DNA of 59,989 nucleotides from Thioploca sp. (GTDB taxonomy: Bacteria > Pseudomonadota > Gammaproteobacteria > Beggiatoales > Beggiatoaceae), in assembly GCA_030627125.1 (NCBI GenBank), contig DAOUSR010000003.1, forward strand, positions 1 through 59,989, written 5' to 3'. Below, in pieces: positions 1 through 59,989 of this stretch. Positions within the stretch are counted from its first letter, which is position 1. Each line of letters starts with the position of its first letter. A model generated the notes under the pieces. The model saw only the letters and a list, made by a program, of their open reading frames with translations. It did not search any database and was not told the DNA's origin. The position numbers and the translations under genes are program-made.

Positions 1-36
1 GTGTAAGAGAAATTGTCATTTGCCAAAGGAAAACAT

Positions 37-432
37 ATGATTGAACATGGCATAACAAAGATAGGTGGAGCTAAGCTACTCGGGACAATTATTTCGCCCG
101 GCCTTGCTATTTTAGTGTTAGGGGGAGTAATAGCATGGAAATTGTGGGAAAATAAACGAGAAATCCGTGGAATACGGACAGAAGTGGCAAAAAACACAGA
201 AGCTCTGAACAACCTTAGTGCTAATTTTGAAGTTTTAAGTGCTCAACAGTCTGAACGATTACCTCAGATAACGCAACAAGAATCGGAAGTGCCTCAAAAA
301 GTTAAACCGAGTACATCCGCAAGAAATATAATTAGTAAAACTTCTAAATCCTCAACCGAACCATCCTCGAAATTAGATATTTTTAAACGAATTATCGAAG
401 ATAATGTTGAATTGAGAAAGGCAATTGTTTAA
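37..432 (+). CDS. small membrane-anchored coiled-coil protein upstream of MamK-like actin
   Basis: About 131 residues. I start it at the ATG at 37, which has AAGGAAA a few bases upstream, rather than the TTG at 13. Residues about 14-36 form one hydrophobic segment (GLAILVLGGVIAW) followed by a basic stretch (KLWENKREIRG), so the C-terminal part is probably cytoplasmic. Next comes a short coiled-coil-like region (EVAKNTEALNNLSANF), a Ser/Thr/Pro/Gln-rich linker, and a charged terminal helix (KLDIFKRIIEDN). I do not recognise the family. It lies 41 bases before the actin gene on the same strand, so an operon is likely. A role as membrane anchor or positioning partner of the filament is inference only. 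Confidence 0.7.
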   Translation: MIEHGITKIGGAKLLGTIISPGLAILVLGGVIAWKLWENKREIRGIRTEVAKNTEALNNLSANFEVLSAQQSERLPQITQQESEVPQKVKPSTSARNIISKTSKSSTEPSSKLDIFKRIIEDNVELRKAIV

Positions 433-473
433 GCTTAATCTATATTTTACTTAACTATTTAGGAATAAAAATA

Positions 474-1481
474 ATGTCTGAAATTTTTCATATTGGAATT
501 GATTTGGGAACCAGCCAAACTTCCATTGCAACTTCAACTGGTAAACGCTTTACAACTACAACTTGTGTTGGTTATGCCAAAGATGTTATTGCAAGAAAAA
601 GATTTGGTAAAGACCATCTGCTTGGAGAAGAAGCCTTAGAAAATCGACTGTCTTTGGATATGGTTTGGCCATTAGCAGATGGAGTTATTTGCGAAGAAGA
701 TAGAGCACTTGAAGCAACAGGACTGATTCTTAGGCATATTATTGCTGAAAGCCTTGCAGAAAAACAAGAAAACGATAAATTATATGTCGCAATAGGCGTA
801 CCTGCTCAAGCAAGCATTAACAATAAAAAAGCAATCATTGATGTAACTAAAGATTTCATTGATAAAATCATTATTGTTAGTGAGCCATTTTCGGTAGCTT
901 ATTCCATTAACCGTTTTGATGAATGTCTTATTGTTGATATTGGTGGCGGCACTACTGATTTATGTCGTATGCATGGCTCTATACCTGATGAGGAAGATCA
1001 AGAAACTCTGAAATATGCCGGCAATTTTCTGGATGATGAGTTAGCGAAAGCCATTCTGGAAAAATTTCCAGAGGTTCAACTTACTCCTAAGATTATAAGA
1101 AACATAAAGGAAAAATACGGTTATGTCTCTGAAGTTTCTGAATTGGTTAAAGTTAAATTGACCAAACGAGGCATCCCGGCTGAATATAATATTACTGAGA
1201 TTCTGCGGGAAAGTTGTTTGAAACTAGCAAATCCTATCAGTAAAGCTATACAAGAATTAGTAGGTAGCTTTGATCCTGATTTTCAAGAAAAACTGCGTAA
1301 TAACATTATTATTGCCGGTGGTGGTTCTAGGCTTAAAGGAATAGACATCGCTATAGAAAAAAGTCTTGATGCATATGGTGGAGGAGATGCGATTTGTGTT
1401 CGGGATGCGGAACATTGCGGTAGTGTGGGAGCATTAAAGATGTGCATGGAAATGCCGGATGAGTATTGGGAAAAAATCTAG
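474..1481 (+). CDS. mamK-like: MamK-like bacterial actin (filament-forming ATPase)
   Basis: 335 residues, the usual length for MamK (about 345). The actin ATPase signatures are present: phosphate-1 loop GIDLGTSQTS (residues 8-17), phosphate-2 loop VDIGGGTTD (about 154-162) and the adenosine loop AGGGSR (about 281-286). Many intervening stretches recall magnetotactic MamK: a DGV segment near residue 64, IGVPAQAS, VSEPF, a P-x-x-E-D-Q stretch after the phosphate-2 loop, and a terminal LPxxYW-like ending (MPDEYW). MamK filaments align magnetosomes, but homologues occur outside magnetotactic bacteria. No other magnetosome gene is visible here, so the cargo is unknown. The start ATG at 474 has a weak upstream AGGAA. 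Confidence 0.85.
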   Translation: MSEIFHIGIDLGTSQTSIATSTGKRFTTTTCVGYAKDVIARKRFGKDHLLGEEALENRLSLDMVWPLADGVICEEDRALEATGLILRHIIAESLAEKQENDKLYVAIGVPAQASINNKKAIIDVTKDFIDKIIIVSEPFSVAYSINRFDECLIVDIGGGTTDLCRMHGSIPDEEDQETLKYAGNFLDDELAKAILEKFPEVQLTPKIIRNIKEKYGYVSEVSELVKVKLTKRGIPAEYNITEILRESCLKLANPISKAIQELVGSFDPDFQEKLRNNIIIAGGGSRLKGIDIAIEKSLDAYGGGDAICVRDAEHCGSVGALKMCMEMPDEYWEKI

Positions 1482-1490
1482 CCAAGTCTT

Positions 1491-1647
1491 CCTCGTTTCC
1501 AACCTAGAGATTCAATGCCATTAAGTTAAGTAAATTTATTAGGGTAACCACAAGGGATTACCCCTACGAATCATCATGTTATGTAGGGGCAATCCTTTAT
1601 GGTTGCCCTTAACTTAATGGCATTGAACCTAGAGGTTAGGAACGAGG
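1491..1647. repeat. nested palindromic element (two inverted repeats, one inside the other)
   Basis: This fills most of the 408-base gap after the actin gene. The outer arms are CCTCGTTTCCAACCTAG (from 1491) and CTAGAGGTTAGGAACGAGG (to 1647). The inner arms are TTCAATGCCATTAAGTTAAG (from 1511) and its near-perfect complement ending at 1627. The centre holds two copies of a short palindrome resembling AGGGGTAATCC/GGTTACCCT, also found near 41761. It looks like one MITE-like palindrome inserted in another. It may also act as a terminator. The rest of the gap to 1889 shows no coding potential. Confidence 0.75.
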
Positions 1648-1742
1648 GGAAATCACATTTAATTCTAGGAATTAGTTCAACTTCTCCATATTTTACAGCT
1701 TGTAGTTTTTGCATAATTTACCTCTGTATCAAGGATTTTTTA

Positions 1743-1812
1743 AGGTAGCATAGTTGGTAGTTTGTGTCGAGTTGGGGATTTTTTGAAATTGGTTAGAATG
1801 ATATAAATAGTA
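1743..1812 (+). repeat. direct repeat copy 1 flanking the HipA-like/DUF3037 pair
   Basis: About 70 bases beginning GGTAGCATAGTTGGTAG. They match, with scattered differences, the stretch at 3522-3600 in the same orientation; shared blocks are TTTGTGT-GAGTTG-GGA-TTTTTGAA and a terminal AGTAT. The two copies bracket the DUF3037 and HipA-like genes. Confidence 0.55.
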
Positions 1813-1889
1813 TTATATATTGACAAAAGAAGATACAAAAATTATGGAGCAAGTGTAGCATTCCAAAACTACAACTTGCATCCTATTTT

Positions 1890-2690
1890 CTATTGTGAGT
1901 TATTAATAACAAATTCTGTAATTTTATCTGATTTTTTTATATCTGCCATTATAATACCAGAATCCTCAATTTGCTTACGGACATCACTAAAAGCTTCAAA
2001 CAATTTACTTTTAGTATTTTCAGGAGCTTTATAAGCAAATAAAGTTGTATCTAAACGAGCATAACCATACAATTGTAACTGATTAATCTTAGTCAACCAT
2101 ACTAAACCATGTTCTATAATTTCAGTAGACTTAGTATGTCTAAAATGAATTGGTTTAATAATTTGTTGTTTTTTACCAACAAAAGGTAAACGTAATGCAT
2201 ATTTATCATTACCAACAGAAATTTCTTTAAATTGAGAAGATAAATTATTTATTTGCAATAATTCCTTAATTTTTTTAGCAATTTCTTCCTCATGTTGTTT
2301 CTTATGGACAAAACTATGATGCACATAATACTCAAATAGTTCATTAACAGTGTTTTCAGGATCAGTGCTAAAAATTACCCTGTTATTACTATAACGAATA
2401 ATATCCTCACGAGGCCTAACTAATTCAGCATAAAGATCAGATGAGTTATGATTTAGTAATTCTTGTATACGTTTTAACTCAGCTTGGATAATTTGTACTG
2501 TATATTTGAACAGATTGTTATCTAATTTTTTAAAGAAATGAGTAATTCTTTCATTCTGTCTAGTATTTAATACCTTAAAAAACAACTTTCTGTATGCTGG
2601 AATATATAGCACAATACCTATACTGACAAATTCTTCTGTTTCAGCATAGGGTTGAAATCGGATAATATTATATTTGCAGGCATATCTCAT
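1890..2690 (-). CDS. DUF3037-type protein, partner of HipA-like kinase
   Basis: 266 residues when started at the ATG ending at 2690, which overlaps the stop of the upstream kinase gene as ATGA and follows a GGGAGAG ribosome binding site. A longer in-frame start at 2705 is less likely. The N-terminus (MRYACKYNIIRFQPYAETEEFVSIGI, seen as the pattern Y-x-x-x-R-x-x-P-x-x-x-x-x-E-x-x-N/S-I-G) is typical of the DUF3037 family, whose members often sit beside HipA-like kinases. Biochemical function is unknown; an antitoxin or regulator role is inference. Translational coupling with the kinase suggests the two products act together. Confidence 0.7.
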   Translation of the reverse strand: MRYACKYNIIRFQPYAETEEFVSIGIVLYIPAYRKLFFKVLNTRQNERITHFFKKLDNNLFKYTVQIIQAELKRIQELLNHNSSDLYAELVRPREDIIRYSNNRVIFSTDPENTVNELFEYYVHHSFVHKKQHEEEIAKKIKELLQINNLSSQFKEISVGNDKYALRLPFVGKKQQIIKPIHFRHTKSTEIIEHGLVWLTKINQLQLYGYARLDTTLFAYKAPENTKSKLFEAFSDVRKQIEDSGIIMADIKKSDKITEFVINNSQ

Positions 2691-3379
2691 TTTAATCTCT
2701 CCCAAATATTACCATTTGCATCTTTAGTAAGATATTGTAACGTTTTTTCTAAATTAAAATCATTTTTCCATTCTTGCGGTATAATAGCTAATATTGACTC
2801 CCATGTATCCAAAGTAAGTTTCATTTTGTTTTGATAATTTTCTCTATCAATTAAATCAAAATCACTATTTTCTCTAAAAACATGAAAGCTCCAGAAACCC
2901 ATTTGACTAAAACTATTATCAAAAATTAAATTGTGATCAATTATATATAATTCTTTATTTTTCCAAAATAAATTTGGATTGCCACCAGACTCTGAAAGAG
3001 TACGATCTTCATTACGAATCCAAAGATCAAATATTAATATATCTTTTTTTAATGAAATAGGAATTTCTTTAATTGATTCATATTTCAATTCAGTAACGGA
3101 TGGTATTTCTTCAGAACCAAATACATAACCATCACCAAGTTCATTTCCTTCTCCATCACAAATTTCAATAAGAGCAATATCTACATATAATATTTGAAAA
3201 GATGGTATGGGTAATTGTAGAGATTGTGCTAATTTTGCACCAATAAATTCTTTTATTAAACCAGAATTTCCAACATTTTTGCCTTTGACATAATAATTTT
3301 TTCCATCAGAAGCTTTACATAAAAAAGGTTGTGTAACCCCATGTGTAGACCGTTTTATAATTTCTGTTATTTCTATCAT
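2687..3379 (-). CDS. HipA-like Ser/Thr kinase (HipA_2 type)
   Basis: 230 residues, much shorter than full HipA (about 440) but normal for the HipA_2-like group. The visible kinase features are YYVKG (candidate nucleotide-binding Lys, near residue 30), the catalytic-loop-like stretch RNEDRTLSESGGNPNLF, and IDHNLIFD as the candidate metal-binding Asp motif. The downstream gene overlaps its stop by four bases and belongs to DUF3037, a common partner. HipA family kinases can phosphorylate translation factors and cause growth arrest. Whether this is a toxin, a defence protein or something else cannot be read from sequence. Confidence 0.75.
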   Translation of the reverse strand: MIEITEIIKRSTHGVTQPFLCKASDGKNYYVKGKNVGNSGLIKEFIGAKLAQSLQLPIPSFQILYVDIALIEICDGEGNELGDGYVFGSEEIPSVTELKYESIKEIPISLKKDILIFDLWIRNEDRTLSESGGNPNLFWKNKELYIIDHNLIFDNSFSQMGFWSFHVFRENSDFDLIDRENYQNKMKLTLDTWESILAIIPQEWKNDFNLEKTLQYLTKDANGNIWERLK

Positions 3380-3521
3380 TTTTTTTCTAATTCATCGTAC
3401 ACATAAGGTTGTAAAAAAACAATATTATCAATTTGAATATCTTAATAAATTTTTTATACCAATAGTTTTGACTTGGTGTTCAACCTTAGTTATTCTATCA
3501 CAATTTCAATAGAATACAGTA

Positions 3522-3600
3522 GGGTAACATAGTTAATATATTTGTGTTGAGTTGTGGAAATTTTTGAAGATTGATTTACGTGAGTACACAGTATACTTGT
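3522..3600 (+). repeat. direct repeat copy 2 flanking the HipA-like/DUF3037 pair
   Basis: Begins GGTAACATAGTTAATA and runs through TTTGTGTTGAGTTGTGGA to ACAGTATAC. It is similar along its length to 1743-1812. It lies upstream of the kinase gene on the minus strand, so the pair of genes is bracketed by the two copies. Confidence 0.55.
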
Positions 3601-3636
3601 TCATAGAATAAAATTTTCAATCATTGTAGAATTGGT

Positions 3637-4372
3637 TCATGTCGACCTTCTGGAATATTCATTATGCCATCTAGGTTGTGATTGCATTTTATTAACAAAA
3701 TAATCAATCATTTCCTTGGCCTGTAAATATGGAGGTTCAACTTTGAATAAGTCGTGCCATAACGTTGGTATTTCTGGACCAGTTGGCCTTCTATCTTCTT
3801 CTTTCATATGTATAATTCTGTTACGAATTTTTTCGAGTTTATGGTAGCTATGCCAACATTTACTTCCCTTTGGGGATTGTATTTCTATAGCTAATGGTAG
3901 AATATTTGATAGCTTCTCATTTAAAGAAAGCCATCTTTCTATAGATTGTTTATCCATAACTTCTGTTGTGCCATTTTTTCTATTGGTGTGTTCATAATTG
4001 AAATCATCAGGAATTTTTTCATTAACAAAAGCTTCTAATACTGTATACGCCATTATAATAGATTCCATAATTCTTTCAATATAGTCAAAAGCTTCCGATT
4101 TTGAATTAAAAGTAACCTTTGATTTTAATGAACGATAGATTTTTGATGTATTTCTAATCTCCAATGCTTCTTTCCATATTCTTCTAGATGCACTAATACA
4201 AATGGCAGTTGCATTAGGAATAGTAAGTTGTTTTTTCTTAGTTAATATGGGTTGTAGATACCAATGTAACTTGACTGTCTTTTTTATTAATTTTTCCAGT
4301 CCATGGAGATGTCCAATCTTCAGCAAGAAAAAATATATCCTGCATCCTCCAATCGTTATCTGATTCTTCCAT
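3637..4372 (-). pseudogene. HEPN-like protein gene, apparently frameshifted near its 5' end
   Basis: The main frame (3637-4326) gives about 229 residues and contains RNRIIH, which fits the R-x4-H catalytic motif of HEPN ribonucleases, inside a helical C-terminal half. Its only start is a TTG with no good ribosome binding site. A better start is the ATG at 4372, after AGGAAATAAA; it opens a 44-codon frame (MEESDNDWRMQ...) that stops at 4238, right at an A-rich run where the long frame takes over. I infer a one-base indel near 4236-4245. The gene may be a pseudogene, a programmed frameshift or a sequencing error. HEPN assignment is moderate. Confidence 0.55.
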
Positions 4373-4506
4373 TTTATTTCCTGTTATTTGTGTTTTTCTG
4401 ATGTTGATGTTTTATTTTGATATTTTATACCCTGATTTAAATAGAATACCACAAAGTTAGTAAGTATTCTCAAAGAATAAATTGCGTTGAGAACTACTAT
4501 AAAATT

Positions 4507-5199
4507 TTACCTACGTTGTTGATTACTACCAAAAATCTTATTATCTATCTCAACCATAGTCAAATAACGATTCATATGATAATCAATTTTTCGATTGAGA
4601 AAATTAATGGGAAGCTCTCTAGCCAAAGGTTTCTCTCCAAGTTTTATATCAGCGATAATATTATTAAACACATGATTTCTTACGCAATAATCAATTTTAG
4701 TTCCAGTATTCCAATCAGTTGTCCGTTTAAGCTTCTGTTTGAAATAAACATTCATCTGAATAACTATTCCTACCAAATTTGCTTCAGTAAACAATTTAGG
4801 CAACCAAACCATTCGTAATTCATTGTAATAATCACCACCTGATTCACGTAAAGAAGGGTAATTTTCCAAAAAGAAATGATAAATAAATACTTCAAATTTT
4901 GGTGATAACCAAGAACAATAACGGATTGCTAATACTGGATGTATTCTCTTGGTTTTACCACGACCTTGTTCTAAATTTTCTATCTCTATGCTTTCACTTT
5001 CCGCTAATGCTTGCATAAAAAGTTTGATACTTCTTCTCTTTTTGAAAATAACATAAGTTTTGTCCTTAAGTTCACTTGGTTTTACATCAAATTTCTCAAA
5101 TGCTAAATCATACAATTTATCAACCACCACATAACCACCACTCATATGGACTGGAATTGTTGTACCATCGTGAATAGGGTTAATTAATGTTTTAGATTT
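4507..5199 (-). CDS. KilA-N-like domain protein
   Basis: About 230 residues from the ATG at 5199 (an alternative ATG lies at 5217; neither has a clear ribosome binding site). Residues about 40-125 resemble a KilA-N domain: a basic region, then a G-rich turn (EQGRGKTKRIHP) and the conserved HPVLAIRYCSWLSPKFEV pattern, as in phage KilA-N proteins (HP-x-LA-x-x-x-A-x-W-x-S-P-x-F). The C-terminal part is unassigned. KilA-N proteins bind DNA and are frequent in phages and mobile islands. It lies upstream of HEPN-like and HipA-like genes on the same strand, suggesting an accessory or defence-like island. Confidence 0.6.
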   Translation of the reverse strand, partial: KSKTLINPIHDGTTIPVHMSGGYVVVDKLYDLAFEKFDVKPSELKDKTYVIFKKRRSIKLFMQALAESESIEIENLEQGRGKTKRIHPVLAIRYCSWLSPKFEVFIYHFFLENYPSLRESGGDYYNELRMVWLPKLFTEANLVGIVIQMNVYFKQKLKRTTDWNTGTKIDYCVRNHVFNNIIADIKLGEKPLARELPINFLNRKIDYHMNRYLTMVEIDNKIFGSNQQRR

Positions 5200-5217
5200 C
5201 ATAAGCAATATTACCAT

Positions 5218-5668
5218 TATTTATGATTAAACAATATGCATAAAAATACATATTAATTTGTAAAATTACACTATTTATAATAATGGTATATTTTTTCATT
5301 TCAATATGTATTTTATGAAATATCTAAATTACATTTAAAACTATTTTATCTATATTTAAAATAATTGGGCAAGATAAAATAAGGAATGCACAAAGAATAG
5401 TACATAACAATAAAATCACCTGAATCAAAATTTACAACTCGCATATTTTGGTCTCTATTTCCTATACTTAATAAATACTGTCCGAACCATTCATAATAAA
5501 GAATTGTTATACCTAAAAGTGGCAATTAAAAAAATATTTTTCATAATTTTCAAATAGTTATTAAAAATAATTATTTTTATAAAAACAAGGTTTTTTAATT
5601 GTTTCAGATAGTTGTCAATCTAATTGCCAATTTTAGGTTATAATATAAATTTTATTTAGGAATAATTT
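5218..5668. other. intergenic region between divergent genes, containing a MITE
   Basis: 451 bases of very AT-rich DNA between the KilA-N-like gene and the acetolactate synthase-like gene. No coding potential was seen. The stretch TTTACAACTCGCATATTTT near 5429 resembles CTACAACTTGCATCCTATTTT near 1868. The last 140 bases form the inverted-repeat element listed separately. Confidence 0.6.
5507..5643. mobile_element. MITE-like element with about 22-bp terminal inverted repeats
   Basis: The left end TTATACCTAAAAGTGGCAAT and the right end (complement TTATAACCTAAAATTGGCAA) match over about 22 bases with one indel and one mismatch. The interior is about 90 bases, very AT-rich, with no open frame. 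It ends 25 bases before the start codon of the next gene, so it may carry that gene's promoter or ribosome binding region. Confidence 0.7.
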
Positions 5669-7303
5669 ATGAAATCATCAGATTTGTTTGTAAAAGCGTT
5701 GGAAAACGAAGGTGTCGAATATATTTTTGGAATACCAGGAGAAGAAAATCTTGATTTCCTTGATTCTTTAAGACAATCCACAATTAAACTTATCCTTACC
5801 AGACATGAACAAGGAGCTGGTTTTATGGCAGCAACTTATGGTAGATTGACCGGCAAACCTGGAGTCTGTCTGTCTACTTTAGGCCCAGGGGCTACTAATC
5901 TCATAACTCCAGCTGCTTACGCTCAACTTGGTGCTATGCCAATGGTAATGATTACTGGTCAAAAACCAATTAAAAAAAGTAAGCAAGGCCAATTTCAGGT
6001 TGTAAATATTGTCAACTTAATGCGACCTATTACCAAATATACCAAACAAATAGTAAATGGTAATAATATTCCCTCAGTAGTCAGAGAAGCATTTAGAATT
6101 GCTATAGAAGAACGCCCAGGAGCAGTACATATAGAATTACCAGAAGATATTGCTGCTGAAGAATCCGATGCTACCTTATTTGATGTGGTAGGACATCTAA
6201 GACCACATGCTAATGAATCAGTAATTAAAGAAGCTGCTAAAATGATACAGGCAGCTAAAATGCCATTATTATTGATTGGAGCTGGTGCAAATCGGAAACG
6301 AACTAGTAAGGCTCTTAATTGTTTTGTTGATACAACTGGTATTCAATTTTTTAATACTCAGTTGGGTAAAGGGGTAGTGGATGAAAGACATCCTAAATTT
6401 TTAGGTACTGCTGCTTTGTCAGATAATGATTTTATCCATTGTGCCATCAATCGCTCTGATTTAATTATCAATATTGGTCATGATGTGATTGAAAAACCGC
6501 CGTTCTTTATGGAAAAAAATGGTAAGAAAGTCATTCATGTGAACTTTTTCCCAGCCCAAGTGGATGATGTTTATTTTCCTCAATTAAATGTTGTCGGCGA
6601 TATAGCAACTTCCGTGCGAAGAATTGCCAACCATATCAATGGTAATTGGGATTTTTCTTATTTTGAACGAGTAAAAAATCAAGTTGATAGCAGCTTATCC
6701 AAATATTTTCAAGATAATCGCTTTCCAATATTGCCTCAGAGATTAGTAAAAATTGTACGGGAAAAATTGCCAGAAGATGGAATTATAACGCTTGACAACG
6801 GGATTTATAAGATATGGTTTGCTCGTAATTATCAATGTTTCAAACCAAATACTATGTTACTTGATAACGCTTTGGCCACTATGGGAGCAGGATTACCATC
6901 TGCTATGACTGCTAAGTTAATTTATCCTGATAAGAAGGTGATTGCCGTTAGTGGTGATGGTGGTTTCATGATGAATTCTCAAGAACTGGAAACTGCAGTG
7001 CGACTAGGTTTAAATCTTGTCGTAATTATCTTAAATGATAAAGGTTATGGAATGATAAAATGGAAACAGGAAGGAATGGGATTGGCAAATTTTGGCTTGG
7101 ATTATGAAAATCCTGACTTTGTAAAATATGCAGAAAGCTATGGTGCTATTGGGCATAGACCTAATAATTGTGGCGAATTTGCAGAAATTGTTGAGCACTG
7201 TTTAACTATGGATGGAGTTCATGTAATTGATTTAGCAATTGATTATTCATTAAATCATTCTATTTTAAATGTGTTATTGAAAGCTAAAACTTGTATTTTA
7301 TAA
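5669..7303 (+). CDS. acetolactate synthase-like thiamine diphosphate enzyme
   Basis: 544 residues, normal for an acetolactate synthase large subunit. The N-terminal pyrimidine-binding domain has FGIPGEEN and the conserved activating Glu (LTRHEQGAGFMA, about residue 50), followed by LSTLGPGATNL. The C-terminal domain has the diphosphate motif SGDGGFMMNSQELETA ending in LNDKGYGMI. The enzyme condenses two pyruvates to acetolactate, using ThDP and Mg. No regulatory small subunit or ilv gene is adjacent, so a catabolic AlsS-like role or a related 2-oxoacid activity is possible. AGGAAT precedes the ATG. A MITE ends just upstream. Confidence 0.85.
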   Translation: MKSSDLFVKALENEGVEYIFGIPGEENLDFLDSLRQSTIKLILTRHEQGAGFMAATYGRLTGKPGVCLSTLGPGATNLITPAAYAQLGAMPMVMITGQKPIKKSKQGQFQVVNIVNLMRPITKYTKQIVNGNNIPSVVREAFRIAIEERPGAVHIELPEDIAAEESDATLFDVVGHLRPHANESVIKEAAKMIQAAKMPLLLIGAGANRKRTSKALNCFVDTTGIQFFNTQLGKGVVDERHPKFLGTAALSDNDFIHCAINRSDLIINIGHDVIEKPPFFMEKNGKKVIHVNFFPAQVDDVYFPQLNVVGDIATSVRRIANHINGNWDFSYFERVKNQVDSSLSKYFQDNRFPILPQRLVKIVREKLPEDGIITLDNGIYKIWFARNYQCFKPNTMLLDNALATMGAGLPSAMTAKLIYPDKKVIAVSGDGGFMMNSQELETAVRLGLNLVVIILNDKGYGMIKWKQEGMGLANFGLDYENPDFVKYAESYGAIGHRPNNCGEFAEIVEHCLTMDGVHVIDLAIDYSLNHSILNVLLKAKTCIL

Positions 7304-7305
7304 TG

Positions 7306-7383
7306 TTATAGCATTTCCTAATTGAATATATTTAGACGAATTATTGAAGTTCGTTAAGAATTCTTAATTAAGAATTGCTATAA
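7306..7383. repeat. short inverted-repeat element, TTATAGCA family, copy 1
   Basis: The ends are TTATAGCATTTC and GAATTGCTATAA (complement TTATAGCAATTC). The interior contains GAATTCTTAATTAAGAATT. The same end sequences occur in intergenic positions near 16430, 19037, 43064 and 56875. It is a MITE-like dispersed family. Confidence 0.65.
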
Positions 7384-7428
7384 TCTTCTCAATCCCTACT
7401 ACATCTTATTTTAAGGTTACGTTTGAAT

Positions 7429-8373
7429 ATGAAATACGTTCAAATCGAAACAACTACCACTTGCAACCAACGTTGCTATTTTTGTCCAGTATCGCAGGTT
7501 AAACGCCCAAAAAGCCAATTATCACTTGCAAGGTTAGAAAAAATTCTGATTGGTTTACGTCCATATGATATTGAAGCCATTATTATCAGTGGTTTTAACG
7601 AGCCAACTTACGATAAACAACTCATTGAGAAAATTCAACTTATACGGAAAGCTGGTTTTGCTGTTTCTTTTTGTACCAATGGCTCTGGTTTAACTCCAGC
7701 TTTAACTGACAAACTGTTGGAATTGAAAGTTACTGGTTTTACTATTAATTTATCAACTATAGATGCCAAACAATATGCAAAGGATAGGGGCAGCAAAGAT
7801 TTAAAACATGTGATTCCACGACTAACTTATTTATTTAACCAGGCTAATATTCAGCAAATAACAGTATTAATATTAGGAGCTTTGGATGCTAAACATGCTA
7901 ATAATATTCAGATGATTAGTAAGCAGTTTGCTAATTTTAATACGGTTAAATTTCTCATTAGTCCTATTGCCGATTATGCTGGTAAAGATACGCAGGTTTT
8001 GTCCGAACGACCTAATTATAAAACTTTACAGGGTTGTTCTATGGGAAGACAAAATCAATGGTTACATTTTATGGCGGATGGGAATGCAATATTGTGTTGC
8101 CAAGATTATTTTGGGAAATATAAACTAGGCCATATTGACGAGTCAACAGTGACAGAAATTTATCAAGGTGAAAAGATAACTCAAATGCGGCATTGGATAG
8201 CAGGTCAAGAAGAAGCTCCAGCAGATTTTATTTGCCGCCAGTGTGTATTTGCTCTTAATGGGGATAATTATATGCAAACGTTAAAAAAATTATTTTGTCA
8301 GGCATGTAAATTACCGACTATTTTAGGCACAGAAAATTCTTGCCATCGATGTGAAGTTAATTGTTATTTATAA
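7429..8373 (+). CDS. radical SAM protein with SPASM-like C-terminal cysteines
   Basis: 314 residues from the ATG at 7429, preceded by AAGGTTACG (a TTG six bases earlier is less likely). The radical SAM cluster motif CNQRCYFC lies near residue 11. The C-terminal third has an LHFMADGNAILCCQDY stretch and further cysteines (CRQC, CQAC, CHRC), as in SPASM-type auxiliary-cluster proteins that modify peptides or act as anaerobic maturases. Substrate unknown: no obvious precursor peptide is adjacent. The cassette-like array begins just downstream. Confidence 0.8.
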   Translation: MKYVQIETTTTCNQRCYFCPVSQVKRPKSQLSLARLEKILIGLRPYDIEAIIISGFNEPTYDKQLIEKIQLIRKAGFAVSFCTNGSGLTPALTDKLLELKVTGFTINLSTIDAKQYAKDRGSKDLKHVIPRLTYLFNQANIQQITVLILGALDAKHANNIQMISKQFANFNTVKFLISPIADYAGKDTQVLSERPNYKTLQGCSMGRQNQWLHFMADGNAILCCQDYFGKYKLGHIDESTVTEIYQGEKITQMRHWIAGQEEAPADFICRQCVFALNGDNYMQTLKKLFCQACKLPTILGTENSCHRCEVNCYL

Positions 8374-8450
8374 GCTAATCGATTCAAGTTACTATGCGAG
8401 ACATGGAGAGGCAACTTGACTTAAAAATTAAGTAGGATTAGTATGTTACT

Positions 8451-8520
8451 TTATCCTGATGAAACGTTTCATCCTTGCTACGCTTCTCCAAGTCGCTACG
8501 GTCGGGCTACTCAGGATAAC
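8451..8520 (+). repeat. hairpin module TTATCCTGA...TCAGGATAA, copy 1
   Basis: About 70 bases bounded by TTATCCTGA and TCAGGATAA, with a GC-richer interior (CTCCAAGTCGCTACGGTCGG). Related copies occur at about 9695-9767, 11492-11551 and 13877-13919, always next to an attC-like site. It may be a gene-less cassette or part of an extended recombination site. Confidence 0.6.
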
Positions 8521-8581
8521 CAGTCGTTAAAGCGGACACTTTACTTTCATATCTAGTGCCGCTTAACATAATGCGTTAGGT
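8514..8581 (+). other. attC-like integron recombination site 1
   Basis: The order matches attC architecture: GGATAAC (R''), then GTTAAAGCGGACACT (L''), a short spacer, AGTGCCGCTTAAC (L') and GCGTTAGGT (R', fitting GTTRRRY). The two inner arms are imperfect complements with unpaired bases, as expected of folded attC sites. The next gene starts 17 bases after the R' box. Confidence 0.7.
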
Positions 8582-8597
8582 TTTTGCAGGAGATGTT

Positions 8598-9053
8598 ATG
8601 GGTAAATATGAAGCCAAACTCCATTCTGAGAGTATAAACAAATGGACAAAAGAAATTGAGGATCGGTTTGACATTGAAACCGAAGGGGAAACTCCTACAG
8701 AAAGAATTGAAGATGCCCTTGAGCAACTCGAAGAAATTATTGCTTCTGGAGCTTCACCTGAAGAAATAAAAAAATTCATTCGCAGATCAGTATTGAGTTG
8801 GTATAAAATTGGAGCAAAGCGTGGTGCTGCTGAATTATTGAAAGACCTTATGTGGTATGAAGTAATCCCAGATAATATTGATGAGTTAAAGAAGGAGCTT
8901 GATGAGCCTATATCAAACAGTGATTCATTGCTTTGGAATACAGTCCTACGATATAAAAAACATGATCATGAAGATGGAAGAGTCAGAACTACTGTGAAAG
9001 TTTCATATAAAAGTATTTTGAAAAAATTAGAGTCAATTAAGGGAACAGAGTAA
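8598..9053 (+). CDS. cassette-borne hypothetical protein
   Basis: 151 residues, acidic and mostly helical by composition, with a clear AGGAG ribosome binding site 5 bases before the ATG. No domain recognised. Residues about 25-75 are rich in Glu (TEGETPTERIEDALEQLEE), and the C-terminal part is Lys-rich. The gene sits directly after one attC-like site and directly before another, which is the layout of an integron gene cassette; such cassettes often encode unknown proteins. Confidence 0.75.
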   Translation: MGKYEAKLHSESINKWTKEIEDRFDIETEGETPTERIEDALEQLEEIIASGASPEEIKKFIRRSVLSWYKIGAKRGAAELLKDLMWYEVIPDNIDELKKELDEPISNSDSLLWNTVLRYKKHDHEDGRVRTTVKVSYKSILKKLESIKGTE

Positions 9054-9059
9054 AATCAA

Positions 9060-9116
9060 TTCTAACTTAATCTTGGAGACCGACCTAATAGGCGGCTCAA
9101 TAATGGATGTTATAGA
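9060..9116 (+). other. attC-like integron recombination site 2
   Basis: TCTAAC at 9061 and GTTATAG at 9109 are the outer boxes. The inner arms are CTTGGAGACCG and CGGCTCAA, complementary with extra unpaired bases. It separates two same-strand genes. Confidence 0.6.
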
Positions 9117-9155
9117 AAATAAATATTAAGAACTAATCTAAAAGGAGAGGTCTCT

Positions 9156-9641
9156 ATGAAAATGAGTCATATAGGAATTATGGTAGGCGAAATGGCAAAA
9201 GCTGTAGAGTTTTATACAAAGGCTCTAGATCTTGAATTAGTCATGGACAATTCTGAAGTAATTGAAGAGGAGCAAACAGCAATCGGGAAAATGTGTATTG
9301 CTGTATTTGGAGCAGGGTTCAAAGGGTTCAACATTGCACACCTTGTAACTGAAGACGGTATCGGAGTAGAGCTGTTTGAAATGAAAGATCGAGAAGAGAA
9401 GCATAAAGTCGACTTCTCTAAGATCGGTATCTTCCATTTTTGTTTAGAAACAGATGATTTTCAAGGTATTATTAATAAAGTTGAGCAGTACGGTGGTAAA
9501 GTAAGAATGGATATTATGAGATATCATCCTGAAGATGATAATAAACCATATAAAATGGTTTATTTAGAAGATCCATTCGGAAACCTTTTTGAACTCTATT
9601 CCCACACATATAAAGAAACATATTCTTCAGAGTATGAATAA
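9156..9641 (+). CDS. VOC superfamily (glyoxalase-like) protein, cassette-borne
   Basis: 161 residues. Two beta-alpha-beta-beta-beta modules of the vicinal oxygen chelate fold are visible: MSHIGIMVGEMAKAVEFYTKAL at the start, with the candidate metal His at residue 5, and IFHFCLETDDF followed by YLEDPFGNLFELYSH at the end, with candidate His and Glu ligands. A strong AAAGGAGAGG ribosome binding site precedes the ATG. Members include lactoylglutathione lyases, dioxygenases and antibiotic-resistance proteins; the substrate here cannot be assigned. It is flanked by attC-like sites. Confidence 0.8.
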   Translation: MKMSHIGIMVGEMAKAVEFYTKALDLELVMDNSEVIEEEQTAIGKMCIAVFGAGFKGFNIAHLVTEDGIGVELFEMKDREEKHKVDFSKIGIFHFCLETDDFQGIINKVEQYGGKVRMDIMRYHPEDDNKPYKMVYLEDPFGNLFELYSHTYKETYSSEYE

Positions 9642-9694
9642 ATCTATAACCAATCAGTAGAGAGTGACGGCTAACGCCGCCCTTTACTTCAACC

Positions 9695-9767
9695 GTTATC
9701 CTGATGAAACGTTCCACCCTTGCTACTCTTCTCCAAGTCGCTACGGTCGGGCTACACTCAGGATAAC
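9695..9767 (+). repeat. hairpin module copy 2
   Basis: GTTATCCTGATGAAACGTT to CACTCAGGATAAC, nearly identical to the module at 8451-8520. GGCTAACGCCGCC, 25 bases upstream, may be the start of another degenerate attC site. Confidence 0.6.
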
Positions 9768-9827
9768 CAGTCGTTAAAGCGGACACTTTACTTCCATGTC
9801 TAGTGCCGCTTAACATAGGTGTTAGCT
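9761..9827 (+). other. attC-like integron recombination site 3
   Basis: GGATAAC, then GTTAAAGCGGACACT, a spacer, AGTGCCGCTTAAC and a final GTTAGCT. It is nearly identical to the site at 8514-8581; the R' box departs from GTTRRRY at one position. Confidence 0.7.
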
Positions 9828-9872
9828 TAAGAATCTGCTTCATTTTCTTGCAGAGACTTTGAAAGGTAAAGA

Positions 9873-10562
9873 ATGATGAGTTTGAAATTATCTAATTATG
9901 ATATACCTGAATGGTTGTTTTGCATTCAAAAGGCTAGTGATATAGAAAAAATATCTATTGAACTGATTCTTTACCAATCACTTTTTTACCCATGTTCTGG
10001 TCGTGATGGCGACCCAATAAAACTTCTAGGTGGATTTATACATAGTTTTATCTATGCAGATGATGGAATTACATCTAATCAAGTTGCAAATAGCATAAAT
10101 AATCCGGAAAGGAATTTTAAAGGATATTTTGTGGAATATGAAACGCGCGATCATTTTTATGGCTATAGTTCTATCTGGTTTATCTTAAAGAGAACTAAAG
10201 ATTATGGTTTAGAACATGGTCCAGATCGACTAAGTCTGTTATATATTTCGGGAAACGATCTAATAACATTTAAGAGCTTATACGTTAATAATCATACATA
10301 TCCCGAAGTGGTTGTACTCATAAAATCAGGATTTATGGGATCAGATAATTATGATAAAAATGGTGGTTTAGCACAAGCAGTATTAAATAATCCAAACGGA
10401 TGTCCAGCATATATGCTTGAGTGTGTAAGTGAAGGCAAAAAACCAAAGTGTAGTTTTTGGGGTGAACATACCAAACTAATTGGTCGATGGAGTGTGAGTT
10501 ATGACGACCTTGACTTAATATTATGGGGTAATAAAACTCGTAAGCCGTATATGTTTGATTGA
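9873..10562 (+). CDS. cassette-borne hypothetical protein
   Basis: About 229 residues; the first two codons are both ATG, with GAAAGG upstream. No family recognised. It is soluble by composition and has no signal peptide. The last codons (KTRKPYMFD) lie inside a 127-base repeat that is also found after the next gene and after the methyltransferase, so the cassette tail has been duplicated. It follows an attC-like site and precedes another. Confidence 0.7.
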   Translation: MMSLKLSNYDIPEWLFCIQKASDIEKISIELILYQSLFYPCSGRDGDPIKLLGGFIHSFIYADDGITSNQVANSINNPERNFKGYFVEYETRDHFYGYSSIWFILKRTKDYGLEHGPDRLSLLYISGNDLITFKSLYVNNHTYPEVVVLIKSGFMGSDNYDKNGGLAQAVLNNPNGCPAYMLECVSEGKKPKCSFWGEHTKLIGRWSVSYDDLDLILWGNKTRKPYMFD

Positions 10563-10659
10563 TAAATTACGATTTGATAGGGTACATAAGCAATAGCGTC
10601 ATGCACCTTATCTCTTAATCTTGGAGGCCGACCTATTGACGGCTCAAGAATGGTGTTAT
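10533..10659 (+). repeat. cassette-tail repeat copy 1, including an attC-like site
   Basis: Starts AAACTCGTAAGCCGTATATG and ends GAATGGTGTTATT. Copies at 11379-11498 and 13918-14044 share nearly the whole length. The 3' half contains CTTGGAGGCCGACC...GACGGCTCAAGAA, arms that pair with unpaired extra bases like attC sites. Confidence 0.75.
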
Positions 10660-10694
10660 TGCTCACTAAAAACTATCTGAAAATGGAGAATTGG

Positions 10695-11321
10695 ATGAAA
10701 ATTTTATCTACTACTGTTAGTGGTGTAAAAACAAATAAGCAATTGGAGCACTGGATTCCGATGTGTAAATCATGGGCTTTCAATATAGAACGCTACACAA
10801 GACTAACAGAGTTAGGTGATGCTCCATATTATTATAATGAAAGAGCTAATGTAGGGCTTTTGGCTGGAGCTGCTTGGAGTTGTGGAAACATCGCATTAGA
10901 GGAGTTTCAAAGTATAAAAGGCACTGGTAACAATGAGAGACATGGGCGAATTGATCTTTGGATTTGTTCTGAAAATGGTACTGAAGAGTATATTGAAGCA
11001 AAATACAAATGTATGTCTCTTAAAGGCGACTATTTGACGCATATTAAATCAACGCTAGATGAAGCCGTAGAGGCTGCTAATTTTTCAAGAGGAGACGGGG
11101 AGATAGATGGTGTAGGCATTGCCTTTATTGTGTTTTTTATAAAAGAAAACCCTATTTCAGATATTATCAAAGCATTAGATTTTGCAATTCAAGAAGTTAG
11201 CTCAAATGTTGAGCATGATTTATTATCATGGTGTTATCCAGAGAGAGATATGAAACATGTTTATGATGATGGCTACATTGTTCCTGGCATATTGATGGTC
11301 GCTAAAAAATGTGAGCTATAA
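10695..11321 (+). CDS. cassette-borne protein, possible PD-(D/E)xK nuclease fold
   Basis: 208 residues from the ATG at 10695, which has GGAG six bases upstream. The same frame is open back to an ATG at 10650, but that start lies inside an attC-like site. Residues in the middle, GRIDLWICSENG followed by EEYIEAKYK, match the D-x(n)-E-x-K pattern of restriction-endonuclease-like folds. A conserved-looking LLAGAAW segment precedes it. No specific family recognised; a nuclease function is a hypothesis from that motif only. Confidence 0.65.
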   Translation: MKILSTTVSGVKTNKQLEHWIPMCKSWAFNIERYTRLTELGDAPYYYNERANVGLLAGAAWSCGNIALEEFQSIKGTGNNERHGRIDLWICSENGTEEYIEAKYKCMSLKGDYLTHIKSTLDEAVEAANFSRGDGEIDGVGIAFIVFFIKENPISDIIKALDFAIQEVSSNVEHDLLSWCYPERDMKHVYDDGYIVPGILMVAKKCEL

Positions 11322-11378
11322 CAAAATCATAAATGCAGATGTCAAATACTACGCCGGTCATTTCTCCCTCTGTAACAT

Positions 11379-11498
11379 GTAAACCGTATATGTTTGATTG
11401 ATAAATTATGATTTGGTAGGGTGCATAAGTGATAGCGTCATGCACCTTATTTCTTAATCTTGGAGGCCGACTTTCAGCCACTCAAGAATGGCGTTATC
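11379..11498 (+). repeat. cassette-tail repeat copy 2
   Basis: GTAAACCGTATATGTTTG to CAAGAATGGCGTTATCC. Similar to 10533-10659 over its length, with scattered substitutions. It contains a degenerate attC-like fold (CTTGGAGGCCGAC...CACTCAAG). Confidence 0.7.
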
Positions 11499-11544
11499 CT
11501 GCTAAAACGTTTCACCCTTGCACGCTTTCTCCAAATTGCTACTG

Positions 11545-11607
11545 TCTAGTTCGTTGAAGCGGACACTTTACGTTCTTGTTTAGTGCCACTTAACATAAGC
11601 GTTATAC
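11545..11607 (+). other. attC-like integron recombination site 4
   Basis: GTTGAAGCGGACACT, spacer, AGTGCCACTTAAC, then GCGTTATAC. It is a diverged relative of sites 1 and 3. It precedes the restriction endonuclease remnant. Confidence 0.6.
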
Positions 11608-11669
11608 ACGCAAGAAAAAAATGAAGTGCCAGACGATTTTATTTTGAAATCAAAAAGGATTAAGGTAAA

Positions 11670-12280
11670 TTGAAAAATATAAATAAAGGAATAAGAAAAG
11701 TAGTTTCAGAACTCATGGATAGAGTTATGGATAAGGTGCTTATTGCTGATCCATTTATAAAGGAAAAGCATCATTCTAGCAAACCTCTTTATGCTGCTTT
11801 AGTGCCTGATGAGATTTTTAAAGGTTCCCACTTTGAAAGAAGATTTGTAACACCTTTTGGTGGAGTTTGGGAAAAATTAGCACAAGTAGGTGCTGAAAGA
11901 CTTAGGAGAATACAAGAAATATTAAACAGACTTGAACATAAGAAAAAAGGGATGGATAAGCAAAAACCAGATTGGGATGTAGAATTGAAATACATTTTAG
12001 AAGGTGGTGGTAAACCAATTCCAACAAGTGTGGTTTGCGATATATTTATCGAAAGCAAAAAGACTAAAAAGAAATATGCTTTTGAAATTAAAGCTCCTTT
12101 ACCAAACAGCGACCAAACTAAAGTTAGCAAAGAAAAAATGTTTAAACTCCTGGCAATGAATTTTGGGATTTAATAGGCGGTAAAGGGACTTATAGAAATT
12201 TCATTTCTGAAATCAATTCATTGGGGAAAGAGTACAGAGAAAGAATTTATCGTGAATTTTTAGGCATTGAACCTCCTTAA
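11670..12280 (+). pseudogene. type II restriction endonuclease remnant (TdeIII-like), internally deleted and frameshifted
   Basis: The first frame (11670-12173) encodes 167 residues, with CDIFIESKK and then YAFEIKAPLP, a D...E-x-K catalytic pattern. The segment FVTPFGGVWEKLA recalls TdeIII-family enzymes; that family call is from memory of the pattern. After MFKLLAMN the frame ends, while the next frame continues FWDLIGGKGTYRNF to the stop at 12280, which reads like the true C-terminus. I infer a deletion of tens of codons plus a frame change near 12155-12165. Its partner methyltransferase follows immediately and is also broken. Confidence 0.65.
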
Positions 12281-12316
12281 AGTTTTGATAAATCAATACT
12301 TCAATAATTTATAGAG

Positions 12317-13834
12317 ATGAGTAAATTTACATTCATAGATTTATTTGCGGGCATTGGCGGTTTCAAAATGGCTCTAAATTCAAATGCTGGAAACTGTCTT
12401 GGATTTGGCGAAATAAATAAAGACGCAATCTTTGCATACTGTGATAATTATAATGTTAGTCCAAATTTGAATTTTGGCGATATTACAAAAATCAAAGAAC
12501 TCCCAGAACATGATATTTTGACGGCAGGTGTACCTTGCCAAAGTTGGTCAATTGCAGGTAGAAACCTAGGATTTGATGATGATAGGGGGCAACTGTGGAA
12601 CGACACTATATTCTTATTAAACCAATCTAAGCCAAAAGCATTCATTTTTGAAAACGTTAAAGGACTTGTTGACCCAAGAAATAAAAAAGCACTTCAATAT
12701 ATTTTAGACAGAATTAAAGAAGCAGGGTATTACGCTAACTACTACGTGATAAATTCTCATGATTACGGCGTTGCTCAAAACAGAATAAGGGTTTATATCA
12801 TTGGTTTTAGAGAAAAAAAATACTTCGACCAATTCTTATTACCAAATCATGTTGACCAACGAACAACTCTAGCAAATATTCTAGGATTAGAAATACCGAA
12901 TAAAGAGAATGAAATTATTCAAAAGGATTTGTTTGGTAATCCAATACAACAAAGACAGATGAGTCTTTCAAGCAAAAATGGGTTCAATGATTATTTTCTT
13001 TTCAATGATTTAAGAAATGGTCATACTACAATTCATTCATGGGATATTAGTGATACAACAGAAAGACAAAAAGAAATCTGTTTACTTCTGCTTAGAAATA
13101 GACGAAAAAGTCATTTTGGACTTTTAGACGGCAATCCATTGTCATTAAAACAGTTTCAGTCTTTAGACTCAAGTATTAATCAAGTAGAACTAGATGAATT
13201 AATCGAACTATCGATTTTGAAAAAAATTGAGTATAGGTTTGAAATATTAGGTTTTAAAGACAGACAGTTAGATGAAAACGAAAAAAAGTTTTAAACCTGA
13301 CCAATGACAACCTCCTAATTGTAGATAACCTAAAAACTGAAAGGAGTTTAAAAATAAAACATATTTCAATTACAGATGCTCTTAATAGCCTAATTGAGAA
13401 AGGTTTGATAAAATGCGTTGAAGAACGATATGAATTTAAGAATGCAAAAATAAGTAGCGGTCTGAATGGAGTAAATAGAATTTTTATGCCAACTTCAGAT
13501 GTATTCCCTACTCTAGTTGCGAGTGACACTAATGATTATAGTTTCATTGAAAAATCTTGAATATACTGACCATGAAGATTATAAAAGACAGTTTTTGGAG
13601 AAAGTATATTTCCCAAACAACTATAGAAAAATAACTAAAGAAGAAGCTTGTCAGATTCAAGGATTTCCAAAGGATTTTAAACTGCCAGAATCAAGAGCAA
13701 GATGGATGAAACTAATTGGGAATAGTGTTTCTGTTCCAGTTATTGACGTTTTAATCAAAACAATAATTTCAACAGGTGTCTTTGATGAAAGACCTGAAAG
13801 AACAAAAAAAGTACGAAATGCTAACAATGTATAA
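12317..13834 (+). pseudogene. DNA (cytosine-5) methyltransferase, two frameshifts
   Basis: The first frame (12317-13294) carries motif I (FIDLFAGIGGF), motif IV with the catalytic Cys (GVPCQSWS), motif VI (ENVKGL) and motif VIII (QNRIRVYIIG). The frame then shifts near 13285 in an A-run. A second frame (about 13297-13557) gives the linker and the stretch IFMPTSDVFPTLVASDTND. A second shift near 13540-13557 moves into the third frame, with ITKEEACQIQGFP and motif X-like RWMKLIGNSVSVPV, ending at 13834. All motifs of an m5C enzyme are present but split, so it is probably inactive unless these are sequencing errors. Confidence 0.8.
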
Positions 13835-13883
13835 CAAAGCCTTGCACACGGACGATCGTACCTCGTGCCGGCGATCGTTATCC
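13829..13883 (+). other. attC-like integron recombination site 5
   Basis: TATAAC and GTTATCC boxes enclose GCACACGGACGATCGT...TCGTGCCGGCGATC, GC-rich arms with imperfect pairing. It lies directly after the methyltransferase remnant and is followed by a truncated hairpin module (13877-13919). Confidence 0.55.
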
Positions 13884-13917
13884 TGCTGAGACGTTCCCGC
13901 CCTTGCTACACTTTTCC

Positions 13918-14044
13918 AAACTCGTAAGCCGTATATGTTTGATTGATAAATTACGATTTGATAGGGTACATAAGTAATAGCGTCATACACCTTATCTCTT
14001 AATCTTGGAGACCGACCTATAGGTGGCTCAAGAATGGTGTTATC
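13918..14044 (+). repeat. cassette-tail repeat copy 3
   Basis: AAACTCGTAAGCCGTATATG to AGAATGGTGTTATCC, almost the same as 10533-10659 although it follows a different gene. It contains an attC-like fold (CTTGGAGACCGACC...GGTGGCTCAAG). It is the last cassette boundary seen; with site 5 it fills most of the 310-base gap 13835-14144. Confidence 0.75.
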
Positions 14045-14144
14045 CTCATGATATGTATATTTTAAAAACAACCACTTACAAATTTATCTGTTAAAAATCT
14101 CTAAAATTACAATTTTAATGGCATGATTTTTAAAATAATAGCTC

Positions 14145-14510
14145 TTAATTCACATTTAACCTATTAAATTCTATGAAGTCAAAATCACGTTTGAACCAAC
14201 ATGAATAACTCTTTTCATGATAATCGCTATAACGACTCAAATTACGATAATTAGCTTTGCCTCGTAAACGCATTAAGTTCATCAATAATGCTACCATAAA
14301 ATTTCTTTGAGCTTTGTTTATATTTGACATTTTAACTAAAACAGTTTCTAATATGTTCATGAGAATCCTTTCTTGTTCTTGATAATTTTCTTTTGATAAT
14401 TCTATTATTTCACAAGTTGGGATTATCTCTTTCATTTCATTACTTAAAACTGTCCGATATATTGCTATAAGCGATAATATTAAATAATCGTAACTATCTA
14501 CCATACCCAC
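14145..14510 (-). pseudogene. truncated IS transposase (N-terminal fragment)
   Basis: 121 residues. The segment KAQRNFMVALLMNLMRLRGKANYRNLSRYSDYHEKSY is typical of the N-terminal part of a DDE transposase of the IS4/IS701-like type (RG-x-x-N-(F/Y)-R-N-L-S-R-Y-S). No DDE catalytic domain follows; the frame stops after FNRLNVN. It sits at the edge of the cassette array and is probably dead. Confidence 0.65.
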
Positions 14511-14709
14511 GCCAACTTTTTATAAGATTTATAAGTAAGTGGTAAATTTAGTCTAATGCCACATTTCTAATGTAATAAATATATGATATTTATCGATATA
14601 GAGTCAGTTTATGAGTTTTATAAATTAACTCTATTATTATTTATAAACGAAAAAAGTTGGTATAGTTAGGTAGTTACAAATAATCAATTATATTCCAAGC
14701 CATAATAAT

Positions 14710-16116
14710 ATGACAATTCGTACCCGTTTCGCCCCTAGTCCAACTGGATATTTACATGTCGGTGGAGTTCGTACCGCATTATTTTCATGGTTGTACGCCC
14801 GCAAACATGGTGGCCAATTTATCCTTCGCATTGAAGATACCGATCGAGAACGTTCCACCGAAGAATCTGTTAACGCAATCCTTGACGGTATGAAATGGCT
14901 TGGTTTAGATGCAGATGAAGGGCCATTTTACCAAACTCAACATTTTGACCGCTATAAACAAGTAATCGAACAATTATTAGCCGAAGGCAAAGCCTATTAT
15001 TGCTACTGCTCCAAAGAACATTTAGAAACAGTACGGAATGAACAACGCTCTAACAAACAAAAACCTCGTTATAATGGAAAATGTCGCCATTTAACCAGTC
15101 CACCAGATACTGATATAAAACCAGTGATTCGATTTAAAAATCCTGAAGTTGGAGAGGTTGTGGTGCGGGATTTAATTAAAGGTAACGTGATATTTAACAA
15201 TACTGAACTGGATGATTTGATTCTTGCTCGGGCTGATGGAACTCCAACCTATAATTTAACGGTGGTAGTAGACGATTGGGATATGCAAATTTCTCACGTA
15301 ATTCGTGGTGATGACCATTTAAACAATACTCCTCGCCAGATCAATATTTTGCAAGCTCTGAACGCAACTATCCCTCAATACGCTCATGTACCAATGATTT
15401 TAGGCGATGATGGCCAACGATTGTCTAAACGACATGGTGCAGTTAGTGTGACAAACTATCGACAGTTAGGTTATTTGCCAGAAGCTTTATTGAATTATCT
15501 GGTACGTTTGGGTTGGTCGGCTGGCGATCAAGAAATTTTTTCTATACAAGAAATGATTGATTTATTTGATATTAGTAATATAAATGGTTCCCCAGCAGCC
15601 TTTAACACCGAAAAACTCCAATGGTTAAATCAACATTATATTAAGAATAGTGACCCTAATGAATTGGCAATATTTTTGCATGAGCAATATAATCAGTTAC
15701 AAACAGATACTACGCAAGGGCCAGAGTTAGCAAAAATTGTTACCGTACTGGCAGAACGAGCTAAGACTTTGCAAGAAATGGCTCAAAGTAGTAGTTATTT
15801 TTTCGGAGATACGGTTCAATACGATGAAAAATCGGTGAAAAAGAACCTAAAACCAACTATTCGTGCAGCATTGACTGATTTATGCGACCGACTAGAAAAC
15901 CTGAAAGATTGGCAGGCAGAAACTATTCATTCTATAATTCACGCTGTAGCTGAACAATACGAAATCAAGTTAGGAAAAATAGCTCAACCATTGCGAGTAG
16001 CTGTAACTGGTGGAAATGTATCTCCGCCAATTGATGTTACCGTGGAATTGATCGGCCAAACCCGTTGTGTAAAAAGGATTCAACAAGCCTTGACATTGAT
16101 AGGAGATACCACTTGA
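14710..16116 (+). CDS. gltX: glutamate--tRNA ligase
   Basis: 468 residues, full length for bacterial GluRS. The class I HIGH-type motif is in PSPTGYLHVGGVRTA (residues about 9-23) and the KMSKS-type motif in QRLSKRHG (about 235-242). The anticodon-binding domain ends with the usual GGNVSPPI segment. It charges tRNA-Glu with glutamate in the cytoplasm. The ATG at 14710 begins MTIRTRFAPSPTG. A small Sm-like gene follows after 23 bases. Confidence 0.95.
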   Translation: MTIRTRFAPSPTGYLHVGGVRTALFSWLYARKHGGQFILRIEDTDRERSTEESVNAILDGMKWLGLDADEGPFYQTQHFDRYKQVIEQLLAEGKAYYCYCSKEHLETVRNEQRSNKQKPRYNGKCRHLTSPPDTDIKPVIRFKNPEVGEVVVRDLIKGNVIFNNTELDDLILARADGTPTYNLTVVVDDWDMQISHVIRGDDHLNNTPRQINILQALNATIPQYAHVPMILGDDGQRLSKRHGAVSVTNYRQLGYLPEALLNYLVRLGWSAGDQEIFSIQEMIDLFDISNINGSPAAFNTEKLQWLNQHYIKNSDPNELAIFLHEQYNQLQTDTTQGPELAKIVTVLAERAKTLQEMAQSSSYFFGDTVQYDEKSVKKNLKPTIRAALTDLCDRLENLKDWQAETIHSIIHAVAEQYEIKLGKIAQPLRVAVTGGNVSPPIDVTVELIGQTRCVKRIQQALTLIGDTT

Positions 16117-16139
16117 ATGAAGCAATTGGAGTAAAAAAA

Positions 16140-16364
16140 ATGTCACTAACACGTAAAGATACTCATGTAGTAATGACTTTAATTGATGGTTCAATTTTAA
16201 AAGGTACGTTAGTTATTGAACGGACATCCCGACTTTCAGATACTTTAAATAACCACAATAAAGATTTCATTGTATTGTCAGATTATGAAAATAACCATCA
16301 TATTATAAATAAACACCATATAATAAAAGTGGTGGAAATTGAAAGTTTAGAATTGGAAGAATAA
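16140..16364 (+). CDS. small Sm-like/beta-barrel protein
   Basis: 74 residues from the ATG at 16140, with GGAG nine bases upstream; the frame is open further upstream but that part overlaps gltX. The pattern VVMTLIDGSILKGTL, then RLSDTLNN and FIVLSD, resembles a short Sm/LSM-like barrel in which a DG turn is followed by G-x-L. No function can be assigned. It probably shares a transcript with gltX. Confidence 0.65.
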   Translation: MSLTRKDTHVVMTLIDGSILKGTLVIERTSRLSDTLNNHNKDFIVLSDYENNHHIINKHHIIKVVEIESLELEE

Positions 16365-16388
16365 ATTATCAAGTTAAATATAATAGTC

Positions 16389-16418
16389 AGTTGGGTTATA
16401 CGCAATCTTAACCCAACA
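16389..16418 (+). terminator. hairpin after the gltX unit
   Basis: GTTGGGTTA and TAACCCAAC are perfect arms around a 10-base loop, followed by AATTT. It is 25 bases after the small Sm-like gene. The T-run is weak, so termination is probable rather than certain. Confidence 0.55.
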
Positions 16419-16429
16419 ATTTGAATGTG

Positions 16430-16490
16430 TTATATAAATCCAAATTAAGAACTTGATATTTATCTTGAAATTCATTAAAAATTGCTATAA
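16430..16490. repeat. short inverted-repeat element, TTATAGCA family, copy 2 (partial)
   Basis: TTATATAAATCC at the left and AAAATTGCTATAA at the right. The core AAGAACTTGATATTTAT is the complement of ATAAATATCAAGTTCTT in the copy at 19037. Confidence 0.55.
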
Positions 16491-16546
16491 CTCTATCCGC
16501 CTACAATTGTACTGAATCTAAAATATATAACTTTTAGGAAAAACAC

Positions 16547-17863
16547 ATGAATAACATAGGACAAAAGCTATTTTTTGTAGCATTATTTATCTCTCTGCTT
16601 TTTATGGGCATGGTTTATGGAATGGTTGCTTATAAAATGGAGTTATGGCCATTCCCTCTCTTTCGAGATGCTTATCGATCTGCTAAAGCGTTGCAGGAAA
16701 AAGTTAAACCACGTAGCAAATATGACGATAGAAAGTTATTTCCAAGGACTCGTTATTTAGAAAGCGGAATTTTTAAATATAATCAAGATAAAGCCGACAA
16801 TGGTCTTACCTTATTCACTTCCGGTCACGCTCAAAAAGCCTTTTTAATAGCGATGGATGGTGAAATCGTCCATGAATGGCAATTTTCATTTTCTCAAGTT
16901 TGGGATAATCCGCCACACATAAATATGCCCCTGCCGGAAGATTTTATCTATTGGCGAAAAGCTCATCTATATCCAAATGGTGACTTATTAGCAACTTATG
17001 AAGTACATGGCGATACTCCTTATGGATACGGGCTTATTAAACTGGATAAAGATTCTAATTTATTGTGGAAATATGCAGAAAATGTACATCACGACGTTAA
17101 TGTTGGCAATGATGGCAAGATATATGCCTTAATTCATAATTTTACTACAGAAAAAGTACCTGAAATTAATTTGGAACCACCATTATTGGAAGATGGAATT
17201 GCTATTTTATCTGCCGATGGACAAGAATTAAAACAGATTTCAATTACTAAAGCATTTTATAATACTGATTTTAAGGAACTATTATATACATTAGGAGAAA
17301 TCAGTGTAAAATGGGACCCTTGGCATACTAATAATATTGATGTACTTGATGAACAAATGGCTGCTAAATTTCCATTTTTACAACCGGGTCAACTGTTAAT
17401 TTCGATAAGAAATTTAGATGTGATAGCAGCTATCGATCCAGATACGGAGAAAGTAGTGTGGGCTATCAAAGGATATTGGCATAGGCAACATGATCCAGAT
17501 TTTCTCCCTAACGGTAATATGTTAATATTTGATAATCAGGGTTATTATGGCAAAGGTGGCTATTCTAGAATTATAGAATTTAATCCTTTGACAATGGAAA
17601 TTGTTTGGCAATATACTGGTGATGAACGCAATATTGTTAGAACTCTTGGTAAAGGTTCGCAGCAAAGATTGACGAATGGTAATACACTTATTACTGAGTC
17701 TTATCAAGGACGTATATTTGAAGTTACTCCAGAGAAAGAAATCGTCTGGGAATTTATCAGCCCATTTCGCAGCCCCAATGACGCAAACTTTTTAGCGATT
17801 GTTAGTTGGGGGCAACGGATTAATCCAGATTCTTTGAAATTTGAATTTACTAAGCCTAATTGA
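16547..17863 (+). CDS. arylsulfotransferase-like (ASST) membrane-anchored protein
   Basis: 438 residues. Residues about 7-30 form one transmembrane or uncleaved signal segment. The rest is a repeated beta-propeller: blades such as GLTLFTSGHAQKAFLIAMDGEIVHEW, HHDVNVGNDGKIYAL and DPDFLPNGNMLIFDNQG. This is the pattern of bacterial arylsulfate sulfotransferase-like proteins, which act outside the cytoplasm. The catalytic His cannot be fixed without alignment; HDVN and RQHDP are candidates. The substrate is unknown. A small membrane protein and a larger one follow closely. Confidence 0.75.
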   Translation: MNNIGQKLFFVALFISLLFMGMVYGMVAYKMELWPFPLFRDAYRSAKALQEKVKPRSKYDDRKLFPRTRYLESGIFKYNQDKADNGLTLFTSGHAQKAFLIAMDGEIVHEWQFSFSQVWDNPPHINMPLPEDFIYWRKAHLYPNGDLLATYEVHGDTPYGYGLIKLDKDSNLLWKYAENVHHDVNVGNDGKIYALIHNFTTEKVPEINLEPPLLEDGIAILSADGQELKQISITKAFYNTDFKELLYTLGEISVKWDPWHTNNIDVLDEQMAAKFPFLQPGQLLISIRNLDVIAAIDPDTEKVVWAIKGYWHRQHDPDFLPNGNMLIFDNQGYYGKGGYSRIIEFNPLTMEIVWQYTGDERNIVRTLGKGSQQRLTNGNTLITESYQGRIFEVTPEKEIVWEFISPFRSPNDANFLAIVSWGQRINPDSLKFEFTKPN

Positions 17864-17894
17864 TAAAATTAGCTTAATTTTTTAGGAATATAAT

Positions 17895-18149
17895 ATGAAA
17901 ACAAGTGTTAAAAAATTAGCAATTATAATTTTTGCAATGGCATTTACTGAAACAGCAATGGCATATGTTGGGCCTGGTGCTGGATTAACTTTGATTGGTT
18001 CTTTAATTGGGCTAGTAGTTGCAATAGTAACTGCTTTAGCGATTATTTTATTTTGGCCAATACGAGCTTTAATCAGAAAAATAAGAGGCAAAAAAACTGC
18101 GGAAGCAGATGTTCAAGATACAGCATCTGAAAATACTGATAATAAATAA
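17895..18149 (+). CDS. small secreted or membrane protein with YVGPGAG motif
   Basis: 84 residues: a signal peptide with Ala-x-Ala cleavage (about residue 23), then YVGPGAGLTLIGSLIG, one long hydrophobic helix ending in FWPIRAL, a basic patch (RKIRGKK) and an acidic tail. The same short-protein type is often seen beside arylsulfotransferase or phosphodiesterase-like genes, from general familiarity. AGGAATATAAT precedes the ATG. Function unknown. Confidence 0.7.
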   Translation: MKTSVKKLAIIIFAMAFTETAMAYVGPGAGLTLIGSLIGLVVAIVTALAIILFWPIRALIRKIRGKKTAEADVQDTASENTDNK

Positions 18150-18269
18150 TTTTTGGTAATTGTTATATTTTAAGTGGAAGTTATCCTATCCTAAAAGGTG
18201 GATTAAGCGTAGTTATTATATTTGTGTATGATGCTTCGCTTATACTACCTATATTTTGAGTAAAATTAT

Positions 18270-19022
18270 ATGGGTTTTTTCGATATACCATCACCTATTT
18301 TTTCTTGGTTTGATACTGTGATATTAAGCAGTGTTTTATCCCCAATGTTAAAATTAGTTTTCTGGGGAATTGTTGGTTCTGTTATTTCAATGGGATTGTA
18401 TGTATTATTATCTTCCCAAGAAAAACTTTCGGCATTAAAAATTGAAATTGCTACAACTAGGAAAGCTTTGAATGATTTCGATGGTGAGTTTAGTGGAGCT
18501 TGGATATTAATAAGTAAATCATTAAAGTTATCTGGAAAACAAATTGGTTTAACTTTAGTTCCAGCAGTTCTTGCTTCATTGCCAGTGCTTTTTCTGTTAG
18601 TTTGGTTAGGAACAGCCTATAATTATAATTTGCCTGCTGCTGGGGAAACAGTAGAAATAACAATATCTCCAGCTACAGCAACATTACAATGGAACGCAAA
18701 TAAAATTGAAGATGGTAAATGGCAACTTACTTGGCCAACAAATAGTGAACAATTAGTTGATTCTAAAGGTAATAACATCATTACTTTCCCAATGACTGCA
18801 ACAGTTCCAATTTTACATAAACAGCAGTGGTGGAATTCATTGTTTGGCAATCCGCTCGGTTATATTCCTGAAAATTCTCCTTTAGAACAAATTGATATTG
18901 CTTTACCTCAAAACAAGTATATTACTATTGGCCCAGACTGGTTGCATTCAGTAGAAATAGTTTTTTTATTATTTGTTGCAATCTGTTCTATTATCATTCA
19001 ATTTACTTTTCGTATTCATTGA
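18270..19022 (+). CDS. three-helix membrane protein, possibly Oxa1-superfamily related
   Basis: 250 residues. Membrane segments lie at about 20-46, 90-112 and 225-247. Between the first two is a helical hairpin (EKLSALKIEIATTRKALNDF) and then LSKSLKLSGKQIGLTLVPAVLASLP. That order (helix, coiled coil, membrane pair) recalls DUF106/TMCO1-like members of the Oxa1 superfamily; this is a weak structural resemblance. Residues about 115-220 are beta-rich and probably extracytoplasmic. Its place behind the ASST-like gene suggests a shared role. Confidence 0.6.
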   Translation: MGFFDIPSPIFSWFDTVILSSVLSPMLKLVFWGIVGSVISMGLYVLLSSQEKLSALKIEIATTRKALNDFDGEFSGAWILISKSLKLSGKQIGLTLVPAVLASLPVLFLLVWLGTAYNYNLPAAGETVEITISPATATLQWNANKIEDGKWQLTWPTNSEQLVDSKGNNIITFPMTATVPILHKQQWWNSLFGNPLGYIPENSPLEQIDIALPQNKYITIGPDWLHSVEIVFLLFVAICSIIIQFTFRIH

Positions 19023-19036
19023 TAATCATAAGTACT

Positions 19037-19128
19037 AATATATAGCAATTCTTAATGAAATTCGATATAAATATCAAGTTCTTAATTTAAATTGATATAA
19101 TTCATTCGGGTGAGAAATGCTATATATT
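19037..19128. repeat. short inverted-repeat element, TTATAGCA family, copy 3
   Basis: AATATATAGCAATTCTTAAT at the left and GAAATGCTATATATT at the right are terminal inverted repeats. The interior is ATAAATATCAAGTTCTTAAT. It lies between convergent genes. Confidence 0.7.
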
Positions 19129-19156
19129 TACCACATAAAATTCTCCGCTAATGCAA

Positions 19157-20314
19157 TTATTTCATCACCAACCCTCGACCTTCACAAGTTGGACAATTTT
19201 TACACAATACCTGTTCTAAGCTATCATGAGTGCGTTTTCTAGTCATCTGCACTAATCCCAATGTAGAAATTTCACTAATCTTAACATAATCATTGGCAAA
19301 ACCCTGTCTTAAAGCATCTAAAATTTGTTGTTTATGCACTGTTGTTTGCATATCAATAAAATCTATGATAATTATGCCACTTATATTGCGTAACTGTAAT
19401 TCACGTGATATCGTAGTAGCTGCTTCTAAATTAGTTTTAAATAAAGTTTCTGCGAGATCATTTTTACCTATATAAGAACCAGTATTTACATCAATTGTAG
19501 TCATAGCTTCGGTTGATTCGATAATTATATAACCACCAGAATCAAGCATAACTTTTGGTTCTAAAAACTTGTTAATATTGATAGAATATAATTCGAACAG
19601 AGAACGCTTTGCAGAATAATATTCGATATTCGGCACTAATTTAGGAATAAATTGGTTAGCAAACTTGGTTATTTCCTGAAAAACTGTAGATGAATCGATT
19701 TTGATTTTGCAGGATGAAGACTTTACTAAATCACGAATAGTTTGTAAGTATATTGGTAATTCTTTATAAATTAATGAATTAATCCTTGCATCTTGAATAT
19801 CTTGCCATAGATTATATAAAAATTCTAAATCGTCAAGTAATAATTTATCTGGAATTCCTTCAGCAGCAGTGCGGATAATCAATCCGTATTTAGAAATATT
19901 TGATAAAAATATAGTTTCTAAGCGTTGACGTTCTTCAGGAGATTTTATACGGCTAGAAATTTTGACCAAATTAGAAGAATATGGTAAAAGTATCAAATAA
20001 CGTGAAGGAATAGAAAGTTTAGTGGTTAAACGTGCTTGTTTGGTTCCTATTGGTTCTTTAGTAACTTGTACTAGCAAAGTTTGACCTTGGTGAGTTGATG
20101 AATTACTTTGTAAAAATGCTGGTTGTTTTAAACCAATGTTTACAAAAGCTGCTTTCATACCTGGCAACATTCTGGTAATTCGGCCTTTATATATATTTCC
20201 AACTAAGCTAATATTATTATTTCTTTCAATTATTATTTCTGTTAATATGCTATTCTCTATTATTGCTATTTTAGTTATAGTAGAAGTAATAGAAATTAAG
20301 ATTTCTTGATCCAT
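19157..20314 (-). CDS. rng: ribonuclease G, C-terminally short
   Basis: 385 residues against about 489 in E. coli. An S1-like start (VGNIYKGRITRMLPGMKAAFVNIGL), the catalytic Asp pair in TTIDVNTG and IIDFIDM, and the Zn-link cysteines in CKNCPTCEGRG are present. The protein stops at GLVMK, so the C-terminal 60-70 residues of typical RNase G (the extension after the Zn-link) are missing, and the S1 linker is also shorter. It processes 16S rRNA 5' ends and decays mRNA. The frame ends on a plain TAA near a repeat copy; truncation by the repeat insertion is possible. Confidence 0.85.
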   Translation of the reverse strand: MDQEILISITSTITKIAIIENSILTEIIIERNNNISLVGNIYKGRITRMLPGMKAAFVNIGLKQPAFLQSNSSTHQGQTLLVQVTKEPIGTKQARLTTKLSIPSRYLILLPYSSNLVKISSRIKSPEERQRLETIFLSNISKYGLIIRTAAEGIPDKLLLDDLEFLYNLWQDIQDARINSLIYKELPIYLQTIRDLVKSSSCKIKIDSSTVFQEITKFANQFIPKLVPNIEYYSAKRSLFELYSININKFLEPKVMLDSGGYIIIESTEAMTTIDVNTGSYIGKNDLAETLFKTNLEAATTISRELQLRNISGIIIIDFIDMQTTVHKQQILDALRQGFANDYVKISEISTLGLVQMTRKRTHDSLEQVLCKNCPTCEGRGLVMK

Positions 20315-20517
20315 AATATATCTGTTTACTATCAGTTATTGTTATAATAGTACATTACAAATGCTATATTTGCTAAAAAAATTACTTAATTTTAACTTTA
20401 TCTGATAAAATTTTTGTTGAATAAAAAAATTAATTTTACTGTATATTACTAAATTAGTATTTTATGATATACTGAAAAACAATATTTTCTATTAATCTTT
20501 AAAGGAGCTTGTTAAAA

Positions 20518-21759
20518 ATGGGTAAACCAATGCATAGTACTCCGATGCTAGATGAGTTGGAAAGCGGGCCTTGGCCTAGCTTTATCACTGGCATTAAGCG
20601 TCTTGCTACAGATGAAGGTAAACCTTATCAAGGTATGATGGTTGACCTGCTGGGTCAATTAGAACATTCTTATAAAACCCGTAAAGGTTATTGGAAAGGC
20701 GGCACTGTAGGCGTTATCGGTTATGGTGGTGGAGTTATTCCACGTTTTTCTGAAGTTGCAAAAGACTATCCAGAATCTAAAGAATTCCATACTTTACGCA
20801 TTATGCCACCACCGGGAATGCATTATACTACCAAACTGTTGCGTGATTTTTGTGATGTTTGGGAAAAACACGGTTCTGGTTTGATAGCTTTACACGGTCA
20901 AAGTGGCGATATTATGCTACAAGGTACTACCAGTGATAATATTCAACCCTGTTTTGATGAATTAAATGAAATGGGATTTGATATGGGTGGTGCTGGTCCA
21001 GCAGTTCGTACTGGTATGTCATGTGTAGGTGCGGCTCGTTGTGAACAATCCTGTACTAATGAACAGAAAACATTACGGATGTTAGTAAACACCTATATTG
21101 ATGATATGCATCGTCCAGCCCTGCCTTACAAGTTTAAATTTAAGGTGTCTGGTTGCCCTAATGATTGTATGAATTCAATCACTAGAGCTGACATGGCAAT
21201 CATTGGTACTTGGCGTGACGATATGAAAGTCGACCAAGATGAAGTTAAGGCATTCGTTGCTGAAAAAGGTCGAAAATATGTAGTTGATAGCGTAATTTCT
21301 CGTTGTCCTACTAATGCGTTATCGCTCAATGATGATAACAGTTTAGATGTTGATAATCGGAGTTGTGTGCGTTGTATGCATTGCATTAACGTAATGACTA
21401 AAGCTTTATCGGTTGGTGATGATAAAGGTGTAACAATTCTGATGGGTGGTAAACGTACTTTAAAAATCGGTGACTTAATGGGTACTGTTGTGGTACCATT
21501 TATGAAGTTAGAAACCGAAGATGATTACGATAAGTTGAATGAAATTGCTGGTAACACCATTGAATTCTTTGCTGAAAATGCTTTAGAACATGAGCGTACT
21601 GGTGAAATGATTGAAAGAATTGGTCTGGTTGAATTCATAGAAGGAATTGGTTTAGAAGTTGATCCTAATATGATTTCCCAACCACGTCAAAGTTCTTATA
21701 TTAGAATGGACGATTGGGATCAAGAAGCCCAAAAATGGCAGGACCGTAAAGCTGCTTAA
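20518..21759 (+). CDS. dsrA: dissimilatory sulfite reductase alpha subunit (oxidative type)
   Basis: 413 residues from the ATG at 20518, with AAAGGAG 9 bases upstream; a TTG nine bases earlier is not favoured. The siroheme-[4Fe-4S] ligand region reads CVGAARCEQSC and GCPNDCMNS, and the inserted ferredoxin domain has CPTNAL and CVRCMHC. With DsrB it forms the cytoplasmic siroheme enzyme that oxidises persulfide sulfur to sulfite in sulfur oxidisers. It is the first gene of the cluster. An AT-rich 200-base region upstream contains a possible promoter (TATACT near 20468). Confidence 0.96.
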   Translation: MGKPMHSTPMLDELESGPWPSFITGIKRLATDEGKPYQGMMVDLLGQLEHSYKTRKGYWKGGTVGVIGYGGGVIPRFSEVAKDYPESKEFHTLRIMPPPGMHYTTKLLRDFCDVWEKHGSGLIALHGQSGDIMLQGTTSDNIQPCFDELNEMGFDMGGAGPAVRTGMSCVGAARCEQSCTNEQKTLRMLVNTYIDDMHRPALPYKFKFKVSGCPNDCMNSITRADMAIIGTWRDDMKVDQDEVKAFVAEKGRKYVVDSVISRCPTNALSLNDDNSLDVDNRSCVRCMHCINVMTKALSVGDDKGVTILMGGKRTLKIGDLMGTVVVPFMKLETEDDYDKLNEIAGNTIEFFAENALEHERTGEMIERIGLVEFIEGIGLEVDPNMISQPRQSSYIRMDDWDQEAQKWQDRKAA

Positions 21760-21796
21760 ACTTTAACTATTATATTAACTTTTTAGGAGGTTGTTT

Positions 21797-22864
21797 ATGC
21801 CACCACGGATGCCTATAGAAAGCGGGGTGCCTGACCCATTCCAATACATGCACCCAACTATGGCCCGCAACTATGGTGCTTGGAAACATCATGAACGCCC
21901 ACGTCCGGGTGTACTTTGTCACACAGCCAAAAGTGGAGAAAAAGTTTGGACTGTACGTGCTGGTACTCAAAGACAAATGGATGTTTATACTATTCGCAAA
22001 TTATCTGATATTGCTGATGATTTTGCTGATGGGTATGTACGTTTTACCATCCGTAGTAATATCGAATTTATGGTTAATAGTGAAGCTAAAGTCAAACCTT
22101 TAGTTGATAAATTAACCGCTGAAGGATTCCCAGTCGGTGGTACTGGCCCTTCCGTAACCATGATTTCTCATACTCAAGGTTGGTTACACTGCGATATTCC
22201 AGGTACAGATGCGTCTGGTGTAGTTAAATCATTGATGGATGAATTGCATGATGAATTTATCAATGAAAATATGCCCAATCGGGTTCACATGACAACTTCT
22301 TGTTGCCAAATTAACTGTGGTGGGCAAGGCGATATAGCAATTAATATTCAGCATACTAAACCGCCTAAGATTAATCATGACTTAGTTGCTAATGTTTGTG
22401 AACGCCCAACTGTAGTAGCTAGATGTCCAGTTGCCGCTATTCGTCCAGCATTGGTTAATGGCAAGCCTTCGCTTGAAGTTGATGAAAAAAAATGTGTTTG
22501 TTGTGGAGCTTGTTTTCCACCATGTCCACCAATGCAAATCAATGATCCAGAACATTCTAAAATTGCTATCTGGGTTGGTGGTAATCAATCTAATGCAAGA
22601 AGCAAACCTACTTTTCACAAGTTAGTTGCTGCTGGTATTCCTAATAATCCTCCTCGTTGGCCAGAAGTTGCTGCCGTTGTCAAAAAAATCCTTAAAGTAT
22701 ATAAACAAGATGCTAAAGATTGGGAACGGATTGGAGATTGGGTTGAACGGATTGGTTGGCCGCGTTTCTTTGAATTGACTGAATTACCATTTACTAAATA
22801 TCATGTTGATAACTGGCGTGGAGCACGTAATAGCTTGAATGCGTCGGCTCATATCCATTTCTAA
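21797..22864 (+). CDS. dsrB: dissimilatory sulfite reductase beta subunit
   Basis: 355 residues from the ATG at 21797, seven bases after AGGAGG; an in-frame TTG at 21791 is too close to that site. The siroheme-cluster region TTSCCQINCGGQGD and the ferredoxin-domain cysteines (CVCCGACFPPCPP) are clear. It pairs with DsrA, whose gene ends 37 bases upstream. dsrE follows after 13 bases. Confidence 0.96.
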   Translation: MPPRMPIESGVPDPFQYMHPTMARNYGAWKHHERPRPGVLCHTAKSGEKVWTVRAGTQRQMDVYTIRKLSDIADDFADGYVRFTIRSNIEFMVNSEAKVKPLVDKLTAEGFPVGGTGPSVTMISHTQGWLHCDIPGTDASGVVKSLMDELHDEFINENMPNRVHMTTSCCQINCGGQGDIAINIQHTKPPKINHDLVANVCERPTVVARCPVAAIRPALVNGKPSLEVDEKKCVCCGACFPPCPPMQINDPEHSKIAIWVGGNQSNARSKPTFHKLVAAGIPNNPPRWPEVAAVVKKILKVYKQDAKDWERIGDWVERIGWPRFFELTELPFTKYHVDNWRGARNSLNASAHIHF

Positions 22865-22877
22865 AGGAGAAATTTTG

Positions 22878-23270
22878 ATGAAGTTGGGAATAATGGTTAG
22901 TGAAGGTCCTTATCAACATCAAGCTTCTGATTCTGCTTATAATTTCACTAAAGCAGCTTTAGAAAAAGGCCATGAAATTTTTCGAGTGTTTTTTTATCAC
23001 GATGGGGTGAATAACGCTACTCGTTTAACCGTTCCGCCTCAAGATGACCGTAATGTTGTTAATCGCTGGTCTGAATTATCAAAACAATATGACCTTGATT
23101 TAGTGGTATGTATAGCAGCTGCCCAACGACGTGGCTTATTAGATGAAAATGAAGCTAAACGTAATGGTAAAGATGCTAATAATATTGCTGAAGGATTTCG
23201 GATTTCTGGTTTAGGTCAACTTATTGAAGCTGGCATTCAAGCCGAACGTTTGGTAGTATTTGGAGATTGA
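22878..23270 (+). CDS. dsrE: sulfurtransferase subunit DsrE
   Basis: 130 residues from the ATG at 22878, which follows AAAGGAG. The conserved sulfur-carrying Cys is residue 78 (in VVCIAAAQRRG), the same number as in the purple sulfur bacterium Allochromatium. DsrEFH is a hexameric cytoplasmic complex that passes persulfide sulfur to DsrC. Its presence separates oxidative from reductive dsr clusters. Confidence 0.95.
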   Translation: MKLGIMVSEGPYQHQASDSAYNFTKAALEKGHEIFRVFFYHDGVNNATRLTVPPQDDRNVVNRWSELSKQYDLDLVVCIAAAQRRGLLDENEAKRNGKDANNIAEGFRISGLGQLIEAGIQAERLVVFGD

Positions 23271-23274
23271 TAAT

Positions 23275-23691
23275 ATGGAAGAAAGCGGTGTAATAAAAAA
23301 ATTCTTGTATGTCAATCGTAGAGCTCCTTATGGTTCTATCTATGCGTTAGAATCGTTGGAAGTAGTGTTGATTGGAGCGGCGTTTGAACAAGATGTGAGT
23401 TTAGCATTCATCGATGATGGAGTTTATCAGCTCAAGAAAAATCAAGCTACTGATGGCATAGGTATGAAAAATTTTTCACCAACCTATAACGCTTTGGGCG
23501 ACTACGATATTAGTAAAATATACGTGGATAAAGATTCCTTAGAGGAACGTGGTTTGACTTTGGATGATCTGATGAATCTTACTTGGGAAGATGAAAACGA
23601 TAATTATGCGAAGAAGCCTTCAATTTCACTAGTAAATAGTGAAGAGTTGGCTGCTTTAATGGAACAACAAGATGTAGTATTAAGTTTCTAA
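23275..23691 (+). CDS. dsrF: sulfurtransferase subunit DsrF
   Basis: 138 residues from the ATG at 23275; dsrE ends 4 bases before. The DsrE/F-like fold is recognisable from KKFLYVNRRAPYGSIYALE and VSLAFIDDGVYQL. DsrF lacks a catalytic cysteine in known systems, and no Cys is visible here. It is the structural partner of DsrE and DsrH. Confidence 0.93.
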   Translation: MEESGVIKKFLYVNRRAPYGSIYALESLEVVLIGAAFEQDVSLAFIDDGVYQLKKNQATDGIGMKNFSPTYNALGDYDISKIYVDKDSLEERGLTLDDLMNLTWEDENDNYAKKPSISLVNSEELAALMEQQDVVLSF

Positions 23692-23700
23692 GAGGTAGAT

Positions 23701-24006
23701 ATGACACTACATACTGTGAATAAATCGCCCTTTGAGGCTAATTCGTTAGAAACTTGTTTACGTTTAGCTCGTTCTGGGCATAGCGTTTTATTGTTTGAAG
23801 ATGGTGTTTATGCTGCTTCTAAAGGTACTAAGTTTGAAGCTATGCTTATTAAAGCCATGCAGAATTGCAAAGTTCACGTTTTATTACCAGATTTTGAAGC
23901 TCGTGGTATGAAAACTGAAAATTTAATTGCTGGTGTAAACACTGTTGATTATGCAGGTTTTGTTGATTTGGTAACAGAAAGTGAAAGAGTACAATCTTGG
24001 CTATAG
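23701..24006 (+). CDS. dsrH: sulfurtransferase subunit DsrH
   Basis: 101 residues. The conserved Cys is at residue 19 (SLETCLRLARSGHSVLL), matching the position used by DsrH/TusB proteins. The ribosome binding site is AAGAGGT. It completes the DsrEFH complex and is followed after 55 bases by dsrC. Confidence 0.93.
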   Translation: MTLHTVNKSPFEANSLETCLRLARSGHSVLLFEDGVYAASKGTKFEAMLIKAMQNCKVHVLLPDFEARGMKTENLIAGVNTVDYAGFVDLVTESERVQSWL

Positions 24007-24061
24007 CCAATAAATTCTATTAAATTTACATTTAAATCATTCTCATTGGAGGATATATATC

Positions 24062-24397
24062 GTGGCAAGTATTGATGTTAATGGCAAGTCCGTAGAAGTT
24101 GATGAAGAGGGTTATTTAGTCAACTTAAATGAATGGACTGCAGATGCAGCTAAAATTTTGTCTGCTCAAGACGAACTAGAACTTACTGATAGTCATTGGG
24201 AAGTAATTAATTTCCTACGTGAATATTATGAAGAATATCAGATTGCTCCAGCTGTGCGAGTACTTACCAAAGCTATCGGTAAAAAACTAGGACCAGAAAA
24301 AGGTAATAGTAAATACCTATATGAGTTATTTCCTTATGGCCCAGCTAAACAAGCTTGCCGGTTTGCCGGATTGCCTAAACCAACTGGTTGCGTCTAA
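24062..24397 (+). CDS. dsrC: DsrC sulfur-carrier protein
   Basis: 111 residues, GTG start after a strong GGAGG. The C-terminal arm carries both essential cysteines, in ACRFAGLPKPTGCV (residues 99 and 110), so this is a true DsrC rather than a TusE-like relative with only the last Cys. It accepts sulfur from DsrEFH, is a substrate for DsrAB, and its trisulfide or disulfide is handled by the DsrMK module. Two hairpins follow the gene. Confidence 0.97.
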   Translation: MASIDVNGKSVEVDEEGYLVNLNEWTADAAKILSAQDELELTDSHWEVINFLREYYEEYQIAPAVRVLTKAIGKKLGPEKGNSKYLYELFPYGPAKQACRFAGLPKPTGCV

Positions 24398-24406
24398 ATC
24401 CTACTC

Positions 24407-24431
24407 GGAGTTCCAAGTTATTTTGGACTCC
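24407..24431 (+). terminator. hairpin 3' of dsrC
   Basis: GGAGTTCCA and TGGACTCC pair with one bulged base around a short AT loop, ten bases after the dsrC stop. There is no long T-run. It could be a partial terminator or a 3' stabiliser that keeps dsrC transcripts abundant relative to dsrMKLJ. Confidence 0.5.
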
Positions 24432-24453
24432 AATTTCCAATTAAGATGAATTT

Positions 24454-24501
24454 TGTGTATTATTAATTTTAAAGTTAATGATTACAAATTGATAATACAC
24501 A
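24454..24501. repeat. long inverted repeat between dsrC and dsrM
   Basis: TGTGTATTATTAATTT (24454) and AAATTGATAATACACA (ending 24501) pair at 15 of 16 positions around a 16-base spacer. It could be a regulator-binding dyad, an RNA hairpin or a tiny MITE. It is AT-rich, with no T-run. Confidence 0.65.
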
Positions 24502-24565
24502 TATCAGAAATTACTAGTAAAATCAACTCTTCCCCAAATGGGGCTTGGGTGTAGGAGACGCACTT

Positions 24566-25330
24566 ATGGAATTTTGGACGGCGTTTTACGCCATTTCGTT
24601 TTATGTAGCTACCCTCATATTTTTAGTATTTGGAGGGCATAAAGTTTATCAATATGCTGTTACACCAGCACCGTTAAAAATACCAACTACACCAGCTCCT
24701 GTAACCACTAGTGGTGTTGTAGTACGGCTCCTATTGGAAGTTACAATATTTAAAAGTTTGTTTCGTTCCAACAAATGGATTTGGTTATTTGCCTTAATAT
24801 TCCATCTCGCTTTATGGATAGTTTTGATTCGGCATTTACGTTATTTCATTGACCCAGTTTGGGCTATAGTTGCTTTAGCTCAACCATTTGGTAAATACGG
24901 TAGTTTTGCAATGTTATTCGGACTGTTTGCATTATTAGCAAGACGTATGTTTGTAGCACGAATTTGTTATATCAGTACTCCATCCGATTATTTAATGTTA
25001 TTTTTACTGCTGGCAATTGGAATTAGTGGAACTCTAATAAGTTTCGTTACTCATACTGATATTATACAGTTTAAAGCTTTTATGTTAAGTGTATTAAATT
25101 TTAACTTTTTTAATTGGCAAACTATACCTACTGATACAATGTTATTAGTTCACTTAACTGCGGTAATTCTATTGATGATTGTATTCCCGTTTAGCAAACT
25201 ATTACACGTACCGGGCGTATTTTTTAGTCCTACTCGTAACCAAGTTGACAATCCTCGTGAAAAACGCCATGTCGCACCTTGGGCGGTAAAGGAATTTGAA
25301 ACTTCACCAGCATCAACTACGTCTGAATAG
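24566..25330 (+). CDS. dsrM: DsrM, membrane cytochrome b subunit
   Basis: 254 residues from the ATG at 24566, nine bases after TAGGAG; a TTG at 24545 in the same frame is not preferred. Five or more membrane helices with candidate heme-b His residues (IFHLALW, IRHLRYF) resemble the NarI-like DsrM subunit. In the DsrMKJOP complex it passes electrons between quinone and DsrK. The C-terminal tail (PREKRHVAPW) is hydrophilic. dsrK starts 9 bases later. Confidence 0.93.
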   Translation: MEFWTAFYAISFYVATLIFLVFGGHKVYQYAVTPAPLKIPTTPAPVTTSGVVVRLLLEVTIFKSLFRSNKWIWLFALIFHLALWIVLIRHLRYFIDPVWAIVALAQPFGKYGSFAMLFGLFALLARRMFVARICYISTPSDYLMLFLLLAIGISGTLISFVTHTDIIQFKAFMLSVLNFNFFNWQTIPTDTMLLVHLTAVILLMIVFPFSKLLHVPGVFFSPTRNQVDNPREKRHVAPWAVKEFETSPASTTSE

Positions 25331-25339
25331 GAGGGTCTA

Positions 25340-26851
25340 ATGGCAAAAAAAGTAAAATTTGATATACCTGAATTTAGACCTTATCCAACTGTACCGGTTT
25401 TAAAACCAGGAGTTATGAAAGGTAATGGTCCTTTTAAAGCTAAACCAGATATGCAAGAAGCTCTGGGTTTTCCGGGTGAATTGATAGATGATTGGCATGA
25501 TGTCGCTATCGATAAGATGGGAGAATTGCTGAAAAAATATCGTTCATTACGAGTTTTTTTAGATTCTTGCATGAAATGTGGAGCTTGTACTGATAAATGC
25601 CATTATATGATTGGTACTAATGATCCCAAAAATATGCCAGTAGCTCGGCAAGATTTATTTAGACAAGTTTATCGGCGGCATTTTACTTTATCTGGGAAAT
25701 TGTTTCCAAAATTGGTAGGAGCTAAAGACCTAACTAAAGATGTGTTAGATGACTGGTATAACTATTTTCATCAATGCTCTCAGTGCCGTCGCTGTTCAGT
25801 ATTTTGTCCTATTGGAATAGATACTGCTGAAATCTCAATGGCAGCTAGAGAAATCCTCGATACAGTTGGTTTGGGTCAAAAATATTGTAATGAAATTATA
25901 CCTAAAATATATAAAATTGGGAATAATTTAGGTCTACCAAAACCAGCCTTAGCCAATACTTTAGAAGGTTTGGAAGAGGACATGAAGGATGAGACTGGTA
26001 TAGATATTAAGATGCCTTTAGACGTAGAAGGGGCCGATATCTTATTAATCACTCCATCTGCGGATTTCTTTGCGGAACCACATATTGATGGTTTGATCGG
26101 TTATGCTAAAGTTTTCCATCAGGCTGGTGCTTCTTGGACTATAAGCTCCTATGCTTCTGAAGCTGCTAACTTTGGTATGTTTATCGGTAGTTATGAAAAC
26201 ATGCGTAAAGTTGCACTACGAATCCGTGAAGCGGCAATAAAATTAAAAGTTAAACGAATTATTTTTGGCGAATGTGGTCATGCTTGGCGGGTAGGATATA
26301 GTTTCTTAAATACTCTAGTTGGACCTTTTGAGTTTCTAGATACCCGTTATCCAATTCCACAACATATCTGTGAATATACCTATGATTTAATTCAAAAAGG
26401 TGTAATTAAACTAGATAAATCAGCCAATGATCATCGGCGATTAACCTTCCATGACTCCTGTAATGTAGCCCGAGCAACTCGCATGGGTGATAAACCGGGT
26501 GGTCAGTTTGAGATTCCTAGAGAAATTATCAAAGCATGTTGCAATCACTATTATGACATGGAACCTGATACTATTAAGGATCAGACTTATTGTTGTGGTG
26601 GTGGCGGTGGACTATTGACCGATGATTTAATGGAACTCAGGGTTAAGGGTGCTTTGCCACGTATGGAAGCTCTTAAACAAGTTGTTGATGATCATGGTGT
26701 AACTCATATGGCCGCAATTTGTGCAATTTGTAAGACTCAATTTGCTAAAGTTTTACCTTATTATGGTTTTGAAATGGACGCAATTATCAGTGTTCATCAA
26801 TTAGTCGGTGATGCCATTGTATTAACTACTGATGTTAAAACTCCAGGCTAA
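25340..26851 (+). CDS. dsrK: DsrK, HdrD-like iron-sulfur subunit
   Basis: 503 residues. Two [4Fe-4S] motifs lie early: CMKCGACTDKCHYM (about residue 78) and CSQCRRCSVFCPIG (about 151). The C-terminal half has the heterodisulfide-reductase-like cysteine set (HDSCNVAR, CCGGGGGLLT and AICAICKTQF), which binds the special catalytic cluster. It is thought to act on the DsrC disulfide at the cytoplasmic face. AGGAGG precedes the ATG. Confidence 0.95.
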   Translation: MAKKVKFDIPEFRPYPTVPVLKPGVMKGNGPFKAKPDMQEALGFPGELIDDWHDVAIDKMGELLKKYRSLRVFLDSCMKCGACTDKCHYMIGTNDPKNMPVARQDLFRQVYRRHFTLSGKLFPKLVGAKDLTKDVLDDWYNYFHQCSQCRRCSVFCPIGIDTAEISMAAREILDTVGLGQKYCNEIIPKIYKIGNNLGLPKPALANTLEGLEEDMKDETGIDIKMPLDVEGADILLITPSADFFAEPHIDGLIGYAKVFHQAGASWTISSYASEAANFGMFIGSYENMRKVALRIREAAIKLKVKRIIFGECGHAWRVGYSFLNTLVGPFEFLDTRYPIPQHICEYTYDLIQKGVIKLDKSANDHRRLTFHDSCNVARATRMGDKPGGQFEIPREIIKACCNHYYDMEPDTIKDQTYCCGGGGGLLTDDLMELRVKGALPRMEALKQVVDDHGVTHMAAICAICKTQFAKVLPYYGFEMDAIISVHQLVGDAIVLTTDVKTPG

Positions 26852-26882
26852 TCAATTTTACTCAGTTAAATTAGGAGGTAAG

Positions 26883-28859
26883 ATGTCTGAGCAGACGACA
26901 TCCGAAAACAAGCTTTCTTTTCGTAGATATAAAGATGGTGATAGCACAAATATAGCTCCGAAAGATAATATATTTCAAGCTAGTTGGAGTTATAAATGCC
27001 CAACTTATGTACATCGTACTCCACCTTGTCAGGGCAGTTGTCCGTCAGGTGAAGACATACGTGGTTGGTTAGCAATAGTCCGTGAAAACGAAAAAGCACC
27101 ACAAGATATGGATTGGCAAGAATACGCATTTCAGCGTTCTACTGATGCAAATCCGTTTCCATCAGTAATGGGACGAGTCTGTCCAGCACCTTGTCAAAGT
27201 GGTTGCAATCGAAATAAATTAGAAGATTTCGTTGGCATTAATGCAGTGGAACAATTTATTGGTGATACCGCATTAGAAAAAGGTTATAAATTAGCTCCTG
27301 CTGGTGAAGATACTGGTAAAAAAGTTGCCATAATTGGTGGTGGCCCGGCTGGTTTATCTGCTGCTTATCAATTACGCCGATTTGGACATGCTTGTACCGT
27401 TTTCGATGACCATGCTAGTCTTGGTGGTATGATGATGTATGGTATTCCTGGTTACAGAACTCCTCGTGATATGTTGGCTGGTGAAATCAAACGTATTACT
27501 GATATGGAAGTTGATGTACGGTTAAATACCAAAGTAGGCAAAGATATTAGTATTGCTGATTTGGAAAAAGAATTTGATGCCGTATTATGGGCGATTGGTT
27601 GTAAATCTGGTCGGCCTTTACCAGCACAAGGTTCTGATGCTCCTAACTGTATTACAGGAGTTGACTTTTTAGGCGAATTTAACCAAGAAAAAGTCCATCA
27701 TGTTCCAAAACGAATTATTGTAGTTGGTGGTGGTGATACCTCAATTGACGTAGCTTCAGTAGCACGCCGTTTAGGTTATAGCCATATTCCAGCAGACCAA
27801 GTCAAAAACACTGCTCAGGATAATGCTTCTGATGGTTCGATAATTGGTTATGTTGCTTACGATGTTGCAGAATTAGGGGCTAAAGAAGGAGCCGAAGTTA
27901 CTTTAACTTCGTTATTCCCAATTGAGCAAATGACTGCGGCTGAACATGAAGTGCAAGATGCTATCCGCGAAGGTATTGATATTCAAGCTGGAGTTATGCC
28001 AACTGAAGTAATGTTGGATGCTAACGGTCTAGCCACTGGCCTTAAAATGGCAAAATGTACTATTGATAATAGAGGAATTCCTACTAAAATTGATGGCACT
28101 GAATATGAAATTGAAGCTGATTTAATCGTTTCTGCGATTGGCCAATTTGGTAATTTAAAAGATGGGCTAGAAGAATTGGATAATGGCCGAGGGTTTATTG
28201 ATGCCGATCCATTTTATCAAGTTAAAGGTCGTCCAGGTCATTTTGTAGCTGGTGATATTATCAGACCGCATTTGCTAACTACTGCAATTGGACATGGTTC
28301 TATTGTTGCGAATACAATTGATAGCTATTTAAACCAGTCAGACCAAGATAAACGTCCAAAGGTAGATGTACATCATTTTAATTTATTATCCAAGTTAAGT
28401 GAAACTAGTTTATCTCCAGAAGATTTTGTAGCTAAAGAAGAGAACTTACGTGGTACTTCAGAAGCTAATTATGCAGTACATAATTATGAAGATCGTTCTT
28501 TTAATGAAGTAATTTCGCCTGATGCTCTGTTCTTGGGTTATTTTGGATATACAGCTCGTAATATACGTGAAGATAAACCAGTTTCAGCCAATGAGGTGTT
28601 GGGACATTTTGGCGAACGTATGAACGGTCTGAATACTGAACATACTCAAGATGAAGCTAAACGTTGTATGAGTTGTGGATTGTGTTTTGAGTGTGATAAC
28701 TGTGTTTTATACTGTCCACAAGAAGCAGTAAAACGTACTCCAAAAAAAGAAGCTACTACTGGACGTTATGTCTATACCGACTATAATCGTTGTATAGGTT
28801 GTCATATTTGTTCAGATGTTTGTCCTACTGGTTATATTAATATGGGCCTTGGGGAGTAA
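26883..28859 (+). CDS. dsrL: DsrL, NAD(P)H-linked iron-sulfur flavoprotein
   Basis: 658 residues from the ATG at 26883, four bases after AGGAGG. N-terminal cysteine motifs (CPTYVHRTPPCQGSCPSG, CPAPCQSGC) are followed by the FAD-binding GGGPAGLSAAYQL (near residue 154), a second nucleotide-binding GGGDTSIDVAS, and a C-terminal double ferredoxin domain (CMSCGLCFECDNC, CIGCHICSDVC). It resembles the small subunit of glutamate synthase. DsrL interacts with DsrAB and is essential in sulfur oxidisers. Confidence 0.95.
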   Translation: MSEQTTSENKLSFRRYKDGDSTNIAPKDNIFQASWSYKCPTYVHRTPPCQGSCPSGEDIRGWLAIVRENEKAPQDMDWQEYAFQRSTDANPFPSVMGRVCPAPCQSGCNRNKLEDFVGINAVEQFIGDTALEKGYKLAPAGEDTGKKVAIIGGGPAGLSAAYQLRRFGHACTVFDDHASLGGMMMYGIPGYRTPRDMLAGEIKRITDMEVDVRLNTKVGKDISIADLEKEFDAVLWAIGCKSGRPLPAQGSDAPNCITGVDFLGEFNQEKVHHVPKRIIVVGGGDTSIDVASVARRLGYSHIPADQVKNTAQDNASDGSIIGYVAYDVAELGAKEGAEVTLTSLFPIEQMTAAEHEVQDAIREGIDIQAGVMPTEVMLDANGLATGLKMAKCTIDNRGIPTKIDGTEYEIEADLIVSAIGQFGNLKDGLEELDNGRGFIDADPFYQVKGRPGHFVAGDIIRPHLLTTAIGHGSIVANTIDSYLNQSDQDKRPKVDVHHFNLLSKLSETSLSPEDFVAKEENLRGTSEANYAVHNYEDRSFNEVISPDALFLGYFGYTARNIREDKPVSANEVLGHFGERMNGLNTEHTQDEAKRCMSCGLCFECDNCVLYCPQEAVKRTPKKEATTGRYVYTDYNRCIGCHICSDVCPTGYINMGLGE

Positions 28860-28875
28860 CCTCATTTGAATTTGT

Positions 28876-28893
28876 AGGGTAAGAAATTACCCT
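28876..28893 (+). other. short stem with GAAA loop between dsrL and dsrJ
   Basis: AGGGTAA and TTACCCT pair perfectly around a GAAA tetraloop, 18 bases before the dsrJ start. It is likely to form in mRNA and may be an RNA-processing or stability element. Confidence 0.5.
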
Positions 28894-28910
28894 GCTATTA
28901 GAGTAAAAAT

Positions 28911-29336
28911 ATGAAAATATTAAAAAATTTGAGGAAGCTTGGTTTTGGACTGCTATTAGTTACAACTGTTGTTGGAGCATCTGGAGAAGTGCCTATGCCA
29001 GAGATACCAAAAGCTAAACAAAATTTTTCTGCGGAACAGTCATGTATTGAACCAACTGATATAATGCGTCGGCAGCACGGAACATTTCTTAAACATTACC
29101 GGAATGATACTACGCGGCGTGGGATACGTGCTATACAATATAACTTAGTAGCATGTATTAACTGTCATGTAACAGCTGATGAATCTGGAAATTATCCAAA
29201 TGTCCATAAAGGTTCAGAACATTTTTGTCGTAGTTGTCATAGTTATGCAGCAGTAAATGTTGATTGTTTTCAATGCCATACTAGCCAACCACAGGAATCT
29301 TTCAGTTCCGATATGGGGCCAGTACAATCTGATTAG
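28911..29336 (+). CDS. dsrJ: DsrJ, periplasmic triheme cytochrome c
   Basis: 141 residues with an N-terminal signal or anchor segment. Three CxxCH heme motifs are visible: CINCH, CRSCH and CFQCH. An extra Cys lies near residue 45 (AEQSCIEP); in the Allochromatium protein a Cys in this area serves as an unusual His/Cys heme ligand. It is part of the DsrMKJOP complex. It is followed here not by dsrO but by a foreign gene. Confidence 0.93.
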   Translation: MKILKNLRKLGFGLLLVTTVVGASGEVPMPEIPKAKQNFSAEQSCIEPTDIMRRQHGTFLKHYRNDTTRRGIRAIQYNLVACINCHVTADESGNYPNVHKGSEHFCRSCHSYAAVNVDCFQCHTSQPQESFSSDMGPVQSD

Positions 29337-29542
29337 CTATCATATTTTTAAGTTTTTTTGAAAAAAATTTGCTATAAACATAAAATTTGCTTGCATTACT
29401 ACTTGTTTGTCTTTACCATATGACATAAACTTGATATGTGGAAACAAAAAATCTTTATGTTTTATAAAGCTATATATAAATAATTAAAAAGGTTTTCTTT
29501 CCACATCAACATCATTGTATAAATTCTCATTTGGAGAAAATA

Positions 29543-30772
29543 ATGTCATCTACGATAGAAGAAAAAGTTGAACAATTTGCTCAGGAATTAATTGAGCTAC
29601 ATGGTTTTCGTCGTAATAACGGATTTTCATGTGTTGTTCCGGATACTAACAAGTTTCCTAATAATGAAGGAATATTTTTGTGGGGTTTTTCTCAAACTCG
29701 CAAACGTTTTGAAACAAAAATTGAAAAGTTCCATACTTTTACTAGAATAAGACGTATGGAAAAGATGATCAATGTGCCGGCAAAAGTATATGTTAAAATT
29801 TTACCCGCAATTAAAGATTATTTAGAATCTCTGAAAGCTCTTGGTTTTAAACCAATTGGTAAAGGGGTTAAGATGTTTGAGGGTGAAGAAAAAGTGTTTA
29901 ATGTTCAAGCTGATGCTAGTACATTTGAAAACAACTTAGAAAATCTCAAAAAATTTGAGGAAATTACTCTTAACAACCCAATTATCAAATTTGTAGAAAA
30001 GCATGGCTATTTCGAGGCAAAAAATAAGGATAAATTGGCATGGGATATTGTTTTTGGAAGTGAAAAAACTTCTAAAAAAACAACTAAAAAACCTGTAGCA
30101 AAAGTTACTGTTAAAGCATCTGCAGATAAATCAACATCTAAAGTATCTACAAATTCAACATCTGTAGAGAAAAAAACTGCAACTAAAGCAAATGCTATAG
30201 AGAAAAAAACTGCAACTAAAGCAAGCACTGTAGCGAAAAAAACTGCAACTAAAGCAAGCACTGTAGCGAAAAAAACTGCAACTAAAGCAAGCACTGTAGA
30301 GAAAAAAACTGAAAAACCAACTGCTAAAGTACCACTGAAAGATCAACTCAAAAAATTAGCTACTGGTAAAACAGCATCTAGCCAAGCAGAACAAAGAAAT
30401 ATTTGGCTCCAGCAAATTGATGTTATGTATAAAAAAATACAGTCTTGGTTATCTGAACATTCTAAAAGTAGTCATATAGTGTTTAATACTACTATGAATA
30501 GATTAGATGATAGTTTAGGTAGTTATGATGTTGAAACTCTTGAAGTAAATATGGTAGGTGGACATCAAATTGCATTCAAACCCATTGAAACTGATGTATT
30601 AGGTGCAATTGGTAGAGTAGATATTATGCATAGTGGTAATAATAAAACTATGTTATTACTCTTTTCAAAAGGTAAAAACTATCAGTGGGAAATATGGAAT
30701 AGTTCTAATGATAGGAAAGAACTCAATAAAGAAAATATTGAGAAATTGTTAACAAAATGGATAGAATCCTAA
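29543..30772 (+). CDS. Lys/Ala/Thr-repeat protein inserted between dsrJ and dsrO
   Basis: 409 residues from the ATG at 29543, with TTTGGAG upstream. Residues 1-170 form an unrecognised domain (FLWGFSQTRKRFETKIEKF), and residues about 175-270 are a basic low-complexity linker with a histone-H1-like repeat (KKTATKAST units). Residues about 275-409 are a second unrecognised globular domain. No signal peptide. It has no known dsr role and splits the usual dsrJ-dsrO adjacency. The repeat suggests nucleic-acid or polyanion binding, which is inference. Confidence 0.7.
   Translation: MSSTIEEKVEQFAQELIELHGFRRNNGFSCVVPDTNKFPNNEGIFLWGFSQTRKRFETKIEKFHTFTRIRRMEKMINVPAKVYVKILPAIKDYLESLKALGFKPIGKGVKMFEGEEKVFNVQADASTFENNLENLKKFEEITLNNPIIKFVEKHGYFEAKNKDKLAWDIVFGSEKTSKKTTKKPVAKVTVKASADKSTSKVSTNSTSVEKKTATKANAIEKKTATKASTVAKKTATKASTVAKKTATKASTVEKKTEKPTAKVPLKDQLKKLATGKTASSQAEQRNIWLQQIDVMYKKIQSWLSEHSKSSHIVFNTTMNRLDDSLGSYDVETLEVNMVGGHQIAFKPIETDVLGAIGRVDIMHSGNNKTMLLLFSKGKNYQWEIWNSSNDRKELNKENIEKLLTKWIES
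30167..30310 (+). repeat. in-gene tandem repeat, 33-bp unit
   Basis: Four 33-base units starting GAGAAAAAAACTGCAACT or GCGAAAAAAACTGCAACT at 30167, 30200, 30233 and 30266, plus a 12-base partial copy. Each encodes an 11-residue unit ending in KKTATKAxx. Units 2-4 are almost identical, which suggests recent slippage; the unit is a multiple of three and keeps the frame. Confidence 0.9.
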
Positions 30773-30804
30773 TCAATATTAGGAACTAGGAATTTTTAAA
30801 CACC

Positions 30805-31012
30805 ATCCTTAAGGCCAACTGCTGAGCTTACAAAGCTCAAGTGGCCTGCGCCTAAGTTATGCTTATAAATTCGTATTAAATCATAATGAATGCCATTCAA
30901 TAGCTTCATGGCAGTTCGTTCAACTGACTCGGAACGGTGCATGTCAGCTACCGATGGTTATATCTATTAAGGAGGCAGCAATTTTTCCCATCTAGGGATT
31001 TGTTGCATTTTT
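30805..31012 (+). promoter_or_regulatory. structured leader of dsrO
   Basis: This segment is visibly more G+C-rich than its surroundings and has several hairpins. GGCCA/TGGCC with the inner GAGCTT/AAGCTC lies at 30813-30846, TGCCAT/ATGGCA at 30891-30913, CAGTT/AACTG at 30912-30926 and CGGT/ACCG at 30935-30953. A last hairpin lies at 30975-31006. I recognise no known riboswitch class. It could be a cis-regulatory RNA or hold the promoter for dsrOP. Confidence 0.45.
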
Positions 31013-31015
31013 ATG
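30969..31015 (+). promoter_or_regulatory. dsrO ribosome binding site separated from its ATG by a hairpin
   Basis: A perfect AAGGAGG lies at 30969-30975, but the dsrO ATG is at 31013, far beyond normal spacing. The stretch between folds: GCAGCAA (30975-30981) pairs with TTGTTGC (31000-31006), and TCCC with GGGA, around the loop ATCTA. Folding leaves about six bases (ATTTTT) between stem and ATG, close to ideal spacing. No other in-frame start lies between, since TAA precedes the stem in this frame. Confidence 0.6.
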
Positions 31016-31738
31016 AACATTTCTACTCAAAATCGTCGTGATTTTCTTAAAAAATCGGCTATTGTCACAATAGCTCCGGGCGTGTTGTTATACAGTATTG
31101 CTCAAGCACATAATGCCGAAAGACCGGTTACATCTGCAACTCGTTGGGGTATGTTAATTGATACCAACAAATGCGTTGATGATTGTACTGCTTGCTTAAA
31201 TGCTTGTACTGAAGAACATGGTCTTACTGAAAACGTTCCAGCTGAAGTTAAGCCAGTTTGGATCCGCAAAGTTACTTTACGTGATAGACAAACTGGTAAA
31301 GAATCATCTCTGCCAGTTATGTGTCAACATTGTGAAAATCCACCTTGTGTAGATGTGTGTCCGACTGGAGCATCATTTAAACGGGACGATGGTATTGTAT
31401 TAGTTGATCGGCATACTTGTATTGGTTGTCGTTATTGTATGATGGCATGTCCTTACAAAGCTCGTTCATTTGTACATGAAGTTTTGGAAAATCAAAAACC
31501 TCATTCACCACGCGGTAAAGGCACGGTAGAATCTTGCAACTTCTGTGTGTATCGAATTGATACTGGAAAAGATCCTGCGTGTGTGGAAGCTTGTGAAGCA
31601 AAAGGACATCAAGCTATGATATATGGCGATATGAATGATCCAGATAGTGAGATTAGCAAGAAATTGAAAGAGATGAGTAGCTCTGTCTTGCGACCTGATC
31701 TAAAACTAAATCCGGGGATACGTTATCAAGGATTGTAA
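31013..31738 (+). CDS. dsrO: DsrO, periplasmic iron-sulfur protein (Tat-exported)
   Basis: 241 residues. A twin-arginine signal (NRRDFLKKSA) is followed by a hydrophobic stretch and AQA cleavage. Four cysteine groups for [4Fe-4S] clusters are present: CVDDCTACLNAC, CQHCENPPC-x3-C, CIGCRYCMMAC and CNFC. It connects DsrJ and DsrP on the outer side of the membrane. The ribosome binding site is 38 bases upstream with a hairpin between. dsrP starts three bases after the stop. Confidence 0.94.
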   Translation: MNISTQNRRDFLKKSAIVTIAPGVLLYSIAQAHNAERPVTSATRWGMLIDTNKCVDDCTACLNACTEEHGLTENVPAEVKPVWIRKVTLRDRQTGKESSLPVMCQHCENPPCVDVCPTGASFKRDDGIVLVDRHTCIGCRYCMMACPYKARSFVHEVLENQKPHSPRGKGTVESCNFCVYRIDTGKDPACVEACEAKGHQAMIYGDMNDPDSEISKKLKEMSSSVLRPDLKLNPGIRYQGL

Positions 31739-31741
31739 ATT

Positions 31742-32953
31742 ATGAAAAATGTTACTTTTTGTATTATTGAAGGTAAAAGTTTTGCTTTTTATGGTGGAAT
31801 AATTGTATCAGTATTTTTTATATTATTAGGTTTGTTTGCAGCTTATAATATGGAACATCATGGTCATATTATTACCGGAATGAATAATCAGATTGTGTGG
31901 GGAATACCACATGTTTTTGCTATTTTTTTGATTTTAGCAGCGTCTGGTGTACTAAATGTAGCATCAATTAGTTCCGTATTTCGCAAAATTTTTTACCATC
32001 CTTTAGCCCGTTTATCAGCTTTGCTTGCTATTACTTTGCTGATTGGTGGCTTATCCGTATTAGTGTTAGATTTAGGTCGTCCAGATCGTTTAGTAGTTGC
32101 CATGACTTCTTATAATTTTAAATCTATTTTTGCATGGAATATCATACTATATAACGGATTTTTATTAGTTTGTACTGTGTATTTGTGGTTCATGATGCAA
32201 AGGAGTATGCAACGTTATTATCCTACTGCTGGTTTAATTGCGTTTACTTGGCGTTTAATATTAACTACTGGTACTGGTTCAATTTTTGGTTTTTTAGTAG
32301 CTCGTGATGCATACCAAACAGCAATTATGGCTCCACTATTTATTGCTTTATCTTTGTCTTTAGGATTAGCAATATTTATATTAGTATTATTAATAGATTG
32401 TTGGGAAACCAAATGTTCTTTAGGAGAAGGTATTTTAATTCGCCCCAAGAAATTACTGGGAATCCTAATTGCTGGAGTATTCTATTTTGTGCTAGTGTAT
32501 CATATGACTCACCTATATTTTACTGGTCGACATGGAGTTGAATATTTTATTTTAGCTAATGGAGGCATTTACACAGTATTATTTTGGGGTGGTTATATGT
32601 TCTTAGGAACAATATTGCCTTTATTACTTTTATACCATGATCGTTTTACTCGTAGTAAAGCTAGTATTACAACAGCAGCTTTGTTGACACTTATAGGAGG
32701 GTTTTCTTTATTATATGTAATTATAATTGGTGGACAAGCTTATCCATTAGAAATATTCCCAGGCAAAGAAATTATTAGTTCTAGCTTTATAGATAATGCA
32801 GTGCATTCTTATACGCCGAGTATTTGGGAAATTATGTTAGGTGTTAGTGGTATTGCTATTTCAGCATTTTTAACTGTAATGGCAGTTAGAATCTTACCAT
32901 TTATGCCACGTAGTTTAGCTGATACTGATGTTGATGAAGTTTTTAAAGGTTAA
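31742..32953 (+). CDS. dsrP: DsrP, NrfD-like quinone-interacting membrane subunit
   Basis: 403 residues with about ten membrane helices. The NrfD/PsrC-like signature region includes LDLGRPDRL (near residue 110), a conserved quinol-site-type loop. It forms the quinone-interacting part of DsrMKJOP. It is the last dsr gene seen; dsrN, dsrR and dsrS do not follow. Confidence 0.93.
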   Translation: MKNVTFCIIEGKSFAFYGGIIVSVFFILLGLFAAYNMEHHGHIITGMNNQIVWGIPHVFAIFLILAASGVLNVASISSVFRKIFYHPLARLSALLAITLLIGGLSVLVLDLGRPDRLVVAMTSYNFKSIFAWNIILYNGFLLVCTVYLWFMMQRSMQRYYPTAGLIAFTWRLILTTGTGSIFGFLVARDAYQTAIMAPLFIALSLSLGLAIFILVLLIDCWETKCSLGEGILIRPKKLLGILIAGVFYFVLVYHMTHLYFTGRHGVEYFILANGGIYTVLFWGGYMFLGTILPLLLLYHDRFTRSKASITTAALLTLIGGFSLLYVIIIGGQAYPLEIFPGKEIISSSFIDNAVHSYTPSIWEIMLGVSGIAISAFLTVMAVRILPFMPRSLADTDVDEVFKG

Positions 32954-32985
32954 TTAAGCTATAAAAATTGCCTAATTCAATATTT

Positions 32986-33012
32986 AAGGGTAGACCGAAT
33001 TGGTTTGCCCTT
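32986..33012. terminator. hairpin between convergent dsrP and bioC
   Basis: AAGGGTAGACC and GGTTTGCCCTT pair over 11 positions with two G-T wobbles around GAATT. It sits in the gap between converging genes, so it may end both transcripts. Confidence 0.6.
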
Positions 33013-33022
33013 ATCAATCTAA

Positions 33023-33829
33023 TCAAATTTGATGGATAGGTATAATGTTATCAGTAGATGATAATTGGTTACTCAACGCATGTCCATATATAACTTCATA
33101 AGTAGCCGGCAACAAACCTTCAGAATTACGATATTTTTCATAGTTCGCCAACATAGTTTTAAATTTATTTTTGCCTAATAAACCACGTCTATATTGTTTA
33201 GCATTATTATGTGAGCCAATATTTTTTAAATCTAATAATAAATGTTTAGCCTTCTTATAAGTCAATTCAAACCAATCCACATCCATAACTGGATCAGCTA
33301 AATTAGCCTCTAATAAAGCATCACCAATATTATGCATATCTAAAAAGCTATTTACATGAGCAACTTCATCGTCCCAACTACGTCGTAATTCTCGTAAAGT
33401 ATCTGGCCCAAAAGTAGAAAAAAATATAGCTCCTTTCGGTTTCAAAACCCTAGAAAATTCTGCAAACACTGTTGGAATATCATCACACCACTGCAACATT
33501 AAATTAGAAACTAATAAATCTATACTAGCGTTCGCAATTGGCAGTTGGACAGCATCAGCACAGATAAAATGTTGAGTTGGTATTTGTTGATATGCTTGTT
33601 TTAACATTTGAGGTGCAATATCTATAGCATAAATATTAGCATCTTCATAGTGTCGACTTAAACCTTTAGCTAAGTTACCAGTTCCAGTACCAATATCTAA
33701 AATATTTTGCGGATTTATCTTTAGCCATTGTACCCGCTCTAGTAATTCTTCAGCAATTGTTGTTTGAAGATTAGACCATTGATCATAAATATTAGCAACC
33801 TGATCAAACGCTTGAGAAGTTTTATTCAT
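33023..33829 (-). CDS. bioC: malonyl-ACP O-methyltransferase
   Basis: 268 residues. The SAM-binding motif ILDIGTGTGNLA (residues about 42-53) is followed by YAIDIAPQML and SNLMLQWCDD, then the BioC-type stretch FSTFGPDTLRELRRSW. It methylates malonyl-ACP to start biotin synthesis. No other bio gene is next to it. It converges on dsrP. Confidence 0.9.
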   Translation of the reverse strand: MNKTSQAFDQVANIYDQWSNLQTTIAEELLERVQWLKINPQNILDIGTGTGNLAKGLSRHYEDANIYAIDIAPQMLKQAYQQIPTQHFICADAVQLPIANASIDLLVSNLMLQWCDDIPTVFAEFSRVLKPKGAIFFSTFGPDTLRELRRSWDDEVAHVNSFLDMHNIGDALLEANLADPVMDVDWFELTYKKAKHLLLDLKNIGSHNNAKQYRRGLLGKNKFKTMLANYEKYRNSEGLLPATYEVIYGHALSNQLSSTDNIIPIHQI

Positions 33830-33897
33830 ATGTGTAATTTAAACTTTAATGTGAATAGGATTATCTTTTAATAGTCAAATTTGGATTCTACTAGCAA

Positions 33898-36800
33898 CTA
33901 AATATCAAATTTGTCCATTAACAGAAATTTTTCTATAGTTTTAGCATCCTTAGGTTTAGAGAAAAAATAACCTTGTACATTATGACAATTAGCAGCTTTT
34001 AACATAGTAATTTGCATTTTATTCTCGGTTCCTTCCGCCACTATCCGTAAATCAAATGACTTACCTAAGGCAATTATAGCACTAACAATTTGAGCAGATT
34101 TAGCAGAAGCATCAATATTTTTAATAAAGCTTTTGTCAATTTTCAAAGCATCTATAGGAAATTTTTGCAAATAACTTAAAGATGAATAACCAGTACCAAA
34201 ATCATCAATATATAATAAAACTCCTAATTTTTTTAAATCATTAAGAGTTTTTAATGCAAGTTGTGGGTTTTGCATCATAGTATTTTCAGTGATCTCAATC
34301 CTACAAGTGTTTGATTTTATGTTGCTTTTACTAATAATGTCTTGAATTTGATAAATAAAATTTGGTTGTTTAAGTTGAATTGGAGAAACATTAATATTCA
34401 TACCCAATTTAGAATGATGAGTAAATTGTTGTTGCCAATTATAAAGTTGTAAGCAAGCTGTTTCAAAAACCCATAATCCTATTTCCTTAATTAAACCGGT
34501 TTCCTCAGCTAGTGGAATAAATGAATTAGGTGATATTAAACCTTGTTGTGGATGTTGCCAGCGTACTAATGCTTCAAAACCTACTAATTTATGAGTTTCT
34601 AAAGAAATTATTGGTTGATAATATACCAGCAATTCATCTCGTTCTAAGGCTTTGCGTAAATCTCCTTCCATTTTAAGCATGTTAACGATTCTAGTTCGCA
34701 TTCCAGGCTGAAAGATTACTGATTTATCTCCACCCTGTTTTTTAGCTTCATACATAGCAGTATCAGCATCACGCAACATTTCATCAGCATTTTTGTATTC
34801 TGAATTACTTAATGCAATTCCAATACTGGCAGTAGTATTAAATGTTTCGTCTTTTAACAAATATGGTTGACTAAGCTTATGTAAAACATTGTTAATATCT
34901 TGCTCTAAAGTTGGCAAATCATAGATGTTTTTAAATATTAGTGCAAACTCATCTCCACCAAATCGGGCTACTATATTATCATCGTTTACTTCTTTACTTA
35001 AACGTTCCGCAATATCAGTTAATAGTTGATCACCAATTAAATGCCCCATACTATCATTGACAATTTTAAACCGATCTAAATCTACAAATAGTACTGCAAA
35101 TCTTGCTTTATCTTTGGCAATAGCGTTAGTTAAACTTGTGGTAAATGAATTTCGATTTAACAAACCGGTCAATTGGTCGTGAGTAGCATCGTAACGCAAT
35201 TGTTCTTCTGCCTGTTTGCGTGCGGTAATATTTTCCACAATACCTTCATAATACTGAATTTCATCAGTATCGTTACGTACTACATGGACGGTTTCTTTAA
35301 CCCAAATTATGCTTCCATCTAAACAACGAGCCTGATATTCAAAATCTTGGACGTTAGAATTGCTTTTTAATAATTCGATAAATTCGAGTCGCCGTTGAGG
35401 ATTAACGTATAATTTCTGACTAATACTAGTATACATTTGTTCCGCAGATTTATAGCCAAACATATTTATACAGGCTGGATTAACACTTAAATATTGACCA
35501 TCAAGAGTACATTGAAAAATTCCTTCTATAGCATTTTCAAAAATATTGCGATACTTTTGTTCTGCTTCTAATCTGGCTTGTTTAAGTTGTGAAATATTAA
35601 TATGGGTTCTAATACGGGCTAATAATTCATCTTTAGAGACTGGTTTGGTTAAATAATCATTAGCTCCGCTTTCTAAACCTACCACTAAATCTGCTACTTG
35701 ATTCTTGGCAGTTAATAAAATTATAGGTAATTCATCAGCTTGCCAATTTTCTCGGATTTTTTTAGTAACTTCGTAACCACTCATATGCGGCATCATTATA
35801 TCTAACAAAATTAGATCTGGTTGTTTTTGATTAAGATATTCTAAAGCCTCAATTCCAGATGCAACTTGATGTAAAAAATAATTTTGTAATGACAGGTAAT
35901 TAATTAAAACTTGTCGATTTACTTGTTCATCATCAACAATTAAAATACTAAATTCTGCCTGTGAATCATTGTTTATTATTTCTATATTATCTGTTAATTG
36001 GTGACTGATAACTGACAATTTGGAATTAATTACTTGCTCTGATATTTTTTCTTCTGAAATAGGTAAACTAAAACTAAATGTTGAACCAACTCCTACTTTG
36101 GATTCAACTGTCATTCGTCCGTCATGTAAATGTAATAACTGTTGAGTTACTGCTAAACCCAATCCAGTGCCACCATAAATACGAGCAGTGGAACCGTCAG
36201 CTTGTTCAAATGCCTCAAAAATTCGTTCTAGTTTTTCTTCTGGAATGCCAATACCAGTATCATAAACGCTAATCATTAATTTATTTTCTTCAACTATTTT
36301 AGCTGAAATTTTTATAATTCCAATATCAGTAAATTTAATAGCATTACCCACAAGATTATATAAAATTTGTTGTAAGCGATTTTCATCAGCATTTATTGGC
36401 GGTAAATTAGCTGGAATATTATTGATAAGTTGTACTTTTTTATTTCCAATAAGAGGTTGACTTAAAGCCAAAATTACTTCAGCAATAGTCCTTATATCAA
36501 CAGCTTTACGTTGTAAATCAAATTCTTGTTTTTTCAATTTAGAAAAATCTAAAATATCATTGACAAGATTGAGTAAACGTAAGCCACTTGAAGCAATCAT
36601 GCTTAAATTAGTGTTAGTTTGTTTACTCAACTGTCCAGTTGCTCCATCAATCAGAGATTCAGCAATACCGATAATACCATTTAAAGGAGTGCGTAATTCA
36701 TGGGAAGTATTGGCCAAAAATTCATCTTTTACTCTATCAGCTTCTTTTAATTGAGCTGCAATTTCTTTTTCCCGTTCGAGTTCTAATTGTTTTTCCCATA

Positions 36801-39237
36801 ATTTACGTTTTTGTGACTTTACATAACTTACAATAATAGTTAAAGTTATTAAAACATATAACAGATAAGCCCACCAAGTTTTCCAAGGTGGTGGTAATAT
36901 TATTATTTTTATAGATTTGCCAATTTCATTCCAAAGTTTATCATTATTACTACCTTTAACCCTAAAAGTATAAATTCCATGCGGTACGTTGGTATAATAT
37001 GCAGATCGTCGGTTATTCACTCGATTCCAATTACTTTCAAATCCTTCTAATTTATAAGCATATTGATTTTTAGTTGGTTGTAAAAAATTTAAAGCGGCAA
37101 ATTGAAAAGAAAAAAAGGATTGGTCATAAGATAAAGTTATTTCTTTAGTAAGATTAATATGTTGTTGTAAAGGTGAGTTAGTTCCTAAATTTACTGACTT
37201 ATTAAAAATTTTAAAATCGGTAATTACAATTGGTGGAATATATAAATTATCTTTAAACTGCTGCGGATAAAAACTATTAAAGCCTTTAATCCCTCCAAAA
37301 AATAATTCACCAGTAATACTTTTATAATTGGCATTATTGAATTCATTACTCTGTAAACCGTCTAACACGTCATAATTTTTGAAGGTTTCAGTAATGGGAT
37401 TAAATTTAGATAAACCTTTATTAGAAGAAATCCATAAATTATTAGCCTCATCTCCTAAAATACCATATACTACATTGTTTGCTAATCCATCTATTTCTTG
37501 ATAGTTCTGGAAATTGTTAGTGGAACGATTAAACTTATTAAACCCATTACCGAGGGTGCCGATCCATAAAGTTTTAGTTTTATCTTCGTAAATAGTAGAA
37601 ATTTCATTATGGCTTAAAGAATTAGAATCTTGGATATCATGTTGATAACGAGTAAATGTGTTTTGTTCACGATTAAATTTATTTAATCCTCCGCCTTGAG
37701 TTCCAACCCATAGTATATTAAAACTATCTTCGTAAATTGTAGATACATAATTACTACTTAGGCTGTTTATAATTTTTGAGTCATGCCGATAATGAATAAA
37801 CTTATTATCACGATCAAATTTGGCTAAACCTTCTTTGGTACCAATCCACAAAGCTTTAGTATGGTCTTCATAAATTGCTGATACCCAATTATCATTTAAA
37901 CTATTTGGATTATCAGCTTGATTTTTGTAAATGGTAAATTGGTTTCGATCAAATTTATTTAAACCACCACGAGAAGTACCAAACCACATAATTCCATCAC
38001 TATCTTCATAAATCGCAGTTACTTCATTATCGCTCAGGCTATTTGGGTCATCTGGATTATATTGGTAATGAGTCACTGTTTTTCGATCGATAGAAAATTT
38101 ATTTAAACCATCTCCAGAAGTTCCAACCCATAATATACCTTGCCTATCTTCGTAAATTGATAACACATGGTTGCTGTTTAAACCCTGTAAGTTACTTGAA
38201 TCATTAAAATAATAGATAAATTCATTTTGATTGTAATTAAATTGACTTATTCCTCCAGTATTAGTACCAACCCACATGGTATCAGCTCGGTCTTGATAAA
38301 TCGAAGTGACTATATCGCTACTTAAACTATTAGGATTTTGGGAATTATGGTTAAAATGCAAAAAATTATCTTGTTTAGGGTCATATAAATTTAATCCACC
38401 ACCATCAGTTGCAATCCATAAATAGCCTTTTTTATCCGTATTAATATCCCATACCGCTCGACTACTCAAGCTATCTGGATTTTTTTGGTCATGAAAATAA
38501 CTGATAAATGTTTCTTGTTGACGATTAAATTTATGCAAACCACCTAAAGTTCCAATCCATAAAATTCCGGTTGGGTCTTCATAAATAGAACTGATATTGT
38601 TGTTTAAACTATATTTTTTGGGTGAATAACATTTAAATTTATTTTGTTCAAACTTATTTAATCCTCCTCCATTAGTTCCGATCCATAATGTTCCTAAGCT
38701 ATCTTCATAAATTGACCACACTGAATTATGACTTAAACTATCTGGATTATTTGGATCATGTAAATAGCGGGTAAACTTATGGCGGTCAAATTTATTTAAT
38801 CCTCCTCCATCAGTACCAATCCATAATATTCCGCTCTTATCTTCATAAATTGACCACACTATATTGTTGCTTAAACTATTTGGATCATTTGGAACATTTA
38901 AATATCGAGTAAATTTATGGCGGTCAAATTTGTTCAGTCCATTGCCAGTACCGATCCACAGTATTTCGTTACTATCTTCATAAATACTAAATATTTCATT
39001 ATGACTTATGGTAGTAGCATCTTTTGGATTATGCCGATAAACAGTAAAATCATAACCATCAAATTTATTTAACCCATCTTGAGTTCCAAACCACATAAAG
39101 CCTTGTTTATCTTGATAAATAGCATTTATTGTACTTTGAGATAAACCTTCATCAAGAGAAAAATTTTGAAATTTAAGTTCTTGAGCTGACAAATTTATAA
39201 TTGCAAAAATAAATATGAGAATAATATATATTTTCAT
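33898..39237 (-). CDS. hybrid propeller histidine kinase with receiver, PAS, GGDEF and EAL domains
   Basis: 1779 residues. Signal peptide (1-19); a dozen or more two-component-propeller repeats (WIGTxGGGLNKFDR type) to about residue 640; Y_Y_Y domain (about 700-765); membrane helix (about 785-805); HisKA with SHELRTPLNG (about 845); HATPase with the GTGLGLAV box; receiver with LILLDIMMP (about 1145); PAS; GGDEF with intact RFGGDEFAL (about 1425); EAL with FEALVRWQH (about 1555). It senses something in the periplasm and can both phosphorelay and make or degrade c-di-GMP. The intact motifs suggest both cyclase and phosphodiesterase could be active. Confidence 0.92.
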   Translation of the reverse strand: MKIYIILIFIFAIINLSAQELKFQNFSLDEGLSQSTINAIYQDKQGFMWFGTQDGLNKFDGYDFTVYRHNPKDATTISHNEIFSIYEDSNEILWIGTGNGLNKFDRHKFTRYLNVPNDPNSLSNNIVWSIYEDKSGILWIGTDGGGLNKFDRHKFTRYLHDPNNPDSLSHNSVWSIYEDSLGTLWIGTNGGGLNKFEQNKFKCYSPKKYSLNNNISSIYEDPTGILWIGTLGGLHKFNRQQETFISYFHDQKNPDSLSSRAVWDINTDKKGYLWIATDGGGLNLYDPKQDNFLHFNHNSQNPNSLSSDIVTSIYQDRADTMWVGTNTGGISQFNYNQNEFIYYFNDSSNLQGLNSNHVLSIYEDRQGILWVGTSGDGLNKFSIDRKTVTHYQYNPDDPNSLSDNEVTAIYEDSDGIMWFGTSRGGLNKFDRNQFTIYKNQADNPNSLNDNWVSAIYEDHTKALWIGTKEGLAKFDRDNKFIHYRHDSKIINSLSSNYVSTIYEDSFNILWVGTQGGGLNKFNREQNTFTRYQHDIQDSNSLSHNEISTIYEDKTKTLWIGTLGNGFNKFNRSTNNFQNYQEIDGLANNVVYGILGDEANNLWISSNKGLSKFNPITETFKNYDVLDGLQSNEFNNANYKSITGELFFGGIKGFNSFYPQQFKDNLYIPPIVITDFKIFNKSVNLGTNSPLQQHINLTKEITLSYDQSFFSFQFAALNFLQPTKNQYAYKLEGFESNWNRVNNRRSAYYTNVPHGIYTFRVKGSNNDKLWNEIGKSIKIIILPPPWKTWWAYLLYVLITLTIIVSYVKSQKRKLWEKQLELEREKEIAAQLKEADRVKDEFLANTSHELRTPLNGIIGIAESLIDGATGQLSKQTNTNLSMIASSGLRLLNLVNDILDFSKLKKQEFDLQRKAVDIRTIAEVILALSQPLIGNKKVQLINNIPANLPPINADENRLQQILYNLVGNAIKFTDIGIIKISAKIVEENKLMISVYDTGIGIPEEKLERIFEAFEQADGSTARIYGGTGLGLAVTQQLLHLHDGRMTVESKVGVGSTFSFSLPISEEKISEQVINSKLSVISHQLTDNIEIINNDSQAEFSILIVDDEQVNRQVLINYLSLQNYFLHQVASGIEALEYLNQKQPDLILLDIMMPHMSGYEVTKKIRENWQADELPIILLTAKNQVADLVVGLESGANDYLTKPVSKDELLARIRTHINISQLKQARLEAEQKYRNIFENAIEGIFQCTLDGQYLSVNPACINMFGYKSAEQMYTSISQKLYVNPQRRLEFIELLKSNSNVQDFEYQARCLDGSIIWVKETVHVVRNDTDEIQYYEGIVENITARKQAEEQLRYDATHDQLTGLLNRNSFTTSLTNAIAKDKARFAVLFVDLDRFKIVNDSMGHLIGDQLLTDIAERLSKEVNDDNIVARFGGDEFALIFKNIYDLPTLEQDINNVLHKLSQPYLLKDETFNTTASIGIALSNSEYKNADEMLRDADTAMYEAKKQGGDKSVIFQPGMRTRIVNMLKMEGDLRKALERDELLVYYQPIISLETHKLVGFEALVRWQHPQQGLISPNSFIPLAEETGLIKEIGLWVFETACLQLYNWQQQFTHHSKLGMNINVSPIQLKQPNFIYQIQDIISKSNIKSNTCRIEITENTMMQNPQLALKTLNDLKKLGVLLYIDDFGTGYSSLSYLQKFPIDALKIDKSFIKNIDASAKSAQIVSAIIALGKSFDLRIVAEGTENKMQITMLKAANCHNVQGYFFSKPKDAKTIEKFLLMDKFDI

Positions 39238-39463
39238 TGTTTTTTATGTAGGTATTATGCTAAATTATTATATTAAGTTGTCATAGCATTGAGCGATTTT
39301 TTAAAGATATATAGATTGCAACTTAACCAAATTGCCTATATATAAATTTGATAAAGAAGGTTTTATGTTGTAAGATGGCATACTATTATTGAATCTATAA
39401 ATTAGTAGAGATATTAAATTTATAGATGTGTGAAATGGTAGGAATAATATAGGAGATTTTTCC

Positions 39464-39682
39464 ATGTTATCATCACGCATTTGTATTTTTTTATTGATAA
39501 TTAGCTTTAGTTCTGTCATTGCAGATGATATTACTAAAAATACTACATTTGGTTATCAAACACTCGCAGCAAAAAGTGATTCTCGTCGTCGAAATACTCC
39601 CCAAAGAAAAGGGGATGCTAATGCAGAAGGTGACAAAAAAAGAAAGGAAAAAGAGGATAAAAAAAACCGAGAATCTGTTTGA
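39464..39682 (+). CDS. small secreted basic protein with LAxKxDSRRR motif
   Basis: 72 residues with ATAGGAG ahead of the ATG. A clear signal peptide (ICIFLLIISFSSVIAD) is followed by LAAKSDSRRRNTPQRKG and a highly charged Lys/Glu tail. It has no known domain. A similar LAEKIDTRRRGLRG occurs in the convergent gene at 39805, so the two may be related. Confidence 0.6.
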   Translation: MLSSRICIFLLIISFSSVIADDITKNTTFGYQTLAAKSDSRRRNTPQRKGDANAEGDKKRKEKEDKKNRESV

Positions 39683-39804
39683 TTGTTTAAAGATATTAAG
39701 GAAGAATTTTAATATTATAGTATTATTACCAATAAATGCTACTAAAATTTTAATTCTCCCTTTATCCAAAGTTTTTTAGTGCCTTAAAAATCTCATTATA
39801 ATCT

Positions 39805-40338
39805 TTAAACATCTTGTTCATCAAGAATAATTTCTGTCTGTTGAGTGCAGCCTTTTTCTTTCATCCATTCTAACCTCTTAGTTAATTCTAATAGTTCGGT
39901 TGGTATCATATTTAAAATTACTGAAAAACTCTTGGAACCATTGCGATTACTAAGCCTGATTATATATTTAGTTTCAGTGGTAATTGGTACTTCTTCTATA
40001 GGCCAAGGTATTGTTATGTCTGAAACCTGCCATCTTTTGGTAATTTCCTGTTGAGTCTCAAGATTTTTTATCGTTACAAAATTTGCACCTTCAGTGCGTT
40101 TAACCAGAGGTAGCCACAAACTAACCTCATTAGGATCTGCATAGCAAAAAAAGTCTGTTTCACACATGCTTATTGCCCAAACATCAGGCGGATTACCACA
40201 ACCGCTCCCCCTCAGACCTCGGCGGCGAGTATCAATTTTTTCAGCTAATTGAATTGGTTCCTGAGCAGAAAACCCCTGAGTAAATTCAGGCGAAGTTACA
40301 TTATTAAAACTAAATAACAAAACTAATATAAATGACAT
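39805..40338 (-). CDS. secreted hypothetical protein with LAxKxDTRRR motif
   Basis: 177 residues, started at 40338 after TAGGAAAT. An N-terminal hydrophobic signal is followed by LAEKIDTRRRGLRGSGCGNP, a short Cys-rich part (CGNPP, CETDFFC) and a beta-rich domain (VSDITIPWPIEEVPITTETKYIIRL). It resembles DUF928-type secreted proteins only loosely. It is convergent with the small basic gene at 39464. Confidence 0.6.
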   Translation of the reverse strand: MSFILVLLFSFNNVTSPEFTQGFSAQEPIQLAEKIDTRRRGLRGSGCGNPPDVWAISMCETDFFCYADPNEVSLWLPLVKRTEGANFVTIKNLETQQEITKRWQVSDITIPWPIEEVPITTETKYIIRLSNRNGSKSFSVILNMIPTELLELTKRLEWMKEKGCTQQTEIILDEQDV

Positions 40339-40680
40339 AATAAGATATTTCCTATGGGTTGTCTTAATCTTTATTTATACTTTAAAAAAACATGAATATA
40401 TTTTTATGTTTCTGAATACTAAATAATGAAATTAAAATATAGTAGTTTTTCATGCTAACTATAGCTAAACTACAATATTACCATAATATTACTACTGGAG
40501 CGAATTTTTAATTTAGTTTTACCAAACAGTTTGAGCATGTATAACTTGAATATCAAATAGTACTTCTGGTATTATTTTACATTGGTAGGAGCGAGATGTC
40601 GATATATAATACCTTATTGCGGCGATAAATGGCAGTTTATTTGCTTAATTTTAACACTCCATTTATTAAATACTTGTATT
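40339..40680. other. 342-base AT-rich gap before a membrane protein gene
   Basis: Mostly non-coding. A good ribosome binding site (TAGGAG at 40586-40591) precedes an ATG at 40596 whose frame stops after ten codons (MSIYNTLLRR). This ATG is out of frame with the next gene, so it may be a leader peptide, or the start of a frameshifted gene. Confidence 0.4.
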
Positions 40681-41733
40681 ATGACCATGTATTCAAGAAA
40701 ATTAAAACTGCGATACTTGCATAAAACCACAAGCAAATCACATGCGATAAAAATTTATGATCCAATAGTAAAACGTGATGTAATTACAAAGCTTGGGCGT
40801 ATTAGTTTGTTTTCAATAGTTATTTTAATAACACTATTTGCTTTTAATTGGTATTATGTTGATACTGGTCAATTATTAGATATGGTTATTATACACAAAT
40901 TTGAAGACAAATCATTATTTCATTCCAAGGAAAAACATTTGATAAATAAAGATTTTTTGGTTGAAAACCCAGAGTTTACTAACTTGGATAATTTTCATCG
41001 AGTAAGATTTGTTTCTATACCAGATGATACTTCTTTGGAAGATTATGATAAAAATTATAGATTTAAAATAAACCAATTTTTAATAGAAGAAAATTCTGTA
41101 CAGCAAGTTAGAAAAAAATCTTTTGCTCAAGTTAAAAATTCATTAAGTAAAGTATGGCATCAAAAATTACCAGAACCTAAGCTAATTACAGAATTTATAC
41201 AAACTTCATCGAAAATTACAGTTCCAAATTTTCTGCAATGTAAAAAACATTTTAATGCGAATCGTTTAACAACTGGTAAGCAAGGTAATGCTCTTGATTG
41301 TTATCGGAAGATATTGCTTGCTGACCCAACTAATGCTTTGGCAAAAAAAGGCTTAGTTAAAATTGAACAACGTTATCAGCAATGGGCAAAAGCAGCTATT
41401 ACTAAAGGTAGCTTTAAGAAAGCCCATGGTTATCTTAAACGTTTGCAAAAAGTTAACCAGAAATCACCAGCATTACCTAGGTTACGTCGTTTACTTATAA
41501 GTTCTAAAAAATTAAGTTCTAAAAAATTAAGTTCTAAAAAATCTAAACCAGTAAATAAAACTACTCAACATAAATTACAACCTCCTAAGAAGAAAGTTGT
41601 AAAACAATCGCCGCATACTATCAAGAAAACACCAAATTTACAACAATGTAATGATATATTTTCTCAAGAATCGTTGGGTATTAGAACTTTAACTAGTAAA
41701 CAAAAACAATTTAAACAACAACGTTGTAAATAA
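40681..41733 (+). CDS. single-pass membrane protein with TPR-like periplasmic part
   Basis: About 350 residues from the ATG at 40681. The frame is open from 40582 and the true start is uncertain, since neither ATG has a clear ribosome binding site. One membrane segment (LFSIVILITLFAFNWYYV) lies near residue 40. The middle contains LDCYRKILLADPTNALAKKGL and a partner helix pair, a TPR-like pattern, with a basic tail containing three SSKKL units. Function unknown. Repeat units in the tail are 15 bases long. Confidence 0.6.
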   Translation: MTMYSRKLKLRYLHKTTSKSHAIKIYDPIVKRDVITKLGRISLFSIVILITLFAFNWYYVDTGQLLDMVIIHKFEDKSLFHSKEKHLINKDFLVENPEFTNLDNFHRVRFVSIPDDTSLEDYDKNYRFKINQFLIEENSVQQVRKKSFAQVKNSLSKVWHQKLPEPKLITEFIQTSSKITVPNFLQCKKHFNANRLTTGKQGNALDCYRKILLADPTNALAKKGLVKIEQRYQQWAKAAITKGSFKKAHGYLKRLQKVNQKSPALPRLRRLLISSKKLSSKKLSSKKSKPVNKTTQHKLQPPKKKVVKQSPHTIKKTPNLQQCNDIFSQESLGIRTLTSKQKQFKQQRCK

Positions 41734-41755
41734 TATTAACTGATGTTACGCTAAT

Positions 41756-41790
41756 TCTGTAGGGGTAATCCTTGTGGTTACCCTAATCCT
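41756..41790. repeat. short palindrome, AGGGGTAATCC family
   Basis: GTAGGGGTAATCC and GGTTACCCTAA pair around TTGT. Two more copies lie inside the nested element at 1540-1611. It sits after a gene end and may work as a terminator. Confidence 0.55.
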
Positions 41791-41863
41791 TTTAAGCAAT
41801 TACTATAATTAGACTCGCAACACCTAATTTGATTATTTAAAAAACGATAGATAATTAATTTTA

Positions 41864-43054
41864 ATGACATATAATTTAAAAATGTTTAAATTCAGACTAA
41901 CCATTTTCCTATTAGCAATTTTTATCCTTTTTTCATGTTCATCTATTCCAACCAAAGAATCTCCTTACTTAGAATTTGATATTGGAATTCGTCAGCTTAC
42001 TAATAGTTTAATGGCTGATATACAAAAGTTTAAGCTATTTAAAGATACCAGTACCATTGTGTTAAATCCATTTTTAGATATTAATAATGGTCAAATTATA
42101 CAAGCTAGTTTGGATATTGAAAAATTAATAATTGCCGAAACCCAAGAAAATTTTAAACATATCAATATATTCCGAATTAATCCAAAAAAATTAACTAATG
42201 CCAAATATATTCTTAATGGTATTATCGAATATGAGGCCGATAAATCTAACCAGAAAAAGTATTATAAAATTTCTGCATCTATTGTTGATTTAGTAACCCA
42301 TTCTATAGTAACTAACCATACAGCATACATACAAAGTTCTGGCTTGAATTATCAACCAACTCCTAGTTACCAAGATAACCCTATGTATTTTAAAGGTAAA
42401 CCATTACAGGATATTATCTTAGATGTAAAAAGACCGGTTGGTAGTAAAGTAGGTACAAATTACCATGATTTTGTGGTAATTAAAGCTTTACTAATTAATG
42501 CTCAAACCACTTATGATAATGGCGATTATAAACAAGCATATAATTTATTTAAAAAGATTTTAAAAAAACCAGGTGGTAAAATTATAGAAACTTATGGTGG
42601 TTTATATGCAGTTGCTTTTAAATTAGGCCGTTTAAAAACAGCCGAAGCTAATTTTAGTAAAATGGTTAATATTGGTATGCAACAAGGTAATTTACCAGTT
42701 AAATTTTTATTTGAAACTGATTTAACTAATTTCTTAAATATCCCTGAGTTAAAACAACAATACAATATTTGGTTGCGGCAAATTAGTAAATACTTGCAAA
42801 CTAATTCTGACAAATGTATACATATTATTGGTCATACCAGTATTTCTGGTTCTTACAAATATAATAAAACATTATCTAAATCTCGTGCCAATAATATTCA
42901 GCAAAGAATGAGTAAAACATTTAATGGGATCATACAACGTTCTAAAACTATAGGTAAAGGTTCGGATGAAGTGGTTGTAGGGACTAGACCTGATAGCAAC
43001 GAAAATGCCATTGATCGTCGAGTTGAATTTAAAATAGTTGATTGTTGGATGTAA
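41864..43054 (+). CDS. OmpA-like lipoprotein with FlgO-like and TPR regions
   Basis: 396 residues. A lipobox (FILFSCSS, Cys about residue 25) marks an outer-membrane lipoprotein. Residues about 40-170 resemble FlgO/LPP20-like folds (STIVLNPFLDINNGQI, ILNGIIEYEAD). A TPR-like pair spans about 205-275, then an OmpA peptidoglycan-binding region with IIGHTSISGSYKYNKTLSKSRA and DRRVEFKI at the end. It probably tethers the envelope or a surface complex. An alternative start ATG lies at 41882. Confidence 0.75.
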   Translation: MTYNLKMFKFRLTIFLLAIFILFSCSSIPTKESPYLEFDIGIRQLTNSLMADIQKFKLFKDTSTIVLNPFLDINNGQIIQASLDIEKLIIAETQENFKHINIFRINPKKLTNAKYILNGIIEYEADKSNQKKYYKISASIVDLVTHSIVTNHTAYIQSSGLNYQPTPSYQDNPMYFKGKPLQDIILDVKRPVGSKVGTNYHDFVVIKALLINAQTTYDNGDYKQAYNLFKKILKKPGGKIIETYGGLYAVAFKLGRLKTAEANFSKMVNIGMQQGNLPVKFLFETDLTNFLNIPELKQQYNIWLRQISKYLQTNSDKCIHIIGHTSISGSYKYNKTLSKSRANNIQQRMSKTFNGIIQRSKTIGKGSDEVVVGTRPDSNENAIDRRVEFKIVDCWM

Positions 43055-43063
43055 AGAACCAAG

Positions 43064-43171
43064 TTATAGCAATTCTTAATTATGAATGCTTAATTCTTAA
43101 TGAACTTCAATATAAATATCAAGTTTATAATTTGTATTGTTCTAATTTATCCAATTGGGAAATGCTATATT
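43064..43171. repeat. short inverted-repeat element, TTATAGCA family, copy 4
   Basis: TTATAGCAATTCTTAAT at the left and GGAAATGCTATATTA at the right. The interior ATAAATATCAAGTTTATAA matches copy 3 (19037-19128). Confidence 0.7.
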
Positions 43172-43188
43172 AAGGCAAAATATAAGAT

Positions 43189-44079
43189 ATGACAAACCAC
43201 TTTCAATTTCTACCTAATTCTTCTGTTGATGAGGCCGACATATTGATATTACCAGTTCCTTGGGAACAAACGGTATGTTATAAATCAGGCACTGCTTCAG
43301 CCCCTACAGCAATTCTAAAAGCAACTGAACAACTTGAATATTATGAAGAGGATAGCGCTTGGTCTCCCATGAAATATATGCAAATTTGTGTGCTGGATGC
43401 TATTTCTCCACATAAAGATGAGGCACAATTTCATACCATTTTAGCAAATACTACTAGTAAATTACCGACCGATAACTTGTTAATTGCTCTTGGAGGTGAA
43501 CATTCTATAACTCCTGCTTTAATTCAAGGGCGGATGCCTAAAACTGGTTCAGTAATTTTTTTAGATGCTCATGCTGATTTAAGGAAGAGCTATCAAGGTT
43601 CTGAATATAGTCATGCTTGTGCAGCATATCGAATATTAACTCAGGGATATTCATTAATAATGGTTGGCATTCGTTCCATATTTGAAGCAGAGGTAGAATA
43701 TCTAGCCAGTGCAACAACTTTTATGGATAGAAACCTCAATATGGAACAAGTTATCAAATGTATCAATGAATTAACTGGCCCAGTATGGTTGACAATTGAT
43801 ATGGATGTATTTAATCCTGCATTAGTTCCCGGAGTTGGAACTCCACAACCCGGTGGAATTAATTGGTATCAATGTGTCGACATTTTAGAAGCTGTGTTTT
43901 TTAATAAAAATGTGGAAATATATGGGATGGATATTGTGGAATTAATACCAGAACCCTCTCATGTTTCGGAAATTACTGCTGCTAAAATTATGCAAAAAGC
44001 TATTTCTTTTTGGGGTAAAGCCCAAGGTTTTGATCGCAAAATTCAAAATGGTGCATTAAAATTGCTAAATCCTCAATAA
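43189..44079 (+). CDS. speB: ureohydrolase (agmatinase family)
   Basis: 296 residues. All metal-site motifs of the arginase/agmatinase family are present: GGEHS, DAHADLR, and WLTIDMDVFNP near the C-terminus. It lies in the agmatinase branch by length and the SHACAAYR loop. The likely reaction is agmatine to putrescine and urea; formimidoglutamase or another amidine substrate cannot be excluded. No polyamine genes are adjacent. It follows a repeat element. Confidence 0.85.
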   Translation: MTNHFQFLPNSSVDEADILILPVPWEQTVCYKSGTASAPTAILKATEQLEYYEEDSAWSPMKYMQICVLDAISPHKDEAQFHTILANTTSKLPTDNLLIALGGEHSITPALIQGRMPKTGSVIFLDAHADLRKSYQGSEYSHACAAYRILTQGYSLIMVGIRSIFEAEVEYLASATTFMDRNLNMEQVIKCINELTGPVWLTIDMDVFNPALVPGVGTPQPGGINWYQCVDILEAVFFNKNVEIYGMDIVELIPEPSHVSEITAAKIMQKAISFWGKAQGFDRKIQNGALKLLNPQ

Positions 44080-44171
44080 AAAAATAGGATAGTTCTGTAT
44101 ATTTTAATGAGTAATTACAAAAAGATGTAACCTTAAACGGATAAGATAAAAAATTATTTGAACTTATACCT

Positions 44172-45020
44172 ATGAAAATAATATATATTATAAGCACTGG
44201 CAGAAGCGGTTCAACCATTTTAGATATTTTGCTTGGCAATGGTGAGGATGTTTTGAGTTGCGGAGAGCTAAATCGTTATGTTATAAGAGAAGGTAGTCCA
44301 ACTTATTGGCGACATAAACCAAACTCTCCAACTCGGGTATTTTGGGAAAATATTAAAGCTAAATTAGAAGCTAAATTTCCAGATGGACTTGAGTTGAAAA
44401 AAATAAATGAAATTGTATCACGTTATGAATATCATAGTGATTTTTTAAAATCCAGTTCCAATAAAGATAAATTCGATGTTTACAGTGATTTTATTAGTAA
44501 ATTAAATGCAACTATATTTGAAAATATTGAGCAAAAAATTATAGTTGACTCATCCAAATACCCAGCTAGAGCTTTAAAATTGGCTGAAATTCTTGCTTGT
44601 GATATTGATTTTATTTATTTACAACGTGATCCTAGAGGTGTGGTAAACTCCTTTTCTAAACAAGGACTTACTCAATCTTCAAAATCATGGTTAACAGCTA
44701 ATATTTATTATTTATCAGTTAACTTACTATGTAAATTTGCTGTTTATAAATTAAGGAAAAAACATAAGGTAATCAAGATTAATTACGAATCCATCGTGGG
44801 GCAACCAGTTGCAGCTTTAGAGTTCATTCAACAAGAATTACAAATAAATTTAGAACCAGTTATAGAAAAAATTAAAACTGATGATTTTTTAACGGTTGGC
44901 CCTCTTTTTGAAGGCAATAGAATGAGAATGACAGATAAGGTGAAACTAAAACAACATGTGACAAATTATCCTAATACCGTAAAAAATATATTAACTAAGA
45001 TTATTAATTGTTTAGTATGA
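44172..45020 (+). CDS. sulfotransferase family protein
   Basis: 282 residues. The 5'-phosphosulfate loop is STGRSGSTILDILLG (residues about 8-22) and the 3'-phosphate site is LQRDPRGVVNSFSKQ (about 153-167), both typical of PAPS-dependent sulfotransferases. The acceptor is unknown. Start ATG at 44172, with no strong ribosome binding site. It stands alone between the agmatinase-like gene and a sensor kinase. Confidence 0.8.
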   Translation: MKIIYIISTGRSGSTILDILLGNGEDVLSCGELNRYVIREGSPTYWRHKPNSPTRVFWENIKAKLEAKFPDGLELKKINEIVSRYEYHSDFLKSSSNKDKFDVYSDFISKLNATIFENIEQKIIVDSSKYPARALKLAEILACDIDFIYLQRDPRGVVNSFSKQGLTQSSKSWLTANIYYLSVNLLCKFAVYKLRKKHKVIKINYESIVGQPVAALEFIQQELQINLEPVIEKIKTDDFLTVGPLFEGNRMRMTDKVKLKQHVTNYPNTVKNILTKIINCLV

Positions 45021-45097
45021 AAAAATCCAATATTTGAAATACAAAATTTATCTTGGATTAATATTAAACTTCCGTTACATAAACTATTAGATATAAC

Positions 45098-46999
45098 ATG
45101 AAAATTCAAACAAAACTGTTACTAGCAATAGGCATAATTTTAATATTAACTCTTACAGGAGTGGCTCTGGTTGATTATCAAACCACAATTGAGAAAGAAA
45201 AGCATGAATTACAAATGCAAGCCGAAAAAGTAAGAAGCATGTTAATGGCAACTAGGCGTATTTATCATCATCAATTTCTTGATAGTGGAATTCCATTGAC
45301 TGAAAAAACAGTTGGTTTTTTACCAGCTCATGCTTTAGGTAGAATTTCTGAGGATTATCCAAATTGGGATAAATCTGGGTTTGTTTTCAACAATGTATCT
45401 GACCAACCACGTAATCCTGACCATGCCGCCGATGAAGTTGAATTAGAAGCAATGGCCCATTTTAGAGCAAATCCAACCGAAGAATTATTATTTAAACCAT
45501 TTACTAATACTAATGGCAAACCTTTTTACTTGTATGCTCGCCCTATTTGGATTGAAAAATATTGTATAAAATGTCATGGAAAGCGAGAGGATGCTCCAGA
45601 AACAATCCGTAAACTATATGATTCTGCTTGGAATTATAAAATTGGTGATTTACGTGGAATTTTAAGTATTAAAGTACCAGCTACTACACTGGCTGCAAGT
45701 GTCTGGCAATCATTTAAACAAAGTATTGTTTTACAACTAATTGGATTTATTGTTATTTTTCTGCTAGTAACAATATTAATTCGACGTAATGTTGTTAATC
45801 CGCTGTCCCATATTGCCAGTACTATGCAAGCGTTTGCCAATGGAAAGTATAATAAACGTGCCATTGCTTTTAAAGGTGAATTTGGTATTCTAAGTCATGA
45901 ATTTAATAATATGGCAAAACAAATATCGGAACAACAAGCAAAATTAACTAATTTAAACCAACAGTTAGAACAACGTGTGGTTGAAAGAACCGAACAATTA
46001 AATGATAAAATAGATGAACTTACTAGAACTCGTCAAGAACTTGTTCAAAGTGAGAAAATGGCTGCTTTAGGGCAGTTAGTCGCTGGTATAGCTCATGAAA
46101 TTAATACTCCGTTAGGTGCAATTAATTCTTCGGCTGGCACACTTTCTCATGGTTTAAAACAGGTGCTAAAACAATTTCCCGAATTACTAACCATTTTGAA
46201 TTCTGGCCAACAAGAAGCTTTTTTTATATTATTAGAACATTCATCTCAAAATCCAGCTGTATTGACTTCTAAAGAAAAGCGAGTTGCTAAAAAAATCATA
46301 ATTATCGAGCTACAACAAATTGGAGTAGAAAATCCAAGGCTATTTGCTGATACATTTATCAGTCTGGGTGTTTGTTCTCAAGTAGCCCAATATTCTTCTT
46401 TGTTACAAAGTGAAAATAGTAGCTTTATATTTGATATTGCTTATAAAATTTCCACTTTAACCAGAAGCACAGATAATATTATTATAGCAGTCGAACGAGC
46501 TTCCAAAGTTATATTTGCTCTAAAAACCTTTGCTAGGTATGATCAAAATAGTGAAAAAATTACGGTTGATGTGCCAAAAGGTCTGGAAACTATCTTTACT
46601 TTATATCACAATCAACTGAAGCATGGGGTTGAATTAATTAAGGAATATGATGATAATATTGCATTAATTGCTGGTTATCCTGATGAGCTTAATCAAGTGT
46701 GGACAAATATTCTACATAACGCTTTACAAGCAATGAATTATAAGGGTGTGTTAAAGGTTGCTATTGTTAACCAAGATAAGTATGTTGTGGTTGCTATAAC
46801 TGATAACGGTCAAGGTATGTCTGCTGAATTACAAGAAAAGATATTTACCCCATTTTTTACTACCAAAGCTGCTGGAGAAGGTAGTGGATTGGGGCTAGAC
46901 ATTGTTAAAAAAATTATTGACAAACACGAAGGTAAAATTGAAGTTGATAGTGAAATTGGTACAGGAACCACTTTTTCAGTCTGGTTGCCAGTTGAGTAA
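45098..46999 (+). CDS. sensor histidine kinase with DUF3365-type heme-binding domain
   Basis: 633 residues. The first membrane helix is at about 5-26, followed by a periplasmic domain resembling DUF3365/Tll0287 with a c-type heme motif CIKCH (about residue 156), second helix (about 208-230), HAMP (about 231-285), coiled coil, H-box AHEINTPLGAI (about 332) and HATPase with N, G1 (DNGQGMS) and G2 (GSGLGLDI) boxes. Heme suggests redox or gas sensing. No response regulator gene is adjacent. Confidence 0.88.
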   Translation: MKIQTKLLLAIGIILILTLTGVALVDYQTTIEKEKHELQMQAEKVRSMLMATRRIYHHQFLDSGIPLTEKTVGFLPAHALGRISEDYPNWDKSGFVFNNVSDQPRNPDHAADEVELEAMAHFRANPTEELLFKPFTNTNGKPFYLYARPIWIEKYCIKCHGKREDAPETIRKLYDSAWNYKIGDLRGILSIKVPATTLAASVWQSFKQSIVLQLIGFIVIFLLVTILIRRNVVNPLSHIASTMQAFANGKYNKRAIAFKGEFGILSHEFNNMAKQISEQQAKLTNLNQQLEQRVVERTEQLNDKIDELTRTRQELVQSEKMAALGQLVAGIAHEINTPLGAINSSAGTLSHGLKQVLKQFPELLTILNSGQQEAFFILLEHSSQNPAVLTSKEKRVAKKIIIIELQQIGVENPRLFADTFISLGVCSQVAQYSSLLQSENSSFIFDIAYKISTLTRSTDNIIIAVERASKVIFALKTFARYDQNSEKITVDVPKGLETIFTLYHNQLKHGVELIKEYDDNIALIAGYPDELNQVWTNILHNALQAMNYKGVLKVAIVNQDKYVVVAITDNGQGMSAELQEKIFTPFFTTKAAGEGSGLGLDIVKKIIDKHEGKIEVDSEIGTGTTFSVWLPVE

Positions 47000-47001
47000 C
47001 T

Positions 47002-47136
47002 GATACTGGGTGTGGACTATCTTGAAAAATTTAAATATATTGAAATATAAATATGTTACACAAGAATAACAATACTCATAACTAATTTATATTTAACACT
47101 TTGTTAATTTTTCAAGATAGTCCACACCCAATATCG
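47002..47136. mobile_element. MITE-like element with about 30-bp terminal inverted repeats
   Basis: Left arm TGGGTGTGGACTATCTTGAA and right arm TTCAAGATAGTCCACACCCA extend into about 25 perfect matches plus further partial pairing. The interior is about 75 bases and AT-rich, without a frame. It sits 45 bases before the methyltransferase gene. Confidence 0.8.
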
Positions 47137-47180
47137 TTTTTAGTTGGTTTACTTTATCCCTAACATAAAAAATAAACCAA

Positions 47181-48098
47181 ATGAATAAACTAATTCTAGG
47201 CGATAACCTAGAAATTTTAAAATCTCTTGCAGCGGAATCGGTTGATTTGATTTATCTTGATCCACCATTTTTCTCGAATCGGAATTATGAGGTGATTTGG
47301 GGGGATACGGGGGAGATTCGTAGTTTTCAGGATAGATGGTCGGGTGGAATCGAACATTATATTGCGTGGTTGAAAGAACGAGTGGAGGAGATGTATCGGA
47401 TTTTAAAGTCAACGGGTTCTATTTTTCTCCATTGTGATTGGCATGCAAATGCTTATATTCGGGTGTTTATTTTGGATAAGATTTTTGGGGAGCAGAATTT
47501 TAGGAATGAGATTATTTGGGTTTATGATACAGCAGGTAGAACGAAGAAAAATTTTAATCGTAAGCATGATAACATTTTTTGGTATAGTAAAAATGGCAAA
47601 AAGTGGACTTTCAATGGCAATATTGAAGGAGTAGGAACAGAAAGAAAAGCTTCAAATCATATGCGTTTAGGGACAGATAAAAATGGGAAAAAATTTTATG
47701 AAAAAACAGATAAGAATACAGGAAAAATATATAGATGGTATTTAGATAATTTTAAAATTAGAAATGATTGCTGGGAAGATATAACAGCTATAAATTCTGA
47801 ACCAGCAGACATTATTTTTCTAAATTCACTAAATCGTGAAGCCAAAGAACGTATTGGCTACCCAACCCAAAAACCTGAAAAACTAATTGAAAGAATAATT
47901 TTATGTGCCAGCAATGAAGGCGACATAGTTTTAGACCCATTTCTTGGTGGTGGCACAACCACAGCCGTTGCGGATAAATTGAAAAGAAGCTGGATCGGTA
48001 TTGACCAATCAGTTCAAGCTATCAAAGTCTCCGAACTAAGATTACAAAAACAGCAAGATTTATTTTCCACTCCATTTACCGTCCAACTGCACTGGTGA
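47181..48098 (+). CDS. orphan site-specific DNA methyltransferase (N6-adenine/N4-cytosine)
   Basis: 305 residues. The catalytic motif IV is DLIYLDPPF (near residue 29) and the SAM-binding motif I is LDPFLGGGTTTA (near residue 253). The order (IV first, I last) places it in the beta-like class of N6-adenine or N4-cytosine methyltransferases. No restriction enzyme gene is adjacent, so it may regulate or be a remnant of a moved system. The G-rich early part (GDNLEILKSL, FQDRWSGG) suggests foreign composition. Confidence 0.85.
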   Translation: MNKLILGDNLEILKSLAAESVDLIYLDPPFFSNRNYEVIWGDTGEIRSFQDRWSGGIEHYIAWLKERVEEMYRILKSTGSIFLHCDWHANAYIRVFILDKIFGEQNFRNEIIWVYDTAGRTKKNFNRKHDNIFWYSKNGKKWTFNGNIEGVGTERKASNHMRLGTDKNGKKFYEKTDKNTGKIYRWYLDNFKIRNDCWEDITAINSEPADIIFLNSLNREAKERIGYPTQKPEKLIERIILCASNEGDIVLDPFLGGGTTTAVADKLKRSWIGIDQSVQAIKVSELRLQKQQDLFSTPFTVQLHW

Positions 48099-48225
48099 GT
48101 ATCAAATTGCACTTTAATTTACCCGGAGTGCGAAATTTATTTTGCCTTGTTCTCAAACTAAAGTTTGAACTTCTGACTTTCTCCTGCTAAAATCTTTTTT
48201 TATAAACAATTCTATAAATCTTCCA

Positions 48226-51200
48226 ATGCCAAACTTTGTCCATCTACATTTACACACCGAATACTCAATTTCTGACAGTTTAATCCGCATAAAATCATTA
48301 GCAAAATCAATCTATAAAGCGGGAATGCCAGCCTGTGCAATTACCGATCAAAATAATTTGTTTGGGATGGTAAAATTTTATCGTGCGGCCCAACTACTTG
48401 GCATTAAACCAATAATTGGGGTCGATGTTTGGTTATATGACGGTAATGAATCATCTCGTTTAGTATTATTGTGCCAAAATAATATTGGCTATCGTAACCT
48501 TACCCAATTAGTTTCTCGCAGTTATACTGAGGGACAGATAGATAATATTCCTTACGTATATCAAACCTGGTTAACCGGCAATACTGACGGACTGATTGCT
48601 TTATCTGGTGGCCGAGAAGGAGAAATTGGTAAGTTATTATTAGCTGGACAGGATGCCAAACAGCAATTAGAACAGTTTAACAGCTTATTTCCACAGCGAT
48701 TTTATTTAGAACTGCAACGTACCAGCCGCCCCAATGAAGAAGAATATATCCATGCTGCCATAGATTTAGCCTTGGCAACTAACACTCCAGTGGTTGCTAC
48801 CAATGATGTTAGATTCCTAAGTAGCGATGATTATGAAGCTCATGAATTAAGAGTTTGCATTATAGGTGGAAAAATACTTGCCGATCCCAAGCGACCCCAA
48901 AATTATAGTCCACAGCAATATTTGCGTACTCCACAAGAGATGGAGGAATTGTTTGTCGATATACCAGAAGCAATTGAAAATACTTGGTTAATTGCCAAAC
49001 GATGTAATTTGGAATTAACTTTAGGGAAAAATTTCCTACCTGATTTCCCAATTCCAGAAGGTCAAACTATTGATGAATATTTTCGGCAAAAATCTCGAGT
49101 TGGTTTAGAGCAACGATTAGCATTGATACTTGATAAAACTGATGAATCTTTTCCTGAGCTTAGAAAACCCTATGATGAAAGATTAGCAATAGAATTAGAT
49201 GTTATCTTGCAAATGGGCTTCCCCGGCTATTTTTTAATTGTGGCGGATTTTATTCAATGGGCCAAGGATAATGAGATTCCAGTTGGACCTGGTCGTGGTA
49301 GTGGTGCTGGTTCGTTGGTAGCTTATGTGTTAAACATCACCGATTTAGACCCAATTCATTATGATTTACTGTTTGAGAGATTCCTCAATCCAGAACGGGT
49401 CTCGATGCCTGACTTTGATATAGATTTTTGCATGGAAGGTCGAGATGAAGTTATTAATTATGTGATGGAACATTATGGACGAGATAAAGTTTCGCAGATT
49501 ATAACTTACGGCACGATGGCGGCTAAGGCAGTGATACGAGATGTTGGTAGAGTTTTAGCTCATCCGCATGGTTTTGTTGATAAAATTGCTAAATTGATTC
49601 CGTTTGAAATAGGCATTACTTTAGACAAAGCTCTAGCTAAAGAGCCGATTTTACGTAACCGTTATGACCAAGAAGAAGAAGTTCGTGCTTTAATAGATAT
49701 GGCTCGCCAGTTGGAGGGTTTGACCCGTAATATTGGTACTCATGCAGGTGGAGTGGTGATTGCTCCAACTAAATTGACGGATTTCAGTCCGCTTTATTGT
49801 GAGCAAGATAGTCAAGATTTAGTGACTCAGTTTGACAAAGGCGATGTGGAAGCTGCTGGGTTGGTTAAGTTTGACTTTTTGGGTTTGCGTACCTTGACTG
49901 TAATTAAATGGACGTTGCAAACTATCAATCAATTTATTGAAACTCCGATAGAAATTCTTAAAATTCCATTGAACGATGTCGAGACTTATGATTTACTGAA
50001 ACGAGGAGATACGACTGCGGTCTTTCAGTTGGAATCTGCTGGTCTGAAAAAGCTAATTCGACGGTTGCAACCGGATACTTTTGAAGATATTGTAGCATTG
50101 GTGGCTTTATATCGACCGGGGCCATTGCAATCGGGAATGGTAGATGATTTTGTGGAACGGAAACATGGCCGAGCTAAAATTGAATATCCGCATCCTGATT
50201 TGGCTTTAGTGCTGAAACCTACTTATGGAGTAATCGTCTATCAAGAACAGGTAATGCAGATTGCTCAGATTTTGGCAGGCTATAGTTTAGGCGGGGCAGA
50301 TTTACTTAGAAGATATATGGGTAAAAAAGACCCTCAGCAAATGGCTAAACAACGTTCGGTATTTACAGAGGGAGCAGTTGCACGCAAAGTAGCAGAAAAG
50401 ACCGCAACTTCCATTTTCGATTTGATGGAGAAATTTGCTGAGTATGGTTTTAACAGAAGTGTTGCCGAAAATACAAAAATTTATACAATAGAAGGTATTA
50501 AGCTGATAAAAGATTGTAAAGCAGGGGATAAAGTAATCAGTCTCACTTCCACCAGTGAATCTGTTTATAGCAATGTCACTGCCTTACACAATCACGGTGA
50601 AGTACCGCTTTGGGAAATTAAATTTGATGACAATACAATCGAACGTTGTACCCTTGACCATAAATGGCTTACCGAAACGGGGCAACAACCGCTCTGGAAA
50701 ATTATACAAATGGGAAGCAAAGTGTGGGGTTGTGCTGCCAACCCAACAGAAAGCCCATTAAAAAGATTGTCCAGCCTGTACCAAAAAATTTCATTGGGTA
50801 GCAAAACGTGGTGCAATACAACGTACCGAAAAATTAAGACTAATGCTAGAACCCGAAATTTTGCGACGATCTTGGCGATTAATCCTAATTTCGATACAGG
50901 GATTCAAAAGCAACTTTGGGAGGCTTATTTTTCCCGACCTCAACCAATTATTGAGCATCATAAACTATGGCGCATGGGTGGGGATACGGTGTTACGGCTG
51001 CCTATACGAGCAACTTTCATGGGATGGCATCAAAGTTACGATCTTGAAGTAGACCACCATGAACACAATTTTTTATTGGCATCAGGTTTATGCTGTTCTA
51101 ATTCTCATTCTGCCGCTTACGCCCTAATTTCCTATCAAACCGCTTGGTTAAAAGCTCATTATCCTGCCGCATTTATGGCCGCCGTATTATCAGCCGATAT

Positions 51201-52314
51201 TGACAATACTGATAAATTAGTGCCATTGTTAGAAGAATGTCGCAGTTCCATGAAATTGCAAATACTGCCGCCAGATGTCAATGTTTCTGAATACAAATTT
51301 ACCACCATTGACGATCAAAATAAATTCATTCGCTATGGTTTAGGAGCAATCAAAGGTGCTGGAGAAGCGGCAATAGAAAGTATAATTGTAGAGCGGAAAG
51401 CAACTGGTGAATTTAGTGATTTATTCGATTTTTGCCACCGAATTGATTTAAGGAAAGCTAGTCGGCGAGTTTTAGAACCTCTGATTAAGTGTGGAGCTTT
51501 GGATAAATTAGGCCCTAATCGAGCTACTATGATGGCATCTCTAGAAACTGCTATTAAATCAGCAGAAAGACATTCCAACAACAGTGCCGCTGGGCAGAAC
51601 GATATATTTGCTTCACCTTCGCCAATTAAGAAAGAGCCACCTTTCGTGAAAACTGTTAAAGAATGGAAGCAATCCGAATATTTAACCGCTGAGAAAGAAA
51701 GTTTGGGATTATATTTAAGTGGCCATCCAATTGAAGAATATCTATTTGAATTATCTCAATTAACCCGTAATCGGTTAGCTAATATTAAGTTGACCGATAA
51801 TAAACAAAGTATGCGAATTGCTGGATTAGTGACTGAGTTGCGGACTAATATAGATAAAAGAGGTAGTCGCATAGCTTTTGTGACTTTGGATGATAGTACA
51901 GCTCGAATGGATGTTAAGATTTATTCTGAATTGTATACAACGGTGCAGAATATTTTGCTGAAAGATGCGTTATTGGTAGCTGAAGGAGAGGTGCGAGTTG
52001 ATGATTATAATGGCGGTTATGCGATGACTGCTCGTAGTATTACTACATTTGAAACTGCTAGAGAAAACTATGCTAATCGATTGGAAATTAACATTAGTTC
52101 TGAACAGACAGTGAATAAGGAATTTGCCCCTAAGTTAGTGTCTATCTTGAATACTTATCGCAAAGGAAGGTGTTTAGTGTCAATTAATTATAAATATTCA
52201 GAAACCAAAGTTGAGTTGGTGTTGAGTAATGATTGGCGAGTAAAACCGACTAGTGATTTGTTGGAACAGTTGCAAGAGTTGGTTGGTGATGGAAAAGTTA
52301 AGGTTATTTATTGA
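48226..52314 (+). CDS. dnaE: DNA polymerase III alpha subunit with in-frame intein
   Basis: 1362 residues; 1147 without the intein, close to E. coli DnaE (1160). The PHP domain starts HLHLHTEYS, the palm has GPGRGSGAGSL and the catalytic Asp pair in PDFDIDFCMEGRDE (about residue 398), and an OB-fold lies near the C-terminus. The intein (residues 745-959) splits the conserved YGFNR/SHSAAYALISYQ region. Excision would restore FAEYGFNRSHSAAY, a normal DnaE sequence. No strong ribosome binding site precedes the ATG. Confidence 0.95.
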   Translation: MPNFVHLHLHTEYSISDSLIRIKSLAKSIYKAGMPACAITDQNNLFGMVKFYRAAQLLGIKPIIGVDVWLYDGNESSRLVLLCQNNIGYRNLTQLVSRSYTEGQIDNIPYVYQTWLTGNTDGLIALSGGREGEIGKLLLAGQDAKQQLEQFNSLFPQRFYLELQRTSRPNEEEYIHAAIDLALATNTPVVATNDVRFLSSDDYEAHELRVCIIGGKILADPKRPQNYSPQQYLRTPQEMEELFVDIPEAIENTWLIAKRCNLELTLGKNFLPDFPIPEGQTIDEYFRQKSRVGLEQRLALILDKTDESFPELRKPYDERLAIELDVILQMGFPGYFLIVADFIQWAKDNEIPVGPGRGSGAGSLVAYVLNITDLDPIHYDLLFERFLNPERVSMPDFDIDFCMEGRDEVINYVMEHYGRDKVSQIITYGTMAAKAVIRDVGRVLAHPHGFVDKIAKLIPFEIGITLDKALAKEPILRNRYDQEEEVRALIDMARQLEGLTRNIGTHAGGVVIAPTKLTDFSPLYCEQDSQDLVTQFDKGDVEAAGLVKFDFLGLRTLTVIKWTLQTINQFIETPIEILKIPLNDVETYDLLKRGDTTAVFQLESAGLKKLIRRLQPDTFEDIVALVALYRPGPLQSGMVDDFVERKHGRAKIEYPHPDLALVLKPTYGVIVYQEQVMQIAQILAGYSLGGADLLRRYMGKKDPQQMAKQRSVFTEGAVARKVAEKTATSIFDLMEKFAEYGFNRSVAENTKIYTIEGIKLIKDCKAGDKVISLTSTSESVYSNVTALHNHGEVPLWEIKFDDNTIERCTLDHKWLTETGQQPLWKIIQMGSKVWGCAANPTESPLKRLSSLYQKISLGSKTWCNTTYRKIKTNARTRNFATILAINPNFDTGIQKQLWEAYFSRPQPIIEHHKLWRMGGDTVLRLPIRATFMGWHQSYDLEVDHHEHNFLLASGLCCSNSHSAAYALISYQTAWLKAHYPAAFMAAVLSADIDNTDKLVPLLEECRSSMKLQILPPDVNVSEYKFTTIDDQNKFIRYGLGAIKGAGEAAIESIIVERKATGEFSDLFDFCHRIDLRKASRRVLEPLIKCGALDKLGPNRATMMASLETAIKSAERHSNNSAAGQNDIFASPSPIKKEPPFVKTVKEWKQSEYLTAEKESLGLYLSGHPIEEYLFELSQLTRNRLANIKLTDNKQSMRIAGLVTELRTNIDKRGSRIAFVTLDDSTARMDVKIYSELYTTVQNILLKDALLVAEGEVRVDDYNGGYAMTARSITTFETARENYANRLEINISSEQTVNKEFAPKLVSILNTYRKGRCLVSINYKYSETKVELVLSNDWRVKPTSDLLEQLQELVGDGKVKVIY
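50458..51102 (+). other. mini-intein inside dnaE
   Basis: 215 residues. It begins with Ser (SVAENTKIYTIEG) and ends CCSN followed by extein Ser. Block A is ENTKIYT with KAGDKVISL; block B is the T-x-x-H motif in CTLDHKWLT; block F is YDLEVDHHEHNFLLASG. The penultimate residue is Ser, not the common His. There is no homing endonuclease domain in frame; only about 100 residues of undefined sequence separate the splicing blocks. Splice junctions are inferred from restored DnaE sequence. Confidence 0.9.
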
Positions 52315-52628
52315 TTAAGTTTTTCCCATCGCTCTTATATTGAGTGAAAAAAATCTAGTAATATTATTTCCATAAAGCATGATGCTGGAGTGTCATAATA
52401 GGCATTCCCAACGAAAACTTTAGGAACGAGGAAACTACAACATAAGTTCGTTTCCATCAATATATTTTACAAGCTAAATTAGATGAAGTTATTAGACTTT
52501 ATGGTATTGAGCTTGTCTATTCAGAAAAAAATTGAATTTGATTTGGTTTGGTTTAAAGTACAATATATATTTAGAAACTGTTGCGAAACTTTACCCAGAA
52601 TAAACTTAATGAATAAGACCAAATTATT

Positions 52629-52733
52629 ATGAAAAAATTATTGTTATTAACTTTTTTGGTATATCTTAGTGCTTGTACAACCAAACCACCGATAATAAAA
52701 CCAATTCCAAACAACTATTCAATCTTAAATTAG
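52629..52733 (+). CDS. short lipoprotein-like fragment
   Basis: 34 residues: MKKLLLLTFLVYLSAC followed by TTKPP and a stop. The lipobox LSAC is well formed. It ends where the reverse transcriptase relic begins on the other strand, so the rest of a lipoprotein gene may have been replaced. Confidence 0.4.
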   Translation: MKKLLLLTFLVYLSACTTKPPIIKPIPNNYSILN

Positions 52734-53051
52734 CTAAATGTTCTTCCATAGCTAAACGTATTTCTTCAAGTAAAGTATAATCATCAGAAAATAATGCAAA
52801 ATCATCTACATAACGTACATATTTTCTTAATCTTTCTTTAACAAAATGGTCAAGACCGTTTAGATAAACATTGGCAAAAAATTGACTGGTCAAATTACCA
52901 ATTGGCAATCCATGTCTGCGAATAGAAGGAGTAAATAATTAAAATCTAATACATTGTCTCGATATCGTTTACCTTTTTCTGCTGTTTTAGCGGCTTTAAG
53001 TAAGTTATCAAATTTAATTATTTGTGAGAATAAGTTACCATAGCGTTTCAT
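52666..53051 (-). pseudogene. reverse transcriptase relic (DGR-type GNLTSQ motif)
   Basis: From ATG at 53051 the frame reads MKRYGNLFSQIIKFDNLLKA, a typical start of these proteins. After about 45 codons the frame changes near 52925, to IRRHGLPIGNLTSQFFANVYL and then YVRYVDDFALF, the catalytic RT motif. The whole fingers region between is missing. The GNLTSQ motif is of the diversity-generating-retroelement type rather than QGxxxSP of group II introns. The C-terminus is lost as well. No template or variable repeat pair was recognised near it. Confidence 0.75.
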
Positions 53052-53416
53052 AGGTTTTCGAGTTGTTCGTGTGTTGTAGTGCGGACTTGTTTTCCCTTTA
53101 CTCTTTTTTCCCTTTTTATTCTTTTCCCCTTTATTCTGTTGAATTTTATACTATTTTTGGTTTTTTGAACAAGATTTAACGGATTGTCAGAATCAGAATT
53201 TGAACAAGCTATGTAGGGTTAATGTAACAACGTGAAATAGACCATTTCAATAAATCCAATAATGGCAACCATATTCCATTATTACTGATTCGTAGAGATA
53301 ATCCCTTTACTATTTTGGCAACTCATTTCAATAGTAACGTCTGATATTTAAATACCACTTGAAAAATCCCACCTTAAAACGTTATAATTCCTAAATATCT
53401 TAAAAGAGCAAATCAA

Positions 53417-54838
53417 ATGAGTAGAATTTCTATACACGGCGAATGGTCATCTCGAATGGCATTCATCATGGCCGCTACTGGTTCGGCAGTAGGTTTAGGC
53501 AATATTTGGAAATTCCCCTATATGACTGGTCAATATGGTGGCGGAGCGTTCGTTATCACTTATCTATTGTGTATAGCCATACTCTGTTTACCAGTTATGA
53601 TGGCTGAAGTAATGTTAGGTAAACGAGGCCGTAGTAGCCCAATCAATACCATGCGTCATTTAGCCCAAGAAAATAACCAATCAAAATTATGGCGTTTACT
53701 GGGTTGGAGTGGAGTTATTGCTGGATTTTTAATTTTATCTTATTACAGTGTTATTGCAGGTTGGGCTTTAGCCTATATACCAAGTTTAGCTTCTGGGACG
53801 TTTACCGCAGTTAACACCATGTCGCCCACTGAAATTACTGGTTTTGTTGATTCAGTATTCAAATCTTTAGTAGAAAATCCAGTTCAATTAACTGCATGGC
53901 ACACGGGTTTTATTTTTATCACTATGCTCATGGTAGCTGGTGGAGTTAAAGGCGGGTTAGAGCGAGCGGTTACATTCATGATGCCAGCATTATTTATTTT
54001 GTTATTAGTATTGGTTGGTTATGCCATAAGTACCCCAAATTTTATGCAGGGCTTTAATTTCATGTTTAATATTAATTTTAATGATTTACTCTATCCAAAT
54101 TGTACAGAAGCTGTTTGTAAATTCAGTGGGGAAGGATTGTTAGCAGCAATGGGACAAGCATTTTTCAGTTTGAGTTTGGGGATGGGTGCTATCATGGTTT
54201 ACGGAGCCTATTTACCTAAAGATGCTTCTGTGAGTAAAGTAACGACTGCAGTAGTAGTTGCCGATACTTCAGTGGCAATCTTAGCTGGGTTAATAATCTT
54301 TCCAATCGTATTTAGCAATGGTTTAGAACCTAATGCTGGAGTTGGCTTAGTGTTTAAAACATTACCAATTGCATTCGGCCAGATGCCTTTTGGAACGTTA
54401 TTTGGTACCTTGTTTTTTGTACTTTTAGTGCTGGCAGCATTGAGTTCATCTATCTCACTAATTGAACCAGCAGTGGCATGGTTGGTAGAAACTGGTAAAT
54501 TTACTCGAGCCAGTGCATCAGTTGTAAGTGGGATTATCGTCTGGTTAATTGGACTGATTACCGTATTCTCGTTTAATATTTGGAGCGATGTTAAACCTTT
54601 GGCTGGATTAAATCTGTTTGAATTGATTAATTATTTAACTTCGAATATTATGTTGCCATTAATTGGTTTATTGATAGCTGTCTTTGTTGGTTGGTTAATG
54701 CAAAAATCTACCATTGCCGAAGAATTAAATTTATCAGCTAATAGTATTGGTTATCATATTTGGTATTTTTTACTGCGTTATGTCACACCATTAGGCGTAG
54801 GCATAGTCTTTCTAAATGCAATCGGTGTATTTTCGTGA
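53417..54838 (+). CDS. sodium-dependent neurotransmitter-type (NSS/SNF) symporter
   Basis: 473 residues, about 11-12 membrane helices. The N-terminal GSAVGLGNIWKFPYMTGQYGG signature (residues 22-42) is the sodium and substrate site of LeuT-like transporters. It probably imports an amino acid with sodium. The next gene starts inside its stop codon (GTG/TGA overlap), so the two are translationally coupled. ATG at 53417 follows AAGAGC. Confidence 0.92.
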   Translation: MSRISIHGEWSSRMAFIMAATGSAVGLGNIWKFPYMTGQYGGGAFVITYLLCIAILCLPVMMAEVMLGKRGRSSPINTMRHLAQENNQSKLWRLLGWSGVIAGFLILSYYSVIAGWALAYIPSLASGTFTAVNTMSPTEITGFVDSVFKSLVENPVQLTAWHTGFIFITMLMVAGGVKGGLERAVTFMMPALFILLLVLVGYAISTPNFMQGFNFMFNINFNDLLYPNCTEAVCKFSGEGLLAAMGQAFFSLSLGMGAIMVYGAYLPKDASVSKVTTAVVVADTSVAILAGLIIFPIVFSNGLEPNAGVGLVFKTLPIAFGQMPFGTLFGTLFFVLLVLAALSSSISLIEPAVAWLVETGKFTRASASVVSGIIVWLIGLITVFSFNIWSDVKPLAGLNLFELINYLTSNIMLPLIGLLIAVFVGWLMQKSTIAEELNLSANSIGYHIWYFLLRYVTPLGVGIVFLNAIGVFS

Positions 54839-55269
54839 TACGGATTAATAAAACCGCATTAGTGCCATATACTGTCCATCAAATGTTTACTTTGGTAAAT
54901 GAAATTGCTGACTACCCTAATTTTTTGCCTTGGTGTAAATCGGTAACAATTCATTCTCAAACTGAAACTAGTATTGTAGCTACTATCAAAATGGGTGGAG
55001 CTGGAATGGAAAAATCATTCACTACTACTAATGTTATCACTCCTGATAAACAGATTGAAATACGTTTGCAGAAAGGGCCTTTTAGCCATTTACATGGGCA
55101 TTGGACTTTTAAAAAATTAGGTGAAGCTGGTTGTAAAATTTCCATGCAAATGGAGTTTAAAATTTCTAATCCGTTGCTACGAATTAGTTTGGAGCCTATG
55201 TTTACTAAAATAGTAAATCGGTTAGTGGATACTTTTGTGGAAAGAGCTAATAAATTATATGGAAATTAA
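54835..55269 (+). CDS. ratA: RatA/COQ10-like START domain protein
   Basis: 144 residues from the GTG at 54835, overlapping the transporter stop. The polyketide-cyclase/START pattern (VPYTVHQMFTLVNEIADYPNFLPWC) and the C-terminal helix NRLVDTFVERANKLYG match the RatA/YfjG and COQ10 family. The role may be ubiquinone binding or ribosome-associated control. The rnfH gene overlaps its 3' end, the usual ratA-rnfH pairing. Confidence 0.87.
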   Translation: MIRINKTALVPYTVHQMFTLVNEIADYPNFLPWCKSVTIHSQTETSIVATIKMGGAGMEKSFTTTNVITPDKQIEIRLQKGPFSHLHGHWTFKKLGEAGCKISMQMEFKISNPLLRISLEPMFTKIVNRLVDTFVERANKLYGN

Positions 55270-55549
55270 TATTGAAGTAGCTTATGCTAAACCAGATGAG
55301 CAAATGATCGTGCCTTTGGCCATGCCAGTTGGAACGACAGCCGAGCAAGCAATTAAAGAATCCCAGATTTTAATCTTTTTCCCAGAAATAGATTTGGCTC
55401 AAAATAAAATCGGAATTTTTAGTAAACCTTGTAAATTGGATACTGTCTTAAGAGATAAAGACCGAGTAGAGATTTATCGGCCTTTGCTTGCTGATCCAAA
55501 AGAAGTGCGTAGGAAAAGAGCTGGAGCTAAGTCTGGTGTTAAAGAATAG
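55259..55549 (+). CDS. rnfH: RnfH family ubiquitin-like protein
   Basis: 96 residues from the ATG at 55259, overlapping ratA by 11 bases. VAYAKPDEQMIVPLAMPVGTTAEQAI and FSKPCKLDTVLRDKDRVEIYRPL are the family pattern (UPF0125). The ending PKEVRRKRA is typical. Function is unclear; it usually sits beside ratA. Confidence 0.92.
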   Translation: MEINIEVAYAKPDEQMIVPLAMPVGTTAEQAIKESQILIFFPEIDLAQNKIGIFSKPCKLDTVLRDKDRVEIYRPLLADPKEVRRKRAGAKSGVKE

Positions 55550-55628
55550 TGTCTGAATTATACTTGCAGTATTATTAGAAACACTCCCAAACATAAGATT
55601 GAGAACACTTGATACAGGAAAATATATA

Positions 55629-56873
55629 ATGAAACAGCTAAATCAAGTTTTATTACACCAAAATAGCAAAATTACCGACTTAGAAACATGGTTGGAAGGT
55701 ATAGGCGGTAAAGGATTACAAATTGCATTGGATGCTCCAGAAGCAATAATTCCATTGATAAAAGAGGCTGGTTTACGTGGTTTGGGTGGTAGTGGTTTTC
55801 CAGCTTATTTTAAATGGAGAGCAGTTGCTGGACAGACTAGTAGTCGAGAAAAATATTTGATTTGCAATGGAAATGAAGATGAACCAGGGACTTTTAAAGA
55901 CCGTTTATTGTTAGAAGAAACTCCGCACCAACTGATTGAAGGTGCAATGATTACGGCAATTGCTACTAATATTAATCGTATTGTTTTCTATGTAAATCCA
56001 GCTTTAACCCAAGCCATTGCAAATATGAAGAAAGCTGTGAAACAATGGGAAGAATGTGAGATGTATTTCAAAGTCTCAGATAAAATTCAACAACCATTAG
56101 AATTTTCTATTTTACCAACTTCTGGACATTATATTGGTGGTGAAGAAACAGCAGCAATAGAAACCGTAGAGAAAAAATTTCCTTTTCCTCGACGTAAACC
56201 GCCATATCCAGCTGAATATGGTGTTTATGGCTGTCCAACTCTGATTAATAATACGGAGACTATTTGTAATGTTTCGCATATTTTACGCAACGGAGCAAAA
56301 TGGTATCATGATTTAGGCATTGGCAATGCTTATGGAACTAAAATATATTCTCTTAGTGGAGATGTATTATCACCCGGAACTTACGAATTACCTATGGGTA
56401 TCTCTTTGTCAGATTTAATTAATACTTATGGTGGCGGTATGTTGTTAAACAAAAAATTTAAAGCTGTCTTCACTGGTGGGCCTTCCAATACTTTGTTAAC
56501 TCCTAAAGATTTAGACGTATCGCTTGACTTTGATTCTGTTGCCGAGCGTCGTTCTAGTTTAGGTACTGGAGCTATGATTGTAGTTTCTGAAGGTACTGGA
56601 ATTGTCAAACGAGTAGCAGAATATGTAAATTTTTTTGCTCATTCTTCTTGCGGTCAATGCCCACCTTGTAAAAGCGGAACTTATTACATTGCGATGCTAC
56701 TCAATAAAATTGACACTGGTCAGGCTAGAAAAGCCGATCTAGTTGCTTTAGAAAACTTATGTGATATTTTACCTGGCAGTGGTCGTTGTGCATTAATTAA
56801 TGGTGCCGTCAAAGTATTAGAAAGCTCGCTGTATCATTTTAGAGAAGAATATGAACAAGCACTGAAAAGATAG
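55629..56873 (+). CDS. NuoF-like NADH-dependent flavoprotein
   Basis: 414 residues from the ATG at 55629, after ACAGGAAA; the frame is open upstream. FMN and NADH motifs are RGLGGSGFP (residues about 52-60), CNGNEDEPGTFKDR and YIGGEETA. The C-terminal [4Fe-4S] binding motif is SCGQCPPCKSG with a later Cys in GRCAL. It resembles NuoF, HoxF or formate dehydrogenase beta subunits. No other Nuo or Fdh genes are beside it, so it may belong to a separate complex. Confidence 0.88.
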   Translation: MKQLNQVLLHQNSKITDLETWLEGIGGKGLQIALDAPEAIIPLIKEAGLRGLGGSGFPAYFKWRAVAGQTSSREKYLICNGNEDEPGTFKDRLLLEETPHQLIEGAMITAIATNINRIVFYVNPALTQAIANMKKAVKQWEECEMYFKVSDKIQQPLEFSILPTSGHYIGGEETAAIETVEKKFPFPRRKPPYPAEYGVYGCPTLINNTETICNVSHILRNGAKWYHDLGIGNAYGTKIYSLSGDVLSPGTYELPMGISLSDLINTYGGGMLLNKKFKAVFTGGPSNTLLTPKDLDVSLDFDSVAERRSSLGTGAMIVVSEGTGIVKRVAEYVNFFAHSSCGQCPPCKSGTYYIAMLLNKIDTGQARKADLVALENLCDILPGSGRCALINGAVKVLESSLYHFREEYEQALKR

Positions 56874-56874
56874 T

Positions 56875-56905
56875 TTATAGCAATTCTGAATGCTTAATTA
56901 ACTAC
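56875..56905. repeat. short inverted-repeat element, TTATAGCA family, copy 5 (partial)
   Basis: TTATAGCAATTCTGAATGCT matches the left end of copy 4 (43064); the right half is missing. It lies between convergent genes. Confidence 0.5.
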
Positions 56906-58113
56906 AATCTCCTAGTTGATTTTAATTCTGGATGTCTTAATTGCTCTTCTTCTACAACTTGATAATTACTTGCATAACTAGCTGCAATATTAGAATTTAC
57001 AATTTCTTGTTGTCTAGCGATATAAGAATCAATTAATTCACCTTGAGCATTTAGTTCTTCATCAAGAATCATAAATACTTCATCTACTAAACTAAAAACT
57101 TGTTCTTTATTTTTTACTAAAGGTAACTGAGCAGGTATAAGTTTATTAATTTTCTCAATACTGGTTAAATTAGTATTAATTGATTGAGTATCGGTAAGTT
57201 TTAGATAAGACATTTTTTTATCTATTTCATACAACTGTTGAGCTTCTGTTCTTTGTTCTTCAGTACCATTTTGTATAACTTCTCGCAATAATTTTTTAAT
57301 CCTTTGAGCTTCATCTTCAGCAAGATAAGCTCGCACAGTATCAAGGTTTTCCTTCATCTTATTAGATTGTTCAGGTATTGAATTATTTTCTGTTGGTAAA
57401 ATTTCTTCTACATTGACAGAATCTGGTTTATCTATCTTATTACGTGAAATCAATGAGAATAATGATAATAGCAAGAAGATGCTGAAGAATATTATTAATA
57501 CTGAAAATAAAATTTGGTATAAGTATGAAATGCTATAAAACCAAGTTTGAATATCATCCCAAATATTTTGAATTAAAGTTAAGTATTCTGATTTTTTTGA
57601 TTCATTATTGGTTAATATTTGAATAGTCTGTGGTGAAAGTATTGTGATAGCAGATTGTTTAGGAGTAACTTCTTCAGGAATAATTGTTTCAAAAGTTTCC
57701 GTAGACGTGATTTTAGTATCAATATTTGATATTTTTATAGATGGAACCTCTACAATAGATTTTTCCATAGTTGAGTGGCAGATAATTTGTTTATTTTTTC
57801 GACGAAAGTCTTGCCATTCATCATGTTGCCGGTAAAATTCATTAACGGCTTCTTTACTAGTTAATTCTTGCATATTTAAAGGAATTGTTAATATTTTACC
57901 AATTTTCAACGTATTAAGATTACAAGATATTTGGAAAGCTTGTGGATTAGCTTTGAGCAGAGCTAACATAGCTTGATATCGAGTTATAGATTTATTAGGG
58001 CGTACTTTACCAGCAATATTCCAAAGTAAATCACCAGCTTTAGTTGGACCATAGGTTTGGGCAACTGTCGAACTTGTTATAGTTAATAAAACAATTAGTA
58101 TTATAGTTTGCAT
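56902..58113 (-). CDS. fimV-like: FimV/TspA-like LysM protein
   Basis: 403 residues. A signal peptide is followed by the FimV N-terminal region (TYGPTKAGDLLWNIAGKVRPN, then MLALLKANPQAF and KIGKILTIPLN), which binds peptidoglycan. One membrane segment lies at about 208-230 (ILFSVLIIFFSIFLLLSL). The C-terminal part is a Glu/Lys-rich helical region. It is shorter than typical FimV (over 700). It probably supports type IV pilus secretin or polar signalling; pilU is nearby. Confidence 0.8.
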   Translation of the reverse strand: MQTIILIVLLTITSSTVAQTYGPTKAGDLLWNIAGKVRPNKSITRYQAMLALLKANPQAFQISCNLNTLKIGKILTIPLNMQELTSKEAVNEFYRQHDEWQDFRRKNKQIICHSTMEKSIVEVPSIKISNIDTKITSTETFETIIPEEVTPKQSAITILSPQTIQILTNNESKKSEYLTLIQNIWDDIQTWFYSISYLYQILFSVLIIFFSIFLLLSLFSLISRNKIDKPDSVNVEEILPTENNSIPEQSNKMKENLDTVRAYLAEDEAQRIKKLLREVIQNGTEEQRTEAQQLYEIDKKMSYLKLTDTQSINTNLTSIEKINKLIPAQLPLVKNKEQVFSLVDEVFMILDEELNAQGELIDSYIARQQEIVNSNIAASYASNYQVVEEEQLRHPELKSTRRL

Positions 58114-58449
58114 AATTATTATTAAAATTAGTAATTAAATCTTATACTTAACATTATTGTGATATGTGTTTTTTAAGAAGATATTTGATGATGTTTTTAG
58201 GAGTTTGCAATTTACTGTACAAGTCAAATACGAAAATCTTTATTACCATTCGTTACATTATCTATTTGACCACAATTATATGGAACAATTTTGCAATTTC
58301 CAATTCATTCTAGCTAATGTGTTAAATGATATTATTTTAAAGAGAAAATATTTTCTACGTTATGGAATCATATCATAATTACCTAAAATAAGTGTGAAAA
58401 TCTAAAAAATTCATGACTGGCTAATTTCTCTACATTTTGGGAGAAAAAC

Positions 58450-59508
58450 TTAGCCAAAAGTCATTTTAGCTTGTAAATTAGTTCTTGAATCTGCATTTGC
58501 TAAAGCTTCTTCTAACGATATTTTGCCAGTTTCATATAACTTATGTAATGCTGCATCAAAAGTCTGCATACCTTCAGTTCCACTATTAGTCATTGCTTCT
58601 TTTATCTCGTCTATTTTACCTTTTAAAATCAAATCCGAAATATATGGATTGTTAATCATAATTTCTACTGCACCAACCCTTTTATTTTCTATTCCCACTA
58701 CCAAGCGTTGGGAAATTACTCCAATTAAATTCATGGACAAATCCATAAATAATTTTTTATGTTGTTCTTGAGGAAACATGTTGACAACCCTTTGCATAGC
58801 TTGATTAGCATTATTAGCATGGAGAGTTGAAATAGCTAAATGACCAGTATTAGATAGTTCCAATGAAGCGGACATAGTTTCTCGATCACGAATTTCTCCA
58901 ATGAAAATAACATCTGGAGATTCACGCATAGCACTTCTGAGAGCATTTACATAAGAATGAGTATCTACTCCTAATTCTCGCTGATTAATCAAAGATTTTT
59001 TATGTACATGCACAAATTCCACTGGGTCTTCAATAGTCAATATATGGCTAGCTTGATTTTGATTTCGATGGTCAATCATAGCTGCTAAAGTAGTTGATTT
59101 TCCAGAATTAGTTGCCCCAACCATTAAAACTAGGCCACGTTTTTTCATTATTATATCGCCTAAAATATTAGGCAAGTTCAAATCAGCCATTGTTGGCACT
59201 TTGGCATTAATATAACGCATTACAATAGAAACTAAGCCTTGCTGTTTGAAAGCATTAATGCGGAAACGAGCATTGGTTTCAGGCCAAGAAATAGCAAAAT
59301 CAAGTTCTAGTTCTTTATCAAAAAACGCTCTTTGTTCCTCATTCATAATATCGTGGGCAATTTCTTTCGTTATTTCATCGGTTAAAATGACTTTACCAAC
59401 TCCGATAACTTTTCCAGATACTTTGATTCTTACATTTGAACCAACTGTAAAAAATATATCAGAGGCACTTTTTTCAACTACTAGTTTTAAATAGGGGGTA
59501 ATATCCAT
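58450..59508 (-). CDS. pilU: type IV pilus retraction ATPase-like PilU
   Basis: 352 residues. Walker A is VGATNSGKST (about residue 130), with the Asp box TIEDPVEFVH, the Walker B region VIFIGEIRDRETM and His box TLHANNANQA. The pattern fits PilU more than PilT: RNQNQASHILTIEDPV and the ending ALANADSRTNLQ. It drives pilus retraction with PilT for twitching motility. It stands alone here, next to the FimV-like gene on the same strand. Confidence 0.93.
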   Translation of the reverse strand: MDITPYLKLVVEKSASDIFFTVGSNVRIKVSGKVIGVGKVILTDEITKEIAHDIMNEEQRAFFDKELELDFAISWPETNARFRINAFKQQGLVSIVMRYINAKVPTMADLNLPNILGDIIMKKRGLVLMVGATNSGKSTTLAAMIDHRNQNQASHILTIEDPVEFVHVHKKSLINQRELGVDTHSYVNALRSAMRESPDVIFIGEIRDRETMSASLELSNTGHLAISTLHANNANQAMQRVVNMFPQEQHKKLFMDLSMNLIGVISQRLVVGIENKRVGAVEIMINNPYISDLILKGKIDEIKEAMTNSGTEGMQTFDAALHKLYETGKISLEEALANADSRTNLQAKMTFG

Positions 59509-59989
59509 TATATTATTAATATATTTTTGTAAGATTCATATTGTTTGGTACCGGGCTAAAAGTATAAATAATAGTATTAAAATCCGGAGTAAAAGTTTAT
59601 AATAGCATAAGACGAATCAGAAAAATGCCCAAATTGTGGAAACTCAGAGACAAAGATAATAAGCAAGTATGACACAAGTCGTATATTCGTAAGCCGTATA
59701 TATTGATAAATTGGAGTTTAAAACAAAGCTTTGTAAGTAGCATAAGTTTTATTTTGAAATTGTAGAGACAAGGCATGCCTTGTCTCTACGTTATAATTAG
59801 GACAAGCATATTAACATTATATCTCGGCCATACGCCTTTGTAGAAGATGAACGGATGCCGATTTTTGCTTTGAAAAAGATGCTACCGAATCTGCTGCTAA
59901 GGAATCAGAATTTAATAAAATCTGAAATTAAACCTGCCAGGTTTGGACATTCAAGTTTTGGAAGTTATTAAATCCTCATTCCTAAGCAA
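59509..59989. other. 481-base gap at the window end with relics
   Basis: No intact gene. A fragment at 59607-59699 reads KCPNCGNSETKIISKYDTS, a zinc-ribbon scrap as in some transposases. It runs into CGTAAGCCGTATAT, which also begins the cassette-tail repeats at 10533, 11379 and 13918. A perfect 28-base palindrome follows at 59762-59789. Confidence 0.5.
59762..59789. repeat. perfect 28-base palindrome
   Basis: GTAGAGACAAGGCA and TGCCTTGTCTCTAC are exact complements without a spacer. Such GTAGAGAC palindromes are common dispersed repeats in some bacteria with many repeats. It could be a MITE core or a strong RNA hairpin. Confidence 0.85.

Follow-up and report, generated by a model that had tools for sequence, protein, structure and literature searches.

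The contig analysed here opens with a two-gene locus in which a gene for a small membrane protein precedes a gene for a MamK-like actin. The pair is conserved, linked and co-occurring in relatives, and the short motif that ends the membrane protein recurs beside MamK-type actins far over background. We propose that the locus probably encodes a filament of the actin Bbp and a membrane tether whose terminal motif docks on that filament. With somewhat less confidence, we consider that a short helix of approximate form [KR]..hL..[IV][VFY].xN..L[RKQ] serves generally, in at least three phyla, to dock varied devices on MamK-superfamily filaments.

The window, that is, the whole stretch of DNA analysed, comprises 59,989 bases of contig G000:C82 from its base 1; the genome is 3.28 Mb and 84.9% complete. 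The features discussed are the following.

37..432, + strand: partner gene, encoding a 131-aa single-pass membrane protein with a coiled coil, a Ser/Pro linker and a C-terminal motif helix
76..132, + strand: predicted transmembrane helix, partner residues 14-32 (Kyte-Doolittle mean 2.24)
370..420, + strand: C-terminal motif helix KLDIFKRIIEDNVELRK, partner residues 112-128, the proposed filament-docking peptide
474..1481, + strand: Bbp actin, 335 aa, MamK-like (379.6 bits to the MamK model; Bbp clade)
20548-21750 of the window: dsrA (579.6 bits)

Both open reading frames are present at the positions given by an earlier note: 37-432 (+) codes for 131 aa and 474-1481 (+) for 335 aa. The genes lie head to tail with 41 bases between the partner stop and the actin start, and a Shine-Dalgarno-like AAAGGA or AGGA is located 5' of each start. 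The partner gene starts only 36 bases from the contig end, where the readable sequence stops. A scan for promoters and terminators performed no better than on shuffled sequences. Just 3' of the actin gene, at 1504-1634, is an imperfect, MITE-like palindrome of ~120 bases, present as a single copy in the window; its terminal inverted repeats, AATGCCATTAAGTTAAG ... CTTAACTTAATGGCATT, are flanked by AACCTAGAG repeats. The earlier note took the host for a dsr sulfur oxidiser, and the dsrA gene agrees with this. Because dsrA is in the window and a Thioploca genome of the same genus is available, the host can fairly be taken for one of the large, Beggiatoaceae-type sulfur oxidisers.

The actin matches the MamK model NF040964 of NCBIfam over residues 6-335 (E 1.2e-113) and the solved MamK structures (E 8e-79), in accordance with the earlier description of it as MamK-like. 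Its score is 379.6 bits at a cut-off of 400. Of the related bacterial actins BeeR and MreB, BeeR scores 197 bits as against 380 for MamK, and MreB scores 75; a separate MreB-type match is present in the same genome (G000:C90). The protein is 79% identical to a Desulfonema magnum protein, 80% to one of Thiomargarita and 75% to one of Thioploca. Identity drops in a step, from 67-81% for the Beggiatoaceae and Desulfonema proteins to 36-40% for the high-scoring MamK-like proteins of Desulfobacterota.

Geelhoed et al. 2023 described 'big bacteria protein' (Bbp) from hosts without magnetosomes, namely Electrothrix gigas, Beggiatoa, Thioploca, Thiomargarita and Desulfonema, and predicted a MamK-like structure for it (PMC10580974). 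The published tree included sequences down to 65% similarity, Bbp was found alongside MamK in Ca. Magnetomorum and Magnetoglobus, and in Electrothrix gigas the genes after bbp encode a hypothetical and a Kelch-like protein (PMC10580974). The actin clade and the hosts are the same here, and no magnetosome MamB reaches its cut-off here. Judged by its sequence, the protein at 474-1481 is Bbp, not MamK, and is thus an actin already known; this identity was assessed against the listed hosts Desulfonema, Thiomargarita and Thioploca.

In two maximum-likelihood trees, the Bbp group forms a single clade (99/99 and 99/100), separated from MreB at 100/100. The branching order among the MamK-type groups is weakly supported, and Bbp is neither placed with the MamK of magnetotactic bacteria (MTB) nor excluded from it. 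The earlier note had linked the protein to the MamK branch; the trees put it in the Bbp clade, a clade of its own among MamK-type actins. A scan of 84,980 species yields 18 loci. Full-length copies at 70-80% identity are present in 14 of them, from Thiotrichaceae/Beggiatoaceae, Desulfonema magnum and other Desulfobacterota, and a frameshift splits one further Desulfobacterales copy. Within its own family, 20 of 43 genomes carry Bbp.

It is very improbable that the actin is a true MamK belonging to a magnetosome island outside the window, as the earlier note had considered. The score lies near the cut-off and the contig ends at the partner, both of which would fit such an island. Against it, Bbp is a separate clade, two genomes (G088 and G550) contain both Bbp and MamK, and the neighbours seen at other Bbp loci are not mam genes. 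In addition, MamB falls below its curated cut-off in all 43 family genomes, including the genome studied here (85% complete), in line with the earlier remark that no other mam gene is visible. A plasmid-segregation actin of the ParM kind is harder still to credit: a weak, sub-cut-off match to the Pfam ParM model (E 0.012) is countered by a clear MamK-type fold and sequence. Searches for a plasmid origin, in 72,556 plasmids, and for a phage origin returned distant matches only (at most ~27% identity), and most of the annotated plasmid matches to the actin are named rod-shape proteins.

The cut-off of NF040964 cuts through the Bbp clade (365-401 bits), and one Desulfobacterota Bbp, at 401.4 bits, exceeds it; the same cut-off admits amidase-linked and planctomycete actins. 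Therefore, a 'MamK' annotation is not evidence of magnetosomes. A desulfobacterotal locus (L105:7777-9962, genome G110) carries two adjoining, divergent MamK-type actins (359 and 406 bits), one of which groups weakly with Magnetospirillum MamK; the pair has no upstream motif gene.

The partner contains one strong hydrophobic helix, residues 14-32. Five K/R residues follow this helix and two precede it, so the C-terminus is probably cytoplasmic; the topology signal of Bbp partners is weak in several members. Across 16 aligned relatives, the C-terminal helix keeps K112, N123 and R127 without exception and L126 in nearly all. A membrane-anchored partner with one membrane helix and a charged terminal helix, as the earlier note had described it, is thus recovered, and the charged helix is likely to be the filament contact. 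Taken as a whole, the earlier interpretation holds for a MamK-like actin with a membrane-anchored partner in a non-magnetotactic sulfur oxidiser, and finds no support for membership of the MamK branch proper.

Searches of the partner against Pfam, NCBIfam and PHROGs give nothing over the cut-offs. Partner homologues, 19-43% identical (alignment A3), lie directly upstream of Bbp at most gammaproteobacterial loci and at one Desulfobacterales locus. Across the 43-genome family, the partner is present in 19 of 20 genomes with Bbp (17 by strict HMM match and two by adjacency with the motif) versus one of 23 others (Fisher p 5e-10, or 4e-8 with strict matches only). The single Bbp genome without a partner, G033, has Bbp at a contig end. 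The linkage in relatives, which the earlier note had singled out as a check, is present, and within the family actin and partner tend to occur in the same genomes.

Some copies of the locus are degraded. At L017 the partner reading frame lacks the motif and the actin is frameshifted. L019:2365-2942, in the same-genus genome G012, matches window bases 1-539 at 97% identity but is a decayed pair: the actin homology ends after ~45 residues, and an internal stop interrupts the partner. G012 also carries an intact Bbp on another contig (L007). Genome G036 has three copies of the Bbp locus, on contigs C1, C18 and C22 (L109, L110), two of them near contig ends. The partner frame is split in all three and at least one actin is broken, which suggests an element that is repeated or in decay, or else an artefact of assembly.

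The C-terminal motif of the partner is roughly K..hL..IV.DN..LR. A strict pattern, [LFMI]..[LIVMA][IVLMA].[DEASN]N..[LFI]R, was searched in six frames over 915 kb of loci, some of which overlap, so that not all matches are independent. Of its 54 matches, 53 fall in the gene immediately preceding a MamK-type actin or a broken copy of that actin. The motif-bearing upstream proteins are otherwise unrelated to each other. Those of the Desulfonema type have a receiver domain, then a coiled coil, then the motif. At Desulfobacterota loci, a coiled-coil protein with the motif precedes MamK; in the one such cluster scanned (L096), the neighbours match the MamM/MamB, MamN and MamE models, all under the cut-offs.

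In a third group of MamK-type actins, from Desulfobacterota and Gammaproteobacteria, the gene before the actin encodes a membrane-anchored N-acetylmuramoyl-L-alanine amidase (Pfam Amidase_3, E ~1e-46). Here the motif is at the N-terminus, in a form like K.AILRG.Y.DNLR, and it is cytoplasmic by the positive-inside rule; the motif would therefore be on the actin's side from either end of the protein. The amidase, a single-pass periplasmic protein, and the actin form two-gene operons at L099, L100, L101 and L104 (Desulfobacterota) and at L122, L123 and L124 (Gammaproteobacteria). These operons look like an actin positioning a cell-wall hydrolase.

In Planctomycetota, the upstream proteins also end in the motif, some with two to three tandem copies, e.g. 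LAGLVQENAKLR or LAGLVRENQALR, set in Gly-rich linkers (e.g. L106:1-444, L172, L151, L155). MamK-type actins occur in 140 of 392 sampled Planctomycetota genomes, often two per genome.

Two narrow patterns, fixed before new lineages were fetched, match nine of 62 new loci (two Bbp, seven planctomycete). They are too strict because a position that is V or I in Bbp partners is often Y or F in the amidase and planctomycete versions. A looser pattern, h..hh..N..h, adopted afterwards and checked against shuffles and other open reading frames (ORFs), matches 39 of the 62. On non-redundant sets it is found at 22 of 30 Bbp loci (2.8 expected from shuffling), 23 of 28 planctomycete loci (1.2 expected; four more seen by another screen), 11 of 16 amidase-type loci (2.6 expected) and 12 of 13 Desulfobacterota MamK loci (1.3 expected; for one of the 12, the matching protein is unrelated and has the motif at its wrong end). 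Upstream of two other MamK groups it occurs at three of 12 loci, and upstream of gammaproteobacterial MTB MamK with MamJ-like neighbours at none of four.

Overall, 69 of 104 upstream ORFs carry a terminal motif, versus 46 of 1174 (3.9%) other ORFs in the same loci; shuffling gives 4.5 of 104, and ORFs around mreB give six of 133. Five Desulfobacterota Bbp genes lack a motif neighbour (D. magnum G043, G044, G046, G081 and G088). As an independent test, these genomes were searched with the receiver-type protein; each of the five encodes it elsewhere, every time with the motif at its end. In 11 genomes, a search with a motif profile finds only partner-family proteins below E 1e-5. Therefore, as far as this profile can tell, one genome does not seem to hold many different plugs.

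At some loci the partner and the actin share a frame. There, an in silico single chain can be built from the partner end, the linker and the actin, with the intervening stops read as Gly. We folded two such chains with AlphaFold from alignments of 46 and 38 rows. In the model of L038 (Bbp type; pTM 0.82), the motif helix spans residues 35-53 with pLDDT ~93 and the linker has ~40. In that of L072 (Desulfobacterota MamK type; pTM 0.81), the motif helix spans 35-54 with pLDDT 92-96 and the linker has 33-41. Since a confident motif helix adjoins a disordered linker, the models suggest that the motif helix docks on the actin. The actin part of the L038 model (residues 85-418) fits the MamK filament subunit 5ljv with Z 42.7 and rmsd 1.3 over 324 residues. 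Residues common to the actins of the four motif-bearing groups, e.g. L59, H167, F270, E295 and M327, could serve as leads for the docking face, but shared ancestry could account for them.

The main null reading is that the terminal helix is purely the oligomerisation tip of a coiled coil, GCN4-like (h..hh..N..L with a buried Asn), and that its link to the actin is only operonic. The motif spacing does match a heptad with Asn at position a, and in Bbp partners the motif does follow a coiled coil. We nevertheless regard this reading as improbable. The sequence on either side of the amidase motif and of the tandem planctomycete copies is Gly-rich or does not fit a heptad. The motif goes with MamK-type actins rather than with the genes around mreB, and the true coiled-coil segment before the motif reaches pLDDT of only 54-74 in the single-chain models, which contain no dimer partner, as against 92-96 for the motif.

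The main alternative keeps the motif bound to the actin and makes the partner a regulator of Bbp assembly, such as a membrane-located nucleator, capper or disassembly factor. The linkage and motif evidence is the same for such a regulator as for a tether, and the receiver domain of the Desulfonema-type partner suggests control by a signal. The variety of devices (membrane anchor, amidase, tandem-motif protein) fits an adaptor better, and we judge regulation as the main role to be unlikely, though less so than a coiled-coil tip. Regulation is compatible with tethering, and the two could coexist.

We thus favour the tether. Bbp would polymerise into filaments, as its fold and family suggest. The partner, held in the membrane by its single helix and probably dimerised through its coiled coil, would expose its C-terminal amphipathic helix, KLDIFKRIIEDNVELRK, on the cytoplasmic side for docking on Bbp; we infer both the binding and the orientation. 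The transmembrane helix would then keep the filament at a membrane, for which the cytoplasmic membrane, the vacuolar membrane and the sulfur-globule envelope are candidates; sulfur globules or vesicles, suggested in the earlier note, may be the cargo. In other lineages, the same peptide would be carried by a receiver-domain protein, a soluble coiled-coil protein beside magnetosome MamK, a membrane-anchored periplasmic amidase or a tandem-motif protein, the filament acting as a common rail and the motif as the plug.

Several known systems resemble the pair in part. Bbp shares with MamK its fold and filament-subunit shape, known here by prediction, and the gene upstream of mamK in Desulfobacterota also ends in the motif; it differs from MamK in identity (36-40%), in its separate clade and in the lack of magnetosome genes here. 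RodZ is a single-pass membrane protein that binds the actin MreB. MamJ is an acidic linker of MamK to the magnetosome in Magnetospirillum (PMC9512821, PMC10653835), and resembles the partner in lying directly upstream of an actin gene and in its proposed linker role; the MamJ-like upstream proteins of gammaproteobacterial MTB, unlike the partner, are without the motif. Russell et al. 2025 found by two-hybrid assay that Mad coiled-coil proteins of deep-branching MTB interact with MamK, Mad25 with all tested (PMC12748827). A motif-bearing coiled-coil gene precedes MamK here; no motif is mentioned in that paper.

Bbp and MamK are known. Apparently new are the partner in the membrane, the terminal motif common to the upstream proteins, the pairing of amidase with actin, and the planctomycete forms. 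The text of PMC10580974 contains neither the membrane partner nor the terminal motif, and none of the four was found in the literature searched, outside which most subscription journals lie; no paper in it names an amidase together with a MamK-type actin.

That the motif recurs next to Bbp, to Desulfobacterota MamK and to the amidase-linked and planctomycete actins provides candidates and residues to mutate, and points to a common means by which membranes, magnetosome proteins or cell-wall enzymes are plugged into MamK-type filaments. If this is true, the motif proteins would be the missing MamJ equivalents of magnetotactic Desulfobacterota. Bbp has been proposed to matter for giant cells, with no partner known in these hosts, and a candidate membrane tether is now supplied. 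The motif would then join Bbp to a membrane anchor in giant sulfur bacteria, link receiver proteins to it in Desulfonema and tether amidases to actin elsewhere.
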